60,859 nucleotides of DNA from a virus. Both the position numbers and the translations under genes were made by a program. The notes below the pieces were generated by a model. That model made no database searches and was not told where the DNA came from. It worked only from the letters and a program-made list of their open reading frames with translations. The stretch spans positions 1-60,859 of the IMG/VR virus record IMGVR_UViG_3300027896_000043; one strand, 5' to 3'. Shown here one piece after another: positions 1-60,859 of the stretch (positions within the stretch are counted from its first letter, which is position 1; every line of letters starts with the position of its first letter).

Positions 1-2
1 CC

Positions 3-632
3 GGATATAAGGGATCCGATTATTCTGAAATATCAATTCCGAATACGATTGACGGACTCCCGGTAAGAACTATTGCCGATGGTGCACTTGCGTACAGACA
101 TTTAAAGAGCATAATTATCCCAAACAGTGTAACTTATATAGGGTTCTATTCGTTCGGAGGAAACAATTTCTCCACTATAACTATACCATCAAGTGTAGAG
201 TTCCTCGGAACGAACGTTGTCGGAGGAAATCCTGATCTAACCAGTATCAACGTTGAATCAAATAATGAACATTATTTAAGTATGGATGGTGTATTATTCA
301 ATAAAGCACGGACGATTCTACTTGCATATCCAGCTGCAAACTCTAGGACTAGTTATATTATTCCGGACGGAGTAGTTTCAACTGACTATCAAGTGGGACA
401 AAACGCATTGTATCTAACCAATATTATTTTCCCGGCAAGTATAACTACAATCGGATTCGGGAACTTCTCGGGTAATCATAACCTAATCAGCGCGTCATTT
501 ATGGGGAACGCGCCATCGTGGGCAGCGTATATATTTTATGCGGCCTCACCGGAATTAAAAATCTACTATCCGGCAACCGCAACTGGTTGGACTACTCCGA
601 CTTGGAACGGGTATACAACGGTCCCGGTTTAA
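3..632 (+). CDS. BspA-type leucine-rich-repeat protein, 3' part only
   Basis: The reading frame is open from the left edge of the window, so this is the last 209 residues of a longer protein. It shows repeats of the bacterial BspA/LRR_5 type: short hydrophobic strands with motifs such as IIIPNSVTYIGFYSF, ITIPSSVEFLG and IIFPASITTIGFGNF. It ends with the usual tail in which a residual strand is followed by W and T-rich segments (TATGWTTPTWNGYTTVPV). In this family the repeats form a solenoid used for surface binding. In a tail-fibre neighbourhood the likely role is receptor recognition or virion decoration, which is inference. No signal peptide can be judged because the N-terminus is outside the window. 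Confidence 0.75.
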   Translation, partial: GYKGSDYSEISIPNTIDGLPVRTIADGALAYRHLKSIIIPNSVTYIGFYSFGGNNFSTITIPSSVEFLGTNVVGGNPDLTSINVESNNEHYLSMDGVLFNKARTILLAYPAANSRTSYIIPDGVVSTDYQVGQNALYLTNIIFPASITTIGFGNFSGNHNLISASFMGNAPSWAAYIFYAASPELKIYYPATATGWTTPTWNGYTTVPV

Positions 633-659
633 TTTTCTCGGAAATAAAATTTCCGGATG

Positions 660-668
660 ATATTTATT
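660..668 (+). promoter_or_regulatory. Candidate late promoter element ATATTTATT
   Basis: One of the repeated ATATTTAT motifs found upstream of gene groups in this window; 16 nt separate it from the ATG of the 811-aa gene. No Shine-Dalgarno sequence lies between motif and start. The promoter role is inferred from recurrence. Confidence 0.4.
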
Positions 669-684
669 AACGAAATATTCCTCT

Positions 685-3120
685 ATGTCAGCACCAAAAC
701 ATATCACCGAGTTACTAAATAAAATATTATCCGAATCACCGGATCGGCCGCTTCGTGGAGCATATGACTGCGAAGCTGAAGCCGATGATAAACTCGAATC
801 GATTGGACTGGATCCAAAAACGATTAAGCAATTACGTTGGTCCGATGAAGAAGCGGTTACCTTTGCAGTTGATGCTAAATATCACGTTGTTATGTGGGTG
901 GCAAATAGTGCAGATCAACGTGCGTTTCAACACGCGGATATGGATGATCTTTTTACTGGTGGATTGCGTGACGCAAAAATTGATAAGGGAGTTAGTGGAA
1001 TGGATTGGAATAAATATAAAATTTTAGCTAGATGGCACAAAGATTTTTTTAATTCCGGAGAACGTGCAAATGCAAACATGATGATGGGGAGATTGTGGAG
1101 AAAAAATAGATTTGTTTCTTTCTGGAATCGGAAGGCCGATGTTATGAAGGAGTGGAGAGTAATTGAAGATTTTATTGTAAATTTAGGAATTGATCCACGA
1201 AAATGTATATATGAATTTATTGATAAATTGGATGTTGAATTATATGGTGAGTTAAAAGATAAGGATTCAATTTCAACAAAAAAAATGTCTCCGGGAGAAT
1301 TGTCCGCGTTGCATACTAACACCGACGGCGGAATTGAAAAGAAAAAAGCTCTAGGTAATATTGGAAAATATAGATCAGCACAAAGTCAATATTCTCGAAT
1401 TGGAGACGGAACACTTAAGCTTGGTAATTTATTAAAAGAAGATCCGGATAAAATTAAAACCGACGATGGGCAATGGGAATTTACGGATATTGACGCGGTC
1501 ACATTTATATATCGAGTACAAGACGCATTGTTATTCAAAGTCAGAACCGGACAGGGTTGGGACGATAAATCTAAAATGTTTCATTCCGATTTATTAGGAT
1601 TATTTTCCAGTATAGGAAATGTATTTAAGCATGACTCAATTGATACGGAGGAAGGTGATAATGAAAAAATAAGAACTGTGTATCAATTCAACGAATATTC
1701 CGATATAATGGGACTTGATATCACGTGGGACGACCGGGGCGGTTTGATTCACGTCGGAAATAATAAAACCATTCAATGTTTTGGCGATACGAATAAAACT
1801 ATAAAATTTTTTGAATCGTTGGCAACCAATGATCCCGATGAAATTATATGTTCAAGTTTTCGAATGAAATATTCTTCCATTGGTATAATGGGAAGATATT
1901 GGGAAGACACCGAGGTTTCATCATTTTGGTTAAATAAACGAGATCTCGGACGATTGATTGCTAAAGGATCGATGGATGCATATTTCGAATATATGGGAAT
2001 TGATACAGAAAATGCAAAACTTAATACCATAGAACGAAACGCTGGAATTTTTAGCGTTAAAGATGCACTGCAAGCCGCGACCGGTAAGGCAACTATATCG
2101 AAAAAAGATATGACCGACATCATGTCCCGAAAACATCTAGGAAAAGGAAATAAAAATATCGCAGGAGATAAAGACGAAACCGATGTCGCCGCGGAGAAGA
2201 AACGACGTGAAGATAATTATGAACTTTGGCAGAGCACTCCACATATTCGTAAAAAAGACGCAGCATATAATAATTTATTACCTGCACTGGAAGAATTGAA
2301 TGTACTTCACGAAAATCCGGACACTGTAATGGATCCAAATGGTAGCGGACGAACTTTATGTAAATGGTATGATGGAAGTGCTAACGCATTTTTTGCATTC
2401 CCAAATCTTAGTGCAATTTTACCAACCGAACCACATGATGTTCTATGGCGTGGAATTAGACAATGTTATCGTGAACAAAGTCTCGAACCATTGGATAGAA
2501 ACTCAGATTATTCCGACATGAAATTTAGTTCTATTCCAGAAGCACTTGAGCAATTGAAACCGACTTCATTTCTGGGAAAACAAATTTCGTTGGATTTGGA
2601 AAATAAACTTGGTGATATTCGGAACAGTATTCCGAATACATTGGTTGGAAGAATTTGGACAAATAAAAAAGTAATTTCGTTCTGGAATAAACGATCTGAT
2701 GTATTGGCCCGTTGGAAAAATATAGAGGAGATGTTTAATTCCGATATTGGAAAACGGAATTTTGGAAAGTTGGAAGATTATCAAATTGATTGGATCGAAC
2801 GTGACCACGACGGTAGAGATATGACGCCGACAAGTAAAATTTCATCATCGGAGAAATCAGACGATCAATTGGGCTTCATAAAACAATTAATAGACGATCC
2901 AAACGAAGTTGACGACGAAACGCTAAATAAACTCAGAGAGAAATTACATTTACTTGATCCACGAGAGAAAAAGGAAGCAATGGAACTCCTTGGTATGACT
3001 ACTCCACACAAAGCTGCCGTAATCGCGGATAAACTCGGTATGAGTGTCGCGGAATTTAATCACATCATGAAAGTAAACGAGTCGGCCATTCGGTTGAAAA
3101 ATTTCGTTCCACGAAAATAA
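685..3120 (+). CDS. Large protein of unknown function with three related modules
   Basis: An 811-residue protein I cannot assign to a family. It contains three divergent copies of a module. Each has a segment with a motif of the form GRxWxxxxxxSFWNKRxDxxxRW, seen at about residues 137-158 (GRLWRKNRFVSFWNRKADV), 402-420 (GRYWEDTEVSSFWLNKRDL) and 653-673 (GRIWTNKKVISFWNKRSDV). Each is preceded by an alpha/beta-looking segment (AVTFAVDAKYHVVMWV, AVTFIYRVQDALLFKV, ANAFFAFPNLSAILP). No signal peptide or membrane segment is apparent. The C-terminus is helical and charged. It precedes a run of small genes. The three copies suggest internal duplication of a binding domain; function is unknown. Confidence 0.9.
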   Translation: MSAPKHITELLNKILSESPDRPLRGAYDCEAEADDKLESIGLDPKTIKQLRWSDEEAVTFAVDAKYHVVMWVANSADQRAFQHADMDDLFTGGLRDAKIDKGVSGMDWNKYKILARWHKDFFNSGERANANMMMGRLWRKNRFVSFWNRKADVMKEWRVIEDFIVNLGIDPRKCIYEFIDKLDVELYGELKDKDSISTKKMSPGELSALHTNTDGGIEKKKALGNIGKYRSAQSQYSRIGDGTLKLGNLLKEDPDKIKTDDGQWEFTDIDAVTFIYRVQDALLFKVRTGQGWDDKSKMFHSDLLGLFSSIGNVFKHDSIDTEEGDNEKIRTVYQFNEYSDIMGLDITWDDRGGLIHVGNNKTIQCFGDTNKTIKFFESLATNDPDEIICSSFRMKYSSIGIMGRYWEDTEVSSFWLNKRDLGRLIAKGSMDAYFEYMGIDTENAKLNTIERNAGIFSVKDALQAATGKATISKKDMTDIMSRKHLGKGNKNIAGDKDETDVAAEKKRREDNYELWQSTPHIRKKDAAYNNLLPALEELNVLHENPDTVMDPNGSGRTLCKWYDGSANAFFAFPNLSAILPTEPHDVLWRGIRQCYREQSLEPLDRNSDYSDMKFSSIPEALEQLKPTSFLGKQISLDLENKLGDIRNSIPNTLVGRIWTNKKVISFWNKRSDVLARWKNIEEMFNSDIGKRNFGKLEDYQIDWIERDHDGRDMTPTSKISSSEKSDDQLGFIKQLIDDPNEVDDETLNKLREKLHLLDPREKKEAMELLGMTTPHKAAVIADKLGMSVAEFNHIMKVNESAIRLKNFVPRK

Positions 3121-3329
3121 CAAATTATTTGTATCCGGGAGTAAATATTGTCCGACAAATTCCACGAACATGAAACATTTTGTTCGGTTTATTTTGTACT
3201 ATTTTCTTGACTAAGCACTTCAAATGTAAATATGCATGTGATAAACGAGAAACTGGTACGGTATGCTGCATATGTTAGTTTGATATTATTTAGTAGTATT
3301 CCCCTAAGTCGTCAATCGAATAATTATCA

Positions 3330-3359
3330 TTGACATTCAATTAAAATCATACATATTAT
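3330..3359 (+). promoter_or_regulatory. Sigma70-like promoter TTGACA-N18-TATTAT
   Basis: TTGACA at 3330-3335 and TATTAT at 3354-3359 with 18 nt between. The ATG of the next gene begins only 4 nt after the -10 hexamer, so a transcript would have essentially no leader. The 243-nt gap 3121-3363 holds nothing else recognisable. Confidence 0.45.
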
Positions 3360-3363
3360 AATT

Positions 3364-3567
3364 ATGAAAATAAAAATTCTTCCTGTAAATAAGCACTTAA
3401 AAAATCGAATCCATCAACATGGAGATGTTTGGGAGATCATAACTGAAGATTTAACGACCGGAAGAATTTTGGCACAATCCCAAAATCTGACGTTTTCTGG
3501 GAAGTGCGGAACAAAGGAACATGATCTACGTTGGGTGAGTCCGGGAGAGTTTGAACTAATTCCTTGA
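3364..3567 (+). CDS. Small hypothetical protein, 67 aa
   Basis: A 67-residue basic protein with a beta-rich pattern (DVWEIITEDLTTGRILAQS, then NLTFSGKCGTKEHDLRWV). It has a single cysteine and no recognised domain. The start is the first ATG after a TTGACA/TATTAT promoter-like pair. It belongs to a run of short genes up to 5025 that looks like an early accessory block. Function unknown. Confidence 0.65.
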   Translation: MKIKILPVNKHLKNRIHQHGDVWEIITEDLTTGRILAQSQNLTFSGKCGTKEHDLRWVSPGEFELIP

Positions 3568-3592
3568 CTTTTGTTTGTTTGTTGAATATCGT
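3564..3592 (+). promoter_or_regulatory. Weak sigma70-like promoter TTGACT-N17-TATCGT
   Basis: TTGACT at 3564-3569 overlaps the stop of the previous gene; TATCGT at 3587-3592 follows with 17-nt spacing. The next ATG (3601) lies 8 nt after the -10 hexamer, again implying little or no leader. Confidence 0.3.
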
Positions 3593-3600
3593 TATTAACC

Positions 3601-3774
3601 ATGAAAAAATTAACGTTGGATCTGTCGATGTTATCCGTTGACGCTGTGCGATCAATTGAAGAAGTTTTGTTGATCGAACTTGAACGTTTGCGAGAAGATG
3701 CAAGTAACCCATCAAAAACCAGAGATCGACTTGTCGTTGAATTGGACAAACTTGAATCATATTTAGATGTTTGA
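3601..3774 (+). CDS. Small hypothetical protein, 57 aa
   Basis: A 57-residue ORF running from ATG 3601 to TGA 3772-3774. The protein begins MKKLTLDLSMLSVDAVRSIE and continues with a highly charged, probably helical stretch (EEVLLIELERLREDA, RDRLVVELDKLESYL). The heptad-like spacing of leucines suggests a short coiled coil. It fits tightly between neighbouring small genes on the same strand and has a promoter-like sequence before it. Function unknown. Confidence 0.55.
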   Translation: MKKLTLDLSMLSVDAVRSIEEVLLIELERLREDASNPSKTRDRLVVELDKLESYLDV

Positions 3775-3783
3775 TTAATTTTA

Positions 3784-3811
3784 TTGACATTTCATTTAAG
3801 TTAATTAACTT
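3784..3811 (+). promoter_or_regulatory. Weak sigma70-like promoter TTGACA-N16-TAACTT
   Basis: TTGACA at 3784-3789 and TAACTT at 3806-3811. The ATG at 3820 follows 8 nt after the -10, in the same geometry as the other small genes here. The -10 match is poor. Confidence 0.25.
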
Positions 3812-3819
3812 AGTTTGAC

Positions 3820-4053
3820 ATGACCACCGAAAAATTAACACTTGAACAACGCAGAAATTTTATCGAGTCTCTCGTAAAGCGGGGACGAAAAATTAAAATT
3901 CTATCGCTTGATCGAGACTCTGGAATTTCTCTTGAACCAACCGACAATGATATCCACGATGAATTGGAAACTTTAATTGCATTCAAAACGGATTCCAATC
4001 GTGAAATGGAATGTGAACGATTTGACGATGTCATTGAAAAAACCGAGGAATAA
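3820..4053 (+). CDS. Small hypothetical protein, 77 aa
   Basis: A 77-residue acidic protein starting MTTEKLTLEQRRNFIESLVK. It contains a KIKILSLDRDSGISLEP segment and a charged C-terminus. No domain is recognised. Its last codons (ACCGAGGAATAA) provide a GAGGA sequence that could act as ribosome binding site for the next gene at 4055, suggesting translational coupling. Confidence 0.6.
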   Translation: MTTEKLTLEQRRNFIESLVKRGRKIKILSLDRDSGISLEPTDNDIHDELETLIAFKTDSNREMECERFDDVIEKTEE

Positions 4054-4054
4054 T

Positions 4055-4546
4055 ATGACTCGTTTAAATGCGTTAATTCAATTGATAGATAGTTATTTAG
4101 AAAATCTATCGGAAACCGATTTATATAAAGTACTGGATTTATTGAGAAATACGGACGAACAGCGTACCGTCAATAAAATTACCAGTAAAGTTAATGCTCC
4201 ACTTGGATATTCATCTGATAATATTAAATATACCGGATCAGATCCATATATCGATTCTATAGTATCAAAAATTGAATCCCAAAATTTAAATACCGCACAT
4301 TATGGCATATTAATATCGACGCTTAGCAATCCCCATAACAATCATCTCTATATCCAAGTGAATTTTGGAGTGGTAAATAAATTTGACGCACAACTATCGG
4401 TTTGGAACGTCAATAATTCTTATAAATTAAAACTTATACATGAAGAATTTACGAGTAGTAAAGATAATACATTTTACCCGCTAACCGTGGATGACGGCTT
4501 GACACGGTTAGCGTCAACATACAACATACTGGCCGGAGATAAGTAA
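4055..4546 (+). CDS. Hypothetical protein, 163 aa
   Basis: Start placed at ATG 4055, which overlaps the end of the preceding gene by reading-frame shift and has GAGGA 7 nt upstream; an upstream ATG at 3977 would overlap the previous gene by 77 nt and is less likely. The protein begins MTRLNALIQLIDSYLENLSE and looks alpha/beta. The C-terminal part contains NFGVVNKFDAQLSVWNV and DDGLTRLASTYNILAG. I do not recognise a family. It is part of the small-gene block 3364-5025. Confidence 0.65.
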   Translation: MTRLNALIQLIDSYLENLSETDLYKVLDLLRNTDEQRTVNKITSKVNAPLGYSSDNIKYTGSDPYIDSIVSKIESQNLNTAHYGILISTLSNPHNNHLYIQVNFGVVNKFDAQLSVWNVNNSYKLKLIHEEFTSSKDNTFYPLTVDDGLTRLASTYNILAGDK

Positions 4547-4560
4547 TACAGATACATAAT

Positions 4561-4773
4561 ATGAGTCAAGATAGAACATACGCAACGGAATCAATTGAAT
4601 CGTTTGGTGAATCATTTGCGGTATTCCGTAATGGTTTCCGAGTTTCTGATTCCATTTATCCCTCCTCGTTTTACGCACAAGATGAGTTGGACTATTGGCG
4701 AGGAATCATTCGAAATTGGCCGGACGGATCCAGAATTGAAATTCGCAAACTACATTCCCGAGTATCACGTTAA
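4561..4773 (+). CDS. Small hypothetical protein, 70 aa
   Basis: A 70-residue protein (MSQDRTYATESIESFGESFA...) with a likely beta-hairpin SFAVFRNGFRVSDSIYP and a C-terminal GSRIEIRKLHSRVSR. The start follows 14 nt after the previous stop, with no Shine-Dalgarno sequence. A second ORF in another frame (4595-4780) covers almost the same bases. This frame is preferred because its stop lies 3 nt before the next start. Function unknown. Confidence 0.55.
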   Translation: MSQDRTYATESIESFGESFAVFRNGFRVSDSIYPSSFYAQDELDYWRGIIRNWPDGSRIEIRKLHSRVSR

Positions 4774-4776
4774 ACT

Positions 4777-5025
4777 ATGAAAACTAAAGGTCTCAGACAG
4801 AGAATTTCCGAATCGGAATCTATTAGTAATGTCGATTTTCTCATGACGGAAGGAAAGAAATTTGACATGGCAAGTGATTCGACTCGGCGAGCGTGGAAAT
4901 CTACCGCTAATAAACGTCGAGCAAAATTATCCGGAACATCTCCGCCAATTTCATCAGTCGAAGTTGATGTGGAAACGGAACTTCCATCGGCGGCAAAAAA
5001 GCGTAAAGTAAAGAGGAAGAGTTAA
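4777..5025 (+). CDS. Small basic hypothetical protein, 82 aa
   Basis: An 82-residue protein rich in Lys and Arg, ending AAKKRKVKRKS. The middle is Ser/Thr-rich (STRRAWKSTANKRRAKLSG). The basic composition suggests nucleic-acid or virion-core binding, but this is only inference. It is the last gene before a strong terminator at 5033-5061 and follows the previous stop by 3 nt. Confidence 0.6.
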   Translation: MKTKGLRQRISESESISNVDFLMTEGKKFDMASDSTRRAWKSTANKRRAKLSGTSPPISSVEVDVETELPSAAKKRKVKRKS

Positions 5026-5032
5026 TTATTCG

Positions 5033-5061
5033 GGGGAAGCAATGTTTTGCTTCCCCTTTTT
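5033..5061 (+). terminator. Rho-independent terminator
   Basis: A perfect 10-bp stem GGGGAAGCAA/TTGCTTCCCC with a TGTT loop is followed by TTTTT. It closes the small-gene block and directly abuts the ATATTTATC motif at 5062-5070. Confidence 0.85.
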
Positions 5062-5070
5062 ATATTTATC
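5062..5070 (+). promoter_or_regulatory. Candidate late promoter element ATATTTATC
   Basis: Lies directly after the terminator U-tract and 3 nt before a GTG start codon. Recurrence of this motif at other gene-group heads is the basis of the call. Confidence 0.4.
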
Positions 5071-5073
5071 AGC

Positions 5074-5277
5074 GTGAATATAGAAATAACAGAAAAAGAA
5101 GCAGTCACGCGGGCATCACGTGGACAGTTAACGATCTGTGCGATGTGCTATGACATACGAGGAAAAATCGTAATGATTGAATATGATGAATCAAAAAAAT
5201 TAGGTATCGTCCGCAATTTCTGCGAAGAATGTCTTAGTTCGCAGAAGGGATGTCGGTCGTGCTCTTCCCGCCGATAA
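5074..5277 (+). CDS. Small zinc-ribbon-like protein
   Basis: Start taken as GTG 5074, because the in-frame ATG at 5047 lies inside the terminator stem. The 67-residue product has paired cysteines CAMC, CEEC and CRSC separated by about 35 and 7 residues. This is consistent with a zinc ribbon, with an IVMIEYDESKKLGIVRNF beta segment between the pairs. Its 3' end overlaps the convergent minus-strand gene by 44 nt. The role is unknown; small zinc proteins of this kind are common in T4-like phages. Confidence 0.55.
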   Translation: MNIEITEKEAVTRASRGQLTICAMCYDIRGKIVMIEYDESKKLGIVRNFCEECLSSQKGCRSCSSRR

Positions 5278-5542
5278 TGGTCGATAACCATTTAGGAGAA
5301 GTGTGTGGACAGGTTGATTGTGGTAAATATAACTTTCCAACTGAACATCCACATACTCCACATTTCCCAGTATTCAAAAACGCATCAGGTTTCCAATATT
5401 CACACGCTTTACAAAATTGAAGTCTACGTTGGAATGTTTCCGGGTCCACGCGTTGAAATCCAGACTGAGCCCAACCTCCTATAGCTGATGCGAAATTTTT
5501 TGCCTTTTGTAGCATATCTGCTTCCGGAATGTTTTTGTCCAT
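5234..5542 (-). CDS. Cysteine-rich zinc-binding phage protein
   Basis: The only minus-strand gene I accept in the window. The start is ATG at 5542 (MDKNIPEADML), giving 102 residues. The C-terminal half has four or more cysteines in CKACEYW, CGVCGCSVGK and STCPHTSPKW, a pattern of a small phage zinc-binding family. The N-terminal half is helical (LQKAKNFASAIGGWAQSG). It is tail-to-tail with the + strand zinc protein and divergent from the gene at 5591. An ATATTTAT motif in minus orientation lies 28 nt upstream. Biochemical role unknown. Confidence 0.7.
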   Translation of the reverse strand: MDKNIPEADMLQKAKNFASAIGGWAQSGFQRVDPETFQRRLQFCKACEYWKPDAFLNTGKCGVCGCSVGKLYLPQSTCPHTSPKWLSTIIGGKSTTDIPSAN

Positions 5543-5570
5543 GATAGTTATGTTCGTTACGATACTTATC

Positions 5571-5579
5571 CATAAATAT
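5571..5579 (-). promoter_or_regulatory. Candidate late promoter element ATATTTATG on minus strand
   Basis: Reads ATATTTATG on the minus strand, upstream of the only minus-strand gene. Its orientation agrees with the gene it precedes, which argues that the motif is directional. Confidence 0.4.
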
Positions 5580-5590
5580 TCGGTTAACAA

Positions 5591-5944
5591 ATGAAGACAT
5601 CAAAAAAAAATAATTTATCACCGACAATGATAAATCTTCCATCTAATAATGTTGATATGGAAAAATTTATAATCGACAACCGGGATTATTTGTACCAGAA
5701 TATTATTGATAATATTGAATATGCTCTCAATTCTAAACAAGTAATGGCAAAAATATTTGAATTTGAAAATTCTCCCTTTGTAATTTTTATCGAACATAAA
5801 AATTTCCGTGAAAATTTAGAACATATATTCGACGAAAGTTTAAAATTTGAAAAATATGAATTATGTGCAAAAATAAAAAATTTGTTAGTAAGATTAGATA
5901 AACCACACTACATTAAGAGTTATAAAAAAATCAATATATTATAA
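5591..5944 (+). CDS. Hypothetical protein, 117 aa
   Basis: A 117-residue protein with very AT-rich codons (Lys, Asn, Ile). It begins MKTSKKNNLSPTMINLPSN and continues with helices DYLYQNIIDNIEYAL and NFRENLEHIFDESLKFEKYE. The C-terminal segment ELCAKIKNLLVRLDK resembles the helical UVR-type motif, but the match is too short to assign. It lies 1 nt before phoH and is probably co-transcribed with it. Confidence 0.65.
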   Translation: MKTSKKNNLSPTMINLPSNNVDMEKFIIDNRDYLYQNIIDNIEYALNSKQVMAKIFEFENSPFVIFIEHKNFRENLEHIFDESLKFEKYELCAKIKNLLVRLDKPHYIKSYKKINIL

Positions 5945-5945
5945 T

Positions 5946-6743
5946 ATGTCAAAAAAATCTCGTCTGAAAAAGGAAATTGATGGAATTCTGGATGCAAATG
6001 CAGAATCTCTCAAAAAAAAGGACACTAGTCCAGTAGTTCACCAAAAGTCGAAACTAAAAAATGAATTAAATATTTTTCACAGAGAGTTAACTCAAAATCA
6101 ACAGGCGTTTTTATCAATGGCACTCGATAAAAATGTTAAGATGATTGTCATTTCTGGGCCGGCCGGAACAGCGAAAACTTTTAGTTGCGTATTGGCCGCA
6201 TTAGAATTACTGTCAGCAAAACGAGTGAGTGACATTATTTATGTAAGAAGCATTGTGGAAAGTTCAGATGCCAAAATGGGATTTTTACCGGGAGAAAGTG
6301 CCGATAAATTTGCACCATACCGTCAACCGTTGATGGATAAAGTTGGAGAGCTTTTGTCACCGACAGAATCCAAAATGCTGGAAACGGAGAATAGACTACA
6401 GGGATTGCCCGTTGGATTTTTGCGCGGATTAAACTGGAACGCAAACGTGATCATCGCTGATGAAGCTCAGAACATGACAAAAAAGGAATTGGTCACTGTT
6501 ATGACTCGCGTCGGAGAATTTAGTAAATTATTTGTAATCGGTGATCCGGAACAATCAGACATTGGCTGTAAATCTGGATTTCAGGAAGTATACGATTTAT
6601 TTAATGACGATGAAAGTCGTGAAAATGGAATCTATACATTTCAATTTACTGACGATGATATTGTTAGAAGTAAATTGGTACAGTTTATTTCAAAAAAAAT
6701 CAAGAAACCTAAATTAGATTATACTTATAGACATAATGGCTAA
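5946..6743 (+). CDS. phoH: PhoH-like P-loop ATPase
   Basis: A 265-residue protein with a PhoH-type AAA core. Walker A GPAGTAKT is at about residues 71-78. The segment with IIYVRSIVESSDAKMGFLPG is characteristic of PhoH, and Walker B VIIADEAQN is at about 168-176, followed by VIGDPEQSDI. The first 45 residues are a basic, non-conserved extension. PhoH proteins are RNA-helicase/nuclease-associated ATPases widespread in aquatic phages; their role in infection is unsettled. The gene overlaps the next one by 8 nt (ATG 6736), suggesting one mRNA. Confidence 0.93.
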   Translation: MSKKSRLKKEIDGILDANAESLKKKDTSPVVHQKSKLKNELNIFHRELTQNQQAFLSMALDKNVKMIVISGPAGTAKTFSCVLAALELLSAKRVSDIIYVRSIVESSDAKMGFLPGESADKFAPYRQPLMDKVGELLSPTESKMLETENRLQGLPVGFLRGLNWNANVIIADEAQNMTKKELVTVMTRVGEFSKLFVIGDPEQSDIGCKSGFQEVYDLFNDDESRENGIYTFQFTDDDIVRSKLVQFISKKIKKPKLDYTYRHNG

Positions 6744-7248
6744 TCAGAAGATTTCAGACTTTCGTCGGTTAACGGCAACTCAACTAGCACCGGGAGATTT
6801 GTTCCCAGTTATAGATGTGAGCGAACCAACCACTCCAACGGGAGAAACTAAGTCTGTAAATGCAAATGAATTAGCACAGTATATTCTAAATAATTATGCA
6901 GCGACTGGAAGTAGATTTATTGTTAGATATTCTTCCAGTTTTTCCAACTATCTAGGTGGTGGAGCAAACATTTTGCCCACCAACTACGTGTTGACAAATG
7001 TTGTAGTTGAAACTTCAGGGAATCCTATCGTTTCAATTGGAACCAGTAACAACATTGCTCCACCATATGCTAGTATAACAGGATCGTGGAACGACAATCG
7101 AGTATATCCAACTCAAGCATCATATGATGTAAATTATCTGGAAGTTTCAACGTATGGAGCGGTTCATCCACTTAGGACTGTTTGGGTCCAATTTTATAGC
7201 GGAAGCGACTGTCCATGTGAATTTAGTTTTGAAGGTTTTACCCGATAA
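6736..7248 (+). CDS. Tail-fibre/virion-attachment protein
   Basis: A 170-residue protein. The N-terminus (MANQKISDFRRLTATQLAPG, then DLFPVIDVSEP and ETKSVNANELAQYI) matches the short attachment module found at the start of many phage fibre and appendage proteins. The remainder is beta-rich with Tyr/Ser/Asn and ends with CPCEFSFEGF. It overlaps phoH by 8 nt and is followed 5 nt later by the PA14 protein. The likely role is a virion-attached structural or adhesion subunit; the partner is unknown. Confidence 0.65.
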   Translation: MANQKISDFRRLTATQLAPGDLFPVIDVSEPTTPTGETKSVNANELAQYILNNYAATGSRFIVRYSSSFSNYLGGGANILPTNYVLTNVVVETSGNPIVSIGTSNNIAPPYASITGSWNDNRVYPTQASYDVNYLEVSTYGAVHPLRTVWVQFYSGSDCPCEFSFEGFTR

Positions 7249-7256
7249 TATTTATG
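7248..7256 (+). promoter_or_regulatory. ATATTTATG motif overlapping a start codon
   Basis: The repeated ATATTTAT motif here includes the ATG (7254-7256) of the PA14 gene. It may be chance in this AT-rich context, or an extreme of the short-leader geometry. Confidence 0.2.
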
Positions 7257-8345
7257 CCACAAGGACTACCCGGATTTTTTGAACCAGAGGGCCATGTTTA
7301 TGGTAAATCTGGAGAATTATATAGAAGTCAAACTTCACTATATATAAAAACTTCACATGACACATTAAACGTTGGATGGACATATATAACAGGATCATTG
7401 GTGTTCATTACTCCGACGCCTACTCCGACCGTTACTGCTACGCCTACACCAACAATAACTCCGACATTTACGCCGACACAAACATTGACGCCGACCGTAA
7501 ATCCGACGTCTACCCCGACTCCGACAATAACCCAAACTCCATCGTTTGCTGGATTATACGGAACATATTTTTCGAATACAACTTACGGCGGATCTAATTT
7601 TTATAACAATCCGTCTGTACCATCTATAAATTTTGATTATAGTACTCCAGCAGGTCCGCCCGGGGTTCCTGATCCAAATTCGTGGTCCGTAATATTTTCC
7701 GGTTCAATATTCGTAGCATCTACAGATAATTATGACTTTCAATTTACATCGGATGACCGTGGTAATTTATTCATCGATGGATCCGAATTAATAGCCGAAA
7801 CTTCTACCGGAACAGCAACCAATATATTATTGTCTGTCGGTTGGCACTCATTTGGATTTAAATTTAAACAATTGACGGCTGGTCACGCTGCAAGTACAAT
7901 AAATTGGAAAAAAACATCGGGGGTAGTATATTCGGTTATTACACAATTTGGAAATCCGTATGGTCCAATTACGCCAGCAATAACTCCGACACCGACGCCG
8001 GCAATTACAACAACTCCGACACCGACAATTACAGCAACTCCAACTATAGTATGTGATTTATATTCCGTGTGGCCAGAATCTATGTACACTAATCCACCAT
8101 TCAATACTGTTATCTTATATCAAGCAGGCGTTTCTTATATAGATTGCGCTGGTTCTGCTGCCACTGCTGGGTGTGGATATACGGTACCGGGTGGTGGTAC
8201 GCCGTGTGACGGATTGGCTATATGCGTACATCCCGGTACTACACCGGTCGTAACTCTCGGCGGAATCACGTTAAGTTCAACGTGTACTGGAAATCCACAT
8301 CCAATAGAACACGTTGGCGAACACCCAACGTGGACACTTGGATAA
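7254..8345 (+). CDS. PA14-domain adhesin with Thr/Pro linkers
   Basis: A 363-residue protein. Residues about 1-50 form a short beta domain. Two Thr-Pro repeat linkers (about 53-97 and 240-264) flank a PA14-type beta domain at about 100-235. PA14 marks include a GLYGTYFSNTTYGG start, the central FTSDDRGNLFIDG and GWHSFGFKFKQ. PA14 domains bind glycans in many adhesins and hydrolases. The C-terminal domain has six cysteines (CDLYS, DCAGSA, GCGYTV, PCDGLAICVH, STCTG) that could form disulfides or bind metal. With the flanking fibre gene it probably belongs to a host-recognition appendage. Confidence 0.75.
   Translation: MPQGLPGFFEPEGHVYGKSGELYRSQTSLYIKTSHDTLNVGWTYITGSLVFITPTPTPTVTATPTPTITPTFTPTQTLTPTVNPTSTPTPTITQTPSFAGLYGTYFSNTTYGGSNFYNNPSVPSINFDYSTPAGPPGVPDPNSWSVIFSGSIFVASTDNYDFQFTSDDRGNLFIDGSELIAETSTGTATNILLSVGWHSFGFKFKQLTAGHAASTINWKKTSGVVYSVITQFGNPYGPITPAITPTPTPAITTTPTPTITATPTIVCDLYSVWPESMYTNPPFNTVILYQAGVSYIDCAGSAATAGCGYTVPGGGTPCDGLAICVHPGTTPVVTLGGITLSSTCTGNPHPIEHVGEHPTWTLG
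7410..7544 (+). repeat. Thr-Pro coding repeat tract 1
   Basis: Degenerate tandem ACX-CCX codons encode alternating Thr/Pro with occasional Val, Ile, Phe and Gln. The DNA is imperfectly repetitive and could vary in length by slippage. The protein stretch is probably an extended linker and a potential O-glycosylation target; four glycosyltransferase genes follow. Confidence 0.75.
7971..8045 (+). repeat. Thr-Pro coding repeat tract 2
   Basis: A second Thr/Pro tract joins the PA14-like domain to the cysteine-rich C-terminal domain. It has the same codon style (ACTCCGACACCGACG) as tract 1. Confidence 0.75.
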
Positions 8346-8445
8346 TTTCACATGATCCGGTAGATTTTCGGATACGAAATACAACGATAATTCGTAAGCC
8401 ACCAATTGGATAAAGATCAAGGAGTAGTTCGCTGGATAATAATTT

Positions 8446-9741
8446 ATGTCAAAAATATTCATTCAAATCGCAGCATATCGCGATCCACTATTAGTTCCTA
8501 CAATAAAAGATTGTATAGATAATGCGGATCATCCAGAAAATCTCCATTTTTGTATTGCTTGGCAACATGGACCGGACGATACATTGGGAGAATTTACCAC
8601 CGATCCACGTATAACTGTAATTGATATTCCATATCAGAAAAGTAAGGGTGCATGTTGGGCACGAAACCAAATACAACAACGATACAATGGAGAAGAATAT
8701 ACCTTGCAATTAGATTCACACCACCGATTCGCGAAGCATTGGGACGTGGAATGTATTGGTATGTTGAATCAATTAAAATCGGAAGGACACGCTAAACCTT
8801 TACTGACGAGTTACATTCCTTCATTTGATCCAGAAAATGATCCAGCTGCAAGAATTCAAATTCCATGGAAAATGGATTTTGATCGATTTATTCCAGAAGG
8901 TGCTATTTTCTTTTTACCAGCATCAATCGACGAGTATAAAACGTTGACATCTCCTGTTCCGGCAAGATTTTATTCTGCTCATTTTTGTTTCACACTTGGA
9001 CAATTCTGCACAGAAGTTCAACATGATCCAAATTATTATTTTCATGGCGAAGAAATCAGTGTTGCTGTCAGAGCATTCACACATGGATATGATTTATTTC
9101 ATCCACATAAAGTACTAGCGTGGCATGAATATACACGTAAAGGGCGAAGCAAACATTGGGACGATCATACCGGAGCAACAAAGAATCAACACGACGACAA
9201 TAAAGATTGGGGACAAAGAAATTCCGACTGTCACAAAAGAAATAGATGTCTATTTTCAATGGACGGAGAAAAATATGAATCTATTGACTGGGGGAAATAT
9301 GGATTTGGAAATGTAAGAACATTACGAGATTATGAAAAATATTCGGGCATCAATTTTAAAAAACGAGCAGTCCAAAAATATACAGTTGATAGACAATATC
9401 CACCAAATAAATTTTGGGAATATAAAACGGAAGACGACTGGGAAAAATCATTTTTATCAATTTTTAAACACTGCATAGATTTGCAGATCGACAAATTTAA
9501 ACTTACCGATTATGACTTCTGGTGTGTGGCGTTCGAAAAGTCGGACGGAAGTTTAATCAAACGAATGGACGCGAATGAGACCGAAATTTCTCAATTATTA
9601 TCCGATGCTAGAAATCCGGCAGGAGATAAATACATAAAACTTTGGCGAGAATTTACAAGCGAAGAAAAACCGCACCATTGGGTAGTTTGGCCACACAGCA
9701 AGTCCATTGGTTGGGGAGAAAGAATCACTGGAAATTTATGA
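8446..9741 (+). CDS. GlcNAc-type glycosyltransferase (GT60-like) with extra C-terminal domain
   Basis: A 431-residue protein. The first 270 residues match the GlcNAc-transferase family related to Skp1 hydroxyproline GlcNAc transferase. Supporting motifs are IFIQIAAYRDPLLVPTIKDC at the start, GACWARNQIQQRY, the DXD-like DSHHRF at about residue 90, and HGEEISVAVRAFTHGYDLF. The last 120 residues are an unassigned domain rich in Trp (HHWVVWPHSKSIGWGER). It heads a four-gene run joined by ATGA or 8-nt overlaps. The likely substrate is a phage structural protein, perhaps the Thr/Pro linkers upstream, which is inference. Confidence 0.8.
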   Translation: MSKIFIQIAAYRDPLLVPTIKDCIDNADHPENLHFCIAWQHGPDDTLGEFTTDPRITVIDIPYQKSKGACWARNQIQQRYNGEEYTLQLDSHHRFAKHWDVECIGMLNQLKSEGHAKPLLTSYIPSFDPENDPAARIQIPWKMDFDRFIPEGAIFFLPASIDEYKTLTSPVPARFYSAHFCFTLGQFCTEVQHDPNYYFHGEEISVAVRAFTHGYDLFHPHKVLAWHEYTRKGRSKHWDDHTGATKNQHDDNKDWGQRNSDCHKRNRCLFSMDGEKYESIDWGKYGFGNVRTLRDYEKYSGINFKKRAVQKYTVDRQYPPNKFWEYKTEDDWEKSFLSIFKHCIDLQIDKFKLTDYDFWCVAFEKSDGSLIKRMDANETEISQLLSDARNPAGDKYIKLWREFTSEEKPHHWVVWPHSKSIGWGERITGNL

Positions 9742-11465
9742 TTGATAAATGTTTTTATATTAATCTGGATAGACGAGTTGACCGACGAAAATACATCGAA
9801 TCCGAGTTAAGTAAAAGTAAAATTTTATCATCAATTTGTAGTAGATTTTCGGCAATTGATGGATCCCAAATTCATCCCAGATCAATTGAACATGGAATTT
9901 TAACTGAGAATGCAATCGATGATGTATTGCAAGAAACTACTCCATCGTGGGGATTGTCCATAACACAAGGTGGACTTGGTATAATATTAAGCTATTTAAA
10001 ACTGTTCAAATTGATTTCGGATAGTAATTCGCCGTGTGTAACCATTGAAGATGATGTGGAATTGGCAAATAATTTCGACGAAAAATTCACAAAAATTATA
10101 AACGATCTTCCTGTAGATTTTGATATTTGCTATTTAGGATATGGTGACACGAATATAGAGACTAGAAAATATTCTCCGATATTATCAATTCCAATCGGAA
10201 GAGTTGTATGTTTACCGGGACTAATAATTTCACCAAATGGAGCAAAAAAATTGTTATCTATATGCAAAAATTTAGATAATCAAATTGACACCGCAATTTC
10301 CACAAAATTCAATGAATTGAACGTGTTTGTCGTTAACGATCAAATTGTTAAAATAAAAAATGCATTATCATCCGATATCCAAGGAGATGTAAATTGTCGT
10401 AAAAAATATAAACGACAAAATTATATATTTTCTACGTTGGCAATTGGTGATATAGCAGTAAAAAACGCAACTCTATTGTCCCGAGACTTGAAATATTTCG
10501 ATCAAAAAATAATTGTTGTTACTGATAACCCGACACAATTTGAATCACAGTCAAATGTTATCGTGGTAGAACATCGGCCGAAAAAATTTTCATATAACGA
10601 TAAACTTATTTGTATACGAGAAGGACTGTCCCGAGAAGATGCTGTTGTATGCATAGATTCGGATTGTCGAATATTATATAAAACATTTAAAAATGCTACA
10701 TCAAAAATGTCATTGATAATTTCTCCGGGATTCCATCCGAGTTGGGATTGGGGAAAAATATGCCGGCCGGGAAATAAATTTTTTAATAGCGAAGATGTTA
10801 CCGGTAGAGTTTCTGGATATGGAGAATTGGCATTGAAATTGTGCACGAAACTCGATATAAATTATTTAGAATCATATCATTATCAGGAAGGAATAGTTGT
10901 CGTGTGCAAAGATGGGGGAAAAGAAACTACGTTTATTGACACGTGGTCTGTATTAGCAACCAATTTAGATAATCATGAAGTCATAAATAACTCCTCGCGA
11001 ATTGGTATCGGAGAAGGTAATTTAATTGGATTGGCATTAACAAAAAGTGGTATGAAAATAAATTCCACCGAAATATGTAACATATTGGGGGAAAATATTA
11101 AATATAATTTTTATGGATCTAACCGAGAAGATCAATTACGAAAATTTCTAGATAGAAAAATTGTCCAATCTTCTACTATACAAGACATATTATCAAAAAC
11201 TATATATGTCGAATTTAATTCCGTAACCGTTAAATTAGAATTTACCGTTGGAGACTTGGATGATGTAACGCGAATTTTAACGTATAAATGGAATCAAAAT
11301 AATGTAGTAGAATTTTTGGACCACGAATTTAATGTCAACGGAAATATATTTCATTTCCAAAGCGATAAAACGGGAGAATTTTACTTTAAAAAATCAGAAG
11401 AATTAAAAATATATCATACATATTGTTGGTACGGAAACGTTAATTGGAAATTAATACATGAATAA
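9738..11465 (+). CDS. Two-headed glycosyltransferase: GT25-like plus GT8-like domain
   Basis: Start placed at ATG 9738, overlapping the previous stop as ATGA; an earlier in-frame ATG at 9642 would lie deep in the upstream gene. The product is 575 residues. Residues 1-220 are GT25-like (FYINLDRRVDRRKYIESEL, later CVTIEDDVELA at about 100). Residues about 230-480 are a second nucleotide-sugar transferase domain with CIDSDCRI at about 305 and GIGEGNLIGLAL, homologous to the next gene product. Residues about 485-575 form a beta domain with FHFQSDKTGEFYF and HTYCWYGNVNWK that recurs in the 12234-13334 protein. It probably glycosylates virion proteins or host glycans. Confidence 0.75.
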   Translation: MIDKCFYINLDRRVDRRKYIESELSKSKILSSICSRFSAIDGSQIHPRSIEHGILTENAIDDVLQETTPSWGLSITQGGLGIILSYLKLFKLISDSNSPCVTIEDDVELANNFDEKFTKIINDLPVDFDICYLGYGDTNIETRKYSPILSIPIGRVVCLPGLIISPNGAKKLLSICKNLDNQIDTAISTKFNELNVFVVNDQIVKIKNALSSDIQGDVNCRKKYKRQNYIFSTLAIGDIAVKNATLLSRDLKYFDQKIIVVTDNPTQFESQSNVIVVEHRPKKFSYNDKLICIREGLSREDAVVCIDSDCRILYKTFKNATSKMSLIISPGFHPSWDWGKICRPGNKFFNSEDVTGRVSGYGELALKLCTKLDINYLESYHYQEGIVVVCKDGGKETTFIDTWSVLATNLDNHEVINNSSRIGIGEGNLIGLALTKSGMKINSTEICNILGENIKYNFYGSNREDQLRKFLDRKIVQSSTIQDILSKTIYVEFNSVTVKLEFTVGDLDDVTRILTYKWNQNNVVEFLDHEFNVNGNIFHFQSDKTGEFYFKKSEELKIYHTYCWYGNVNWKLIHE

Positions 11466-12237
11466 TTCGTTTGCATTTTGTACAATAACATACGGAGATA
11501 AATATATCAGCCTAGGCGATGAGATTATAAATCAACTGACATCGCTTGGATATACATTTTATGTTTTGACGACCGACGTTGCTAGATATAAAAACAATAA
11601 AAACGTCATTGCAATTCAATATAACCATCCATATTTTTCATTTCATCAAAAACGGGTAATTGTTAGAGAATGTCTAAAGTCATTCGATTCTGCCATTTTC
11701 TTGGATGCTGACGTATTTTTATTAAATGAATCAATTGATCTATCTAATTTTTCCAATGCTTTACCCGGATTGCATATTTTTGCTACATTTGGAAATATTG
11801 GACATACGTTTTTAAATTCCGATATCAATAAATGTGAAAAATTAGAATATAGAAATACCAAATATGGAGAACGTGGCCGCAAAATATTGGAATCTCTAAA
11901 TCTCGACTATAAAAAAAATTATCACAATTTAAACGAGTTGGATTATTTGGAACATTATCTGGAGGGGAAATGGATTTTAAAAAAAGACGATGGAAAAGAA
12001 TTATTATTTTTAGATATTTGGGATTCTTTGGTTGATATCTGCGAAAAAATAGACATTGAACTTGGATTTTTTAATACTATAGGAGCGGGAGAAGGAGCAG
12101 TAATGTCGATTGCTGCACATAATTCAAATATAAAAATTTATTGTGGTGGAAATTTGACATATAGTATCAATACAAATTTCATATCAAATTATCGGGAGAA
12201 ATGCAACGGAACGAAACCTTGGAATATAGCTGGATGA
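11458..12237 (+). CDS. GT8-like glycosyltransferase
   Basis: A 259-residue single-domain protein homologous to the middle domain of the preceding gene. Both share a start of the type FxTxxxGD, FSxxxKxxxxRExL, a DXD (here FLDADVFL at about 80) and a GxGEGxxxxxA motif near the C-terminus. It has no signal peptide or membrane span. It overlaps both neighbours (8 nt and 4 nt). It probably acts on the same acceptor in sequence with the other transferases. Confidence 0.7.
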   Translation: MNNSFAFCTITYGDKYISLGDEIINQLTSLGYTFYVLTTDVARYKNNKNVIAIQYNHPYFSFHQKRVIVRECLKSFDSAIFLDADVFLLNESIDLSNFSNALPGLHIFATFGNIGHTFLNSDINKCEKLEYRNTKYGERGRKILESLNLDYKKNYHNLNELDYLEHYLEGKWILKKDDGKELLFLDIWDSLVDICEKIDIELGFFNTIGAGEGAVMSIAAHNSNIKIYCGGNLTYSINTNFISNYREKCNGTKPWNIAG

Positions 12238-13334
12238 ACATGAATAATATTGAAATACACACATTAATTTGCAAAAAAGATATCATACTTGCGATTAATA
12301 ATTTTAAATCGTTATGTAAATTTGAAGAATTTTCTTCAATTCCAATATTTTTGCACGATGATGGATCGTTGAATTTGACCGACAAAGAAATTTTATCATC
12401 GTCAATCGCAAATTCTACGATCATAGACCGGAAAATTGCGGACGTTGAAATTGCAAATCATTTATCTAAACACCCAATGTGTAATAAATTTCGCTTAATT
12501 GATAGTCACATTCATTTATGGCACAAAATTAAATTATTTGACTATTTCTTTTTCTCGAAAACCAAAAAAGTTCTGGGGATGGATACCGATCTATTATTCA
12601 TGCGAAAACCGGAAGAAGTGTTAAAATTTTTACGAGAAGATGTTCCATTTTATTTTCCAGACATTCAGAGTGCGTACTGTTTTAATGATCCAAAGACAGA
12701 AATTACAACAATTGATAAAGTTAATACCGGATTAATATATATTCCATCCGAAAAATTCTATAACCTAGATTCAATTGAACATGCGTTGACGAATTTATTA
12801 CGCGGAGATATAAATTATTTCCCGTCATGGATTGAACAGTCGGCATTTGCACACATGTTTCATGAAAACGGAAAATATAAAGTTTTGTCGCCGAGTAAGT
12901 ATAAAATTCCATATTTTCAGCAGGTTGACATTGAAACAATTGAATGTTTACATTTTGTTAGTTATCCCGCTGTACGAGAATTGTACGAAACATATACTAA
13001 ATATTTGAGTCTACATACCGGAAAAGAAACATATAATAAAAATTTCATCGTTGAATTTGATGGGAAACGTATTCCTCTTCAATTAACATTACGAAAAGAT
13101 GAAAATGCATATGTTTTTTCATACGTGTGGGACATCGCGTCCACAAATCAGCCAGCTTTGGATCATCATTTTAGATTAGAAATTCCAAACGTCGATTCCG
13201 TTGTGTATAAATTTCAATCAAATCGTACTGGCTTCTTTTTTATGAGTCCAACTACACAATCGATAACGGTTTTTCATACATATGATTGGTATGGTAAAAC
13301 CGATTGGAAAATTCTAGACATCATTCAAACGTAA
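12234..13334 (+). CDS. Glycosyltransferase with shared C-terminal beta domain
   Basis: Start at ATG 12234, overlapping the previous stop (ATGA). The product is 366 residues. A nucleotide-sugar transferase-like domain covers about 1-265, with KKVLGMDTDLLFMRKPEE giving a DTD metal site at about 117-119 and VNTGLIYIPSEKF. The final 95 residues repeat the C-terminal domain of the 9738-11465 protein: VEFDGKRIPLQLTL, YKFQSNRTGFFF and HTYDWYGKTDWK. This is a specific link between two otherwise different transferases and may be an acceptor- or complex-binding module. Confidence 0.7.
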   Translation: MNMNNIEIHTLICKKDIILAINNFKSLCKFEEFSSIPIFLHDDGSLNLTDKEILSSSIANSTIIDRKIADVEIANHLSKHPMCNKFRLIDSHIHLWHKIKLFDYFFFSKTKKVLGMDTDLLFMRKPEEVLKFLREDVPFYFPDIQSAYCFNDPKTEITTIDKVNTGLIYIPSEKFYNLDSIEHALTNLLRGDINYFPSWIEQSAFAHMFHENGKYKVLSPSKYKIPYFQQVDIETIECLHFVSYPAVRELYETYTKYLSLHTGKETYNKNFIVEFDGKRIPLQLTLRKDENAYVFSYVWDIASTNQPALDHHFRLEIPNVDSVVYKFQSNRTGFFFMSPTTQSITVFHTYDWYGKTDWKILDIIQT

Positions 13335-13343
13335 GCAAAATTG

Positions 13344-13371
13344 TTGACAGTTGGTTGGTTGTATGTATCAT
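13344..13371 (+). promoter_or_regulatory. Sigma70-like promoter TTGACA-N16-TATCAT
   Basis: TTGACA at 13344-13349 and TATCAT at 13366-13371. The ATG at 13380 lies 8 nt after the -10. The intervening sequence is a short GTTGGTTGGTTG repeat. Confidence 0.4.
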
Positions 13372-13379
13372 CCGTACAT

Positions 13380-14057
13380 ATGTCACGACCAAAAATTCAT
13401 TACGGCTCCGAATTAACAGAAACTCAAATTTCTGAAAATTATGAAATGTTTATTTCATATTTAAAAGAAGTTTTTTCCGGAAAGCGACTAGATGGCCTTC
13501 TTGAAATGTATAAAGAAGAAAATCTCGGAACTCAGTTAGCGTTGGCACCAGCTGCTGGCAAGGTTCATTTCCATTATGCTCACACTGGAGGGTACATTCA
13601 ACACATTTTTAATGTAGATCGAGCTTCTGCTGGCGCAATGAAATTATACGAAGCAATGTCTGGTACAATCGATTGGTCCGAGGAAGAACGTATATTTTCC
13701 GCATTACATCACGATTTGGGGAAATTGGGAGACGAAACTGGGCCATATTATGTTCCTCAGCACGAATCTTGGGCAATTGAAAAACGCGGAGAAGTTTTTA
13801 AACACAATTCGAAAAATCAATTTTGGAACGTTACCGATAGAGCATTGTACAATTTACAAAAATATGGAGTGGTAGTTACATGGAAGGAGACACTTGCAAT
13901 TAAGTTGTCTGATGGATTATATGACGAGAGTAATGCTACATATCTGAAGACATTCAATCCAGATAACGCACTCCGAACCAATCTACCATATATCATTCAT
14001 AGCGGAGATTTTCTTGCTTGCCACGCCGAATATGATCAATGGAAACGAGAACAATGA
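13380..14057 (+). CDS. HD-domain phosphohydrolase
   Basis: Start at ATG 13380 after the promoter-like pair; the in-frame TTG at 13341 would include the -35 sequence. The 225-residue product has a HD metal site. A first histidine pair lies in YAHTGGYIQHIFNV (about 65-78), HD in ALHHDLGKLGD (about 107-117), and a distal Asp in IKLSDGLYDES. HD proteins of this shape cleave nucleotides or RNA phosphodiesters. The specific substrate here cannot be told. It is followed by an ATGA-coupled 55-aa gene. Confidence 0.8.
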   Translation: MSRPKIHYGSELTETQISENYEMFISYLKEVFSGKRLDGLLEMYKEENLGTQLALAPAAGKVHFHYAHTGGYIQHIFNVDRASAGAMKLYEAMSGTIDWSEEERIFSALHHDLGKLGDETGPYYVPQHESWAIEKRGEVFKHNSKNQFWNVTDRALYNLQKYGVVVTWKETLAIKLSDGLYDESNATYLKTFNPDNALRTNLPYIIHSGDFLACHAEYDQWKREQ

Positions 14058-14221
14058 ATATCCAATTAGAAACTCGGGAATTTGATCTAACCGAAAAGTC
14101 CAAAAAAATTGAAGATGGTTGGACAATTGGCAAATCACAAGAAATTCAATTGTGGTTTAATTTTTTTGAGACATCGAATGACAATATGTCCAATTCGGAT
14201 GAGACAAATCGTCACAGTTAA
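14054..14221 (+). CDS. Small hypothetical protein, 55 aa
   Basis: Start ATG 14054 overlaps the HD gene stop (ATGA), which supports the call. The 55-residue product is MNIQLETREFDLTEKSKKIE followed by a DGWTIGKSQEIQLWFNFFE segment and a polar Asn/Ser tail. No family recognised. The 130 nt after it up to Hsp20 contain no obvious hairpin. Confidence 0.5.
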   Translation: MNIQLETREFDLTEKSKKIEDGWTIGKSQEIQLWFNFFETSNDNMSNSDETNRHS

Positions 14222-14351
14222 AATATAAACAATTTAAATAACTTATTCATGTTCAATGTATTACGTTAATTAATGCCGTGGTATGAAAAATGAATATAAC
14301 AATTTCATTGGTGCTCAAATCCGAGGCCAATAACAAGAAAGAACAAAACAT

Positions 14352-14768
14352 ATGACATGGCTAACAACAAATGGTAATATTGATGAAATTAATCGGTGGC
14401 TTTCATCGGCTCACCGAGATCTGGAAAAATTCGGAGGAAATTATAGTGGTTATCCTCGGGTTGATGTTATAGAATATTCAGATAAAATAACATTGGAAGC
14501 TGAATTACACGGGCTAGAACGTGGAGATGTGAGCGTCGAAGTAAATAATAACATATTATCCGTCCGGGGAGGTAGAAAAACAAAAGAACTCCCCAAGGAT
14601 GGAAAATATCTATATAAAGAAATTAAGAGGTCCTCATTTGAACGAACGTGGGATCTAGACAACACAATCGATCAATTGAAAATTACCGCAACATTTGAAA
14701 ACGGAAAACTTTTAGTTGTACTACCAAAAGCAACGGAAAAGAAACCGACCAAAATTAAGGTGCTTTAA
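14352..14768 (+). CDS. hsp20: Small heat-shock protein Hsp20
   Basis: A 138-residue alpha-crystallin-type chaperone. The conserved beta-sandwich runs from about YPRVDVIEYSDKITLEAELHG to FENGKLLVVLPKA, with NILSVRGGRK in the middle and the terminal IKVL giving the I-X-I/V-like tail used for oligomer assembly. Hsp20 proteins hold unfolded proteins without ATP and pass them to DnaK, which is encoded next. Hsp20 is a common gene in T4-like aquatic phages. A terminator follows at 14786-14822, so hsp20 and dnaK are probably separate transcripts. Confidence 0.93.
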   Translation: MTWLTTNGNIDEINRWLSSAHRDLEKFGGNYSGYPRVDVIEYSDKITLEAELHGLERGDVSVEVNNNILSVRGGRKTKELPKDGKYLYKEIKRSSFERTWDLDNTIDQLKITATFENGKLLVVLPKATEKKPTKIKVL

Positions 14769-14785
14769 CAATTGATCACGAGAAC

Positions 14786-14822
14786 TCTCCCATTGGATAA
14801 ACGTCCGATGGGAGAAGTTTTT
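14786..14822 (+). terminator. Rho-independent terminator
   Basis: A 12-bp stem TCTCCCATTGGA/TCCGATGGGAGA (one G-T wobble) with a 6-nt loop is followed by AGTTTTT, directly downstream of hsp20. Confidence 0.8.
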
Positions 14823-14829
14823 GTTGAGA

Positions 14830-14864
14830 TTGACTTCATTGGATAGAACGTGTGAAATTTCACA
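14830..14864 (+). promoter_or_regulatory. Promoter-like region with palindromic operator candidate
   Basis: TTGACT (14830-14835), 17 nt, then TGAAAT (14853-14858). The -10 lies inside a perfect 14-bp palindrome TGTGAAATTTCACA at 14851-14864, a good shape for a dimeric regulator site upstream of dnaK. The ATG is 79 nt further on, so unlike other genes here this mRNA would have a leader. Confidence 0.4.
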
Positions 14865-14943
14865 AAAAACAAATCACCAAAATAGATAATATTAAATAAC
14901 AGTTTTCAGCGAAAAAATATAAAGATATATCATAGAAAGAAAT

Positions 14944-16797
14944 ATGACAAAAACAAATACTAAATATGTGCTAGGAATTGATCTTGGTACAACTAATTCA
15001 TGTTCCGCAATTTATCAAAACGGCGAACCAGTTGTTATCACAAACGCTGAAGGTAGTAGAACTACCCCATCAATTGTAGCATTTACTAAAACTGGAGAAC
15101 GCGTCGTTGGACAAGCCGCAAAGCGGCAATCCGTTACAAATCCAAAAAATACCATATCTTCGGTAAAACGGTTGATTGGTCGCAAGTTTTCCGAGGTTCA
15201 GAATGAGATCAAGTCATTACCATATCTAGTAATCGAGGGTCCAAATGGAGACGCATGGGTATCAGTTATAGTGAACGGAAAGGAAGAGAGATTTGCCCCG
15301 CAGCAGATTTCAGCGTTCATTCTTGGAAAGCTCAAGACCGACGCTGAAGCTTTCCTCGGCGAATCAGTAACCCAAGCAGTCATAACTGTTCCTGCATATT
15401 TCAATGACGCACAACGCCAAGCCACAAAAGATGCCGGAGCTATCGCGGGTCTAAATGTTCTTCGCATTGTTAACGAACCAACGGCAGCTGCATTGGCATA
15501 TGGATTGGATCGTAAGAAGGACGAAAAAGTCGCGGTGTTTGATTTAGGCGGAGGCACATTCGACTGTACTGTACTCGAAATTGGAGAGGGAGTGTTCGAA
15601 GTGAAAAGTACAAATGGAGACACACATCTTGGTGGCGACGATTGGGATCAAGCTCTCGTAAAATACATGATAGATACATTTAAACAACGAGAGGGAGTCG
15701 ATCTGTCAACGGATTCTATGGCGTTGCAGCGTATTCGAGAGGAAGCTGAAAAATCTAAGATAGCACTATCATCATCTCAACAATATGATGTTAATTTGCC
15801 ATTCATAACTGCAACGGCCGATGGACCAAAACACTTTAATGTTTCGTTGACGAGAGCTAAATTAGAACAAATATGTGACGGATTGTTTGAGAAATTACGT
15901 CAACCATACGAAAACTGCTTACGTGATGCCGGGATCGCCGCAGCCGAATTAGATGAACTCGTGTTGGTCGGTGGTATGACGCGTATGCCAAGAATCGTAG
16001 AAATTGCCAAGAAGTTTGCGAACAGAACTCCACATCAAGGCGTCAATCCAGATGAAGTAGTCGCAGTTGGTGCGGCGGTTCAAGGTGGAGTATTAAAAGG
16101 TGAAGTTAGCGATCTACTTCTATTGGACGTTACTCCTTTAACATTATCAATCGAAACCGCGGGCGGAATTTCCACGCCAATGATTCCACGTAACACGACA
16201 ATCCCAACCAAGAAGTCACAAACATTTTCGACATATTCAGATAGTCAACCGAAGGTCGAAATTATTGTATTACAAGGGGAACGTCCGTTGGCAAGTGGAA
16301 ATAAAACGTTGGGTAGATTTATGTTAGAAGGCATTCCACCAGCTCCCCGTGGAACTCCACAAATTGAAGTATCATTTGATATTGACGCAAATGGTATTTT
16401 ACACGTATCAGCAAAAGACATGGGAACCGGAAAAGAACAATCGGTTCGTATAACAAACTCATCCGGGCTAAGTAAGGATGAAATTGAACAGATGAAACGT
16501 GACGCAGAATTAAATGCAGACAAGGATAAAATTATTGCCGAGGGTAAAGAAGTTAAAAATCAATTGGATGGACTGATTTATCGATGGGAAAAACTTATAT
16601 CAGACGAAAAAACCGAAGAAAGTTTGAAAGCCCAAATTCAGATGGCAATAGATTCAGCGAAGAAAGTTTTGGAAACTGATGATTTAGAACAGATGAAGAA
16701 AACGGTTGTAGAATTAAATAAACTGGGAGAAACGTTCTACCAAAAATCGAAACAAAAAGATCCGAATATTATTGACGCGGAGTTCAGTAAGGAGTAA
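14944..16797 (+). CDS. dnaK: Hsp70 chaperone DnaK
   Basis: A 617-residue, full-length DnaK. The nucleotide-binding domain has [10 protein letters not shown] (about 10-19), [27 protein letters not shown] (about 198) and LVGGMTRMP (about 342). The substrate-binding domain has [18 protein letters not shown] and [16 protein letters not shown] helical lid follows, and the end IIDAEFSKE resembles the C-terminus of bacterial DnaK. All ATPase motifs are intact. No DnaJ or GrpE is encoded in the window, so host co-chaperones would be needed. GC-richer codons in parts suggest later acquisition than its neighbours. Full-length DnaK is unusual in phages. Confidence 0.96.
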
Positions 16798-16890
16798 TCT
16801 ACGAACGGTTTCAAATGATTGGGTTGTTGAGTTGATCGGTTGTCCAACCATAAAATGGACTGGTGGAGGGGAATTGGGATTCCCCCATGA

Positions 16891-16925
16891 AATAGCCCCC
16901 AATGAAAATTGGGGGCTATTTTTTT
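16891..16925 (+). terminator. Strong Rho-independent terminator
   Basis: A perfect 13-bp stem AATAGCCCCCAAT/ATTGGGGGCTATT closed by a GAAA tetraloop is followed by TTTTT. A second short stem (GGGGAAT/ATTCCCC, about 16868-16885) sits just upstream. It ends the dnaK transcript. Confidence 0.92.
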
Positions 16926-16948
16926 GTACTTATTTGATAGTTATCGGG

Positions 16949-17959
16949 ATGAAAACAAGTGAAAAAATATTTCCGGTAATACTCGGAATGTCTGCATTAT
17001 TTGTTGCAACTATTGCAGCAATATTTTCTATTTTTGGTATTGGTATGTTATTTTCCGGTGCTAAAGTATCAGCGATGCTCATGGCCAGTGCATTGGAATT
17101 GGGTAAAGTCGTATCTACTACTTTTTTATATAGATACTGGAAACAATCGTCTGCATTTTTAAAGAGTTATTTTGTTGCGGCAATATTAATATTGATGTTA
17201 ATAACTTCGACCGGCATATTTGGTTGGTTATCATCTGCATATCAATCGTCATCGATTCAATATGAAATTACACAGAAACAGATTGAGATATTGACATCAA
17301 GACGTGAAAGATTAGTCTCCGATTTGGTAGTAAACAAAAAACGAGCAGAATCGTTGTCTATTATAAGAGAGGAACAAGAAAATCGTTTCGGAGAAGTAAT
17401 AAAAAATCCAGTGGTTAGTAGAAACCCGACACAATTGAGACAAATACAGGAACAAAATCTACAATTAATAAAAGATACGGACATATCAATGTCGGACCTT
17501 CAACGAAAATACGATTCAACGTCACTGGAAATTTCCGATATTGACAATAAAATAAATGATATTAATTTAAATGCAGTAAAATCCAAAGACATCATCACAT
17601 TTAAATTTGTGTCGGATGCTCTAGGATTGAGTATGACGACAACTGTTAAATGGTTTATCGTAGTAATTATTATAGTATTTGATCCTCTGGCAGTATGTTT
17701 AATTTTGGCATATAACGTGGCAATCGTTAATACAAAAGCCGATAATTCCACGAATACCAAAATCGAAAAAATTATTCCGCAGGTATTGGAAACGAACAAA
17801 CAAGTAGAACCAAAATTCACGGAAACCATTATTCAACTAAAACCGGAAAACACTCAACCTGAAAAAAAAATACCAACTGAAGACGTGAAGATAATTTCTA
17901 CAACACCTCAGACCAGAACAATGCATCCATCGGAATATTATAATGCACCAAGAATGTGA
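16949..17959 (+). CDS. Membrane protein with central coiled coil (DUF4407-like layout)
   Basis: Start at ATG 16949, just after the dnaK terminator; earlier in-frame codons lie inside the hairpin. The 336-residue product has hydrophobic segments at about 6-32 (IFPVILGMSALFVATIAAIF), about 33-55 and 70-95 (FVAAILILMLITSTGIFGWL). A long charged coiled coil at about 105-215 follows, then a last span WFIVVIIIVFDPLAVCLILAY and a Lys/Pro/Thr-rich tail. This order resembles DUF4407-type proteins. It probably sits in the host inner membrane; the role is unknown. Confidence 0.7.
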   Translation: MKTSEKIFPVILGMSALFVATIAAIFSIFGIGMLFSGAKVSAMLMASALELGKVVSTTFLYRYWKQSSAFLKSYFVAAILILMLITSTGIFGWLSSAYQSSSIQYEITQKQIEILTSRRERLVSDLVVNKKRAESLSIIREEQENRFGEVIKNPVVSRNPTQLRQIQEQNLQLIKDTDISMSDLQRKYDSTSLEISDIDNKINDINLNAVKSKDIITFKFVSDALGLSMTTTVKWFIVVIIIVFDPLAVCLILAYNVAIVNTKADNSTNTKIEKIIPQVLETNKQVEPKFTETIIQLKPENTQPEKKIPTEDVKIISTTPQTRTMHPSEYYNAPRM

Positions 17960-17969
17960 TTTTTAGTAG

Positions 17970-17998
17970 TTGACATGTAACCGGAATCGGTCGATAAT
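17970..17998 (+). promoter_or_regulatory. Strong sigma70-like promoter TTGACA-N17-GATAAT
   Basis: TTGACA at 17970-17975, exactly 17 nt, then GATAAT at 17993-17998. The deformylase ATG is 18 nt downstream. This is the best match to a host sigma70 promoter that I see in the window. Confidence 0.65.
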
Positions 17999-18016
17999 AT
18001 TGAGAGTAATATAATC

Positions 18017-18637
18017 ATGCCAACTAAAATTATTCGTGATAAAGAGTTTTTACACAAACAATCGAGTCCAGTTTTATCAATTCAAGAAGGGGAAGATATT
18101 GCGAAAAAATTATTAAACGTTTTACGTAATGATTTTCCGCGTGAATTGGGACTCTCAGCAAATCAACTTGGAATTCTGAAACGAGTATCCGTCATCTGTT
18201 TACCCGAACAGTCTCCATTGATTCTCATCAACCCAATAATCGTTGAGTCGAGTAAAGATACCGTTTTATATAACGAAGGATGTTTAAGTGTCCCCGGAAA
18301 AATAGCATTAACAACCAGAAATTTGAGTGTTCAAATTTCTACGTTAAATCACGCAAACATTTTGGAATTTGGTCCAGACACATTTCCAGTGACGAGTGAA
18401 AGTGTAAAAAATGATTTGGGGTTATTACGCTCGGTGTGCATTCAACATGAAATTAATCATCTCGACGGAAAGCTAATTACAGATCCGGGCGTTCGAACAT
18501 TTTTTCCTCAACTAAAATCTGACTTAAAATATGGTAGAAACGACAAAGTTATGATAGAAAAAGATGGACAAACAAAATATTTGAAATATAAACTTGCAGT
18601 AAAACTAATAGAAACCGATAATTGGAAACTAATTTAA
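18017..18637 (+). CDS. def: Peptide deformylase
   Basis: A 206-residue enzyme removing the formyl group from nascent N-terminal Met. The three catalytic motifs are present: GLSANQLG (about 44-51; the usual G-x-G-x-A-A-x-Q has variants), EGCLSVPG with the metal-binding Cys (about 88-95), and QHEINHLDG with two His ligands and the catalytic Glu (about 142-150). A 40-residue C-terminal extension is extra to the usual length of about 150-170. Phage deformylases are known from aquatic T4-like phages. It lies under the strong promoter at 17970. Confidence 0.93.
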   Translation: MPTKIIRDKEFLHKQSSPVLSIQEGEDIAKKLLNVLRNDFPRELGLSANQLGILKRVSVICLPEQSPLILINPIIVESSKDTVLYNEGCLSVPGKIALTTRNLSVQISTLNHANILEFGPDTFPVTSESVKNDLGLLRSVCIQHEINHLDGKLITDPGVRTFFPQLKSDLKYGRNDKVMIEKDGQTKYLKYKLAVKLIETDNWKLI

Positions 18638-18640
18638 CAT

Positions 18641-18805
18641 ATGAAACAATCTCAATTTGATGAATTTTTACAAGAAGTAAAAGAACTTCTCGATTATGCA
18701 ATAGAATCTCGGTGTTGGACAAGTATAGAAGAAGTTCGTGAAATGATTTATGATGAACTAGGTGAAGAAATTTTTGTTGAAAATAAAGAGGACGAGGACG
18801 AATAA
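18641..18805 (+). CDS. Small acidic hypothetical protein, 54 aa
   Basis: From ATG 18641, 3 nt after the deformylase stop, to TAA 18803-18805. The product MKQSQFDEFLQEVKELLDYA continues with helical segments and ends in KEDEDE. It is strongly acidic with no recognised family. The close spacing on both sides supports a real gene in the def operon. Confidence 0.6.
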   Translation: MKQSQFDEFLQEVKELLDYAIESRCWTSIEEVREMIYDELGEEIFVENKEDEDE

Positions 18806-18806
18806 T

Positions 18807-19058
18807 ATGTTCATCGAAATATTATGCGGAGCGTTGGTCATTGTAGTTGTATTGATGGCATATATAATCTCCAACTTAAATAAAAAAATATCGATATATG
18901 AAACTTGGGTATATACATTTCAATCCGAAGTAAACCAAATGTATAATAGACTGAAGTCCGTCGATGAACGAAATCTATTCGAATCCGACGATGACGTTGG
19001 ATTCGTTTTTAGCGAAATAGTAAGAATATCTAAGAATTTTAATGATACCATAAAATGA
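18807..19058 (+). CDS. Small single-pass membrane protein
   Basis: Start at ATG 18807, 1 nt after the previous stop; an in-frame ATG at 18762 would overlap it. The 83-residue product has one N-terminal transmembrane helix (FIEILCGALVIVVVLMAYII), a short coiled coil, and an acidic conserved-looking DDDVGFVFSEI segment. Similar single-span proteins with this motif occur beside sigma-factor genes in aquatic T4-like phages. The function is unknown. Confidence 0.65.
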   Translation: MFIEILCGALVIVVVLMAYIISNLNKKISIYETWVYTFQSEVNQMYNRLKSVDERNLFESDDDVGFVFSEIVRISKNFNDTIK

Positions 19059-19115
19059 TAATGTCCGGTCAACGATTATCGGACAGTATGAACTACGAGT
19101 TAAAAATTAAATAAA

Positions 19116-19964
19116 ATGCGAAAATCCACAAAAACAAAAAAAAATAGTAAATTTCAATTGGTATCAAAAAATAAAACACGCAAGAAAAAATCGATTAAGT
19201 CGGAAATTAATATCGAGCAACCGATTCTAGTACAACCCATCATGGCAGATCCAACTGCTAAAGTAGCACCGACCATGTATTTTACTAATGATACGGAAAA
19301 GGCAATTGTGGAATACAATTCAACTGAAAATGTCAGATTGCGGGATCAAATATACAGAGAAAAAATACAGTATGCATTTGAAAAAATAGCAGAAAATGTA
19401 TTCAACACATTCAAGTTCCCATTCAATGAAGTGGCAAAGATACGGGTCCAACAAGAAGCCATGACCCATATGGTAATGAATATACGGAAATATAATCCAG
19501 AAAAAGGAAAGGCATTTGGTTATTTTTCAATTGTTGCAAAAAATTGGTTTATTTTGGAGAACAATACTAATTATCGTAGATTTAAGAGACAAACTGAAAT
19601 CATTGACTCTCCCGGATCGGCTGGCGAATTTGTTATAAAACCGAACCACGAAACACAAAATCATGATACGCGAGAATTTATTAAACAGTTGGTAATATAT
19701 TGGGATTTGCACATGGATACTCTTTTCCCGAAAAAGAGAGACCAAAGTATAGCTGGGGCAGTTGTTGATATTTTTCGCTACAGTGACAGAATTGAAATGC
19801 TAAATAAAAAGGCTCTGTATTTATGCATTCGGGAGCATTCTGGATGTCATACGCAGCACATTACCAAGATAATTAATCGTATGTTATCAACATATAAGAT
19901 GCTTAGGCGTGAGTATTTAGATACCGGATTAATAACCGGTGATTTTATGTCATACCAAAAGTAA
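19116..19964 (+). CDS. 55: gp55-like late sigma factor
   Basis: A 282-residue protein. After a basic, disordered N-terminus (about 1-45) it has the gp55-type core: TNDTEKAIVEYNSTENVRLR, then IYREKIQYAFEKIAENVFNT, and KYNPEKGKAFGYFSIVAKNW, the last being the most telling motif of region 2. T4 gp55 is 185 aa, so this version is longer, mainly at the N-terminus and in the C-terminal helices. gp55 directs host RNA polymerase to a short -10-type element of late genes. All following baseplate genes are candidates for its control, and the ATATTTAT motif is the candidate element. Confidence 0.82.
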   Translation: MRKSTKTKKNSKFQLVSKNKTRKKKSIKSEINIEQPILVQPIMADPTAKVAPTMYFTNDTEKAIVEYNSTENVRLRDQIYREKIQYAFEKIAENVFNTFKFPFNEVAKIRVQQEAMTHMVMNIRKYNPEKGKAFGYFSIVAKNWFILENNTNYRRFKRQTEIIDSPGSAGEFVIKPNHETQNHDTREFIKQLVIYWDLHMDTLFPKKRDQSIAGAVVDIFRYSDRIEMLNKKALYLCIREHSGCHTQHITKIINRMLSTYKMLRREYLDTGLITGDFMSYQK

Positions 19965-19973
19965 AATATTTTT

Positions 19974-19982
19974 ATATTTATC
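19974..19982 (+). promoter_or_regulatory. Candidate late promoter element ATATTTATC
   Basis: Lies between the sigma factor gene and the first baseplate gene, 4 nt before ATG 19987. It helps choose that start over the in-frame ATG at 19939. Confidence 0.45.
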
Positions 19983-19986
19983 CTTT

Positions 19987-20373
19987 ATGTCATATGATCC
20001 AAAATTTGAAATATATTCGGGAAAACCAATAGGTTCTTTATTTCAAGATATAGTAACAAACTCAGAAAATAAAAGAAATCAACTGGATATGTTAGTTGGC
20101 GATATCAGAGAAATGATAAAAACGCCGGAGAATGCGTTAATGATGGTTCCGTTAATACGTGATTATTTAGATGTTGGAATTAAAAATGACGAACAATTGG
20201 TAAAATTAGCCGCCGTGGTTCAACGATTATTAAATTCTGCCAATGAATCGTCGGATGGTTCCGGAGGATTTTCATTAAGCGAAGAAGAAAAAAAGCAATT
20301 AATGACTGAAATTGATAATACAGTAAAATCAATGACTGTAATTGAAAATAAAAAACTCCCGGAATTAAAATAA
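19987..20373 (+). CDS. Baseplate-cluster hypothetical protein
   Basis: A 128-residue, mostly helical protein (MSYDPKFEIYSGKPIGSLFQ; later VPLIRDYLDVGIKNDEQLVKL) with a Gly/Ser linker NESSDGSGGFSLSE before a final helix. The start at 19987 is chosen because it directly follows the ATATTTATC motif and is free of the upstream gene. The next gene begins 1 nt after its stop. Its position beside the gp5-like hub suggests a baseplate or tail-completion part. I cannot name it. Confidence 0.65.
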   Translation: MSYDPKFEIYSGKPIGSLFQDIVTNSENKRNQLDMLVGDIREMIKTPENALMMVPLIRDYLDVGIKNDEQLVKLAAVVQRLLNSANESSDGSGGFSLSEEEKKQLMTEIDNTVKSMTVIENKKLPELK

Positions 20374-20374
20374 C

Positions 20375-21886
20375 ATGGCATTTTTTGATCGAATTCGTCG
20401 TAATGAACTTCCACTGAAACAAAGTGGTTTGCTCGCATCAAACCGAAAACTACTAGACCAAAAACCAGAAATTGTTAAATTTTACGAATTTGAAGCTGCT
20501 ATAGTATTAGATGTTGTGTTGGATGAAACACATCCGATATTAACAAATAAAACAATAGTTGTAAACAATTATCACAAAAATTTGGATGGTACAAATCCAA
20601 AGAAAGACGACAAGAATTATGGGTGGATTGGGTGTATAAAATTTCGATTTATAAATACTGACGTCGGAGTTCCAAACAATCAACTTCGATGGGCGTTTCC
20701 ATTGGAAAACACAGGAATGACTGAAATTCCTCTCGTTAATGAAACCGTATCGGTCGTTGAATATTTCGGAAATTTTTATTATACCCGTAAAATAAATCTA
20801 ACGGGAGAAATTAATGCATCTGCTCAATTTACGTTGGAACCATATTATGGCAGTTCAGGTGAATCTGTGCGGGAGTTTGGAACTGTTGATGAATTTGTTG
20901 GAATAACATCCGAGGTGAATATTTCACCACAAGGTTCTGGAAAACTTGGAAAAATTTTCAAGTTCAATCCGTCGATTCGATCACTAAAGAGATATGAAGG
21001 TGATACTATAGTTGAGTCCAGATTTGGTTCATCCATTCGGTTCGGCGGGTATGGATCAGATAAATCAACAAATGAAGCAGATTCTGGATATGAGAATTAC
21101 ATGGTAGGTACGGGAAATCCGTGGATGTTAATTCGAAATCGTCAAGCGGACGCAGATTCATCAAATAACATAATAAAACATCCGAAAACATATGTAACCG
21201 AATCCATAAATAATGATGGGTCATCGATACATCTGACGTCCGGAAAGACCGAATCTGAATTTAAAACTACGTGTAAAAAGATAATGTTAAGAACGGATAG
21301 TACAGAAGAACAGTCAAATTTTTCCCCAGAGGGATTTACTTCGTTTAAATATCCAAAACTTGATGGGGATCAAATAATAATAAATAGCGACAGATTAATA
21401 TTTCAATCTCGTGGGCAAGAATTTTTTCAATATGCAAAAAAAAGATTCTCAATCGTTACGGATGATGAATATACGGTTGATGCCCATAAACAAATTGTGC
21501 TAACAACAAATGGTCCGGCCACGATAAATTCACCATTGATATTTCTAGGTGAAGCAAATCAAACGGGAGAGCCCGCATTGTTGGGCCGCACAACAACTGA
21601 TTGGATGATGGCGGTATGTGAGTGGTTATCTAACACATGCGATTGGCAAATAGAACTGTGCGACGAATGGTTAGCTAAACACGTTCACGATACATCAAAA
21701 GATCCAACGTCATCTCCTACGCCGGATTGGGTATCAAAAATGTCCGATCACGTCAGTGCAATGCAGCAGTTACAAACTCAAATTCAAGATCTCAAGAATA
21801 TGGCCCCACAAAATATGAGTCAACGTGTATTTTTGGTTGGCGGTGGAACTGCTCCCGGATCTCCGGGTAAAGACTTAGCATCATGA
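20375..21886 (+). CDS. 5: gp5-like baseplate hub/spike protein without lysozyme
   Basis: A 503-residue protein. The N-terminal 200 residues look like an OB-fold hub domain (AAIVLDVVLDETHPIL, GCIKFRFINTDVGVP, VSVVEYFGNFYYTRKI). The middle has DGSSIHLTSG and the pattern DQIIINSDRLIFQSRG, EYTVDAHKQIVLTTNG and INSPLIFLG, typical of beta-helical spike strands. No T4-lysozyme active-site segment is visible, unlike T4 gp5 (575 aa with lysozyme). Position directly before gp25- and gp6-like genes fits. It would form the membrane-piercing central spike. Assignment rests on context plus pattern. Confidence 0.65.
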   Translation: MAFFDRIRRNELPLKQSGLLASNRKLLDQKPEIVKFYEFEAAIVLDVVLDETHPILTNKTIVVNNYHKNLDGTNPKKDDKNYGWIGCIKFRFINTDVGVPNNQLRWAFPLENTGMTEIPLVNETVSVVEYFGNFYYTRKINLTGEINASAQFTLEPYYGSSGESVREFGTVDEFVGITSEVNISPQGSGKLGKIFKFNPSIRSLKRYEGDTIVESRFGSSIRFGGYGSDKSTNEADSGYENYMVGTGNPWMLIRNRQADADSSNNIIKHPKTYVTESINNDGSSIHLTSGKTESEFKTTCKKIMLRTDSTEEQSNFSPEGFTSFKYPKLDGDQIIINSDRLIFQSRGQEFFQYAKKRFSIVTDDEYTVDAHKQIVLTTNGPATINSPLIFLGEANQTGEPALLGRTTTDWMMAVCEWLSNTCDWQIELCDEWLAKHVHDTSKDPTSSPTPDWVSKMSDHVSAMQQLQTQIQDLKNMAPQNMSQRVFLVGGGTAPGSPGKDLAS

Positions 21887-22335
21887 GCATAACAATATCA
21901 GTTCCAAATATTACTGCTCCAGTTTCCGCTCCAGCAGTAAAAATGCCAGCAGTAAAAATGCCAACTCCCACAGCGAAGTTGTCGGCATTGACACGTGGCG
22001 CGTTACCGACACCAAAACTTGGATTGTTAGGACTCAATTCATCAATCGTTGGTCCAATGAGCATAAAAAACAGTATGATCAGTAAAATGCTCCCATCTCT
22101 GGCTGGGATGAAAATTCCAAAATTACCATCAATTCCAAAATTACCATCAATTCCAAAATTACCATCAATTCCAAAATTACCATCAATTCCAAAATTACCA
22201 TCAATTCCAAAATTACCATCAATTCCAAAATTACCATCAATTCCAAAATTACCGGGAATTTCGGGAGCTAGTCAGGTTTCAACAAATATTGATTCCACAA
22301 AATCAACCATTTCAAGTAAAAATTCATTCGCATAA
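21883..22335 (+). CDS. IPKLPS-repeat protein in the baseplate cluster
   Basis: A 150-residue protein overlapping the gp5-like stop (ATGA). Its N-terminus is Pro/Ala-rich with a doubled AVKMP. Residues about 78-125 are eight consecutive six-residue units (seven IPKLPS, one IPKLPG). The C-terminus is Ser/Thr-rich. The units should form an extended polyproline-like rod. Between the hub and gp25 it may cap or line the spike, but no family is recognised and this is inference. Confidence 0.75.
22114..22257 (+). repeat. Eight-copy 18-bp tandem repeat
   Basis: Seven identical copies of ATTCCAAAATTACCATCA followed by one copy ending CCGGGA, all in frame. Near-perfect DNA identity, including the third codon positions, suggests recent expansion by slippage or recombination. 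Copy number may vary among related phages. Confidence 0.95.
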
Positions 22336-22345
22336 TAAACAAACG

Positions 22346-22354
22346 ATATTTATA
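22346..22354 (+). promoter_or_regulatory. Candidate late promoter element ATATTTATA
   Basis: Ends 3 nt before ATG 22358. It supports that start over the upstream in-frame ATG at 22289, which would overlap the repeat protein. Confidence 0.4.
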
Positions 22355-22357
22355 TAT

Positions 22358-22807
22358 ATGACTAAATCAGAATTAATTGAGAGTATTAGAGCAATCGTTA
22401 AAGAAGAAGTAAAAACTCAATTGCCGAATTTAATAGTTGAGCTTTTAACTGAAAAAGTTTCTACGAAAAAATCAAATATCACAGAATCTCGGAACACATC
22501 AACCAACACGTTGCAAGTTCCAACGAGAAAATCTACGCCGATCATAAATGTAAAAAATCCACTACTTCGATCCGCTTTAAGTGAAACTATTGGTGGAGTA
22601 CCAACGGATCATGGATCTATTCCAATAGTTTCACAGGCAATTATATCAAAAGAATTAATTGCGGAAAATAAAGATGTTGCTGCTGTAGATAATGCGATGA
22701 AACGTGATTATCGTGGACTAATGAAAACGATGGATAGAAAACGTGGAACGCCATCCATGAATTTTCAAGCTCAAGTACCAACTTCATTCGACCAAGACCC
22801 AATATAA
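22358..22807 (+). CDS. Hypothetical structural-cluster protein, 149 aa
   Basis: The product starts MTKSELIESIRAIVKEEVKT, an amphipathic helix similar to those at the termini of the small proteins between portal and protease (55971-57481). It continues with a low-complexity Ser/Thr region and a conserved-looking tail RDYRGLMKTMDRKRGTPSMN. It ends at 22807 and shares one base with the gp25-like start. The likely role is a minor virion or assembly protein; it cannot be named. Confidence 0.65.
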   Translation: MTKSELIESIRAIVKEEVKTQLPNLIVELLTEKVSTKKSNITESRNTSTNTLQVPTRKSTPIINVKNPLLRSALSETIGGVPTDHGSIPIVSQAIISKELIAENKDVAAVDNAMKRDYRGLMKTMDRKRGTPSMNFQAQVPTSFDQDPI

Positions 22808-23217
22808 TGGCAACATCAAAACAACAGCCGTATGGTATCACGTTGCCAATACAACACGGAGCAGGTGGATATTTTAATCAAAGTTATACTGTACTCGATC
22901 AGATTCGGAGTAATTTAATTAATCTCTTACAGACCAAAAAAGGAGAGCGACGAATGAATCCAACATTTGGATCGGATTTATATAAAATACTATTCGAATT
23001 TAACGTAGATGAGTTGGAACCAATAATTAATAGTACTATACGAGATGATATTCAGACTTGGCTTCCATATTTAACGGTACAAAATGTTGTAATCGACACA
23101 AGAAACGAATATCGTGATATTTATACCATACAAATTAAAATAACATTTACAGTTAATGGAATAGGTATAACCGAAGCACAAACCGTGAATTTTACAGTAG
23201 ATAAACCAATTATATGA
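22807..23217 (+). CDS. 25: gp25-like baseplate wedge protein
   Basis: A 136-residue member of the GPW/gp25 family. Typical features are YTVLDQIRSNLINLLQTKKG, then ERRMNPTFGSDLYKILFEF with the diagnostic R-M-x-P-x-x-G-S-x-L, and the C-terminal beta hairpin IYTIQIKITFTV. T4 gp25 is 132 aa, the same size. gp25 sits in the wedge core with gp6 and gp53 and contacts the sheath. It overlaps the gp6-like gene by ATGA. Confidence 0.92.
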   Translation: MATSKQQPYGITLPIQHGAGGYFNQSYTVLDQIRSNLINLLQTKKGERRMNPTFGSDLYKILFEFNVDELEPIINSTIRDDIQTWLPYLTVQNVVIDTRNEYRDIYTIQIKITFTVNGIGITEAQTVNFTVDKPII

Positions 23218-25088
23218 CCGATACATCAAAATCTTTTCAACCCGGAAAAAAAGACATTAAATATCTCGGAAAAGATTTTGATGGACTAAAATCGTCATTA
23301 TTGGAATTTGCGAAAACTTACTATCCAAATACATATAAGGATTTTGGTGAAGCATCTACCGGAATGATGTTTATTGATATGGCAGCATATGTTGGCGACG
23401 TATTGTCATATTACACCGATTATCAATTCAAAGAGTCATTGGCCATTACAGCGGAAGAGAGAAAAAATATAATTTCTCTTGCCAGATATATGGGATATAA
23501 ACCAAAAGTATCAACTGCATCAGTTGGAACGTTGGATGTTTATCAATTGGTTCCAGCAATAAAAAACGACGATGGAACATTTTCTCCGGATTATAGATAT
23601 GCACAAGTAATAAAACAAAACATGGAAGTTGCTGCGGATTCAAATGTAAATTTTATAACCGATGAACCGGTTGATTTCACATTAAATACCATAAATGATC
23701 CAACCGAAGTATCCGTGTTTCAACGAAATTCAAGTGGACAGCCGGAATTTTATGTACTGAAGAAAAATGTTTCAATTTCTTCCGGCACAATCACCGTAAA
23801 ATCAATAAGCGTATCGGATGCTTCCCAATATTATTCGATAACGCTCGACGAAGATAATATAATTGGAATTGTGGATGTATATGATAGTGATGGAAATAGA
23901 TGGTATGAATCGGACTATTTGTCACAAGATCTAGTTCCAATTCAAACCGAAAACATTGTAAAAAATGATTCCACGCTATCTCAATACAGAGATTCTGTTC
24001 CATTTTTATTGAAGTTCTTAAAGACGTCTCGTCGGTTTGTTACGTCGGTGGATGAATTTAATAAAACTACTCTCGAATTTGGATCGGGCGTTAACGTCCA
24101 AGGAGATTCAATTGTATTACCTTCTCCGGCAACAGTAAAAAAAGCGGCAGCGTGGAATAATATAGCATATGATCCAGCAAATTTCTTAAACAATTCATCG
24201 TATGGACAAGCACCAAACAATACCACATTAACAATTAAATATATTATTGGTGGCGGAACAATTAGTAACGCAAATGCAAATTCTATAAAAAATATAGTTA
24301 CCGTTGAATTTTTTGGAGATTTAACTGGGATGGCTGACAATGATAAACGTGTGACGGAATTGGTCCGAAGTACGATTAAAGTAAACAATCCAGAACCAGC
24401 AATCGGAGGAAAGGGAGCAGAAACCGATAATGAAATTAAACAAAACTCCATGGCAAATTTTTCTGCTCAAAATAGAGCAGTTACAAAACAAGATTATGTC
24501 ATTAGAACATATGCTATGCCCGCAAAATATGGATCGGTCGCTAAAGCGTATATAACATCAGATTCAAGTCTAAGTAATACAGAAACAAATAATCCATACG
24601 CAATAAATTTATACATATTATGCAAAGATGCCAACGGTAGATTGGTTTCTAGTACTCCAGCATTGGTACAAAACTTAAAGAATTATCTAGACGAATTTCG
24701 TTTGTTGACCGATTCTATAAATATTATAGATGGATTTATTATAAATATTGGGTTAGAGTTTTCGATCATCGTCTATAAAAATTATAATAAAAACGAAGTG
24801 CTAGCCAATTGTATAAATTCAGCCAAATCATATCTGAGTATAGATAATATGCAATTTTCTCAGCCAATAAATATTAGTAGATTGAGACTTGAATTGGCTA
24901 AGATTGATGGAGTTCAATCAGTAACGTCTATAAATTTGAAAAATTTAACAATACAAGATGGAGACTATTCCAGTAATGCATACAATATTACGTCTGCTAC
25001 CTCAAACGATATGATATATCCATCAATTGATCCGTCCGTATTTGAAGTTAGATTTCCAACTAAAGATATCGTCGGGAAAGCAATTTGA
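23214..25088 (+). CDS. 6: gp6-like baseplate wedge protein
   Basis: A 624-residue protein. The gp6/baseplate-J pattern includes DIKYLGKDFDGLKSSLLEFA, STGMMFIDMAAYVGDVLSYY and a C-terminal segment NRAVTKQDYVIRTYAMPAKY, followed by INLYILCKDANG. T4 gp6 is 660 aa. gp6 forms the ring that joins baseplate wedges and clamps gp25 and gp53. The coupling with gp25 (ATGA) matches T4-like order. Confidence 0.92.
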   Translation: MTDTSKSFQPGKKDIKYLGKDFDGLKSSLLEFAKTYYPNTYKDFGEASTGMMFIDMAAYVGDVLSYYTDYQFKESLAITAEERKNIISLARYMGYKPKVSTASVGTLDVYQLVPAIKNDDGTFSPDYRYAQVIKQNMEVAADSNVNFITDEPVDFTLNTINDPTEVSVFQRNSSGQPEFYVLKKNVSISSGTITVKSISVSDASQYYSITLDEDNIIGIVDVYDSDGNRWYESDYLSQDLVPIQTENIVKNDSTLSQYRDSVPFLLKFLKTSRRFVTSVDEFNKTTLEFGSGVNVQGDSIVLPSPATVKKAAAWNNIAYDPANFLNNSSYGQAPNNTTLTIKYIIGGGTISNANANSIKNIVTVEFFGDLTGMADNDKRVTELVRSTIKVNNPEPAIGGKGAETDNEIKQNSMANFSAQNRAVTKQDYVIRTYAMPAKYGSVAKAYITSDSSLSNTETNNPYAINLYILCKDANGRLVSSTPALVQNLKNYLDEFRLLTDSINIIDGFIINIGLEFSIIVYKNYNKNEVLANCINSAKSYLSIDNMQFSQPINISRLRLELAKIDGVQSVTSINLKNLTIQDGDYSSNAYNITSATSNDMIYPSIDPSVFEVRFPTKDIVGKAI

Positions 25089-25109
25089 TTGGTAATGTTG
25101 GTTGTAGGT

Positions 25110-25118
25110 TGATATAAT
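25110..25118 (+). promoter_or_regulatory. Extended -10 promoter-like TGATATAAT
   Basis: TG-A-TATAAT at 25110-25118 is a consensus extended -10 in the gap after the gp6-like gene. No good -35 lies at the usual distance. The ATATTTATC motif follows 25 nt later. Confidence 0.35.
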
Positions 25119-25142
25119 CGGTAAGATTTTGGGTAACCATAG

Positions 25143-25151
25143 ATATTTATC
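25143..25151 (+). promoter_or_regulatory. Candidate late promoter element ATATTTATC
   Basis: Lies 13 nt before ATG 25165. A TTG-initiated reading at 25129 would place the motif inside the coding region, so ATG 25165 is preferred. Confidence 0.4.
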
Positions 25152-25164
25152 TGGCACGACCGAT

Positions 25165-26298
25165 ATGCATTATTTTTTATATCCAACCAAGGACGCTACA
25201 ATTACAAATCAACCAAATCTGATATTTAAAAATACAGGTTTGGATGAAATTTTAGAAGTTGAAAAGACAATTCAGCCTAAAAGTTGTGCCGGAGAATATG
25301 GACCGGTAATTTCCCGCACATTAATCAAATTTGATTTGTCCGATATTTCGGCGTCAATATCAAATCGGACAATAAACAATCCAAAATTTACTTTAAATTT
25401 AAAGTGTGTAGAATCAAACGAAGTTCCGATTGAATATTCAGTATATTCATATCCGATAATTTGCGATTGGATGATGGGAACCGGATATAAATTTGATGGG
25501 AGAACCGATATTGATGGTGTAAACTGGAAATATTCAGACAATGGGATAACAAAATGGTGGCCAAGTTCATCGTTAATGGACTGTAGCGGCGGCGGAGTTT
25601 GGTTAATTAATTCCGGATCGGCTCAATCTGGATCAATTGATTTAAATAATACCGGTAGTTTAATGTCGAGTAATACATTCAACTATGAAACTTCCGATAT
25701 TAAAATGTCCGTTGATAATATTGTAACGGAATGGCTTTCTGGTTCGATTCCAAATAATGGGTTTATATTAATTCACAGCGGAGAGCTCGACGCTACGAAT
25801 TATGGAAAACTGAGATTTTTCTCAAAAGAAACCAATACAATTTATCACCCGTATCTTGACATTTCATGGGATGATAGCACATTTTTCACCGGAAGTTTGG
25901 AAGGTACTGGTAGTTTAAATCCAATTAATTTGTACGATGCAATAATTTCCTTACCCAAAACGCAAAAAGTGTACAAATCCGGAAATATTGTTCGTATGGA
26001 CGTAAAAGGAAGAAAAAAATATCCAACAAAAACATTCACGAATAAATTGTCAGACTATCTTGAACCCGAATACTTACCGGAAAACAGTTTTTATTCAATA
26101 AAAGATGCCGAAAGTGAAATGAAAATAATTCCCCCTGATGAATTTACCAAATTGAGTTGTGACGGGAACGGAAATTATTTCATGCTTGATACTGGTGGAT
26201 TACCACAAGAACGATATTATACCATTGAGATTCACAGCGAACAGAGCGGATCAATACTTACATTCGCTTCTCCACTATCATTTAAAATTTCCAGATGA
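25165..26298 (+). CDS. Baseplate/fibre structural protein (DNRLRE-like domain)
   Basis: A 377-residue protein. The N-terminal 230 residues (MHYFLYPTKDATITNQPNLI, LIKFDLSDISASI, DIKMSVDNIVTEWLSG, NNGFILIHSGE, RFFSKETN) follow the pattern of DNRLRE-like beta-sandwich domains, which use a series of strands and a conserved W. The C-terminal half is beta-rich with no family. Such proteins follow gp6 in several aquatic T4-like phages. It overlaps the next gene by 4 nt. The role is a virion structural component; exact position unknown. Confidence 0.6.
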   Translation: MHYFLYPTKDATITNQPNLIFKNTGLDEILEVEKTIQPKSCAGEYGPVISRTLIKFDLSDISASISNRTINNPKFTLNLKCVESNEVPIEYSVYSYPIICDWMMGTGYKFDGRTDIDGVNWKYSDNGITKWWPSSSLMDCSGGGVWLINSGSAQSGSIDLNNTGSLMSSNTFNYETSDIKMSVDNIVTEWLSGSIPNNGFILIHSGELDATNYGKLRFFSKETNTIYHPYLDISWDDSTFFTGSLEGTGSLNPINLYDAIISLPKTQKVYKSGNIVRMDVKGRKKYPTKTFTNKLSDYLEPEYLPENSFYSIKDAESEMKIIPPDEFTKLSCDGNGNYFMLDTGGLPQERYYTIEIHSEQSGSILTFASPLSFKISR

Positions 26299-26519
26299 CC
26301 CCAAATCCATTTCTATCCAATTATACCAGCGAGGAAATTGATTCTCTCATCAAGTCTGGATCGATTCAATATAGATATGACGACAGTTCAAATCTATTAA
26401 TTGATCAAACTCAAACGGCGATGGCGTCGTCGAGTATAACCATTCCACTATATAAAAAATTATTCTCGGATACAAAAGTGGAAACAAAATATGACGTCAT
26501 ATTTAACGAACTAAGTTAA
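26295..26519 (+). CDS. Small hypothetical baseplate-cluster protein, 74 aa
   Basis: A 74-residue protein (MTPNPFLSNYTSEEIDSLIK...). ATGA overlap with the upstream gene and one-base overlap with the downstream 1585-aa gene support it as real and translationally coupled. No domain is recognised. Confidence 0.6.
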   Translation: MTPNPFLSNYTSEEIDSLIKSGSIQYRYDDSSNLLIDQTQTAMASSSITIPLYKKLFSDTKVETKYDVIFNELS

Positions 26520-29500
26520 TGAATTATAACAAATTTAAAACTATATCCGATGCGACACCAACCGATGTGTCCCGTGGATATGCATATACACAACCAGATT
26601 TGAATTATTTGGTATCTAAAAGTATCAACGAGTTTCCGTTTGGAACATCTGAACATGATGTGGTCGAGACTACAATTATGTCGGTTGATAAATCGGAATT
26701 ATTTTCGTATACGATAACATCAAGCGGAAATTACATTCCATATACGAAATCATACATTGACGTAAATAACAACGGAATAACATACAATTACGAATCGTTC
26801 AGTGGAGATTTTGTTTTAGTCGGCACTACTACACGTAGCTTATTTATTGATGTTACACAAGTATTTAATGATTCCGGGATAACACAAGGAACATATTTAC
26901 TCGGATTAAATCCGGTTAGATATATTGTGGGATCTCCGACCGATTTGACTCGATCATTGGTCGTACGGGAAATTTCTCCATCCAGAACGGAAATTTCGGT
27001 TTCTCCAACTACTTCTCCAAATGACACCGACGATGTAGCAGTACAATTTAATTCCGACTACATTGCATTCAGTCAAAATAAAATATTAGCAAATCAGGTA
27101 ATTACACAGATTTTAAGCGGAATCGAAAGTCCATCAATTTACAATGCATATTATGATGCATATTCGGTCGATGCAGAATCAGCAGAATCAGTGAAATATT
27201 TTTATTCATTTCTTGGTGATATAGATTGGGAAAATACTAAAAATATAGAATATCAAGACAAACGTAAATCGGACGCAGCGGTAATCCAATTCATAACGGA
27301 TATTTACTATGGAGTAAAACGTGGATCTCTAAAAAGCAACGGACAGGTTAGCAATCGTGATGTATATGGAATTTATGACCAATTTAAAAACACGTTATTT
27401 CAAAACTACAAATCCGTAACGACATTTTCCGAAATTAAAGACGTATACTATTCTCTGTTTAGCTACATATTAAACAAAGAGTTGAATCAAATTACCAACA
27501 CTACACCAAGTAATTTCGAGTCCATAGTTGGATTTTTTCAAAAAGTTTTATACGATGCATTTTTTATTCCGGTAATTGATAAATTAGAAGTTCAATTCGA
27601 TGAATTGTTTTCCGGATATTTAAAAAATTCGGTATGTTTTTCTCCGGAAATAAATCTCCCGATTCTTAATTATTCAGTTTCATCTCGAATAGATGCATCT
27701 GGAAACAATTTACTTCTGTTAAAGTTCCAAGAACCAATCCAGACAGATATAAAAGTTGGAGCATCATTTTGGATAGCAAATTCAATGGTTACTGAACCGA
27801 TTATACAATCGGTATATTTATATGCACCAGTTGAAATATTGACTACGCAATTACGTGGTCCAAATTTTTTAATATCCACGGAAACGACCGGAAATGGAAC
27901 ATCAAATTCGTCAATCGAGGATGTTATCGGCGTAACCGGAAGTTTATATTCGGAAATTATGTCAAAATTGGATTCGAAATATTCAAATCCAACCACGTTA
28001 AACATTGACTATAGATATTTTGAAAACTTTATAAAATTTTCATCTGCCGAATCTAGAGTTTCCATCTTCCACGATAAAATAACTCAAATTAATAATCTTC
28101 AAACTCAATTAACCGAAATTGAATATCTACTGTCAATAAATCCATCAGATACTCAGTATATAAAAGATCAAGAAAATATTAATACGGAATATAATAATAT
28201 AGAAGCTTCAATGGATGGATATGAGAATTTTCTATACGACAATATTGGTTGGTACTCTACACATTCCGCTGTATATGATGGAATGTCTTCCGCCTCATTA
28301 TATGATAGAGATAATGCATCAAGTCTTCAGAATACTACGCCCGAATATATCACAGAAAACGATGCAAATTCTGATTATGTTACGTTTATAAACATGGTCG
28401 GTCATTATTTTGACAATCTCTCGTCATATATTACACAATTTACACAAAAAAATAATCCGACAAATTCATCCACGACCGGAATTTCAGATGCTGTAGTTTA
28501 TTCGATGTTGAGCTCTCTTGGATGGGAACCGGAAACAGGCAAAGAAAATCTTCCATTATTATTATCTACATTTTCAAAATCGGATTTCGATGTTAGCTCA
28601 AGTTTGTGGAACATTGTTGGTACAATGTCCGAGACCGATAGAAATCAAGCAATATGGAAACGAGTATTAAATAATTTACCATCAATCCTCAAATCTAAAG
28701 GAACATCGTCGTCAATTAAATCGTTGGCAAATTGTTATGGAATACCACAAAACATTCTCACCATTAAAGAGTATGGTGGTATAGAGAATGAATACGCGGT
28801 CGATCAAAATTCAATATATTCATTCGACGAAACGAAGTATTCGGCTGGATTTATTGGAAAGGGAGAATATTTTAATTTACCGTGGTCTGGTAGTTTTAGG
28901 AGCGTAGAATTTAACATTTCATTTGATCCAAAAAATACAAGTGATGACGGACAAGTTTTTAGACTCGTGAATTGCTCAAATCAATGGATCGTTGGTATAG
29001 TACGTGAGCGGGGACTTGATTGGGGAAGAGCATTTTTCACGGCACGAGACGGGATTGGCAATTTATTGACGAGTATGACACCGAGAGTTCCAATTTTTAG
29101 TGGAGACACTTTTACTGTAGTATTAAGAAAAAACGATTTAAATGCCGATTTTTTGTTGTCTCCGTATTACACGGAATCGTTAAGTGATTCGTATCCAAGA
29201 ACATACGACTTACGTGTATTAAAAAGTGACGAATCACGAATAACATATGAAGTTTCGTCTAGTATATTATTGAGTGGTAGTTACAATACACAATGGAAAT
29301 CTGGAACTGAAATATGTTTTGGTAATTATTTACAAAATACCGCATCTCTTAGTATAGATCCGGAAGCATTTTTTGGAACATTGGACGAGATTAAATTGTG
29401 GGAAATCCCGATAAACTTGGATCGAGTAAAAAACCATTCAACGTATCAAGGAGCTTATGATTCGGACAACCCCAGTAATACTATTGACAAGGCGTTAGTC

Positions 29501-31276
29501 AGAATTTCATTTGGTACGCCAATTGATTTACATACCGGATCCGGTGTTGTAAACGTGAAAAATTTATCATATCGACAAGAGTTTCCATATGCTCTAGCAG
29601 TAGCATTTCCGGCATATACGTCGTCAGTAATATATGACGTTGAATGTGATACAAATGAATATGTCTCGGAATATCCATTTCAATTTAAGGAGAAAAATAT
29701 TCGACAACACGTAAAACTTCCAAATTTTGGATCAAATAAATTTCGAAGCAATAAAATAAATTATACGAAATCTGTTCTGGTTAGTAATTTGTCACCAACT
29801 ACCAGATCCACGTTACAAAGTTCCGATACATCCACAGTTGACAGTAATAAACTGGGAATTTTCTTTTCTCCGTCAGATGCTATTAATGCAGAAATAATGA
29901 AGTTTTTTGGCAATTTTGAATTTGGAGATTTGATCGGAAGTCCAAGTGATATCTACTTAAAAAATTATCCAAACTTTGAAACATTTAGAAAATTATATTT
30001 TGATCAAGGTGGTGGGCAATTAGATTATCAAACGTTCATAAACATGATACGAGCATACTTTGATAAATCATTGTTCAAGTATGCACAAAATTTAGTTCCG
30101 GCAAGAACAAAAACCGTAAGCGGTATTCTTATTGAACCAACAATTTTGGAACGACCAAAAATCCAACAAAAACCTCCTACACACGAAATTCATAGAAATT
30201 TATCAACCCTCGTTGATGTTAAACGTGGAATAACTGGAACAGTAATCCCAAGACTGGAACCAAAAATCGAAGTTAAAATTCGTGGAATTTCTTTGTATGA
30301 TGATTACAACCGAGCATTTTATAATAATGCATTAGATCCGTTTGGATTCGGTATTTATGCTGAGAATGGAATTTCATATTACAATGATGATTTTTATAGA
30401 GTTGACATTGCCCCAGTAAAGCGATCTCTAATAGTTGAAAGTAAAAATCGCGTTCCTATATCGTGGGCAACCGAATTTGATGTAGTCAATACCGAAAAGT
30501 GTAAATATCAAATAATTTCACAGAGTTATGAGTCTATTAATATATCAAGGTTTCCGGTTTTATATCAATATCCCATAACTTCGGATCTGGTGTTAAATAC
30601 TGTAGATGAAAATGTTATATCACAAAGAACTGAATTCACACACTTTTCAGGTTCAATTATTTTCACGAATTGTGACGTAGCATTATTACCCGGCAATCAA
30701 CCAATCGATACCGCTGTATGGTCGATTCCAGAACTTCCAACCAAGACAACTATAAATGGAATGGTGATATCTCAAAATATCATCTCCGGGAGTTTGACTG
30801 GAATAATAAATTCTCCAATTGGGATTTCTGGTACGGTAGACTTTTCCCGTCGGGTTTTATTGAGTGGATCATATAATTCAGATACTCAAATATTTGACGG
30901 CAGACTTGTTATTTCCACTGGAACATCAATTCAAATGTTTTTTTATACTCCGGAAAAAACAAAATCAATTTTCACAGTTTTACGTGAAAATGCAAACGGT
31001 CCATTGTTTGATTATATCAATCAAATATCATATACATATAGAAAAAATCTATCGTTTCAAAATATTCCATACGGATCAAGACTATTGGACGGATATTATT
31101 CGACACATTATCGATATAAAAAACAAAATTTTTCTCGTAAACAAATTAATATAGTCTCCGATTCTGGGAATTTTGTTGGTGCATTCAAAAAGGGACTTCA
31201 AACACAAAAGACGACGGTTCAACAAGATGGATTGCTCGATAATAGTCCGCCCATTGTAATAACAAAAACGACATGA
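26519..31276 (+). CDS. Giant baseplate/tail-fibre protein with LamG-like domain
   Basis: A 1585-residue protein. The N-terminal 790 residues are mixed, including NLPSILKSKGTSSSIKSLAN, a motif seen in large gp7-like baseplate proteins of aquatic T4-like phages. Residues about 797-967 resemble a LamG/concanavalin-type beta sandwich (RSVEFNISFDPKN, DGQVFRLVNCSNQWIVGIVR, FGTLDEIKLWEIPI), often glycan-binding. The C-terminal 400 residues are beta-rich. It follows gp6-like genes in the place of T4 gp7 (1032 aa). Whether it is a gp7 equivalent is unproven. Confidence 0.6.
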   Translation: MNYNKFKTISDATPTDVSRGYAYTQPDLNYLVSKSINEFPFGTSEHDVVETTIMSVDKSELFSYTITSSGNYIPYTKSYIDVNNNGITYNYESFSGDFVLVGTTTRSLFIDVTQVFNDSGITQGTYLLGLNPVRYIVGSPTDLTRSLVVREISPSRTEISVSPTTSPNDTDDVAVQFNSDYIAFSQNKILANQVITQILSGIESPSIYNAYYDAYSVDAESAESVKYFYSFLGDIDWENTKNIEYQDKRKSDAAVIQFITDIYYGVKRGSLKSNGQVSNRDVYGIYDQFKNTLFQNYKSVTTFSEIKDVYYSLFSYILNKELNQITNTTPSNFESIVGFFQKVLYDAFFIPVIDKLEVQFDELFSGYLKNSVCFSPEINLPILNYSVSSRIDASGNNLLLLKFQEPIQTDIKVGASFWIANSMVTEPIIQSVYLYAPVEILTTQLRGPNFLISTETTGNGTSNSSIEDVIGVTGSLYSEIMSKLDSKYSNPTTLNIDYRYFENFIKFSSAESRVSIFHDKITQINNLQTQLTEIEYLLSINPSDTQYIKDQENINTEYNNIEASMDGYENFLYDNIGWYSTHSAVYDGMSSASLYDRDNASSLQNTTPEYITENDANSDYVTFINMVGHYFDNLSSYITQFTQKNNPTNSSTTGISDAVVYSMLSSLGWEPETGKENLPLLLSTFSKSDFDVSSSLWNIVGTMSETDRNQAIWKRVLNNLPSILKSKGTSSSIKSLANCYGIPQNILTIKEYGGIENEYAVDQNSIYSFDETKYSAGFIGKGEYFNLPWSGSFRSVEFNISFDPKNTSDDGQVFRLVNCSNQWIVGIVRERGLDWGRAFFTARDGIGNLLTSMTPRVPIFSGDTFTVVLRKNDLNADFLLSPYYTESLSDSYPRTYDLRVLKSDESRITYEVSSSILLSGSYNTQWKSGTEICFGNYLQNTASLSIDPEAFFGTLDEIKLWEIPINLDRVKNHSTYQGAYDSDNPSNTIDKALVRISFGTPIDLHTGSGVVNVKNLSYRQEFPYALAVAFPAYTSSVIYDVECDTNEYVSEYPFQFKEKNIRQHVKLPNFGSNKFRSNKINYTKSVLVSNLSPTTRSTLQSSDTSTVDSNKLGIFFSPSDAINAEIMKFFGNFEFGDLIGSPSDIYLKNYPNFETFRKLYFDQGGGQLDYQTFINMIRAYFDKSLFKYAQNLVPARTKTVSGILIEPTILERPKIQQKPPTHEIHRNLSTLVDVKRGITGTVIPRLEPKIEVKIRGISLYDDYNRAFYNNALDPFGFGIYAENGISYYNDDFYRVDIAPVKRSLIVESKNRVPISWATEFDVVNTEKCKYQIISQSYESINISRFPVLYQYPITSDLVLNTVDENVISQRTEFTHFSGSIIFTNCDVALLPGNQPIDTAVWSIPELPTKTTINGMVISQNIISGSLTGIINSPIGISGTVDFSRRVLLSGSYNSDTQIFDGRLVISTGTSIQMFFYTPEKTKSIFTVLRENANGPLFDYINQISYTYRKNLSFQNIPYGSRLLDGYYSTHYRYKKQNFSRKQINIVSDSGNFVGAFKKGLQTQKTTVQQDGLLDNSPPIVITKTT

Positions 31277-31360
31277 TTTTTTGATACCATCTGGATGTTT
31301 GATATTTGGCATTATTCCGGATAAAATGAAATAGATCTGTCAAAAACTCAACTACCTCGT

Positions 31361-31369
31361 ATATTTATC
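31361..31369 (+). promoter_or_regulatory. Candidate late promoter element ATATTTATC
   Basis: Lies 19 nt before ATG 31389, with an AAAGGAA Shine-Dalgarno-like sequence between them. This is one of the few places where both motif and ribosome-binding site are present. Confidence 0.5.
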
Positions 31370-31388
31370 ACAAAAGGAATAGAACAAT

Positions 31389-32018
31389 ATGGCATACGCT
31401 AATAACGAAACTCTAACGGTAGATGCAGTACTAACAAAAAAGGGTCGAGAACTTTTGGCCGCTCAAGGTGGACTAAATATAACCGCATTTGCTTTGTCTG
31501 ATGATGAAATTGATTATCGATTATATCAACCAAATCATCCACAGGGATCTGCTTATTATGATCTGGCTATACGTAATACCCCAGTTCTTGAGGCATTTAC
31601 AGATGAAACTCAAGTACTAAAATACAAATTGGTCACTTTGCCAGCTGGAGTTACATCAATCCCAACGATAAGTTTGGGCCAGTCATCGATTACAGTTAAT
31701 AAAGATTATAAGGGAGAAGTTGTAATTGTTCCATCAACAAATCCGTCATATAATACGACTCTTGGATATACTGCGATATTGTCAAATAAAAATCTCGGAA
31801 CTATTATTGGGGAACAGTTGCAAGCAGCATCATCGGCAACAATTCCAACATTTATCGGAGACGTGTCGTCAACTACCGCTCAAGTTGCACTTGGTCTCCG
31901 ATTCAGATTTATTCCAAATTCGTCGTTAACTCAAACCACAACTTCCAAGTTGACAGTTGTTGGAAACGAATCGGGTGGATCAATTTCAATTCCAATAACC
32001 GTAGAAGTAAAGAAATAA
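31389..32018 (+). CDS. Conserved tail/virion structural protein
   Basis: A 209-residue protein. The N-terminal pattern ETLTVDAVLTKKGRELLAAQ, followed by ITAFALSDDEIDYRLY, is a module I associate with structural genes of aquatic T4-like phages. The rest is a beta-sandwich-like Ser/Thr-rich domain ending SIPITVEVKK. It has an ATATTTATC motif and AAAGGAA upstream. It directly precedes the gp8-like gene (8 nt). Exact location in the virion unknown. Confidence 0.6.
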   Translation: MAYANNETLTVDAVLTKKGRELLAAQGGLNITAFALSDDEIDYRLYQPNHPQGSAYYDLAIRNTPVLEAFTDETQVLKYKLVTLPAGVTSIPTISLGQSSITVNKDYKGEVVIVPSTNPSYNTTLGYTAILSNKNLGTIIGEQLQAASSATIPTFIGDVSSTTAQVALGLRFRFIPNSSLTQTTTSKLTVVGNESGGSISIPITVEVKK

Positions 32019-32026
32019 TTTAGAAC

Positions 32027-33121
32027 ATGATTTTTCAAACATTTGACACAACCGATATTGTCGCGGGAAGAGTTCAACCGGTTTCGACTGGAATATGGTC
32101 GAATGGTGAACCTATGTGGACAAGCTTTTTCACGTCAAGTATACAAGCCAGAGCAACTGGATCATCCGCCATGGATCCATTAAATGGACTGTATTATCTC
32201 AATGTATATGATTCAAATCCATCGTCCTCATTGACCGCTGATATTTATTTCTCCGTTACATATGGCCACGTAGCAGGTTCTGGATCTTCCGATTTCGATT
32301 TGGACACAAACACAGGAAGTTTGATAAAACCAACCCAAGCAATTTATAGTCAATATAGAAATTTATTACTTACTCCAGACGATGACACATTTACATTTCA
32401 ATCCGGTTCAATTGATAGTTCCACGAATATAGATTCATCGGACATTTACGTAATCAATTTTAAATCCGATAAAGTCAAAGATCGACTTGATGCTGGTCAG
32501 TTTGAAATTACACTACATGGAAGTAATGGAACATTTGTATTTATCGATGATTCAAGGCAAAATACGTCGGTACTTACTTCGACCGGCGGTAAACGGTTTA
32601 ATATAATCAGTGGAAGTTTATCGTCAACTTCTACTACCGGTGATACATATCAAGCGGTCGGATCAGTATATCCAGATTTGGGACTTATTATATTAAATCC
32701 AAATGTAATTTCACGAATCGTTGGTACTACTGCACTTGGACCATTGTCCACTCCGGCCGCATCATTGAGTACATTTGCAATGATGCATCAGCGATTATTT
32801 TCTTCATTGGCACCAAATAGTAATGGAGCTATCACAGCAAGAGTTACCGAATATGTTCCGTCACGTCATTATTTCGTCAGAGTAAAAAATCAAAACTTCA
32901 ATTATTCAAACAATCCATCATTCGTAATTTCTTCAAATGAAGATCCCGTGAATGCCGGTAATTTGAGATTTGCTGACTTTTCATCCGATCCTAAAGTTTA
33001 TATAACAACGATTGGGTTATATAATGATAACAACGATTTGGTTGCTGTAGCAAAATTGAGTCAACCCATTTTAAAAGATTTCTTGTCTGAAGTTTTGGTT
33101 AAATGTAAAATTGATTTTTGA
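32027..33121 (+). CDS. 8: gp8-like baseplate wedge protein
   Basis: A 364-residue protein close in size to T4 gp8 (334 aa). The N-terminal part is beta-rich. The C-terminal signature YFVRVKNQNFNYSNNPSF (about 282) plus TTIGLYNDNNDLVAVAKLSQ (about 328) is typical of gp8-type wedge proteins of T4-like phages from water. The same two-part signature recurs in the next protein, there split by an insert. gp8 joins gp7 and gp10 to form the outer wedge. Confidence 0.7.
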   Translation: MIFQTFDTTDIVAGRVQPVSTGIWSNGEPMWTSFFTSSIQARATGSSAMDPLNGLYYLNVYDSNPSSSLTADIYFSVTYGHVAGSGSSDFDLDTNTGSLIKPTQAIYSQYRNLLLTPDDDTFTFQSGSIDSSTNIDSSDIYVINFKSDKVKDRLDAGQFEITLHGSNGTFVFIDDSRQNTSVLTSTGGKRFNIISGSLSSTSTTGDTYQAVGSVYPDLGLIILNPNVISRIVGTTALGPLSTPAASLSTFAMMHQRLFSSLAPNSNGAITARVTEYVPSRHYFVRVKNQNFNYSNNPSFVISSNEDPVNAGNLRFADFSSDPKVYITTIGLYNDNNDLVAVAKLSQPILKDFLSEVLVKCKIDF

Positions 33122-33136
33122 TTGTTGACTTGGAGT

Positions 33137-33161
33137 TGATGGGAATATCACGATCCCATCA
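33137..33161 (+). terminator. Hairpin before a candidate late promoter
   Basis: An 8-bp stem TGATGGGA/TCCCATCA with a 9-nt loop ends in TATTTAT rather than a pure U-run. It could terminate the gp8-like transcript. It abuts the ATATTTATC motif at 33161-33169. Confidence 0.5.
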
Positions 33162-33169
33162 TATTTATC
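33161..33169 (+). promoter_or_regulatory. Candidate late promoter element ATATTTATC
   Basis: 4 nt before ATG 33174 and directly after a hairpin. Same geometry as at 19974 and 42307. Confidence 0.45.
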
Positions 33170-33173
33170 ATCG

Positions 33174-36100
33174 ATGATTAAATACCTCGCAAACAGCGAC
33201 ATTACGGTCCGACCGTTCAAGACATATAAGAACTGGGAAATTCAAAGTATTGATTCGAACGCCACCAACTCGTTCGGCGAATCTACATATTTTGATACAA
33301 AAATAGTTATCAGTGAGGGAATTAGTTGTTCTGGAATATTTTATACTACCGGAAGTCCATATTATGATCCAATAAAAGAACCAATAAATTCCAACGGGGA
33401 ATATAAAAGACTTGTGTATTCCTGTGTAGCTGAGATGTTTTATAATGATTATAATAATCCATTGAAACTGTTTGGGGTTGAATCGTGGGATGGCGACCCA
33501 TTGACCGGATTTAAAGAAAGCAGGATTATACATGATCGAGTACTGGTCGCCAGAATTAAAAATTCATATTGGGGAGAAACAATACGTCCCGGAACTGTTC
33601 GTATAAACGACGGATCCAGCGTACACGATCCATACTTAATAACCGATGATGGTAGTACAAATTTATCATTATCTGGTAATCAGTTTCCATTTGTGTCCCA
33701 AATTTCTCCACACAAACACGTTGGAAGTAAGACGTATTGGGATACATCGTCTGGAAAATTTTATCATGACGATGCGTTGATTACATATCAACAGGCATTG
33801 GTGTTACGAGAATCTGGAGAAATTGTGACGTATGAACCGGATATCAATTCATGGAAAACCGATGACTCAACTAGTCGGGATACATATCAACCGGAAAATG
33901 AAAGATTTGGATATTCAGTGTCAGCGTGGTATAAATACATTTTGGCTGGATCTCCGATGGATTCTAATAGTTTTTCTGTTGCAAAACACGGAAACTCGCA
34001 ATTGTTTAAATACGACACCGATACTGGTACACATCGATTTGTTAAAAAATTTATTTCTCCGTTTACTGTAAATGGGCAAGCACAAGAATTTGGAATGGAT
34101 AACTCTTTATTGATACAACTGGAGGATGGAAATTTTATATATAACGACATAAATTCTGGAGAAAATACATCATCTCTGATGGATGAATTTGGATATTCAG
34201 TTTCTATTCGGGATGATTTTGCCGTTATTGGTGCACCAAATGGAGACGCGTGCGTATCATACAATTCACACTCCGGATTTGTATATGTGTACGGAAAAAA
34301 CAAAGGCGGAACCGACAATTGGGGCTTGGTATCAATACTCGAAGGATCTGGCTCAAACTCTCGATTTGGAGAAGCTGTTAGTGTGGATTCGGATTTGGTT
34401 GTTGTCGGAGCTCCGGGGGTAAACAATAATACTGGAGCTGTTTATGTTTTTCGCCGTAAAATTTTTCCAAATGTGGATGCAAATTTAATTTCATGTTCAA
34501 CAATTGAAACGGCATCGTTTTGGAATTATGTAGTAAATAATAATAATTTATGTGAACGAATCGTCGCAGAATCAGGTGAAGAAATATACGGAGAATCGGG
34601 TGCTCCAAGCTTTTTAATTGGCAGTGGTTCCGTTATATTGGGAGACTATTCGTGGAGATTGGAAGCAACATTAACATCGTCGGTGGCAATCGCTGGAGAA
34701 TTTTTTGGATCAACCCTTGAGGTAAACAATAATAGAATAATAATTGGCTCAAAAACGGAAACCAGAAAGGGATATGCCACGTTATTTACAGCTTCATTTT
34801 TTGGCTCTCCATGTGAGACCGCCTCGTGGGGACAATATAAGATATTTTATGGTAATGACGACTCCGCTGATTTAGATCCACTATCTCCATTCAATGGTGT
34901 CAGTAGTATTTTACCATATGATGGATTTGGTAGATCGGTTTCTATTGACGGCGACCACATTGTTGTATGTTCACATTATGATAAATCCGTTGGTAGCCCA
35001 ATCACACAAACAATTGGGGCAGCATATTTCTACAGTTTTTCAAATATTCGATGCAATACATCGGAAGGAGCGGTAACCAACTCATTTGATTGTGCGCTGA
35101 GATATAAAACGTACGGTGACAGATCTACTATATATAATAATAAATTTGCCAGAACAGCGTCCGTTCGTGGAACAAGAGCCGTAATTAGTACTCACGCTGA
35201 TAAATTGAATTACAGCGCATCATATAATCAGTCGGAAAATACCTTTATATTTGAAAATTCGGATGTTGAATCCGAAAATTCATATGATCAATTAAATGTA
35301 TTGGGTAGAATTTCCTTATATGACTTTGATCCAAAAACTATCAAATGGAATAATCTAAAAATAGAAAAAAGAAATAAAGAACGAGATATTCCGAGTTATT
35401 CATATGGATGGACATCGTGTCTGTCAGATTTTATTTCGGGATCAAAATTTTTAGTTGTTGGTTCTCCGATATTTACATATAATAACGATTCGATGTATGA
35501 TCGCGTTATAGACAAAAATTATCAACGAAGTGGAAGTTTTCCAACTAATTATTCCGGATCATTGTTTGTATATGACATGGATACTCTGGAAGAAAATCCA
35601 AAAATTGGAAACGTGTTTTATAAAAATGGTCAAATAATATTAACCAACACCGCATCAAATTATATTCCGATACTGACCGGTACCGGAAGTTGTGGATTTT
35701 CTTTAACTTATCAAGGCGAACACACGATATTTGAACATGAATATTTAATCACGGTTGGAGCGGGAGAATTCAATTATTCAACAAATCCATCGTCTCTAGT
35801 AAAATATCCAATTACGTTCGACGTAAATCAAGACGGAATTTTTGATTTTTCCGATGTGGATTTAATATTGAGATTTTTAACTAAACAAAAATTTTATGAC
35901 GCAAATGATCTTGATGACAACGGAGTAATACTTGAAACGGATACCTTGGCAGATGAAAGTTGGTGGAACAATGACATCATGATGACTGAGGCTGGAGATG
36001 TTATTTTGAATGAAAAAATCGGTATAAACTTGGAAACTACGACTGTAGTATTAAACTCTACCATATTTAATTATATCCAAACCAATTTGGTAGATACGGG

Positions 36101-36476
36101 GATTTTGGATCTCGATGGGAATGGGCAAATTGATATTCGAGATGGGTATCTACTGTTAAACTATTGGTCTGAAACTTTAACTCCCGAAACAATAGAAAAA
36201 TATACCGACAAATATTCCACTCGGCTCTTTTATATAGATTATAAAAATTACATAAGTAAATATACCGGCGAATTGAATGGATTTTTGATTGAACCAAAAT
36301 TTCACGAGTTCATAAATGACTCCGCATACGATCCAACTGGATCATATTTATCTCCAGTAATAACAACAATTGGATTATATTCAAATAACCAATTGGTTGC
36401 GATAAGCAAGCTCGGGCGACCGTTAAAAAACATTGTTGATTGGCCGCTTAATATTATTGTTCGTTTTGATACATGA
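33174..36476 (+). CDS. Baseplate protein with integrin-like beta-propeller and dockerin-like repeats
   Basis: An 1100-residue protein. The N-terminus (MIKYLANSDITVRPFKTYKN) is beta-rich and structural. Residues about 245-765 contain at least six FG-GAP-type blades: FGYSVSAWYKYILAGSP, FGYSVSIRDDFAVIGAPNGD, FGEAVSVDSDLVVVGAPG, GSTLEVNNNRIIIGS, FGRSVSIDGDHIVVCSH, and SGSKFLVVGSP. Residues about 881-1000 hold two dockerin-like Ca-binding loops, DVNQDGIFDFSD and DLDGNGQIDIRDG. The C-terminus, ITTIGLYSNNQLVAISKLG, matches the gp8-like protein upstream; its partner YLITVGAGEFNYSTNPSS lies before the dockerin insert. It is probably a wedge or fibre protein adapted for adhesion. Confidence 0.8.
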   Translation: MIKYLANSDITVRPFKTYKNWEIQSIDSNATNSFGESTYFDTKIVISEGISCSGIFYTTGSPYYDPIKEPINSNGEYKRLVYSCVAEMFYNDYNNPLKLFGVESWDGDPLTGFKESRIIHDRVLVARIKNSYWGETIRPGTVRINDGSSVHDPYLITDDGSTNLSLSGNQFPFVSQISPHKHVGSKTYWDTSSGKFYHDDALITYQQALVLRESGEIVTYEPDINSWKTDDSTSRDTYQPENERFGYSVSAWYKYILAGSPMDSNSFSVAKHGNSQLFKYDTDTGTHRFVKKFISPFTVNGQAQEFGMDNSLLIQLEDGNFIYNDINSGENTSSLMDEFGYSVSIRDDFAVIGAPNGDACVSYNSHSGFVYVYGKNKGGTDNWGLVSILEGSGSNSRFGEAVSVDSDLVVVGAPGVNNNTGAVYVFRRKIFPNVDANLISCSTIETASFWNYVVNNNNLCERIVAESGEEIYGESGAPSFLIGSGSVILGDYSWRLEATLTSSVAIAGEFFGSTLEVNNNRIIIGSKTETRKGYATLFTASFFGSPCETASWGQYKIFYGNDDSADLDPLSPFNGVSSILPYDGFGRSVSIDGDHIVVCSHYDKSVGSPITQTIGAAYFYSFSNIRCNTSEGAVTNSFDCALRYKTYGDRSTIYNNKFARTASVRGTRAVISTHADKLNYSASYNQSENTFIFENSDVESENSYDQLNVLGRISLYDFDPKTIKWNNLKIEKRNKERDIPSYSYGWTSCLSDFISGSKFLVVGSPIFTYNNDSMYDRVIDKNYQRSGSFPTNYSGSLFVYDMDTLEENPKIGNVFYKNGQIILTNTASNYIPILTGTGSCGFSLTYQGEHTIFEHEYLITVGAGEFNYSTNPSSLVKYPITFDVNQDGIFDFSDVDLILRFLTKQKFYDANDLDDNGVILETDTLADESWWNNDIMMTEAGDVILNEKIGINLETTTVVLNSTIFNYIQTNLVDTGILDLDGNGQIDIRDGYLLLNYWSETLTPETIEKYTDKYSTRLFYIDYKNYISKYTGELNGFLIEPKFHEFINDSAYDPTGSYLSPVITTIGLYSNNQLVAISKLGRPLKNIVDWPLNIIVRFDT

Positions 36477-36480
36477 GATT

Positions 36481-36489
36481 ATATTTATA
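36481..36489 (+). promoter_or_regulatory. Candidate late promoter element ATATTTATA
   Basis: 19 nt before ATG 36509, with AGGAAA in between. Starts 4 nt after the previous stop codon. Confidence 0.45.
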
Positions 36490-36508
36490 TTCCAAATAGG
36501 AAAATATT

Positions 36509-36733
36509 ATGGCAAATCAAATTGATAGACCTTCGATAACGACGTCGTTAGCCGACAGATATAAAGCGTCAGACAAAGTTTTAGCTCCAGTAGCTGGAAA
36601 TTTTATAGATACCCAAAATAAATTTTCTACCAACTTTACAATGAATCAGCCACCAATGGTGACCGAATTAACTTCTGAGGCATTAAATTACGCTAAAACG
36701 TTGGGAATAAATCGGACTAAATACAAAGGCTGA
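36509..36733 (+). CDS. Small hypothetical protein, 74 aa
   Basis: A 74-residue protein starting MANQIDRPSITTSLADRYKA, with an AGGAAA ribosome-binding-like sequence 10 nt upstream and the ATATTTATA motif. No family recognised. It is the first of three tightly packed genes ending with the RuvC-like and 222-aa proteins, so it could be a late gene at the border of a DNA-metabolism block. Confidence 0.65.
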   Translation: MANQIDRPSITTSLADRYKASDKVLAPVAGNFIDTQNKFSTNFTMNQPPMVTELTSEALNYAKTLGINRTKYKG

Positions 36734-36737
36734 TAAT

Positions 36738-37250
36738 ATGGTATCATTGGGACTTGACGTTTCAACCGTTACTGCTGGATATGCATTTACAGACGAGAAT
36801 AAAAATATTCTCGATGCTGGATTTATAGACCTGAAACCATTCGATTCCAACAGAAAAAAATCATGGGCAGTCATCGAACATCTGCGATCAAATGTATTAT
36901 TTAAATCGATAGATCGAATAAATCTTGAAGCTGCATTATCTGGTTTTGGTGGACAAGGTAGTAGAACAATTGTAATAAAATTGGCACGTTTTTCTGCTAC
37001 ATTGCAATACGTATTGGAAGAAACATTTCCAGATAAATTAAATATTGTTAACGCAACCACTGCTCGTAAACAACTTTTCGGAAAAGCTCGTGTACAAGGT
37101 GTGAAACCAAAAGAATATGTTCGATCTATGATGTGTACATTATACGACGTAACTCGGTGGCAGAAGTTAAATAAAATAGGTAATGTGGACAAACGACACG
37201 AGGATGTTCTTGATGCGATTGTTATGTCAACATATTCTCCGTCAAAATGA
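36738..37250 (+). CDS. RuvC-like Holliday junction resolvase
   Basis: A 170-residue RNase H-fold nuclease. The catalytic acid set is visible: first Asp in LGLDVSTVTAGYAFTD (about residue 6), Glu in INLEAALSGFGG (about 64), and the C-terminal pair in DKRHEDVLDAIVMS (about 155-159). Length matches RuvC (about 170 aa). The role would be cleaving branched DNA during recombination-dependent replication and before packaging, the job done by gp49 in T4; no gp49-like gene is seen here. It overlaps the next gene by 4 nt. Confidence 0.8.
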   Translation: MVSLGLDVSTVTAGYAFTDENKNILDAGFIDLKPFDSNRKKSWAVIEHLRSNVLFKSIDRINLEAALSGFGGQGSRTIVIKLARFSATLQYVLEETFPDKLNIVNATTARKQLFGKARVQGVKPKEYVRSMMCTLYDVTRWQKLNKIGNVDKRHEDVLDAIVMSTYSPSK

Positions 37251-37915
37251 CTAGAGATGCTGCATTATTAATTGCAAAAAAATTAAAAGCCTTATCCGAA
37301 AAATCTGAATCTGGTGAAAAGTTTTCGGCTGAAAAAAAATTAAAGGCTTTTTGTTTATTGTATGGATTGGATATTGATGAATATTCAACTGAAACAATTC
37401 GGGCGTCAATACCGTTTACGACTCAAAATGAAAAAATTCTATTGAGTAGTATAATGTGCATGATATTAGAAGTTGATGCCGTACGTGGAAGAGTTGAGAA
37501 CGAATCATTCATATTTCAATGTACACAACGACAACTCGAAGATATATTGGAAGCGTTTGATTTTTACAAAAATATGTACTCCGATTATGTGGATGGAATA
37601 TTATTTGCGTTAATAAACAAAAACGAAATCAAAAATAAAAAATTATCGTCTTCCGAATTTAAAATGGATGATATGACTCCAGAAGAACGGAAAGAATATT
37701 TGGGTAGATTAAATGGTGTGAAAACGGGCCAATCCGAAGAAGCAAATCGATCCAACCAAAATGTCAACGAGGAATCACCACCCGATGCCGATTTGAACGG
37801 TATTGCTCAGCAGAATAAGAAAAATAAGAAAACTGAACGTATACAACGAATGTTGTCAACGGTTGAACAAAATAAATGGGTCAAAAAAGTACGAGCAAAA
37901 ATTTTTCTGAATTGA
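37247..37915 (+). CDS. Hypothetical protein with DUF2786-like N-terminus
   Basis: A 222-residue protein overlapping the RuvC-like stop (ATGA). The first 45 residues (AALLIAKKLKALSEKSESGE, then KLKAFCLLYGLDIDEY) resemble the helical DUF2786 domain. The central part is alpha-helical. The tail is charged and Asn/Gln-rich (NKKNKKTERIQRM). The function is unknown; the neighbourhood suggests a link with DNA metabolism. Confidence 0.6.
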   Translation: MTRDAALLIAKKLKALSEKSESGEKFSAEKKLKAFCLLYGLDIDEYSTETIRASIPFTTQNEKILLSSIMCMILEVDAVRGRVENESFIFQCTQRQLEDILEAFDFYKNMYSDYVDGILFALINKNEIKNKKLSSSEFKMDDMTPEERKEYLGRLNGVKTGQSEEANRSNQNVNEESPPDADLNGIAQQNKKNKKTERIQRMLSTVEQNKWVKKVRAKIFLN

Positions 37916-37939
37916 CTTGGCTGGATATGTGGTTAATAT
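37912..37939 (+). promoter_or_regulatory. Sigma70-like promoter TTGACT-N16-TAATAT
   Basis: TTGACT 37912-37917 overlaps the preceding stop. TAATAT is at 37934-37939. ATG 37947 lies 7 nt downstream, so the predicted start of transcription falls on or beside the start codon. Confidence 0.45.
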
Positions 37940-37946
37940 GGTGTAA

Positions 37947-38921
37947 ATGTCGTCGCTATTGCTCCAGTCAGAATTACAAGGTATTTTAGATCAAGCATTT
38001 CGAGAAAATGGGCAATTGCGAACCGGAAACAATTATAAATTTCATTGTCCGTTTTGTTCTCACCGCAAACGAAAATTGGAAATTTGTTTAGATACGTATG
38101 TGTGGAATTGTTGGGTGTGTGGATCGAAAGGACGGAGTATTTATAGTCTTTTTAAAAAGATGCAGGTACAACCGTCATTAACGGAAAAATTAAAAAAAAT
38201 AATACCATACAATTCTGATTCGACTCAATTAAAAAAATCCAACATAGAATTATTTTCACCATTCTCAGAAAAAAAGATTGAGCCCCAACATACACTCCAA
38301 TTACCAATCGAATTTAGTAGTTTGTTGGAACCAAATAAATCTTTTGGTTATCAATCTGCACTTAAATATGCAAAAAAACGTGGAATAAGTAAATGGGATA
38401 TAATAAAATATAATATAGGATACTGCGATTCGGGAGAATATAAGGATCGATTGATATTTCCCTCATACGACGAAAATAACAAACTCAATTTTTTTACTGG
38501 TCGCAGTTATCACGTTGACACATACTTAAAATACAAAAATCCAGAAGTTGATCGAAATATAATTGGGTTTGAAAATTTAATCGATTTTTCATATCCAATA
38601 TCTTTATGTGAAGGACCATTGGATGCCATCGCAATAAAAAGAAATGCAATACCATTATTCGGAAAAACCATGAGTCAAAAATTGAAGCAAATAATATCCA
38701 CCGACAAAGTATCGGAAGTTTTTATTGTATTAGATTCTGACGCATTAAAGATGGCAATTAAACATGCCGATTTTTTGCTTGCTCATGGTAAAACTGTAAA
38801 ATTGGTAAATTTGAACGGAAAAGATCCGAATGTGCTTGGGTTTGAAGAAACGACTCGACAATTAAGAGAAACTCCCGAAATAAATTTTTCGGAATTAATG
38901 AAGCTCAAACTTAAAATATGA
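37947..38921 (+). CDS. 61: DNA primase (gp61/DnaG type)
   Basis: A 324-residue protein. An N-terminal zinc finger (CPFCSHRKRK at about 34 and CWVCGSKG at about 55) binds template. The Toprim catalytic domain has CEGPLDAIAIKR (Glu, about 221) and the DxD of FIVLDSDALKM (about 262), plus GRSYHVDTYLKYKNPEVDRN upstream. Length fits T4 gp61 (342 aa). It makes RNA primers for lagging-strand synthesis with a replicative helicase that is not in this window. It precedes the gp47-gp46 fusion. Confidence 0.88.
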   Translation: MSSLLLQSELQGILDQAFRENGQLRTGNNYKFHCPFCSHRKRKLEICLDTYVWNCWVCGSKGRSIYSLFKKMQVQPSLTEKLKKIIPYNSDSTQLKKSNIELFSPFSEKKIEPQHTLQLPIEFSSLLEPNKSFGYQSALKYAKKRGISKWDIIKYNIGYCDSGEYKDRLIFPSYDENNKLNFFTGRSYHVDTYLKYKNPEVDRNIIGFENLIDFSYPISLCEGPLDAIAIKRNAIPLFGKTMSQKLKQIISTDKVSEVFIVLDSDALKMAIKHADFLLAHGKTVKLVNLNGKDPNVLGFEETTRQLRETPEINFSELMKLKLKI

Positions 38922-38957
38922 GCAGACAAACAACAACTTGTAACGCCGTACTAAATT

Positions 38958-41900
38958 ATGATTGATTCCTACGAAAAACTAAATATTGGATTTGATAAAA
39001 TCGATCAAATTTTACACGTTGCCGACATACATGTCAGATTGACAACACGACACGATGAATATCGTGAAGCATTTCAAAAGTTATATGATTATGTGGACAC
39101 AAAACTGTCCAAAAATTCGATAATTGCCATACTCGGTGACAGTTTTCATTCGAAGTTAAACATGGCGCCAGAATCCATACAACTTGTATCCGAATTTTTC
39201 CGTAAATGTGCGGATCGCAGACCGACAATCGTTATTGCGGGTAATCACGACTGCCTTTTAACGAATAAAACTCGTTTGGATAGTATTTCTCCAATCGTAG
39301 ATAATATTGCACATAAAAACTTATTTTATCTCAAAGAATCAAAACTTTATGGTGCTGGAAATATTTTGTTTAATAACTTTAGTATTTTTGATGATCCATC
39401 AAAATATATTAAAATTCGGAATATAACAAAACGTCTTCAGCGAGAATTTGATATAAAAATTGCACTGTTTCATGGTCCGGTTCATGCAGCAAAAACAGAT
39501 ATTGGATTTACTATAAATAATAAATCTATTACAGCCGAAACGTTTGATGGTCATGATATCGCATTGCTCGGGGATATACATCTTGCACAAACGATGTATA
39601 TCGAAAAGGAAGTAAATAAAGAAGATATTCTACCGATAATAAATTCAGGAGAATGGGAAATTTTATGTAATCCAACCGAATCGACTCCAACATTTTCGGT
39701 ATCAAAAAAGTTTCCAATTTTAAGATTTTCGAGTAGTTTCTTACAGCAAAATTTCGGGGAATCACTGAAAGGACATGGATTTAGTGTTTGGAACATATCG
39801 ACGCGATCATTCGAGCACATTGAAATATCAAATGATTATGGATATTTCACAATTTTAATCGATAACGGAAAATTAATAACGGATATTTCAGATCTACCAA
39901 AAAAAGCAAAATTACGAGTACAGTGCCGAGAAAGTGTGGCAACAGAAGTAAAACGTGTTATTACGGATATTAGAAAAACCCACACATTATCAGAATTGGT
40001 ATATGTCAGATTAGAAGATGCTTCCACAGTTAACACCACGAAAACAATATCAAATTTATCACAAATCGGAAATGTTGATTATCAAAATAAATTGATCGGT
40101 GAGTATTTAAAAGATAAATTTCCAGATATAGACGAGTCCACATTGGATTCGGTGTTTAAAATTAACAACACATTAAATTCGGAAATAAATAAAGATGACC
40201 GTAGCCGAAACATTAGATGGAAACCGAAGAGATTGGAATTTGACAATTTATTTTCGTATGGCGAAGGAAACGTTTTAGATTTTACTAAATTGTCAGATGT
40301 ATATGGAATATTTTCTGCCAATGCGAGCGGAAAAAGTTCTCTCATGTCAATTTTAAGTTTCATAGCATTTGACAAATCCGATAAAGCATATAAAGCAAGT
40401 CATATAATAAACACAAAAAAAATGAACTTCCGTGGAAAGTTCACGTTTGAAGTAAATGACGTAGAATATTGCATCATTAGATCCGGGACACGAGATAAAA
40501 AAAACAACGTAAAGGTTGATGTAAATTTTTACAAAATCGTTGGCGGAGAAGAAGTTCCATTGAACGCAGAAGCTCGTCGTAGTACGAATGAAATAATTCG
40601 AGATTTTCTCGGTAATTATGACGACTTCATTCTTACTTCGTTGTCACTTCAAAATAATCGTGGATCATTTGTTGATATGGGACAAACCGAACGTAAGGAG
40701 TTATTATCACAATTCATAGGCATAACACTATTCGATAAATTAACATCAACGACAAACGAAAAAATAAAAGAACTTACTACCATATTAAAGGCATTTAATA
40801 AAGAGGATAATACGTCAAATGTAGCAAAATTAGAATTAGAATTTTCTGCTCTTTCATTGAAAGTTTTTGATTTAGAACTGAGTCAATCAAATAGTCAACT
40901 GGAAGTCGATAAAATAAATGAAGAAATCGAATCAAAATCAAAATCGATAACTAATTTATTGAATGTGCCGTCGATGTCGGAGGCTAGTAGTATTAAAACT
41001 GAAAAAATAGAGTTGATAGATAAAGTTTCCAACGCCAAAGAAAAAATAGAAAGTTGGAAATTGACACTGGAAAACGAAAAAATAGAGTTGGATCAATTAA
41101 TGACACGTAAGAACGAGTTGAGCTTAATGAGTCTGTCGGATAAAAAAATTGAAATAAATAATAAAACGAAACGATACAATACACTTGATAAAAATTTATC
41201 AGAACTGAAATATTCAGTATCCGAAAAATTAAAAAAATTGGCTCATTTAGAATTGCACAAATACGACCCAAATTGTAGTTTTTGTATGGATAATATTTTC
41301 GTGAAAGACGCAAAAGAAACCAGAAATGGACTTGAGAACGATAAACTTACAGTTAAATCGGTCGTGGGTGAGATGAAACAATTGTCGGCAGAATTACGTG
41401 AGCTGGAAAAGTTTCAATTGTTAATATCGGAAATGGATTGTATCCAATCAAAAATATCAGAACAAAATTCTGTTGTATCAAAAAAGCAACTGGACGTTAA
41501 TTCTGGAATATCTATGATCGACCGTTCCACCACTAGACTGATCAAAATTAATGAACAATTGGATCTTTATTCTAAATCTAAGGATATACTCGAAATAAAT
41601 GCAAAAATCGAACGTGAAATATTGGAATTAAAAGCTAAGCTCTCTCGGATAACAAATACACATAAAGAGTTAAATAAAGAACTATTGACATCGACCAGCC
41701 GAAAAGTTTCTGTCTCGGATAAAATTTCAAATATTAACACAAAAATTGAAGAAATAGAAAAGTATCAAGACGAAGTTGGATCATATGAATACTATTTATC
41801 GGCAATCGGCCCAAGTGGATTACAATACAAGATAATATCAAATGCTGTTCCGCAAATTGAGTCGGACGTAAACAATATATTATCACAAATCGTCGAGTTT

Positions 41901-42257
41901 ACATTGGAAATCGAAACAGATGGAAAAAATATAAACGTTTTTATTAAATATGACGATGGAAAATGGCCATTAGAATTGTGTTCTGGAATGGAAAAGTTCA
42001 TTTCCGGATTAGCATTACGTGTGGCTTTAATACGTATCAGTAATATGCCGAGACCAAATTTTATTTGTATAGATGAAGGAATGTCATCACTTGATGCGGA
42101 AAACATTCCAATGATGCACGCATTATTCGATTATTTAAAGACGAATTTTGATTTCATTATTGTAATAAGTCACTTGGATATTATGCGAGACATGGTGGAA
42201 AAGCAATTGGAAATATATAAAGAAAATGGATTTTCCAAAATTGATAACTCAAAATGA
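38958..42257 (+). CDS. Single-chain Mre11-Rad50 (gp47-gp46) recombination nuclease
   Basis: A 1099-residue fusion. Residues about 1-310 are a calcineurin-like nuclease with all five motifs: VADIHVRL, GDSFH, GNHD, FHGPVH and GDIH. From about 410 an SMC-type ATPase begins (FDNLFSYGEG; Walker A SANASGKSS at about 453-461). Two long coiled coils flank a zinc hook CSFC (about 772). The signature CSGMEKFISG is at about 1008, Walker B FICIDEGMSSLD at about 1033, then VISH. In T4 these are separate genes 47 (339 aa) and 46 (560 aa). The sum fits. It resects DNA ends for recombination-dependent replication and host DNA breakdown. Confidence 0.93.
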   Translation: MIDSYEKLNIGFDKIDQILHVADIHVRLTTRHDEYREAFQKLYDYVDTKLSKNSIIAILGDSFHSKLNMAPESIQLVSEFFRKCADRRPTIVIAGNHDCLLTNKTRLDSISPIVDNIAHKNLFYLKESKLYGAGNILFNNFSIFDDPSKYIKIRNITKRLQREFDIKIALFHGPVHAAKTDIGFTINNKSITAETFDGHDIALLGDIHLAQTMYIEKEVNKEDILPIINSGEWEILCNPTESTPTFSVSKKFPILRFSSSFLQQNFGESLKGHGFSVWNISTRSFEHIEISNDYGYFTILIDNGKLITDISDLPKKAKLRVQCRESVATEVKRVITDIRKTHTLSELVYVRLEDASTVNTTKTISNLSQIGNVDYQNKLIGEYLKDKFPDIDESTLDSVFKINNTLNSEINKDDRSRNIRWKPKRLEFDNLFSYGEGNVLDFTKLSDVYGIFSANASGKSSLMSILSFIAFDKSDKAYKASHIINTKKMNFRGKFTFEVNDVEYCIIRSGTRDKKNNVKVDVNFYKIVGGEEVPLNAEARRSTNEIIRDFLGNYDDFILTSLSLQNNRGSFVDMGQTERKELLSQFIGITLFDKLTSTTNEKIKELTTILKAFNKEDNTSNVAKLELEFSALSLKVFDLELSQSNSQLEVDKINEEIESKSKSITNLLNVPSMSEASSIKTEKIELIDKVSNAKEKIESWKLTLENEKIELDQLMTRKNELSLMSLSDKKIEINNKTKRYNTLDKNLSELKYSVSEKLKKLAHLELHKYDPNCSFCMDNIFVKDAKETRNGLENDKLTVKSVVGEMKQLSAELRELEKFQLLISEMDCIQSKISEQNSVVSKKQLDVNSGISMIDRSTTRLIKINEQLDLYSKSKDILEINAKIEREILELKAKLSRITNTHKELNKELLTSTSRKVSVSDKISNINTKIEEIEKYQDEVGSYEYYLSAIGPSGLQYKIISNAVPQIESDVNNILSQIVEFTLEIETDGKNINVFIKYDDGKWPLELCSGMEKFISGLALRVALIRISNMPRPNFICIDEGMSSLDAENIPMMHALFDYLKTNFDFIIVISHLDIMRDMVEKQLEIYKENGFSKIDNSK

Positions 42258-42267
42258 ATATGATATC

Positions 42268-42304
42268 ATAACCGATTTTCTGAGGTAACAATCTTCTCGG
42301 TTAT
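42268..42304 (+). terminator. Hairpin before a candidate late promoter
   Basis: An 8-bp stem ATAACCGA/TCGGTTAT with a 21-nt loop lies after the nuclease fusion and directly before ATATTTATC. There is no U-run of its own, so a terminator role is uncertain. Confidence 0.35.
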
Positions 42305-42306
42305 TG

Positions 42307-42315
42307 ATATTTATC
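42307..42315 (+). promoter_or_regulatory. Candidate late promoter element ATATTTATC
   Basis: 4 nt before ATG 42320. It marks the return from DNA-metabolism genes to structural genes. Confidence 0.45.
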
Positions 42316-42319
42316 CGGA

Positions 42320-44485
42320 ATGGCTGAAAAAACGTCTCAATTTGATACATCATTTAACTCCGGTGATTATTTCTTCGTCGGTGGAATATTCGATGAAACA
42401 TTTACTTCCGGCAGAAACTCATTCACTGTAAATTCTTCGGCGAAAGTTAAAGAGCGTATAACTGCCAATAATATTAAAATTTTTGACTCTTCCGGTAATA
42501 AATTACAAGTGTTTAATTTAATTCCAGCGGGATCAACTGGATATCAATATTCGGAAGGAAAGTCGCAAGTTTTTGGTGTGTTGGTTTATCCAGAAACCCC
42601 AAGCGGAGTCGGTAGAATAGAAATCACTGCCTCAGCGTTAGCCACCGAAGTTACTGGATCTATTGGATTGTCGCTTGATGCTCGATGGATTTCTGGCCAA
42701 TATACAAATTCTGGAACAGTTTCTCCAATTAAAATTACATGGTCGAAACCTATAAATTTTAATTCATCTCTACAAAACAAATCGACGGTTCGATTTTTTG
42801 ATTCTCCAAAATTGGAAACCAATACCGAAATATATGACGTTAAAATTCGATCCGGATGTTCAGCAACTTCAGTGATTGGATCATGTTCATCGGTTGCATC
42901 AATTCCAGCAGATGGACAGTCGGCAGATTTTAATTACAATATTATACCAGTAAAATATATTATAAATAGAATTTCCGGTGATGTGTTTGATTCTTCGATG
43001 AATGGATCATATATTAGATTCACAAACATTGAGTCTACAAATTCCACGATAAACGTTGACGTTGTTTCAAAAATCGAATCAGTTTTAACCGAAAATTCAT
43101 TGTTATTAGAAAAACCAATAACAATATCAAAACCGGTATTGTCGGGTGCTACGAGCAAAGACGTACCATACATAGAAGAAACCGGTACAACTATTAAAAA
43201 ATATGAGTCATTTAATGAAACCGACATGTATTCTACTACGGCAAAATCTTCGGGAATACAATCCGAGCAAAATAAACAAGTATATAATGTTGGATTTTCT
43301 GGAATATCACACCGAAAAAATTATACCATCGTAAACATTAAATCTGCTAATTTTGAAATCGTTTATTCTCCACGAACAACGTCTATGATTTCGTCTGGGT
43401 TATCATATATCACGCCAAGCGGAGCACAATTTAATCGGAAGGTCTGTTTGTTAAAACTATATCTATCAGATTTACGTACATTGACCGGAGCAATTTCGAG
43501 ATATCGTGTCATAAAAAAAAGTTTAAATTTTCCAGAATCAGAACATTGTATATCGGAAGGTCCACTGTTACCATCTGAATTAATTTTTGATTGGTTTGCT
43601 GGAGAATATTATTCAAATCTCGGACGATTTTGTGACCTTTCAATAACTCAACTATATTGGTTATGTACGAGTGGAATTTCATATGAACATACGCCAAAAG
43701 ATTTAATTGATTCGATAACGATACATTCGGATGGAACATCGAACATTGATGAATCGAAATATGTAATATTAAAAAATAATCGAGGAGAGCCCGGCCGAAC
43801 TGTGAGTTATGTTCCATATATTATATCGGATGGATCGTGGTGGGCAACGAATTCTAATAAATTTGTTAACTTTTCAACCGAACCAACAACATCGTATGAT
43901 TGTTCTTTCATGTCTCCATATATTAACTCGATTGAAGTAGTAAAATCCGGATCCATCTTCAATAGTAATTTTGTTCAATTAACAAAAAATACAATGTATG
44001 AATTCTCAATGGAGTATTCAAATTTAACAAACACAAATTCAACGGACTATTCATTCGATGTATATTTTTGCACGACAAATAACGGTACACCGGAAAAAAT
44101 AAAAATTGGAAGCCTAAATGATAAATCGACTCGAAAATTTTCATCCGGAAAATATTCAAATAAGTTATTTGTACAGCGACAGATGTTTGGGACGATTCAG
44201 TTAATTCCTAAATATGTAACATCGATATCAATTGCAAATGTCAGCTTTAAACAATTTACCGACATAGCATATCCATTAGATTCGGCGATCATAACAACTC
44301 CACTTTCCGTTAAGGTAAAGAACGAAAACATTGAAATTACGGTAGAGTTATTAGATCTGGATGGAAAATTAGTACACGGAGAAAATTCTCCGTCGTTTAG
44401 CAATAATATTGCACTAAAACCATTAAAATCCACAGTCGTTGCCGATCCACATTGGTTTACATTGGAAGCATATGATAGATCTTGA
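42320..44485 (+). CDS. Virion structural protein, 721 aa, unassigned
   Basis: A 721-residue beta-rich, Ser/Thr/Asn-rich protein (MAEKTSQFDTSFNSGDYFFV...). It lacks charged coiled coils, signal peptide or enzymatic motifs. The pattern of repeated YSPR, ITPSGAQFNRKV and strands late in the sequence (AIITTPLSVKVKNENIEITV) suggests an Ig/beta-sandwich neck or fibre protein. It lies in the T4-like order where neck genes and gp16 sit, upstream of terminase, and has the late motif. No tail sheath or tube features seen. Confidence 0.65.
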   Translation: MAEKTSQFDTSFNSGDYFFVGGIFDETFTSGRNSFTVNSSAKVKERITANNIKIFDSSGNKLQVFNLIPAGSTGYQYSEGKSQVFGVLVYPETPSGVGRIEITASALATEVTGSIGLSLDARWISGQYTNSGTVSPIKITWSKPINFNSSLQNKSTVRFFDSPKLETNTEIYDVKIRSGCSATSVIGSCSSVASIPADGQSADFNYNIIPVKYIINRISGDVFDSSMNGSYIRFTNIESTNSTINVDVVSKIESVLTENSLLLEKPITISKPVLSGATSKDVPYIEETGTTIKKYESFNETDMYSTTAKSSGIQSEQNKQVYNVGFSGISHRKNYTIVNIKSANFEIVYSPRTTSMISSGLSYITPSGAQFNRKVCLLKLYLSDLRTLTGAISRYRVIKKSLNFPESEHCISEGPLLPSELIFDWFAGEYYSNLGRFCDLSITQLYWLCTSGISYEHTPKDLIDSITIHSDGTSNIDESKYVILKNNRGEPGRTVSYVPYIISDGSWWATNSNKFVNFSTEPTTSYDCSFMSPYINSIEVVKSGSIFNSNFVQLTKNTMYEFSMEYSNLTNTNSTDYSFDVYFCTTNNGTPEKIKIGSLNDKSTRKFSSGKYSNKLFVQRQMFGTIQLIPKYVTSISIANVSFKQFTDIAYPLDSAIITTPLSVKVKNENIEITVELLDLDGKLVHGENSPSFSNNIALKPLKSTVVADPHWFTLEAYDRS

Positions 44486-44571
44486 ATGATCCGGAATTGA
44501 TCGGGATATATTTTCTCTGTTTTTTCTCAGTTTTTCTCTGTTTTTGTTTACTATCCAATATATATTGAAAC

Positions 44572-44727
44572 ATGGATAATGCAGAATATCAAAAAACTCG
44601 TAGAAAAACCAGAAAGAAAATTGGATGGAAATATTTTTCTGTCCAAGTTCCAGCGGAATTCTATATAGAGTTACGTAAATTTTATTTACGATGGAAGTTG
44701 GAGAATATCAACAATCAGCATAAATAA
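44572..44727 (+). CDS. Small basic protein, 51 aa
   Basis: ATG 44572 to TAA 44725-44727. The product begins MDNAEYQKTRRKTRKKIGWK and then FSVQVPAEFYIELRKFYLRW. It is strongly basic. A V-P-x-E-F-x-x-E-L-R-x-F segment after a basic arm recalls ribbon-helix-helix-like DNA binders, but the match is weak. It is preceded by T-rich repeats (TTTTTCTCTG) at about 44510-44548, possibly terminating the upstream gene. Confidence 0.45.
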   Translation: MDNAEYQKTRRKTRKKIGWKYFSVQVPAEFYIELRKFYLRWKLENINNQHK

Positions 44728-44796
44728 ATAACGGAGCTGAGAACGGTTCATTCAAGATACAGAGAAAATATAAAACATATAAAGGACGCAAACTAA

Positions 44797-45420
44797 ATGA
44801 AACATTGTAACGGACAATCTAATCTTTCGATAGTAAAATCGTATTTAGCAGGAGAACGACCACTAACGGTTGTTGGTTATACAGCTCCAATCGAAGAAAA
44901 GCACGAAATCGGAGATAAGTGGACCGATTCATCTGGAAAACATTGGGAGCAAACCGCTGGAGGTCCATCTCGACAAACTCCCGTTATGGATATTATCCGA
45001 GCAGAACTAAACGATATTTGCTCATGTTGTGGAGCTGAAATTCGCTGGGGCGATAGATATGATCGTAAGTTCTATCACAAAACCGGTAAGTGTTTTAATT
45101 GTCTAATTCAAGAAGAAACCCAACTCCGAATCAAGGGAAAATATAAGTTATATGAACAAAAGAAAGTATTTCAAAATCAACGTTCATATCTTCTAGATAT
45201 TCGTAAGAAACTACGTGAGGCATTCGATTATACAAAGGAACATACGGAGATTACATTCGTCAATTCTAACGGATTCGTTGAGTCGTGGGAAAATAACGCA
45301 CGAGACGACTTATTGTCAGGTCTAAAGAAAGATTTCGTTAAATGCTTAAAAACAATTAAAGAAGTTGAATCTGCTATTGTAGATATCGATAAACAAATTA
45401 ATTCCACGATAAATGGCTGA
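44797..45420 (+). CDS. Zinc-finger protein directly upstream of terminase
   Basis: A 207-residue protein whose stop overlaps the terminase start by 8 nt. It has four cysteines in CSCCGAEIRW and CFNCLIQEE (about 75-110), a zinc-finger pair. A helical C-terminal half follows (RSYLLDIRKKLREAFDYTKE, FVKCLKTIKEVESAIVDIDK) with coiled-coil character. Position just before gp17 is where T4 gene 16 (small terminase) lies. The helical oligomerisation part fits that role, but the zinc finger is not a gp16 hallmark. I regard small terminase as a positional guess. Confidence 0.75.
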   Translation: MKHCNGQSNLSIVKSYLAGERPLTVVGYTAPIEEKHEIGDKWTDSSGKHWEQTAGGPSRQTPVMDIIRAELNDICSCCGAEIRWGDRYDRKFYHKTGKCFNCLIQEETQLRIKGKYKLYEQKKVFQNQRSYLLDIRKKLREAFDYTKEHTEITFVNSNGFVESWENNARDDLLSGLKKDFVKCLKTIKEVESAIVDIDKQINSTING

Positions 45421-45997
45421 AACACAAGATTTACGGGCACTACTTAAACTAGAATATGCGAGATGTGCAAAAGATCCAGTATATTTTATGCGCAAATATG
45501 TTAAGATTCAGCATCCAGTGCGTGGTACCATTCCGTTTTTAACTTATAAATTCCAAGACGAAGCCGTTGCGGATTTTGGGAAGCATAGAAAAAATATAGT
45601 TCTAAAATCTAGACAGATGGGCATTACAACCCTCGTTGCAGCATATTCACTGTGGTTGATGGTTTTTCACGAAGACAAGGAAATCTTATGCATTTCTATC
45701 ACACAAGAAACCGCAAAAACTATTGTAACCAAAGTTAGATTTGCCAACGACAATCTTCCGTCGTGGTTAAAGGTGAAAGAAGTTACGGACAATCAATTGT
45801 CACTACGATTGGAAAATGGTTCACAAATTAAAGCGGCAAGTTCGGCTGGGTCTTCTAGCCGTGGATCGGCCCTATCACTTTTGATTATTGACGAATGCTT
45901 GGATTTTCACACCAAAATTACTCTACGAAATAAAAAAACCGGACAAGAAAAAATTGTACCAATCGGAGAAGTCTATGAGCAAGAAAATTACAGTTAG
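45413..45997 (+). CDS. 17: Large terminase, N-terminal ATPase part fused to split-intein N-half
   Basis: A 194-residue gene product. Residues 1-161 are the start of gp17: FLTYKFQDEAVADF, then a P-loop-like KSRQMGITTLVA (about 61-72; the canonical GK is replaced by GI, as in some terminases), and Walker B LLIIDE at 156-161. The protein stops being terminase exactly after Walker B and continues as 33 intein residues (CLDFHTKITLRNKKTGQEKI...) ending at TAG 45995. The rest of the terminase is encoded by the next gene after a 225-nt gap. Translational overlap of 8 nt with the upstream gene. Confidence 0.92.
   Translation: MAETQDLRALLKLEYARCAKDPVYFMRKYVKIQHPVRGTIPFLTYKFQDEAVADFGKHRKNIVLKSRQMGITTLVAAYSLWLMVFHEDKEILCISITQETAKTIVTKVRFANDNLPSWLKVKEVTDNQLSLRLENGSQIKAASSAGSSSRGSALSLLIIDECLDFHTKITLRNKKTGQEKIVPIGEVYEQENYS
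45896..45994 (+). other. N-terminal half of atypically split terminase intein (33 aa)
   Basis: Begins with the nucleophile Cys1 right after Walker B Asp-Glu. The block-A motif CLDFHTKITLRNKKTG and a second strand IVPIGEVYEQ are present. It ends at an in-frame stop before blocks B, F and G, which lie in the following gene. Total for both halves is 147 aa, mini-intein size. The split after about 30 residues, rather than near 100, is the AceL-TerL type. Confidence 0.88.
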
Positions 45998-46222
45998 TAA
46001 AACATAGAAAATGTTACTTTTTCTAGATTTGAACCTAAAAAATCCCGGATTTTTTACATCCGTTAGCAAAACCCTATAACTGTGATTTATCAAAACGACG
46101 AAAGAATACCCCTTGGTCTTTAGCCAAGGGGTAGTTCACAAAAGCAAAAACCAAAGCCGCAATTACATATTCCAAAAAATGGGATATCTATCATACAAAA
46201 TTTTATTTGAAACAAAATCCAT
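45998..46222 (+). other. 225-bp non-coding spacer between split-intein genes
   Basis: Contains no ORF of note. It holds an A/T palindrome AAAAAATCC-C-GGATTTTTT near 46032, the hairpin described at 46107-46139, and a second hairpin ATATTCCA/TGGGATAT at 46167-46187. The downstream gene has an in-frame TGA 12 nt before its ATG, so readthrough of the first stop cannot join the halves. Confidence 0.8.
46107..46139 (+). ncRNA. IS200/IS605 right-end or omega-RNA-like hairpin
   Basis: A perfect 10-bp stem TACCCCTTGG/CCAAGGGGTA with loop TCTTTAG is followed by GTTCAC. A C-rich hairpin with a TTTAG-type loop, then G(T)AGTTCAC, is the arrangement I know from right ends of IS200/IS605-type elements, where the TnpB guide RNA (omega-RNA) scaffold ends and the guide begins. 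Here the guide would start at 46140. No TnpB or TnpA gene is in the window. A simple structural or processing hairpin remains possible; there is no U-run for a terminator. Confidence 0.4.
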
Positions 46223-46564
46223 ATGAGCCTAGACTACAAAGACGTCAGTGAATGGGAAGTAATGACTCCAACCGGTTGGCAATCATTTTCCGGAATAAAG
46301 AAAACTACCAAGAAAAAATACATATTGTTGGAATTTGCCTCCGGGAAAACATTAAAATGCTCCACCGGGCATAAATTGAAGCGGTGGGATGGAGTTTTTG
46401 TTGATACTACCAGAATTCGGGAAGGAACCAAAATTATCGACGTTGGAGGAGAACTTGACACCGTAATCAACAAGAAACCAATTCTGGACCCAATTGACGT
46501 ATATGATTTAGTTGAAGTAGAAAATGGCCATGAATATTTGACAAATGGGCTCGTTTCGTCTAAT
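46223..46564 (+). other. C-terminal half of atypically split terminase intein (114 aa)
   Basis: Carries block B (KTLKCSTGHKLKRW), block F (DVYDLVEVENGHEYLTNG) and block G LVSSN, followed by +1 Cys. The penultimate residue is Ser instead of the usual His. The start MSLDYKDVSEWEVMTPTGWQ corresponds to the MFRTNTNNIKILSPNG-type start I recall for the AceL-TerL C-intein. No endonuclease domain. Confidence 0.88.
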
Positions 46565-49500
46565 TGTGCATTCGTTCCGGGAGTCGAGGATATATGGTTG
46601 TCCGCTCAAAATACACTCAGCACCGGAGGAAAAGCAATTGTATTGTCATGTGTAACGGCCGATACTTACATATTTGATAAACAACTTGGATTAACCCAAA
46701 TTAGTAACTACGTAGACAGTTCCAAGATCGGACCATACGAAATTTCAAAATACAACATATTGGGAAAAGATACTTTCCGTGGAGGAATTCTATTTCACAA
46801 CAATGGATTGGTAGATACCAGAAAAATTTCAACTAAATTTTCCGATATAGAATGTAGTTTAAATCATAAATTGTGGGCATATAGATCGACAACAAAAACG
46901 TTTGGATGGACAAAATCCGAAGAATTAGAAGTGGGTGATTTTTTATCAATCCAACATGGTTCACAACATTTCGTTGCAAACGACGATGTATCGTCATTCT
47001 TTCCAACTATATCCAACAAAATTAAGTCTCCGTTTGTACCAACCATTCTAACTCCCGATATTTGTTATTTATTGGGATTATACATATCGGAAGGAAGCAC
47101 ATACGAAGTTAAAAACCCAGATGGAAAGCTTGTAGGTGGAATGTTGACTATTTCGTGTGGAGATAACATTTCTTCGGTGTTTGATCGACTCGGGTTAAAA
47201 TATTATACAAATGACAATTTACATTATTGTATATCCAACAAAAACGTAATTGAATTTTTGGAATATATTGGATTTGATTTATCATACGTTGCACACGAAA
47301 AAATTATTCCACAACGATTGATGTCTATTAGTCGTAACAACATGATTCAATTGTTACGGGGAATATTTGACGGTGATGGGGGCGGCGAGGCAGGTAATCG
47401 TGTTGGGTTGGCGTCTACGTCCGAGACTCTAATAGACCAAGTTAGAATGCTCTTACTAAATTTTGGAATATTATCCTCCAAATTCCGCCAAACCAAAGAG
47501 AAAATGAATAGTTATGGTGGGAAAATAAAACACAACCACGATATACATTCACTGGAAATATATGGACAACACGCGCTAAAATATTTTACTAGGATAGGGT
47601 TTAACGTAAAACGTAAACAAAGTGGACATGATAAGTTAATAACGTCAAATCTATCCAGAAGCTGTACACGCGACGTAATACCGAATACATTGGATCTTAT
47701 CAATTCATTATATAAAGTGTCCGGGGAAACATCCAAAACCGTCAGTCAAAAACTTGGAATTCAATTAAACGGATACGTAAATAAAAAGACAAAATATAAG
47801 ACGTCGAATATTTCAGCAACAAATGTTAAATTGTTATATTCAACATATAAACATCTATTATCGGAAGCCGACATTAAATATTGGGACATGGTGATAGATG
47901 ATGATCTCACGTGGGTAGAAATTAAAAAAATAACGGAAAGTAAAAATTACACATATGATTTTTCACTTCCGGACGATCCTTCCGACAATTGGTGCCATTC
48001 CGTGTTATACAATGGACTTCTCGGGCATCAAACACCAAACGGTGTGGGAAATCTGTTCCATAAATTGTGGTCCGAAGCTACTGATGGGTTAAATGATTTC
48101 AACATGCTGAATCTTCCGTGGCAGTTGCACCCGGAAAGAGAACAAAAATGGAGAGATGAACAAACCAAATTATTGGGACCAAAGGGCGCAGCACAGGAAT
48201 GTTTTGAGGCTGATACCAGAATTTATACAGATAGTGGGTTCAAGCGCATTGCTGATATTAAAATCGGAGACCAAGTTCTTACGCACGCCGGCAGATATCG
48301 TCCAGTATTGCACGTTATTAATAACGGAGTAAAAGATGTAATAGAAATCCGGAGTAGTTTAAATAGAACAAACAGAAAAGTTACGGCAAATCACCCATTT
48401 TACACCAACGATAAAAAATGGGTTGAATTAGACAAAATAAATTCTCCGATCATATCGTATCCGGCCGAAGCGGATATCCCAAGCAAATACACAGAGAACA
48501 AAACCATAGATTTGTTGGAGCACATTAAACCGACATTTTTCAAATTAAAATTGTGCAATGATGATACATCCGTGTACATCAATGACAGAAAGCATAAAAC
48601 AATACACAATAGAATTGTTACATTGAATTATGATATTGGATTTTTAGTTGGATTATATCTGGCGGAAGGCTGGGCTGAAGACGATAGAGTATATTTCTGC
48701 TTTAACTGGAAAACTGAAAAAAATGATTGTCCGATTAAAGTTTTATCCATAATCCACAAAAATATAAGTTCAAATATTAATTCGTCATTTAGAAAGACGG
48801 GAGACACCGATTCCGGACAATTGATGGTTAATAGTCAAATACTGTCCAAACTACTCCATGCATTGACGTGTGGGTCGGATTGTTACGATAAATGTTTATC
48901 CGCTAAATCGTATGAGTTAGGGTCTATTGATTATTTTAAAGGAATATTAGATGGTTTATTTATCGGAGATGGTATGGTATTGGACAAATATGGAAAAAAA
49001 TATTGCTCCGCGTCCGAAAATATTAGATATGATGTCAAATATTTAATGCGTATAGTTGGTTTTGGTCTCATGTCTATGTACGGTAGAGAGCTACATTTAC
49101 TGGGAAGTATTCGGAAACATTGTGATGATAGATTATTGTCTTCGATATTGGACAGCGAATATATCCACCCACATGCAGCAAATTTTGGACACCTCGATGA
49201 TGGAAGTGAATATTCAAAAATTATCAGAAATGATTATGTTGGATATTCCATGGTTTATAATTTAGAAGTAGCTGATGACCATTCTTACGTAACTGAGCAC
49301 GCGGTTGTTCATAATTGTGATTGTGTCTTTGAAACTTCCGGCAACACAGTAATAGACCTCAAATTATTAGAGTGGTATGAAAAAGAAAGCAAATCTATAA
49401 TAGAGCCAAAAGAAAAGCGTGGACATGATCGTGGATATTGGATATGGGAATATCCAAAATCTGGACGATCTTATATGGTTACTGCTGACGTTGCGAGAGG

Positions 49501-50209
49501 TGATGCGGCAGATTTTTCTGCGTGTCAAGTTATTGACGTAGAGACACTCGAACAGGTTGCTGAATATAAAGGACAAATTCCAACCAAAGAATATGCTAGA
49601 ATTATTGCGGCTATAGCAACTGAATATAATCTGGCGTTGTTAGTGGTTGAGAATGCAAATATTGGATGGGCAGTAATACAAGAATTGGTGGATATGGATT
49701 ATAAAAATCTATTTTACAGTTCGTCCGATTTGCTGTATGTAGACGTTGATGTACAATCCTCGAATAAAATTAATGCACAAGACAAAAAATTAGTTCCCGG
49801 ATTTACGACATCATCAAAATCTAGACCATTATTGATCTCCAAATTAGAGAGCTATATTCGTGAAAAGTCACTAATAATCCACTCCAGACGATTGATCGAG
49901 GAATTAAAAGTATTCGTGTGGAAAAGCACTGGTACGACAATTAAAGCTGAAGCAATGTCTGGATACAACGATGATTTGGTTATGTCAATTGGTATAGCAG
50001 CGTGGATTCGAGATACGGCATTACGTCTACAGTCTCAAAATAATGATTTAACCCGTACTTTGTTAACCAGAATGGGAAGTACAATAAAACCGATTGAAAA
50101 TAAAATACATTCCACCGCTCAAGGAAATCCGTACGGAATAAATACCGATCCGTGGAAAATGAGAATCAATGACTCGGTCACGGAAGACTTGACTTGGTTG
50201 ATCGGATGA
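46223..50209 (+). CDS. 17: Large terminase, remainder, with split-intein C-half and two further inteins
   Basis: A 1328-residue precursor. Order: intein C-half (1-114), extein CAFVPGVEDIWLSAQNTLST... (115-142), intein 2 (143-603), extein TPNGVGNLFHKLW... (604-659), intein 3 (660-1031), extein to the end. The last extein has the nuclease acids ADVARGDAADFS, VENANIG and NDDLVMSIG. Joined exteins of both genes give 542 residues, near the size of gp17 homologues (T4 610). Start ATG 46223 has no Shine-Dalgarno sequence. The enzyme packages DNA into proheads; three splicing events, one in trans, are needed to make it. Confidence 0.92.
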   Translation: MSLDYKDVSEWEVMTPTGWQSFSGIKKTTKKKYILLEFASGKTLKCSTGHKLKRWDGVFVDTTRIREGTKIIDVGGELDTVINKKPILDPIDVYDLVEVENGHEYLTNGLVSSNCAFVPGVEDIWLSAQNTLSTGGKAIVLSCVTADTYIFDKQLGLTQISNYVDSSKIGPYEISKYNILGKDTFRGGILFHNNGLVDTRKISTKFSDIECSLNHKLWAYRSTTKTFGWTKSEELEVGDFLSIQHGSQHFVANDDVSSFFPTISNKIKSPFVPTILTPDICYLLGLYISEGSTYEVKNPDGKLVGGMLTISCGDNISSVFDRLGLKYYTNDNLHYCISNKNVIEFLEYIGFDLSYVAHEKIIPQRLMSISRNNMIQLLRGIFDGDGGGEAGNRVGLASTSETLIDQVRMLLLNFGILSSKFRQTKEKMNSYGGKIKHNHDIHSLEIYGQHALKYFTRIGFNVKRKQSGHDKLITSNLSRSCTRDVIPNTLDLINSLYKVSGETSKTVSQKLGIQLNGYVNKKTKYKTSNISATNVKLLYSTYKHLLSEADIKYWDMVIDDDLTWVEIKKITESKNYTYDFSLPDDPSDNWCHSVLYNGLLGHQTPNGVGNLFHKLWSEATDGLNDFNMLNLPWQLHPEREQKWRDEQTKLLGPKGAAQECFEADTRIYTDSGFKRIADIKIGDQVLTHAGRYRPVLHVINNGVKDVIEIRSSLNRTNRKVTANHPFYTNDKKWVELDKINSPIISYPAEADIPSKYTENKTIDLLEHIKPTFFKLKLCNDDTSVYINDRKHKTIHNRIVTLNYDIGFLVGLYLAEGWAEDDRVYFCFNWKTEKNDCPIKVLSIIHKNISSNINSSFRKTGDTDSGQLMVNSQILSKLLHALTCGSDCYDKCLSAKSYELGSIDYFKGILDGLFIGDGMVLDKYGKKYCSASENIRYDVKYLMRIVGFGLMSMYGRELHLLGSIRKHCDDRLLSSILDSEYIHPHAANFGHLDDGSEYSKIIRNDYVGYSMVYNLEVADDHSYVTEHAVVHNCDCVFETSGNTVIDLKLLEWYEKESKSIIEPKEKRGHDRGYWIWEYPKSGRSYMVTADVARGDAADFSACQVIDVETLEQVAEYKGQIPTKEYARIIAAIATEYNLALLVVENANIGWAVIQELVDMDYKNLFYSSSDLLYVDVDVQSSNKINAQDKKLVPGFTTSSKSRPLLISKLESYIREKSLIIHSRRLIEELKVFVWKSTGTTIKAEAMSGYNDDLVMSIGIAAWIRDTALRLQSQNNDLTRTLLTRMGSTIKPIENKIHSTAQGNPYGINTDPWKMRINDSVTEDLTWLIG
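46649..48031 (+). other. Terminase intein 2 with LAGLIDADG endonuclease, terminal Gln
   Basis: 461 residues. Starts CVTADTYIFDKQLG. Block B is ECSLNHKLWAY. LAGLIDADG motifs are LLGLYISEGST and LLRGIFDGDGGGE. It ends NGLLGHQ before +1 Thr of TPNGVG. The last residue is Gln rather than Asn, a rare but known variant. The insertion splits the terminase S/T-PNG motif (coupling motif), one of the most conserved points of the ATPase. Confidence 0.85.
48200..49315 (+). other. Terminase intein 3 with LAGLIDADG endonuclease
   Basis: 372 residues. Block A is CFEADTRIYTDSGFKRIADI, block B is KVTANHPFYT. Endonuclease motifs are LVGLYLAEGWA and ILDGLFIGDGMV. The canonical end AVVHN is followed by +1 Cys. 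It is inserted between GAAQE and CDCVFETSGNTVI of the terminase. Confidence 0.9.
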
Positions 50210-50234
50210 ACTATCATTTGATTATTGAGAATAA

Positions 50235-50258
50235 AAATAGTAATACTTACTATTTATA
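50235..50258 (+). promoter_or_regulatory. Hairpin overlapping a CTATTTATA late-motif variant
   Basis: A perfect 9-bp stem AAATAGTAA/TTACTATTT with a TAC loop (50235-50255) overlaps a CTATTTATA motif (50250-50258). The portal ATG is 25 nt downstream. It could combine end-of-terminase processing with the start of the portal transcript. Confidence 0.4.
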
Positions 50259-50283
50259 ACCACCCATATCCATATATACCATT

Positions 50284-53200
50284 ATGGCAGATAAAACCGA
50301 AGCGGAAAACAAAAACGATACACTATTCAATAAACTCAAGAAGTTATTTTCTTCTGGTGTAATAGTGCGGAATGTTGGTGGCAAATCATTAAAGATATCC
50401 GATACGGATAATATTCAATATGCTACCGACAGAAACAGCCTACGTGATCGATATAATAGATTACGAAGTTCAACGTACAATTTACACAACCGGGATATGT
50501 CATTGGCATATCAAGCGGCGAGATTGGAACTATTTCGTGATTACGATTGTATCGGAGAAGATACTATAATTCCTCTCCCAGATGGATCCAAACCAACGAT
50601 TAAAGAATTGACCGAAAAATATAAAGATTCACCGAAAGAAAAATTTTATGTTTTTTCGTACGATCATGATAGTAAATCAATACATCTCGGAAACGCATAT
50701 CATCCCAGAAAAAAGGGAATTCGAAAAGCGTGGAAAGTTACATTCGACGATGGAAAATATATAATTGGTAGCGCGGGGCATCCGTTCTTAATGAGAAACG
50801 GCGAATATAAAAAGTTAGAAAATGTTACGGTCGGCGAATCTGTTATGCCGTTTTATCAAAAGGATTTTTATCATAGTGGTTATCGTAGCATTTATAATTT
50901 TAGTAAAGGTTGGCAGTCTGAACATGTTATCGTGGCGGAACAATTTAATCACAAGTTGTTAGAAAATGAAGTTGTTCACCATAAAGATTTTAATAAAACC
51001 AACAATCTACCGACAAATTTGGTAATAATGAATGATGCCGATCATCGGGCATATCACTGTAAAATAAATAATGAGAAAATTTGGTCAAAAGAAAATAGAG
51101 AAAAACAAATTTTATCAATTCGCAATTCCGTTCAATTTAGAAAAGTTCATTCTTGGAACGGAAAAAGAAGTGGAAAAAATAATCCATTTTTTGGAAAAAC
51201 TCATACCATTGAATCGAATAATAAACGATCATCGTCATTAAAATCTGCATATTCAAAAATAGATACCACCGGAGATAAAAATTCTAATTACAGAGACGAT
51301 TTAACATTTGACAATTTAAAAATAAAAGCAATTGAATATTACAAATCAAACGGAAAATTACTCATTGATGAATTTTCTAAGTGGGTCGGATGTGGACAAT
51401 CCAGTATACGCGTCAGATTAAAATCGAACAATACTGTATGGAAATCGTTTAAATCCGAGATAGAATCCACACTTAATCACAAAATTACGTCAATTGAATA
51501 TATCGGCGAAAAAGATGTATACGATGTTACGGTTGATAAATATCAAAATTTTGCCACCGATAGTTGTTTCGTACATAATACGATGGATTCTGATGCAATT
51601 TTGGCATCCGCACTCGACGTTTACGCGGATGAGTGCTTAGTGCCATCAGAATTTGGAAATGTGTTGACGATTACTTCCGAAAATGAACAAGTAAAGAAAA
51701 TTCTCGAAAATTTGTTTAATGACATATTAAATATCGAATTTAATTTGTGGTCATGGACTAGAAATTTGGCAAAATACGGAGACTTCTTTTTGCGTATGGA
51801 AATTTCTCCGGAATATGGTGTATATTTAGTTAAACCACTGTCCGCGTACGAAATAACGCGAGTGGAAGGATCGGATCCACAAAATATAAATTATGTAAAA
51901 TTTCAACATGACGGACTCGGCGGTGGACAGGAATATGAAAATTTTGAGATGGCACATTTTAGATTATTGAGCGATAGCAATTTTCTTCCATATGGAAAAT
52001 GTTTAAAAGGAGATACATATGTTGATACCGAATTTGGAACGACGCAAATAAAAGATATTAAAGTTGGTGATGTAGTTTGGACATTCAATTCTACTACCAA
52101 TAAAATGGAACTGAGTACTGTTCTAAATCAAGTATCCTCCGGAATTAAGGAGATCATTCGAGTTCGAACACAACATAATTTTGTCGATTGTAGCCGAGAG
52201 CACCCAATACTCACGTACAATAAATTGACAGAAAAGATGGAATATAAAGTCACAGATGAAATTAAAATCGGAGATTTATTGATTATTTCTTCCAATAACA
52301 ATAAACAAAGTCGTGGACATAAGATAGATAAAACCGTCAGTGAGGATTTGACATGTAAATCATTTTCTCCAACAATCGACGAAATTCCAGACTATGTTGA
52401 CGAAGAATTTGCAGACTTTTTTGGATTTATGTTGGGAGATGGTTGGATTAAAAAATATTCCAATGGTGCCAGAGTTTGTTTTTCACTTGGAACGGATGAA
52501 ATTCAAAATACAAAATATATTGCGGCATTAGAAAAATATTCAGGAAAACCGGTACGGGTAACTAAAGTTGGAAGTATGGATGGAAAATCCCGATCTGCCA
52601 CCGTTTATACAAAGCGTTTATATGAAATATTGAGAAATATGGGATTTGGTGAAAATGCAAAAACAAAACGAATTCCCACTTGGGTATTTGAAGCACCGGA
52701 ATCAATTCGTTTAGCACTTCTGGATGGATTTTACAACGCAGACGGTTGGGAATTTACTGATACATGGGCTAAACATTGTGCAATAGAACTGTGCAATAAA
52801 GATTTAGTTTTTGATATAAAGAGATTGGTGCAATTAAGTAATATAAAATCGTCGATTCCGTCTTCTCGCATTTACAATGATACGGTTGAAATCTGCGGGG
52901 TTTCGTGTAATAGATCGGAAAATCATTCTATATACTATTACCCGGAAGGCCAGATTAAGCAAAAGATGGAAAAATATGATTTTATAGATTCGGATAATAT
53001 TTTCATCGAACCCGTCAGAAAAATTGAATATCAACCAGAAGCAGAAACCTTCGATATTCAAGTAGAATCAAACAATTCTAATTTTATAGCAAACGGAATT
53101 ATTGTTCACAATTCCATGTTAGAACCCGCTCGCCGTATTTGGAAGCAATTATCGTTAATGGAGGACGCAATGTTAATTCATCGTATTGTCCGCGCTCCAG

Positions 53201-55041
53201 AAAAACGTATCTTTAAGGTTGATGTTGGTAATATTCCACCCGCGGAAGTGGATATGTACATGGAAAAGTTAATGAATAAGGCAAAGAAAGTTCCATATAT
53301 TGACGAACGAACCGGAGACTATAATCTCCGATACAACTTAAACAATATGTTGGAAGACTTTTGGCTCCCGGTTCGTGGTGGAGACAGTGGAACATCGATT
53401 GATACACTATCCGGAATGGAATTTACGGGAATCGAAGACATTGAATATTTACGAAACAAGATGATGGCAGCGCTTAAAATTCCGAAAGCATTTTTGGGAT
53501 ATGACGAAACTCTATCTGGTAAATGTGTCCGTGGAAATACCAGAATTAAATTATTGGACGGTAGAGTTATGGAAATTAAAGACATTGCCGAATCATATCA
53601 GAATGGAAATGATCCTAAACTTGAAACATATTCATATGATACATCGACTAATTCAATTATTCCCGGAAAAATCGTTGAATGCAAAAAAACAAGATTAAAT
53701 GCTGAATTGGTTCGAATCCATTTGGATAATGGTACACACGTAGATACCACTCCGGATCATGGATTCGTTTTACTGGGAGGTAATCGAATTGACGCGAAAG
53801 ATTTGTCTCCGGGAAATAGTTTACAAGCAGTATATATTAGAACGAAAAAATTAGCACTTAATGCTAATGAATATGAGCAACTATATCAACCAAATACTCA
53901 ATCATGGGTTTGGACACATGAAATGGTAGATGAATATTATTCCGGGAAAATTATTAATAATGGATATACTCCGGGAAGAGTAAAAACACTAAAAAATAAA
54001 AATAAAATTTTCAACCATAAAGTTGTCAGCGTAGAATTTATCACTGACCGCGAAGATACATATAATATGGAAGTGTGGGACAAGAATGAGAATCACAATT
54101 ATCTCATAGATAATGGAATCATTATAAAAAATTCAACACTTGCAGCAGAAGATGTAAGATTCTCACGTACAATAGGTAGAATGCAAAGAATTATCGTTTC
54201 TGAACTATCAAAAATTGCAGTTGTTCATTTATTTGTTCAGGGATATAAAGATGCTTCACTTGTAGATTTTGAATTGAAATTGTCCAATCCTTCTACAGTA
54301 TTTGAACAAGAGAAGATTGCAATTTGGCAAGATAAAGTTAACTTGGCTAAAGACATGATGGAATCCAATAGTTTTAGCCGTAAATGGTTATATACAAAAT
54401 TGTGGGGATTGACCGAAGAGGAAGCTGAGCAAATACATACTGACGTTATTTCCGATAAAAAGGAAGAATGGAGATTGGAGCAGATAACAACTGAAGGTAA
54501 CGATCCAATGATGAGTAAGCAAAAAGTTGGGTCCGATGGAGAGTTGTCCGATGTTGGTGAATCCGGCGGAGACGAATCTTCTGAAGGATTACCCGATTTA
54601 TCTAGTTCCGGAAATGAAGCTGAAGCTCTTCCCGATTTATCTAGTTCCGGAAATGAAGCTGAAGCTCTTCCCGAGTTGACCGAATCAGATAAACCAAAAA
54701 AAGAAGAGGAGCCGCCTTCCCGACAAGAGAAGGATGAGCGAAATAGAAATAGAGACCAAACCGGAGAAAAAGATTCCACTGATTATCCTTTCGGTGAAGA
54801 TCCTCTTGGCACACAAGAAACTTTCCGTGAAAAATCACACAGAAAACCGAATAGAACAACGAATCCTAGACCGTTACGAGTAACTGAACGCTCACAGGGA
54901 ATTTCAATGGCATCTATGGCAGAAGAGCTTAAATCAATTAAACAAACATTGAGTCAAAGAAATCTCGTCAAAAATAAAAAATTGATAATTTCGGAAACAA
55001 CTTCGATGTTGGATGAATCGAATTTACTTGCCGATGAATAA
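50284..55041 (+). CDS. 20: Portal protein precursor with three inteins
   Basis: A 1585-residue precursor. Joined exteins (88 + 140 + 137 + 302 residues) give a 667-residue gp20-type portal (T4: 524). Characteristic extein parts are YDTMDSDAILASALDVYADE, WTRNLAKYGDFFLRMEI, PYGKSMLEPARRIWKQL, RAPEKRIFKVDVGNIP, and MAALKIPKAFLGYDE. The longer C-terminus is acidic and charged, with a perfect 13-residue repeat. The portal nucleates head assembly and is the DNA channel where the terminase docks. The precursor must lose three inteins; a failed splice would block head assembly. Confidence 0.94.
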   Translation: MADKTEAENKNDTLFNKLKKLFSSGVIVRNVGGKSLKISDTDNIQYATDRNSLRDRYNRLRSSTYNLHNRDMSLAYQAARLELFRDYDCIGEDTIIPLPDGSKPTIKELTEKYKDSPKEKFYVFSYDHDSKSIHLGNAYHPRKKGIRKAWKVTFDDGKYIIGSAGHPFLMRNGEYKKLENVTVGESVMPFYQKDFYHSGYRSIYNFSKGWQSEHVIVAEQFNHKLLENEVVHHKDFNKTNNLPTNLVIMNDADHRAYHCKINNEKIWSKENREKQILSIRNSVQFRKVHSWNGKRSGKNNPFFGKTHTIESNNKRSSSLKSAYSKIDTTGDKNSNYRDDLTFDNLKIKAIEYYKSNGKLLIDEFSKWVGCGQSSIRVRLKSNNTVWKSFKSEIESTLNHKITSIEYIGEKDVYDVTVDKYQNFATDSCFVHNTMDSDAILASALDVYADECLVPSEFGNVLTITSENEQVKKILENLFNDILNIEFNLWSWTRNLAKYGDFFLRMEISPEYGVYLVKPLSAYEITRVEGSDPQNINYVKFQHDGLGGGQEYENFEMAHFRLLSDSNFLPYGKCLKGDTYVDTEFGTTQIKDIKVGDVVWTFNSTTNKMELSTVLNQVSSGIKEIIRVRTQHNFVDCSREHPILTYNKLTEKMEYKVTDEIKIGDLLIISSNNNKQSRGHKIDKTVSEDLTCKSFSPTIDEIPDYVDEEFADFFGFMLGDGWIKKYSNGARVCFSLGTDEIQNTKYIAALEKYSGKPVRVTKVGSMDGKSRSATVYTKRLYEILRNMGFGENAKTKRIPTWVFEAPESIRLALLDGFYNADGWEFTDTWAKHCAIELCNKDLVFDIKRLVQLSNIKSSIPSSRIYNDTVEICGVSCNRSENHSIYYYPEGQIKQKMEKYDFIDSDNIFIEPVRKIEYQPEAETFDIQVESNNSNFIANGIIVHNSMLEPARRIWKQLSLMEDAMLIHRIVRAPEKRIFKVDVGNIPPAEVDMYMEKLMNKAKKVPYIDERTGDYNLRYNLNNMLEDFWLPVRGGDSGTSIDTLSGMEFTGIEDIEYLRNKMMAALKIPKAFLGYDETLSGKCVRGNTRIKLLDGRVMEIKDIAESYQNGNDPKLETYSYDTSTNSIIPGKIVECKKTRLNAELVRIHLDNGTHVDTTPDHGFVLLGGNRIDAKDLSPGNSLQAVYIRTKKLALNANEYEQLYQPNTQSWVWTHEMVDEYYSGKIINNGYTPGRVKTLKNKNKIFNHKVVSVEFITDREDTYNMEVWDKNENHNYLIDNGIIIKNSTLAAEDVRFSRTIGRMQRIIVSELSKIAVVHLFVQGYKDASLVDFELKLSNPSTVFEQEKIAIWQDKVNLAKDMMESNSFSRKWLYTKLWGLTEEEAEQIHTDVISDKKEEWRLEQITTEGNDPMMSKQKVGSDGELSDVGESGGDESSEGLPDLSSSGNEAEALPDLSSSGNEAEALPELTESDKPKKEEEPPSRQEKDERNRNRDQTGEKDSTDYPFGEDPLGTQETFREKSHRKPNRTTNPRPLRVTERSQGISMASMAEELKSIKQTLSQRNLVKNKKLIISETTSMLDESNLLADE
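50548..51579 (+). other. Portal intein 1 with HNH/NUMOD3-type endonuclease
   Basis: 344 residues. Starts CIGEDTIIPLPDG; block B is IIGSAGHPFLM. The centre is an HNH nuclease (EHVIVAEQ, VVHHKDFNKTNNLPTNL, ADHRAYH) followed by a NUMOD3-like GKNNPFFGKTHT. It ends SCFVHN with +1 Thr. An HNH endonuclease in an intein is much rarer than LAGLIDADG. Confidence 0.85.
52000..53112 (+). other. Portal intein 2 with LAGLIDADG endonuclease
   Basis: 371 residues. Starts CLKGDTYVDTEFGTTQIKDI; block B is FVDCSREHPILT. Endonuclease motifs are FFGFMLGDGWI and LLDGFYNADGWE. It ends ANGIIVHN with +1 Ser. Inserted in PYGK|SMLEPARR. Confidence 0.9.
53524..54132 (+). other. Portal intein 3, mini-intein or degenerate endonuclease
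   Basis: 203 residues. Starts CVRGNTRIKLLDGRVMEIKD; block B is HVDTTPDHGFVLL. It ends DNGIIIKN with +1 Ser; the penultimate residue is Lys. About 65 residues between the B and F blocks are too few for a full endonuclease and show no LAGLIDADG or HNH motif. Confidence 0.85.
54592..54669 (+). repeat. Perfect 39-bp direct repeat in the portal gene
   Basis: Two identical adjacent 39-bp copies (54592-54630 and 54631-54669) encode PDLSSSGNEAEAL twice in the acidic C-terminal tail. Complete identity suggests a recent duplication. Confidence 0.95.
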
Positions 55042-55078
55042 TATAAATCAATATTTGTCATTTTTCCATTCTACTAAT

Positions 55079-55087
55079 ATATTTATA
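55079..55087 (+). promoter_or_regulatory. Candidate late promoter element ATATTTATA
   Basis: 11 nt before ATG 55099, after a T-rich sequence following the portal gene. Confidence 0.4.
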
Positions 55088-55098
55088 ATCAACACCCG

Positions 55099-55974
55099 AT
55101 GAAGAAACTTAGCCATTCAAAATATCGTAATACTGGTATATTATTTGAACTTTTAGTTCGTCAAGTAACCGCTGATATTCTCAATGGTTCCGATGATTCT
55201 CGCGCTAATAAAATACTACGAACATTTTTCTCAGAATCCACGGAACTCGGAAAAGAAAATCGACTATATAGAATTATTGTCGAGGAAAAGGTAAAGGATC
55301 AGTCGAGTGCAGATAGACTTCTTGGTACGGTGGTTAGTACCCGCAGAAAATTAAATGAGACGGAGTTATTGACTCAGAAGTATAATCTCATAAAAGAAAT
55401 AAAAAGCAATTATCCAATCGATGATTTTCTACGTGGAAGTATTCAGAATTACAAATTACTAGCATCGGTATATAAAATTTTTGAAGATTCTGTTAATAAA
55501 GTTCAATGTGATCCACGAGATTTATTTAAAGCTCGTGGGTGTATAGTTGAACACATGGCATCGAAATTGTCTCCAACTAGATTGATTTCCGAAACGGAAA
55601 AACAAGATTTAATTAAGACGTATCAACAACAAAACGAAGATGTTCGATTGTTGGCATATAAAATATTAATCGACTCGTTCAATGAAAAATATGCCGGATT
55701 AAACGAGAAACAAAAAGTATTAATTCGTGAGTATATAAATAACATTAGTAACACGAACTCACTTCGACAATATATCAATAAAGAAGTACCCGAAATAAAA
55801 ATCGAATTAACCGAGTTGAAGAAATCGGTTCCAAATAATATAGTCAAAATAAAAATTGACGAAACAATTTCACAACTGGAAAAAATAACAAAGGGTACAT
55901 TGGTAAAAGACAATCAAATAATGGCACTGATGTTGTCATATGAATTGATCAAAGAACTTAAATCGATAAAATGA
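55099..55974 (+). CDS. Conserved head-region protein, 291 aa
   Basis: A 291-residue, almost wholly helical, charged protein (MKKLSHSKYRNTGILFELLV..., later STRRKLNETELLTQKYNLIK). Location between portal and prohead protease, and helical charged character, suit a prohead core or assembly protein. The ATGA overlap with the next gene (55971) suggests coupled translation of four genes up to the protease. No named family can be assigned. Confidence 0.65.
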   Translation: MKKLSHSKYRNTGILFELLVRQVTADILNGSDDSRANKILRTFFSESTELGKENRLYRIIVEEKVKDQSSADRLLGTVVSTRRKLNETELLTQKYNLIKEIKSNYPIDDFLRGSIQNYKLLASVYKIFEDSVNKVQCDPRDLFKARGCIVEHMASKLSPTRLISETEKQDLIKTYQQQNEDVRLLAYKILIDSFNEKYAGLNEKQKVLIREYINNISNTNSLRQYINKEVPEIKIELTELKKSVPNNIVKIKIDETISQLEKITKGTLVKDNQIMALMLSYELIKELKSIK

Positions 55975-56471
55975 AAAAATCACATCTACGAAAATTGATA
56001 CGGGAAGAATTGAATAGAAAAAAACTTTCACGTCAGCCGACCGGCGACGAATCTGTAATAGAATTAAATTACAATATAACCGGCGATCCAGTTCAATATG
56101 ATGGATATGATTGGGATGTCGAAGCATTGGTTGATGGTGAGGGTGGTATAATTGAACTAAAAATTATTAATCCAGAGACGGATGAAGTAACGACCTATCG
56201 GGATGATAAACCAATTGTCGGAGATAAAAAACTCATAAGTACCGCAATTGAAGCGGTTGAAAAAAAGTTCGAGAAATTGTCAGCAGCATCAAAAGACGAA
56301 TATGACGTTGATCGTGGACTAGAACGTGAAAAGGATCGAGCAGAGTATCAGCAAAATTACTACGATGATATTGGAAATGGAATGAATGAGTCAACACTAA
56401 AAAAATTGATTAAATTAGTTACCGAAGTCATCTCCGAGAGCAAGACAAAAAATGACAAACGAAAATCTTAA
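55971..56471 (+). CDS. Prohead-region protein, 166 aa
   Basis: Start overlaps the previous stop (ATGA). It begins MKKSHLRKLIREELNRKKLS and ends with a similar helix, NESTLKKLIKLVTEVISESK. In between is an acidic alpha/beta domain (YDGYDWDVEALVDGEGGIIE). The repeated L-(R/K)-x-L-I-(R/K) helices at the ends recall the N-terminal targeting peptides of T4-like core proteins. This is inference; no cleavage site can be shown. It overlaps the next gene by 20 nt. Confidence 0.6.
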   Translation: MKKSHLRKLIREELNRKKLSRQPTGDESVIELNYNITGDPVQYDGYDWDVEALVDGEGGIIELKIINPETDEVTTYRDDKPIVGDKKLISTAIEAVEKKFEKLSAASKDEYDVDRGLEREKDRAEYQQNYYDDIGNGMNESTLKKLIKLVTEVISESKTKNDKRKS

Positions 56472-56952
56472 AAATATATTGAGGGAAATCATCGGAGAAG
56501 TTTTGGATGAAATCACCGGAACTGGATCGGTTGCTGGTTATCAGACACCATTTGCATTCGCCGGAAAAGGAGATACTGAACGGAAAAAGAAAATTGCAAA
56601 ACGATCAATTCCCGGCGGAAAAGTTGTCGATGATGAAGAAAATCCAGACGAAATAACCGAAGGTGATAGACTCCCAATTATCACGCGAGGCACGGTTGCC
56701 GAGGGGCGCGGTAGGTATCACAATTTTAAAACAGATCCAACGATGAAGACCCATCGGAAAATTTCATATGGAATAAAAGAAGCACATTCAATGTTACATG
56801 AGGTGGAATTTCTCGTCGGTTTATGTGAACGATTAAAAACAGAATCCGGAACTTCCAATACGGATTTATGGAGTAGAACAAAAAAAGACATCGTGAATAT
56901 TCACGGTAGATTAAAAGAAATAGCTAAACGAATCAACCGATTAAACAAATAA
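56452..56952 (+). CDS. Prohead-region protein, 166 aa, second
   Basis: Begins MTNENLKNILREIIGEVLDE, again an amphipathic helix of the same pattern. A Gly/basic linker (KIAKRSIPGGKVVDDEENPD) and a helical domain near the C-terminus (IKEAHSMLHEVEFLVGLCER) follow. It starts 20 nt inside the upstream gene and ends 1 nt before the next. Likely a scaffold or core component by position only. Confidence 0.6.
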   Translation: MTNENLKNILREIIGEVLDEITGTGSVAGYQTPFAFAGKGDTERKKKIAKRSIPGGKVVDDEENPDEITEGDRLPIITRGTVAEGRGRYHNFKTDPTMKTHRKISYGIKEAHSMLHEVEFLVGLCERLKTESGTSNTDLWSRTKKDIVNIHGRLKEIAKRINRLNK

Positions 56953-56953
56953 A

Positions 56954-57481
56954 ATGAATTTACGAACCATAGTCGCACAAATATTAAATGAAGATGCTCC
57001 AATTAATAGCAATCAATCATCGCCTACAGTTTCTCCGAAGCAATATTCAGTTTTAACTGATTTTCAGACATTTGAACGGACAATTGATACCCAAACAGCC
57101 GCCGCAAAAAAACAGCTGGAAACTACTTTGTTAAAAAACGTAGGAAAGAAAAAAGTTGTCGCTCGTGCATCCAAAGGTGGAATGGGGCAAGTTGAACAAG
57201 AGTATACAATTGACGTTAGTGGAGTGGCAATTACATATTTAAAGGACGAATATTATATTGTATTAAAAGGATTGGATGGGAAAGAGTACTACGTAAATCC
57301 GGCATTTCCAGTAAAAATAATTGGCGATTCTACCGCAAGTAACCCGGCACAGCAAATTAGACAACCAAATCAATCAACCACTACGCCAAAAATTAGCATG
57401 GGAAGTAGATCCGTCGGCGGAATAGTTTCTCCGCAAAATATGGGAATTTCTTCCGGTGGACCAAATACTTTATCACGATGA
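56954..57481 (+). CDS. Prohead-region protein, 175 aa
   Basis: Begins MNLRTIVAQILNEDAPINSN, a short helix of the same kind followed by a Ser/Pro linker. A compact beta domain with the segment GVAITYLKDEYYIVLKGLDG is in the middle. A low-complexity Gln/Ser/Gly tail follows. The stop overlaps the protease start (ATGA 57478), so it is translated with it. Function unknown; core or internal head protein is plausible. Confidence 0.6.
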   Translation: MNLRTIVAQILNEDAPINSNQSSPTVSPKQYSVLTDFQTFERTIDTQTAAAKKQLETTLLKNVGKKKVVARASKGGMGQVEQEYTIDVSGVAITYLKDEYYIVLKGLDGKEYYVNPAFPVKIIGDSTASNPAQQIRQPNQSTTTPKISMGSRSVGGIVSPQNMGISSGGPNTLSR

Positions 57482-59211
57482 GCAAACAATTACTTATAGA
57501 TTTTATTCCATTTGAAATTACTCCGGAGCTATTATCCGAAGCTCGCGGCGATCCGAGTAAACCGTTACGGGTAAAGGGTCCACTTCAACGTGCAAATCAA
57601 AAAAATTTCAATGGCCGAATTTACCCACGCCCACTATTGGAACGTGAAGCGAAAAAATATGAAGAACTTGTACGTGAAAGACGAGCTTTAGGTGAATTAG
57701 ATCATCCAGAATGTCATCGTCCCGGTTCATATATACTCACGAACAATGGGTGGAAATTATTAGAATCAGTTACAGTCGGAGAATTGGTTGCAACATTGAA
57801 TCCGGATACTTCGGCGCTCGAATATAATCCAATTGATCGAGTTATTAATCAAGCATATACCGGGAAAATGATTTCTATTCGCGGTAAAAATATAGATTCG
57901 ATGGTAACCCCAAATCATAGATTTATTCTACGAGATCGAAATGGAAAATTAATAGAAAAAACCGCACAAGAAATATTTGAATTATCAAAATCCGGAAAGT
58001 ATTCACATTTGTCGATACCAATTACAGCGGATAGTTGGACCGGAAAATCGATGGAAACATATACAATTCCCGGTATTGATATAAACAACATTTCAAATCA
58101 ATATATCAACAAATCAAACCAATCTAATCCATTGGTATTAAATTCTGCTGCGTGGTTTTCATTTTTGGGATTTTATCTTGCAGAAGGACATGTAACCAAT
58201 CGAAACATTGGTGGCGGATATTCCATTTTTATAACACAGAACGAAGGGCACATCGCTGACATGTTTCGAGATATTCTAAGTAAGATGAGCCCAGAATTGG
58301 AATGGAAGGAAAAAGAAAAATCTGGGACAGACTCAGCAGTAATTTTCTATGCATCCGACGCTCGATTACACACATATTTGGCAGAACTTGGAAATAAATA
58401 TACTAAATATATCCCGGATGATATAAAGTCAGCTTCCTCCGATCTATTACAGTGTTTATATGACTGGTTTGTCAATGGAGACGGTACGGTTGTTGGGAAA
58501 TATGACCGCACATCAATTTTTTCTGTATCCAAACGGTTGATGGAGGATTTCAGTGAAATAGTTCTCAAACTTGGCATGTCATGTGTTTTGAAAGAACAAA
58601 TTTCTGACAAAGACTATATGTTCGCGGGACATCTGATTGAAACAAAAAATAAACACGTATTATATAGACTATGGATAAAGGAATCAAAAGCTATCCATCT
58701 AGATTTCCGCTTTATAAAAATCGAAGAAGTTGATTATTCCGGAACTGTACATTGCGTCACAGTAAAGAATGGAACATTTTATTGCCGAGATCACGATAAA
58801 TGTTTCTGGTCCGGAAATTCTTCCGTGATTAACTTGAAAAATGTTTCCCACAATGTAGTTGATATATCGTGGGAGGGAGACACATTGATGGGGACTCTTG
58901 AAATTTTAACAACTCCATCGGGAAATATTGCAAGAGAATTGATCAAGAACAACGTTCGACTTGGAATTTCTAGTCGAGGACTTGGATCAATCAAAAATGT
59001 CAGCGAAAATGCAGTAGAGGTTCAAGAAGACTTCGATCTTATATGTTTCGATTTGGTTTCTTCTCCGTCAACGAGGGGGGCATATATGAATCTAACCGAA
59101 GGACTCATAAAAGAAGGAATCACTCACAAAACATCAAAGTCCGAGAAATCGTTGGATAAATATTTAAAAATTGAACACATTATTCGGGATATTTTGGGTG
59201 AATTAAAGTAA
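57478..59211 (+). CDS. 21: Prohead protease precursor with one intein
   Basis: A 577-residue precursor. The exteins (78 + 130) give 208 residues, like T4 gp21 (212). Catalytic His76 lies in LGELDHPE and the Ser in LGISSRGLGS (about 129-130). The early motif NFNGRIYPRPLLEREA is typical of the family. The intein sits two residues after the catalytic His, so the unspliced protein should be inactive. The protease cleaves the scaffold and capsid proteins in prohead maturation. The next gene is the homing endonuclease and then the start of a further head gene. Confidence 0.94.
   Translation: MSKQLLIDFIPFEITPELLSEARGDPSKPLRVKGPLQRANQKNFNGRIYPRPLLEREAKKYEELVRERRALGELDHPECHRPGSYILTNNGWKLLESVTVGELVATLNPDTSALEYNPIDRVINQAYTGKMISIRGKNIDSMVTPNHRFILRDRNGKLIEKTAQEIFELSKSGKYSHLSIPITADSWTGKSMETYTIPGIDINNISNQYINKSNQSNPLVLNSAAWFSFLGFYLAEGHVTNRNIGGGYSIFITQNEGHIADMFRDILSKMSPELEWKEKEKSGTDSAVIFYASDARLHTYLAELGNKYTKYIPDDIKSASSDLLQCLYDWFVNGDGTVVGKYDRTSIFSVSKRLMEDFSEIVLKLGMSCVLKEQISDKDYMFAGHLIETKNKHVLYRLWIKESKAIHLDFRFIKIEEVDYSGTVHCVTVKNGTFYCRDHDKCFWSGNSSVINLKNVSHNVVDISWEGDTLMGTLEILTTPSGNIARELIKNNVRLGISSRGLGSIKNVSENAVEVQEDFDLICFDLVSSPSTRGAYMNLTEGLIKEGITHKTSKSEKSLDKYLKIEHIIRDILGELK
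57712..58818 (+). other. Prohead protease intein with LAGLIDADG endonuclease
   Basis: 369 residues. Starts CHRPGSYILTNNGWKLLESV; block B is SMVTPNHRFILR. Endonuclease motifs are FLGFYLAEGHV and LYDWFVNGDGTV. The C-terminal part, VKNGTFYCRDHDKCFWSGN, has Gly in place of the penultimate His and +1 Ser. Inserted in LDHPE|SSVINL. Confidence 0.88.
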
Positions 59212-59220
59212 TATAGATAT

Positions 59221-60828
59221 ATGAAATCGTCAGTCGAATCTCTCTTAGTAAACGGAAAACTTCCGTCGAAAAGAGGGAGACGTGAATATTTTGTCAATTC
59301 CAACAAAATGGATGTATATGAATTTATTTTGGATGCGACTAAATTTTTAGATTCCAACGCCACATTAACAGAACGAATATATTGCATATGTAATAATATA
59401 ACTTCTAAAGTTGTTTGCATACAATGCAAATCGACAACGCCAAAGTTTTTTTCCATCTCTCTTGGGTACAGACCATTCTGTTCCAGTTTGTGTGCACAAA
59501 CATCCGATCTAACCAAGAAAAAAAGTGAATCCACGAATATGACCAACCGTGGCGTTAGATGGCCACAACAATCATTAGATATCAGAACAAAATCTGCGAA
59601 AACAAATATGGAACGGTATGGAGTTGACAATGTATCAAAATCAAGTGAAATACAACAGAAAAAAATAGATACTTGTTTGGTCAATCACGGAATGGATTAT
59701 ATATTGAGAACCAGTAAATCTTTATGCCAAGTAAAATTTGGAAAAGATAATGTTCAACAAGTTGATTGGATAAAGAAAAAAAGAATACAAACAAATCGGA
59801 ATATATTATTTAGTCGAATTTGTTCATATTCTAAAAAATTCAATGTTTCTCCGGCATTCACGGAATCCGACTGGATTGGCGGCGGCCATTCCAACAAATA
59901 TCCATTCAAATGCAAAAAATGCGAAACAATATTTTTAGATGACGCGTCCGAAGATAGAGGGATTAGATGTCCAACTTGTTATCCACCAAACATATCATTG
60001 GCTGAAAAAAATTTGTTGGAATTTGTCAAATATCTAATTCCGGGTGAAACTGTATTAGAAAATTGTAGATCCGTAATTTCGCCACTGGAATTGGATATCT
60101 ATATCCCGAATAAGAAGATTGCCATTGAATATAATGGATTATATTTTCATTCTGAAATATCCGGGAATAAAGATAAAAATTATCATGTCAAGAAAACTAA
60201 CAAATGTCAAGAAAGGGGAATCAATCTGATTCAGATATTTGAGGATGAATGGTTACAAAAACGGGACATCGTTGAATCTCTATTGAAACAAGCACTATGC
60301 AAACCTAAAATATCATCCGATAATTGTTCAATTGTATCAATTTCATACGATGAAAAATCCAAATTTCTAGATTTGCACCATTTACGCGGAAACGAACCTT
60401 CCGCGTCACATTTTGCTGGAATGTTTCATGATAACAAATTGATCGGGGTAATTACTGCAAAGCAATCCGGAGATTGTTCCGAAATAACTAGGATATGTTT
60501 TACTGAAAATATTTCAGGTGGATCGGCCGCGCTGATACAATTCGTACAATCCGAATTAGTCACAAAATCAATTATAATATCCGTGGATCGTAATTGGATG
60601 AATATTGTGAATTGTACAGTTCATGGATTCACTCAATCTAAAATTACCGATCCGGATTATTTGTATGTGAATTCGCATTCAGCTAAGAGATTTGCATATG
60701 AGAATCTAGAAAATTCACTTGAAACTATCAAGATTGATTCCACATTATCTGAATGGGAAAACATGAAATCGAATGGTTTCGATAGAATTTGGGATTGTGG
60801 CCAAACAATTTTCGCCAAACAAACATAA
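59221..60828 (+). CDS. Free-standing Vsr-like (EDxHD) homing endonuclease
   Basis: A 535-residue protein. The N-terminal 120 residues hold cysteine pairs (CICNN, CIQCKS, CSSLCAQ). Residues about 130-185 contain NUMOD-like repeats of the form K-T-N-x-x-x-Y-G-V-D-N-V-S-K (MERYGVDNVSKSSEIQQKK). A zinc ribbon CKKCETIF/CPTCYPP lies at about 225-260. The Vsr-like nuclease fold is at about 285-345 (LELDIYIPNKKIAIEYNGLY; IFEDEW). This family was described from phage and environmental loci with fractured or intein-bearing genes. It lies just after the protease gene and is not inside any intein. Confidence 0.85.
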   Translation: MKSSVESLLVNGKLPSKRGRREYFVNSNKMDVYEFILDATKFLDSNATLTERIYCICNNITSKVVCIQCKSTTPKFFSISLGYRPFCSSLCAQTSDLTKKKSESTNMTNRGVRWPQQSLDIRTKSAKTNMERYGVDNVSKSSEIQQKKIDTCLVNHGMDYILRTSKSLCQVKFGKDNVQQVDWIKKKRIQTNRNILFSRICSYSKKFNVSPAFTESDWIGGGHSNKYPFKCKKCETIFLDDASEDRGIRCPTCYPPNISLAEKNLLEFVKYLIPGETVLENCRSVISPLELDIYIPNKKIAIEYNGLYFHSEISGNKDKNYHVKKTNKCQERGINLIQIFEDEWLQKRDIVESLLKQALCKPKISSDNCSIVSISYDEKSKFLDLHHLRGNEPSASHFAGMFHDNKLIGVITAKQSGDCSEITRICFTENISGGSAALIQFVQSELVTKSIIISVDRNWMNIVNCTVHGFTQSKITDPDYLYVNSHSAKRFAYENLENSLETIKIDSTLSEWENMKSNGFDRIWDCGQTIFAKQT

Positions 60829-60835
60829 CAACTAC

Positions 60836-60844
60836 ATATTTATA
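60836..60844 (+). promoter_or_regulatory. Candidate late promoter element ATATTTATA
   Basis: 3 nt before ATG 60848. It suggests that the next head gene has its own late transcript and is not dependent on the endonuclease gene. Confidence 0.4.
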
Positions 60845-60847
60845 ATC

Positions 60848-60859
60848 ATGCCAGCAAAA
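60848..60859 (+). CDS. Start of the next head gene, cut by the window edge
   Basis: ATGCCAGCAAAA encodes Met-Pro-Ala-Lys and runs off the window. By T4-like order the scaffold (gp22) or major capsid (gp23) would follow the protease; four residues do not allow a choice. Confidence 0.4.

What the first reader, a model, noticed from the sequence alone, without database searches (positions are those of the whole stretch)
46107..46139. IS605/TnpB-like right-end hairpin inside the split-intein spacer
The spacer between the intein halves contains a perfect hairpin with a TCTTTAG loop followed directly by GTTCAC. This layout resembles the 3' end of TnpB omega-RNAs and the right end of IS200/IS605 elements. 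Fractured phage genes usually have a homing endonuclease ORF at this place. Here there is only a possible guide-RNA end. One idea is that an RNA-guided nuclease element split the intein and then lost its protein, or that a guide RNA works with a TnpB encoded elsewhere. The guide would begin AAAAGCAAAAACCAAAGC at 46140.
Basis: inference. Interest (0 to 1): 0.75.

Follow-up and report, generated by a model that had tools for sequence, protein, structure and literature searches.

The report
Broken transposon end in nuclease scar
Between the two halves of a phage's split DNA-packaging gene lies the leftover right end of a TnpB-type jumping element, sitting exactly against the broken tail of the homing-endonuclease gene that relatives carry there, so it is mainly a fossil of one selfish element invading another, with no sign of a working guide RNA.

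Summary
The hairpin is real and is the right end (RE) of an IS200/IS605 TnpB-type element. It has GAAT before the stem, a 10-bp stem, a TCTTTAG loop and GTTCAC, and GAA can pair with TTC. A pattern made from it finds TnpB genes directly upstream in viral, bacterial and archaeal sequence. A covariance model built without the window finds it at E=2e-7. It did not split the intein. Relatives with the same terminase (TerL) split mostly carry a free-standing homing endonuclease (HEN) between the halves. The "guide" AAAAGCAAAAACC... is the 3' coding end of such a HEN: KAKTKAAITYSKK/GYLSYKILFETK (one frameshift) aligns with the tail of the HEN in relative L024 (score 87; best of 200 shuffles 39). The homology starts 2 nt after the predicted RE end. 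Best reading: an IS605/TnpB element entered the HEN, and most of both was lost. No left end, tnpB, tnpA or recognisable omega-RNA body remains in the 60.9-kb contig. One of the closest relatives with this split, a 369-kb virus, carries 15 TnpB genes, one with the same RE type. A trans-acting guide RNA is not excluded but unlikely.

The parts
45413..45997 (+). TerL N-half: ATPase N-extein followed by a 33-aa N-intein (45896-45994) and stop
   Evidence: Pfam Terminase_6N; N-intein and extein align with L024
45976..46063 (+). Probable 5' remnant of the homing endonuclease gene (ATG overlapping the N-half end, then frameshift and stops)
   Evidence: Start ATG overlaps the N-half as in L024, L114, L124; residue similarity (NIENVTF ~ NIYNITF in L114) only marginal, 25/300 shuffles as good
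46104..46139 (+). IS200/IS605 TnpB-type right end: GAAT, 10-bp stem with TCTTTAG loop (46107-46133), GTTCAC (46134-46139)
46140..46226 (+). 3' remnant of the homing endonuclease gene (one frameshift near 46180; TGA 46224-46226 overlaps the C-half ATG); this is the sequence proposed as a guide
   Evidence: score 87 against a shuffle maximum of 39
46223..50209 (+). TerL C-half: C-intein 46223-46564, then extein with two further cis inteins

Best explanation
The spacer is the scar of a lost free-standing homing endonuclease (HEN) gene. Ancestors of this T4-related phage had the known 'fractured gene' layout: TerL N-half with a short N-intein, then a DUF7487/TnsA-like HEN ORF overlapping both halves, then the C-half starting with the C-intein. 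An IS200/IS605-type element with a TnpB-class right end inserted into the 3' part of the HEN gene, about 86 bp before its end. Later the element's left part and most of the HEN were deleted, and a frameshift hit the remaining tail. What is left is about 40 nt of right end plus the HEN tail. The split intein presumably still joins the two TerL halves by protein trans-splicing, so the scar is tolerated. The sequence that looks like a TnpB guide is simply the HEN tail next to the element's end, as expected for any insertion. Shown: hairpin class, HEN-tail homology, junction position, HENs in relatives, TnpB richness of a close relative. Inferred: order of events, the deletion, present lack of function, continued splicing.
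For: RE anatomy and its association with tnpB: of 17 contexts found with the RE pattern or by plasmid search, tnpB sequence lies within 170 nt upstream in 9, none has iscB. Covariance model without the window: 43.1 bits, E=2.4e-7. IS608 has GAAT and TCAA at the same places (PMC5934647). HEN tail: score 87 against shuffle maximum 39, second HEN 59 against 41. Homology begins at 46141, 2 nt after the RE end; the ATGA stop/start overlap is identical in L024. Most relatives with this split carry a HEN in the gap. The 369-kb relative virus has 15 TnpB genes, one with RE GAAGCCCCTGCCTTTAGGCAGGGGAGTGTTCAC.
Against: No left end and no tnpB/tnpA relic identified, so the element's original size is unknown. 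The stretch 46064-46103 is unassigned. The HEN 5' remnant is only suggestive. No uninterrupted close relative was found to show the empty site.
Confidence: 0.82

Rival explanations
1. The right end is part of a still working guide RNA (solo omega-RNA) that uses a TnpB encoded elsewhere in the phage or the host. Transcribed with the TerL mRNA, its guide (HEN tail) would aim TnpB at intact HEN alleles of competing phages.
For: Perfect hairpin and GTTCAC are preserved. A close relative virus has many TnpBs, and the window is only a 60.9-kb linear contig. Solo ends are common.
Against: No scaffold similarity upstream of the hairpin (74% of shuffles as good). No TnpB in the contig. No GTDB species genome searched carries the exact stem with GTTCAC. 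At the matching HEN site of L024 a 20-nt guide has 4 mismatches and the preceding bases are GAAAT, unlike the element's TTCAC (read).
Confidence: 0.05
2. A TnpB element replaced the homing endonuclease as the mobile nuclease of the fractured gene (RNA-guided homing at the split), and then lost tnpB.
For: HEN classes are swapped freely at this split (DUF7487, 343-aa TnsA-like, HNH, GIY-YIG), and TnpBs abound in a close relative.
Against: No tnpB was recognised among the gap ORFs of the roughly 80 split-TerL loci listed (read by eye, part of the output cut). The end lies within HEN coding sequence, so a plain insertion explains everything seen.
Confidence: 0.08
3. The end belongs to an IscB (HEARO) element read on the minus strand rather than to a TnpB element.
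For: The exact stem-loop core occurs at the 5' end of HEARO RNAs next to iscB in L002 and L004.
Against: Those ends read TTGAC with TCAA/ACAA before the stem, not TTCAC with GAA. HEARO gives no match in the window or spacer. Ends with GTTCAC go with tnpB, never iscB, in this sample.
Confidence: 0.04

Closest known systems
IS200/IS605 family right ends (IS608, ISDra2 and TnpB-only elements)
   Same: Subterminal palindrome, short guide bases before the stem pairing with the terminal cleavage site (IS608: GAAT and TCAA; here GAAT and TCAC; PMC5934647), CTTTAG loop and GTTCAC shared with TnpB-linked ends
   Different: Only about 40 nt are recognisable; no left end, tnpA or tnpB; lies inside a HEN scar
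Ends-only / PATE-like decayed IS605 copies (Halanaerobium, PMC7290912)
   Same: Element reduced to its ends in various stages of decay
   Different: Here only the right end is found, in a phage gene
Fractured phage genes with split inteins and free-standing HENs (Dassa et al. 2009, cited in PMC13014065; paper itself not held)
   Same: TerL split by intein halves with an intervening HEN in relatives
   Different: In this phage the HEN is destroyed and a transposon end sits in its remains
Atypically split TerL inteins (AceL TerL, GOS TerL)
   Same: Short N-intein (33 aa, within the 15-37 aa range given in PMC13014065), in TerL
   Different: Splicing not tested; C-intein ends SSN|C, with Ser where relatives often have His

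Membership tests
IS200/IS605 (TnpB-type) right end | Subterminal palindrome with guide bases 5' of the stem complementary to the 3' cleavage site | tested here: met
   GAAT + 10-bp stem + TTCAC; the DNA fold pairs GAA with TTC
IS200/IS605 (TnpB-type) right end | Same end sequence found at the 3' side of tnpB genes elsewhere | tested here: met
   9 of 17 contexts, none with iscB; covariance model E=2.4e-7
IS200/IS605 complete element | Left end hairpin, and tnpA and/or tnpB | tested here: not met
   No second CTTTAG palindrome, no PF07282, PF01385 or PF01797 match in the contig
TnpB omega-RNA / reRNA | About 100-150 nt scaffold upstream of the right end, overlapping the tnpB 3' end | tested here: not met
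   45998-46103 no more similar to 29 reference regions than shuffles. Scaffolds are divergent, so sensitivity is limited
TnpB omega-RNA / reRNA | Transcribed, processed and bound by TnpB | not testable with these tools
   Needs RNA sequencing or pull-down
HEARO (IscB omega-RNA) | Match to RF02033 | tested here: not met
   No match in window or spacer; controls L002 and L004 match at 109 and 108 bits
Fractured gene with free-standing HEN | Intein halves at the ends of two ORFs, HEN ORF between | tested here: inconclusive
   Intein halves present; HEN present only as frameshifted remnants
Atypically split TerL intein | N-intein of 15-37 aa, remainder in the C-half | tested here: met
   33-aa N-intein and 114-aa C-intein (range from PMC13014065)
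Atypically split TerL intein | Protein trans-splicing activity | not testable with these tools
   Needs expression of both halves

The most novel reading that the evidence does not exclude
The preserved right end still yields a guide RNA, loaded by a TnpB encoded elsewhere in the phage (a close relative has 15) or its host. Its HEN-tail guide would cut intact homing-endonuclease alleles of co-infecting phages and so protect the HEN-free terminase allele: an RNA-guided element working against a protein-guided one.
Probability: 0.05. Interest if true: 0.85.

Novelty: new member of a known kind. Interest (0 to 1): 0.36.

Why it matters
It shows an IS200/IS605 TnpB-type element landing inside the homing endonuclease of a phage fractured gene, in a lineage where TnpB genes can be abundant. 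It warns that the flank of such an end looks like a guide but is simply the interrupted gene. It also places two kinds of DNA-cutting selfish elements, protein-guided and RNA-guided, at one split-gene site, which makes competition between them testable.

Tried and rejected
Rfam for an omega-RNA: no hit, but TnpB right ends used as controls also give none, so this is not a test. The weak Rfam matches trpB, ncr952 and Six3os1 are chance matches below their gathering scores. blastn of the spacer against phages gave only chance matches, and against plasmids essentially only the hairpin of methanogen TnpB-type ends. Looked for a left end (only one CTTTAG palindrome in the window), a tnpB C-terminal relic (none) and omega-RNA similarity upstream (none beyond chance). 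HEN 5' remnant: marginal, reported as suggestive only. Searches of viral contigs for further intact HENs of the L024/L124 class gave only the known ones (plus L109, a partial match). Intrinsic terminator: the hairpin lacks a T-run on the + strand; a weak terminator-like match exists on the - strand only, where no gene is known to end. Dassa et al. 2009 (PMC2677866) is not held in the library.

Full report
WHAT IS THERE. The spacer 45998-46222 lies between the TerL N-half (45413-45997, ending in a 33-aa N-intein) and the C-half (46223-50209, starting with the C-intein). At 46107-46133 there is a perfect 10-bp hairpin with loop TCTTTAG, followed by GTTCAC; GAAT precedes it. Its DNA fold is far better than shuffles (z -5.6) and pairs GAA with the terminal TTC.

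IS THE TnpB/IS605 READING RIGHT? Yes for the end itself. A pattern from the 3' arm (CTTTAGNCNNGGGGTAGTTCAC) gave 7 viral and 9 GTDB loci. Among the contexts read, with two plasmid loci added and the window's own virus left out (17 in all), tnpB sequence lies within 170 nt upstream on the same strand in 9 (L014 only a C-terminal piece; L007 and L008 are the same element), 7 are solo ends, L010 has tnpB 1.3 kb away, and none has iscB. Two methanogen plasmids have near-identical hairpins; in Methanomethylovorans it lies just behind an annotated tnpB, while the Methanohalobium copy is a solo end with another TnpB gene about 1 kb away. IS608 has GAAT before its right palindrome and TCAA after it (PMC5934647); here it is GAAT and TCAC. 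A covariance model made from 10 such ends, without the window, finds 46018-46139 with 43.1 bits, E=2.4e-7 in 200 kb, although the score comes mainly from the hairpin.

TnpB OR IscB? The exact stem-loop core also occurs at the 5' end of HEARO RNAs next to iscB in L002 and L004, but those end in TTGAC with TCAA or ACAA before the stem, and HEARO gives no match in the window. TnpB type is therefore favoured. Rfam is silent on true TnpB right ends too, so its silence here means nothing.

WHAT FLANKS IT. Two contigs of one close split-TerL relative (L024/L028; TerL N-half 60% identical) have a 478-aa ORF between the halves, DUF7487 with a TnsA-like nuclease end, overlapping both halves. Its last residues IKAKTKCAIKFSKENGYLPYKIIFENKI* reappear in the window directly after GTTCAC as KAKTKAAITYSKK, one frameshift, GYLSYKILFETKSI*, and the TGA overlaps the C-half ATG identically. 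A frameshift-aware alignment scores 87, against a maximum of 39 in 200 dinucleotide shuffles; a second HEN (L124) scores 59 against 41. So the proposed guide is HEN coding sequence, and the junction lies at the predicted element end (46139; homology from 46141). On the left, an ATG at 45976 overlaps the N-half as the HEN start does in relatives, but the rest of the HEN 5' similarity is marginal.

RELATIVES. A profile search returned 80 TerL loci with this intein family. Among those read, most have gaps of roughly 0.4-2.7 kb with free-standing HENs of several classes; some are contiguous inteins; a few have short gaps, including L114, an independent internal HEN deletion that leaves 35 codons (part of the output was cut). 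Only the window and one near-identical contig have the hairpin in what was read. The split therefore does not depend on the IS element.

TnpB IN THE LINEAGE. The window has no TnpB or Y1 transposase. But the 369-kb virus carrying L028 has 15 TnpB genes and its 97-kb relative has 5; one ends in GAAGCCCCTGCCTTTAGGCAGGGGAGTGTTCAC, the same end class. An IS605/TnpB donor in this lineage is thus realistic.

MECHANISM. Best reading: insertion of an IS200/IS605 TnpB-type element into the HEN of a fractured TerL gene, followed by loss of most of element and HEN; the split intein keeps the gene working (trans-splicing inferred from family knowledge, not tested). A functional guide RNA would need a scaffold upstream of the hairpin; none resembles 29 reference right-end regions. 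In L024 the corresponding HEN site has 4 mismatches to a 20-nt guide and is preceded by GAAAT, unlike the element's TTCAC (read). The trans-acting guide reading stays possible but unlikely.

VERDICT. Observation confirmed; TnpB-type right end confirmed; 'the element split the intein' and 'a guide instead of a HEN' not supported. A known kind (decayed IS605 end, compare PMC7290912) in an unusual place.

Noticed in passing
IMGVR_UViG_3300025162_000016 (L028, L199-L213): This 368,758-base virus record carries 15 TnpB genes (its 97-kb relative, L024, has 5), with several right-end types (GTTCAC, TTCAC, TTGAC). Whether all of the record is phage was not checked.
   Followed up: partly
window 45413-55041: Two adjacent packaging genes (TerL, portal) appear to hold six inteins: one split and two cis in TerL, three in the portal; Pfam finds LAGLIDADG in one TerL intein and HNH in one portal intein.
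   Followed up: partly
L011 5331-5889: A solo right end of the same class (a second CTTTAG hairpin about 60 nt upstream may be its left end) stops exactly at the 5' end of a tmRNA gene: end at 5740, tmRNA 5739-5331 minus.
   Followed up: no
L114 3895-3999: Independent loss of the same HEN: only a 35-codon N-terminal remnant lies between the TerL halves.
   Followed up: partly
L119-L121, L126 gap between TerL halves: Other short gaps: L126 holds a 125-aa ORF, and L119 a shorter open stretch ending in the same residues (KQFFNIEHN), which looks like a series of HEN truncations.
   Followed up: no
L002 10204-10232, L004 4604-4632: The identical stem-loop core starts HEARO RNAs of iscB elements but with TTGAC instead of TTCAC; the bases before the stem change with the end (TCAA/ACAA against GAA), consistent with guide/cleavage-site pairing.
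   Followed up: partly
window 46556-46567; L024 C-intein end: The C-intein ends SSN|C in the window and L024 instead of SHN|C, i.e. Ser in place of the penultimate His.
   Followed up: no
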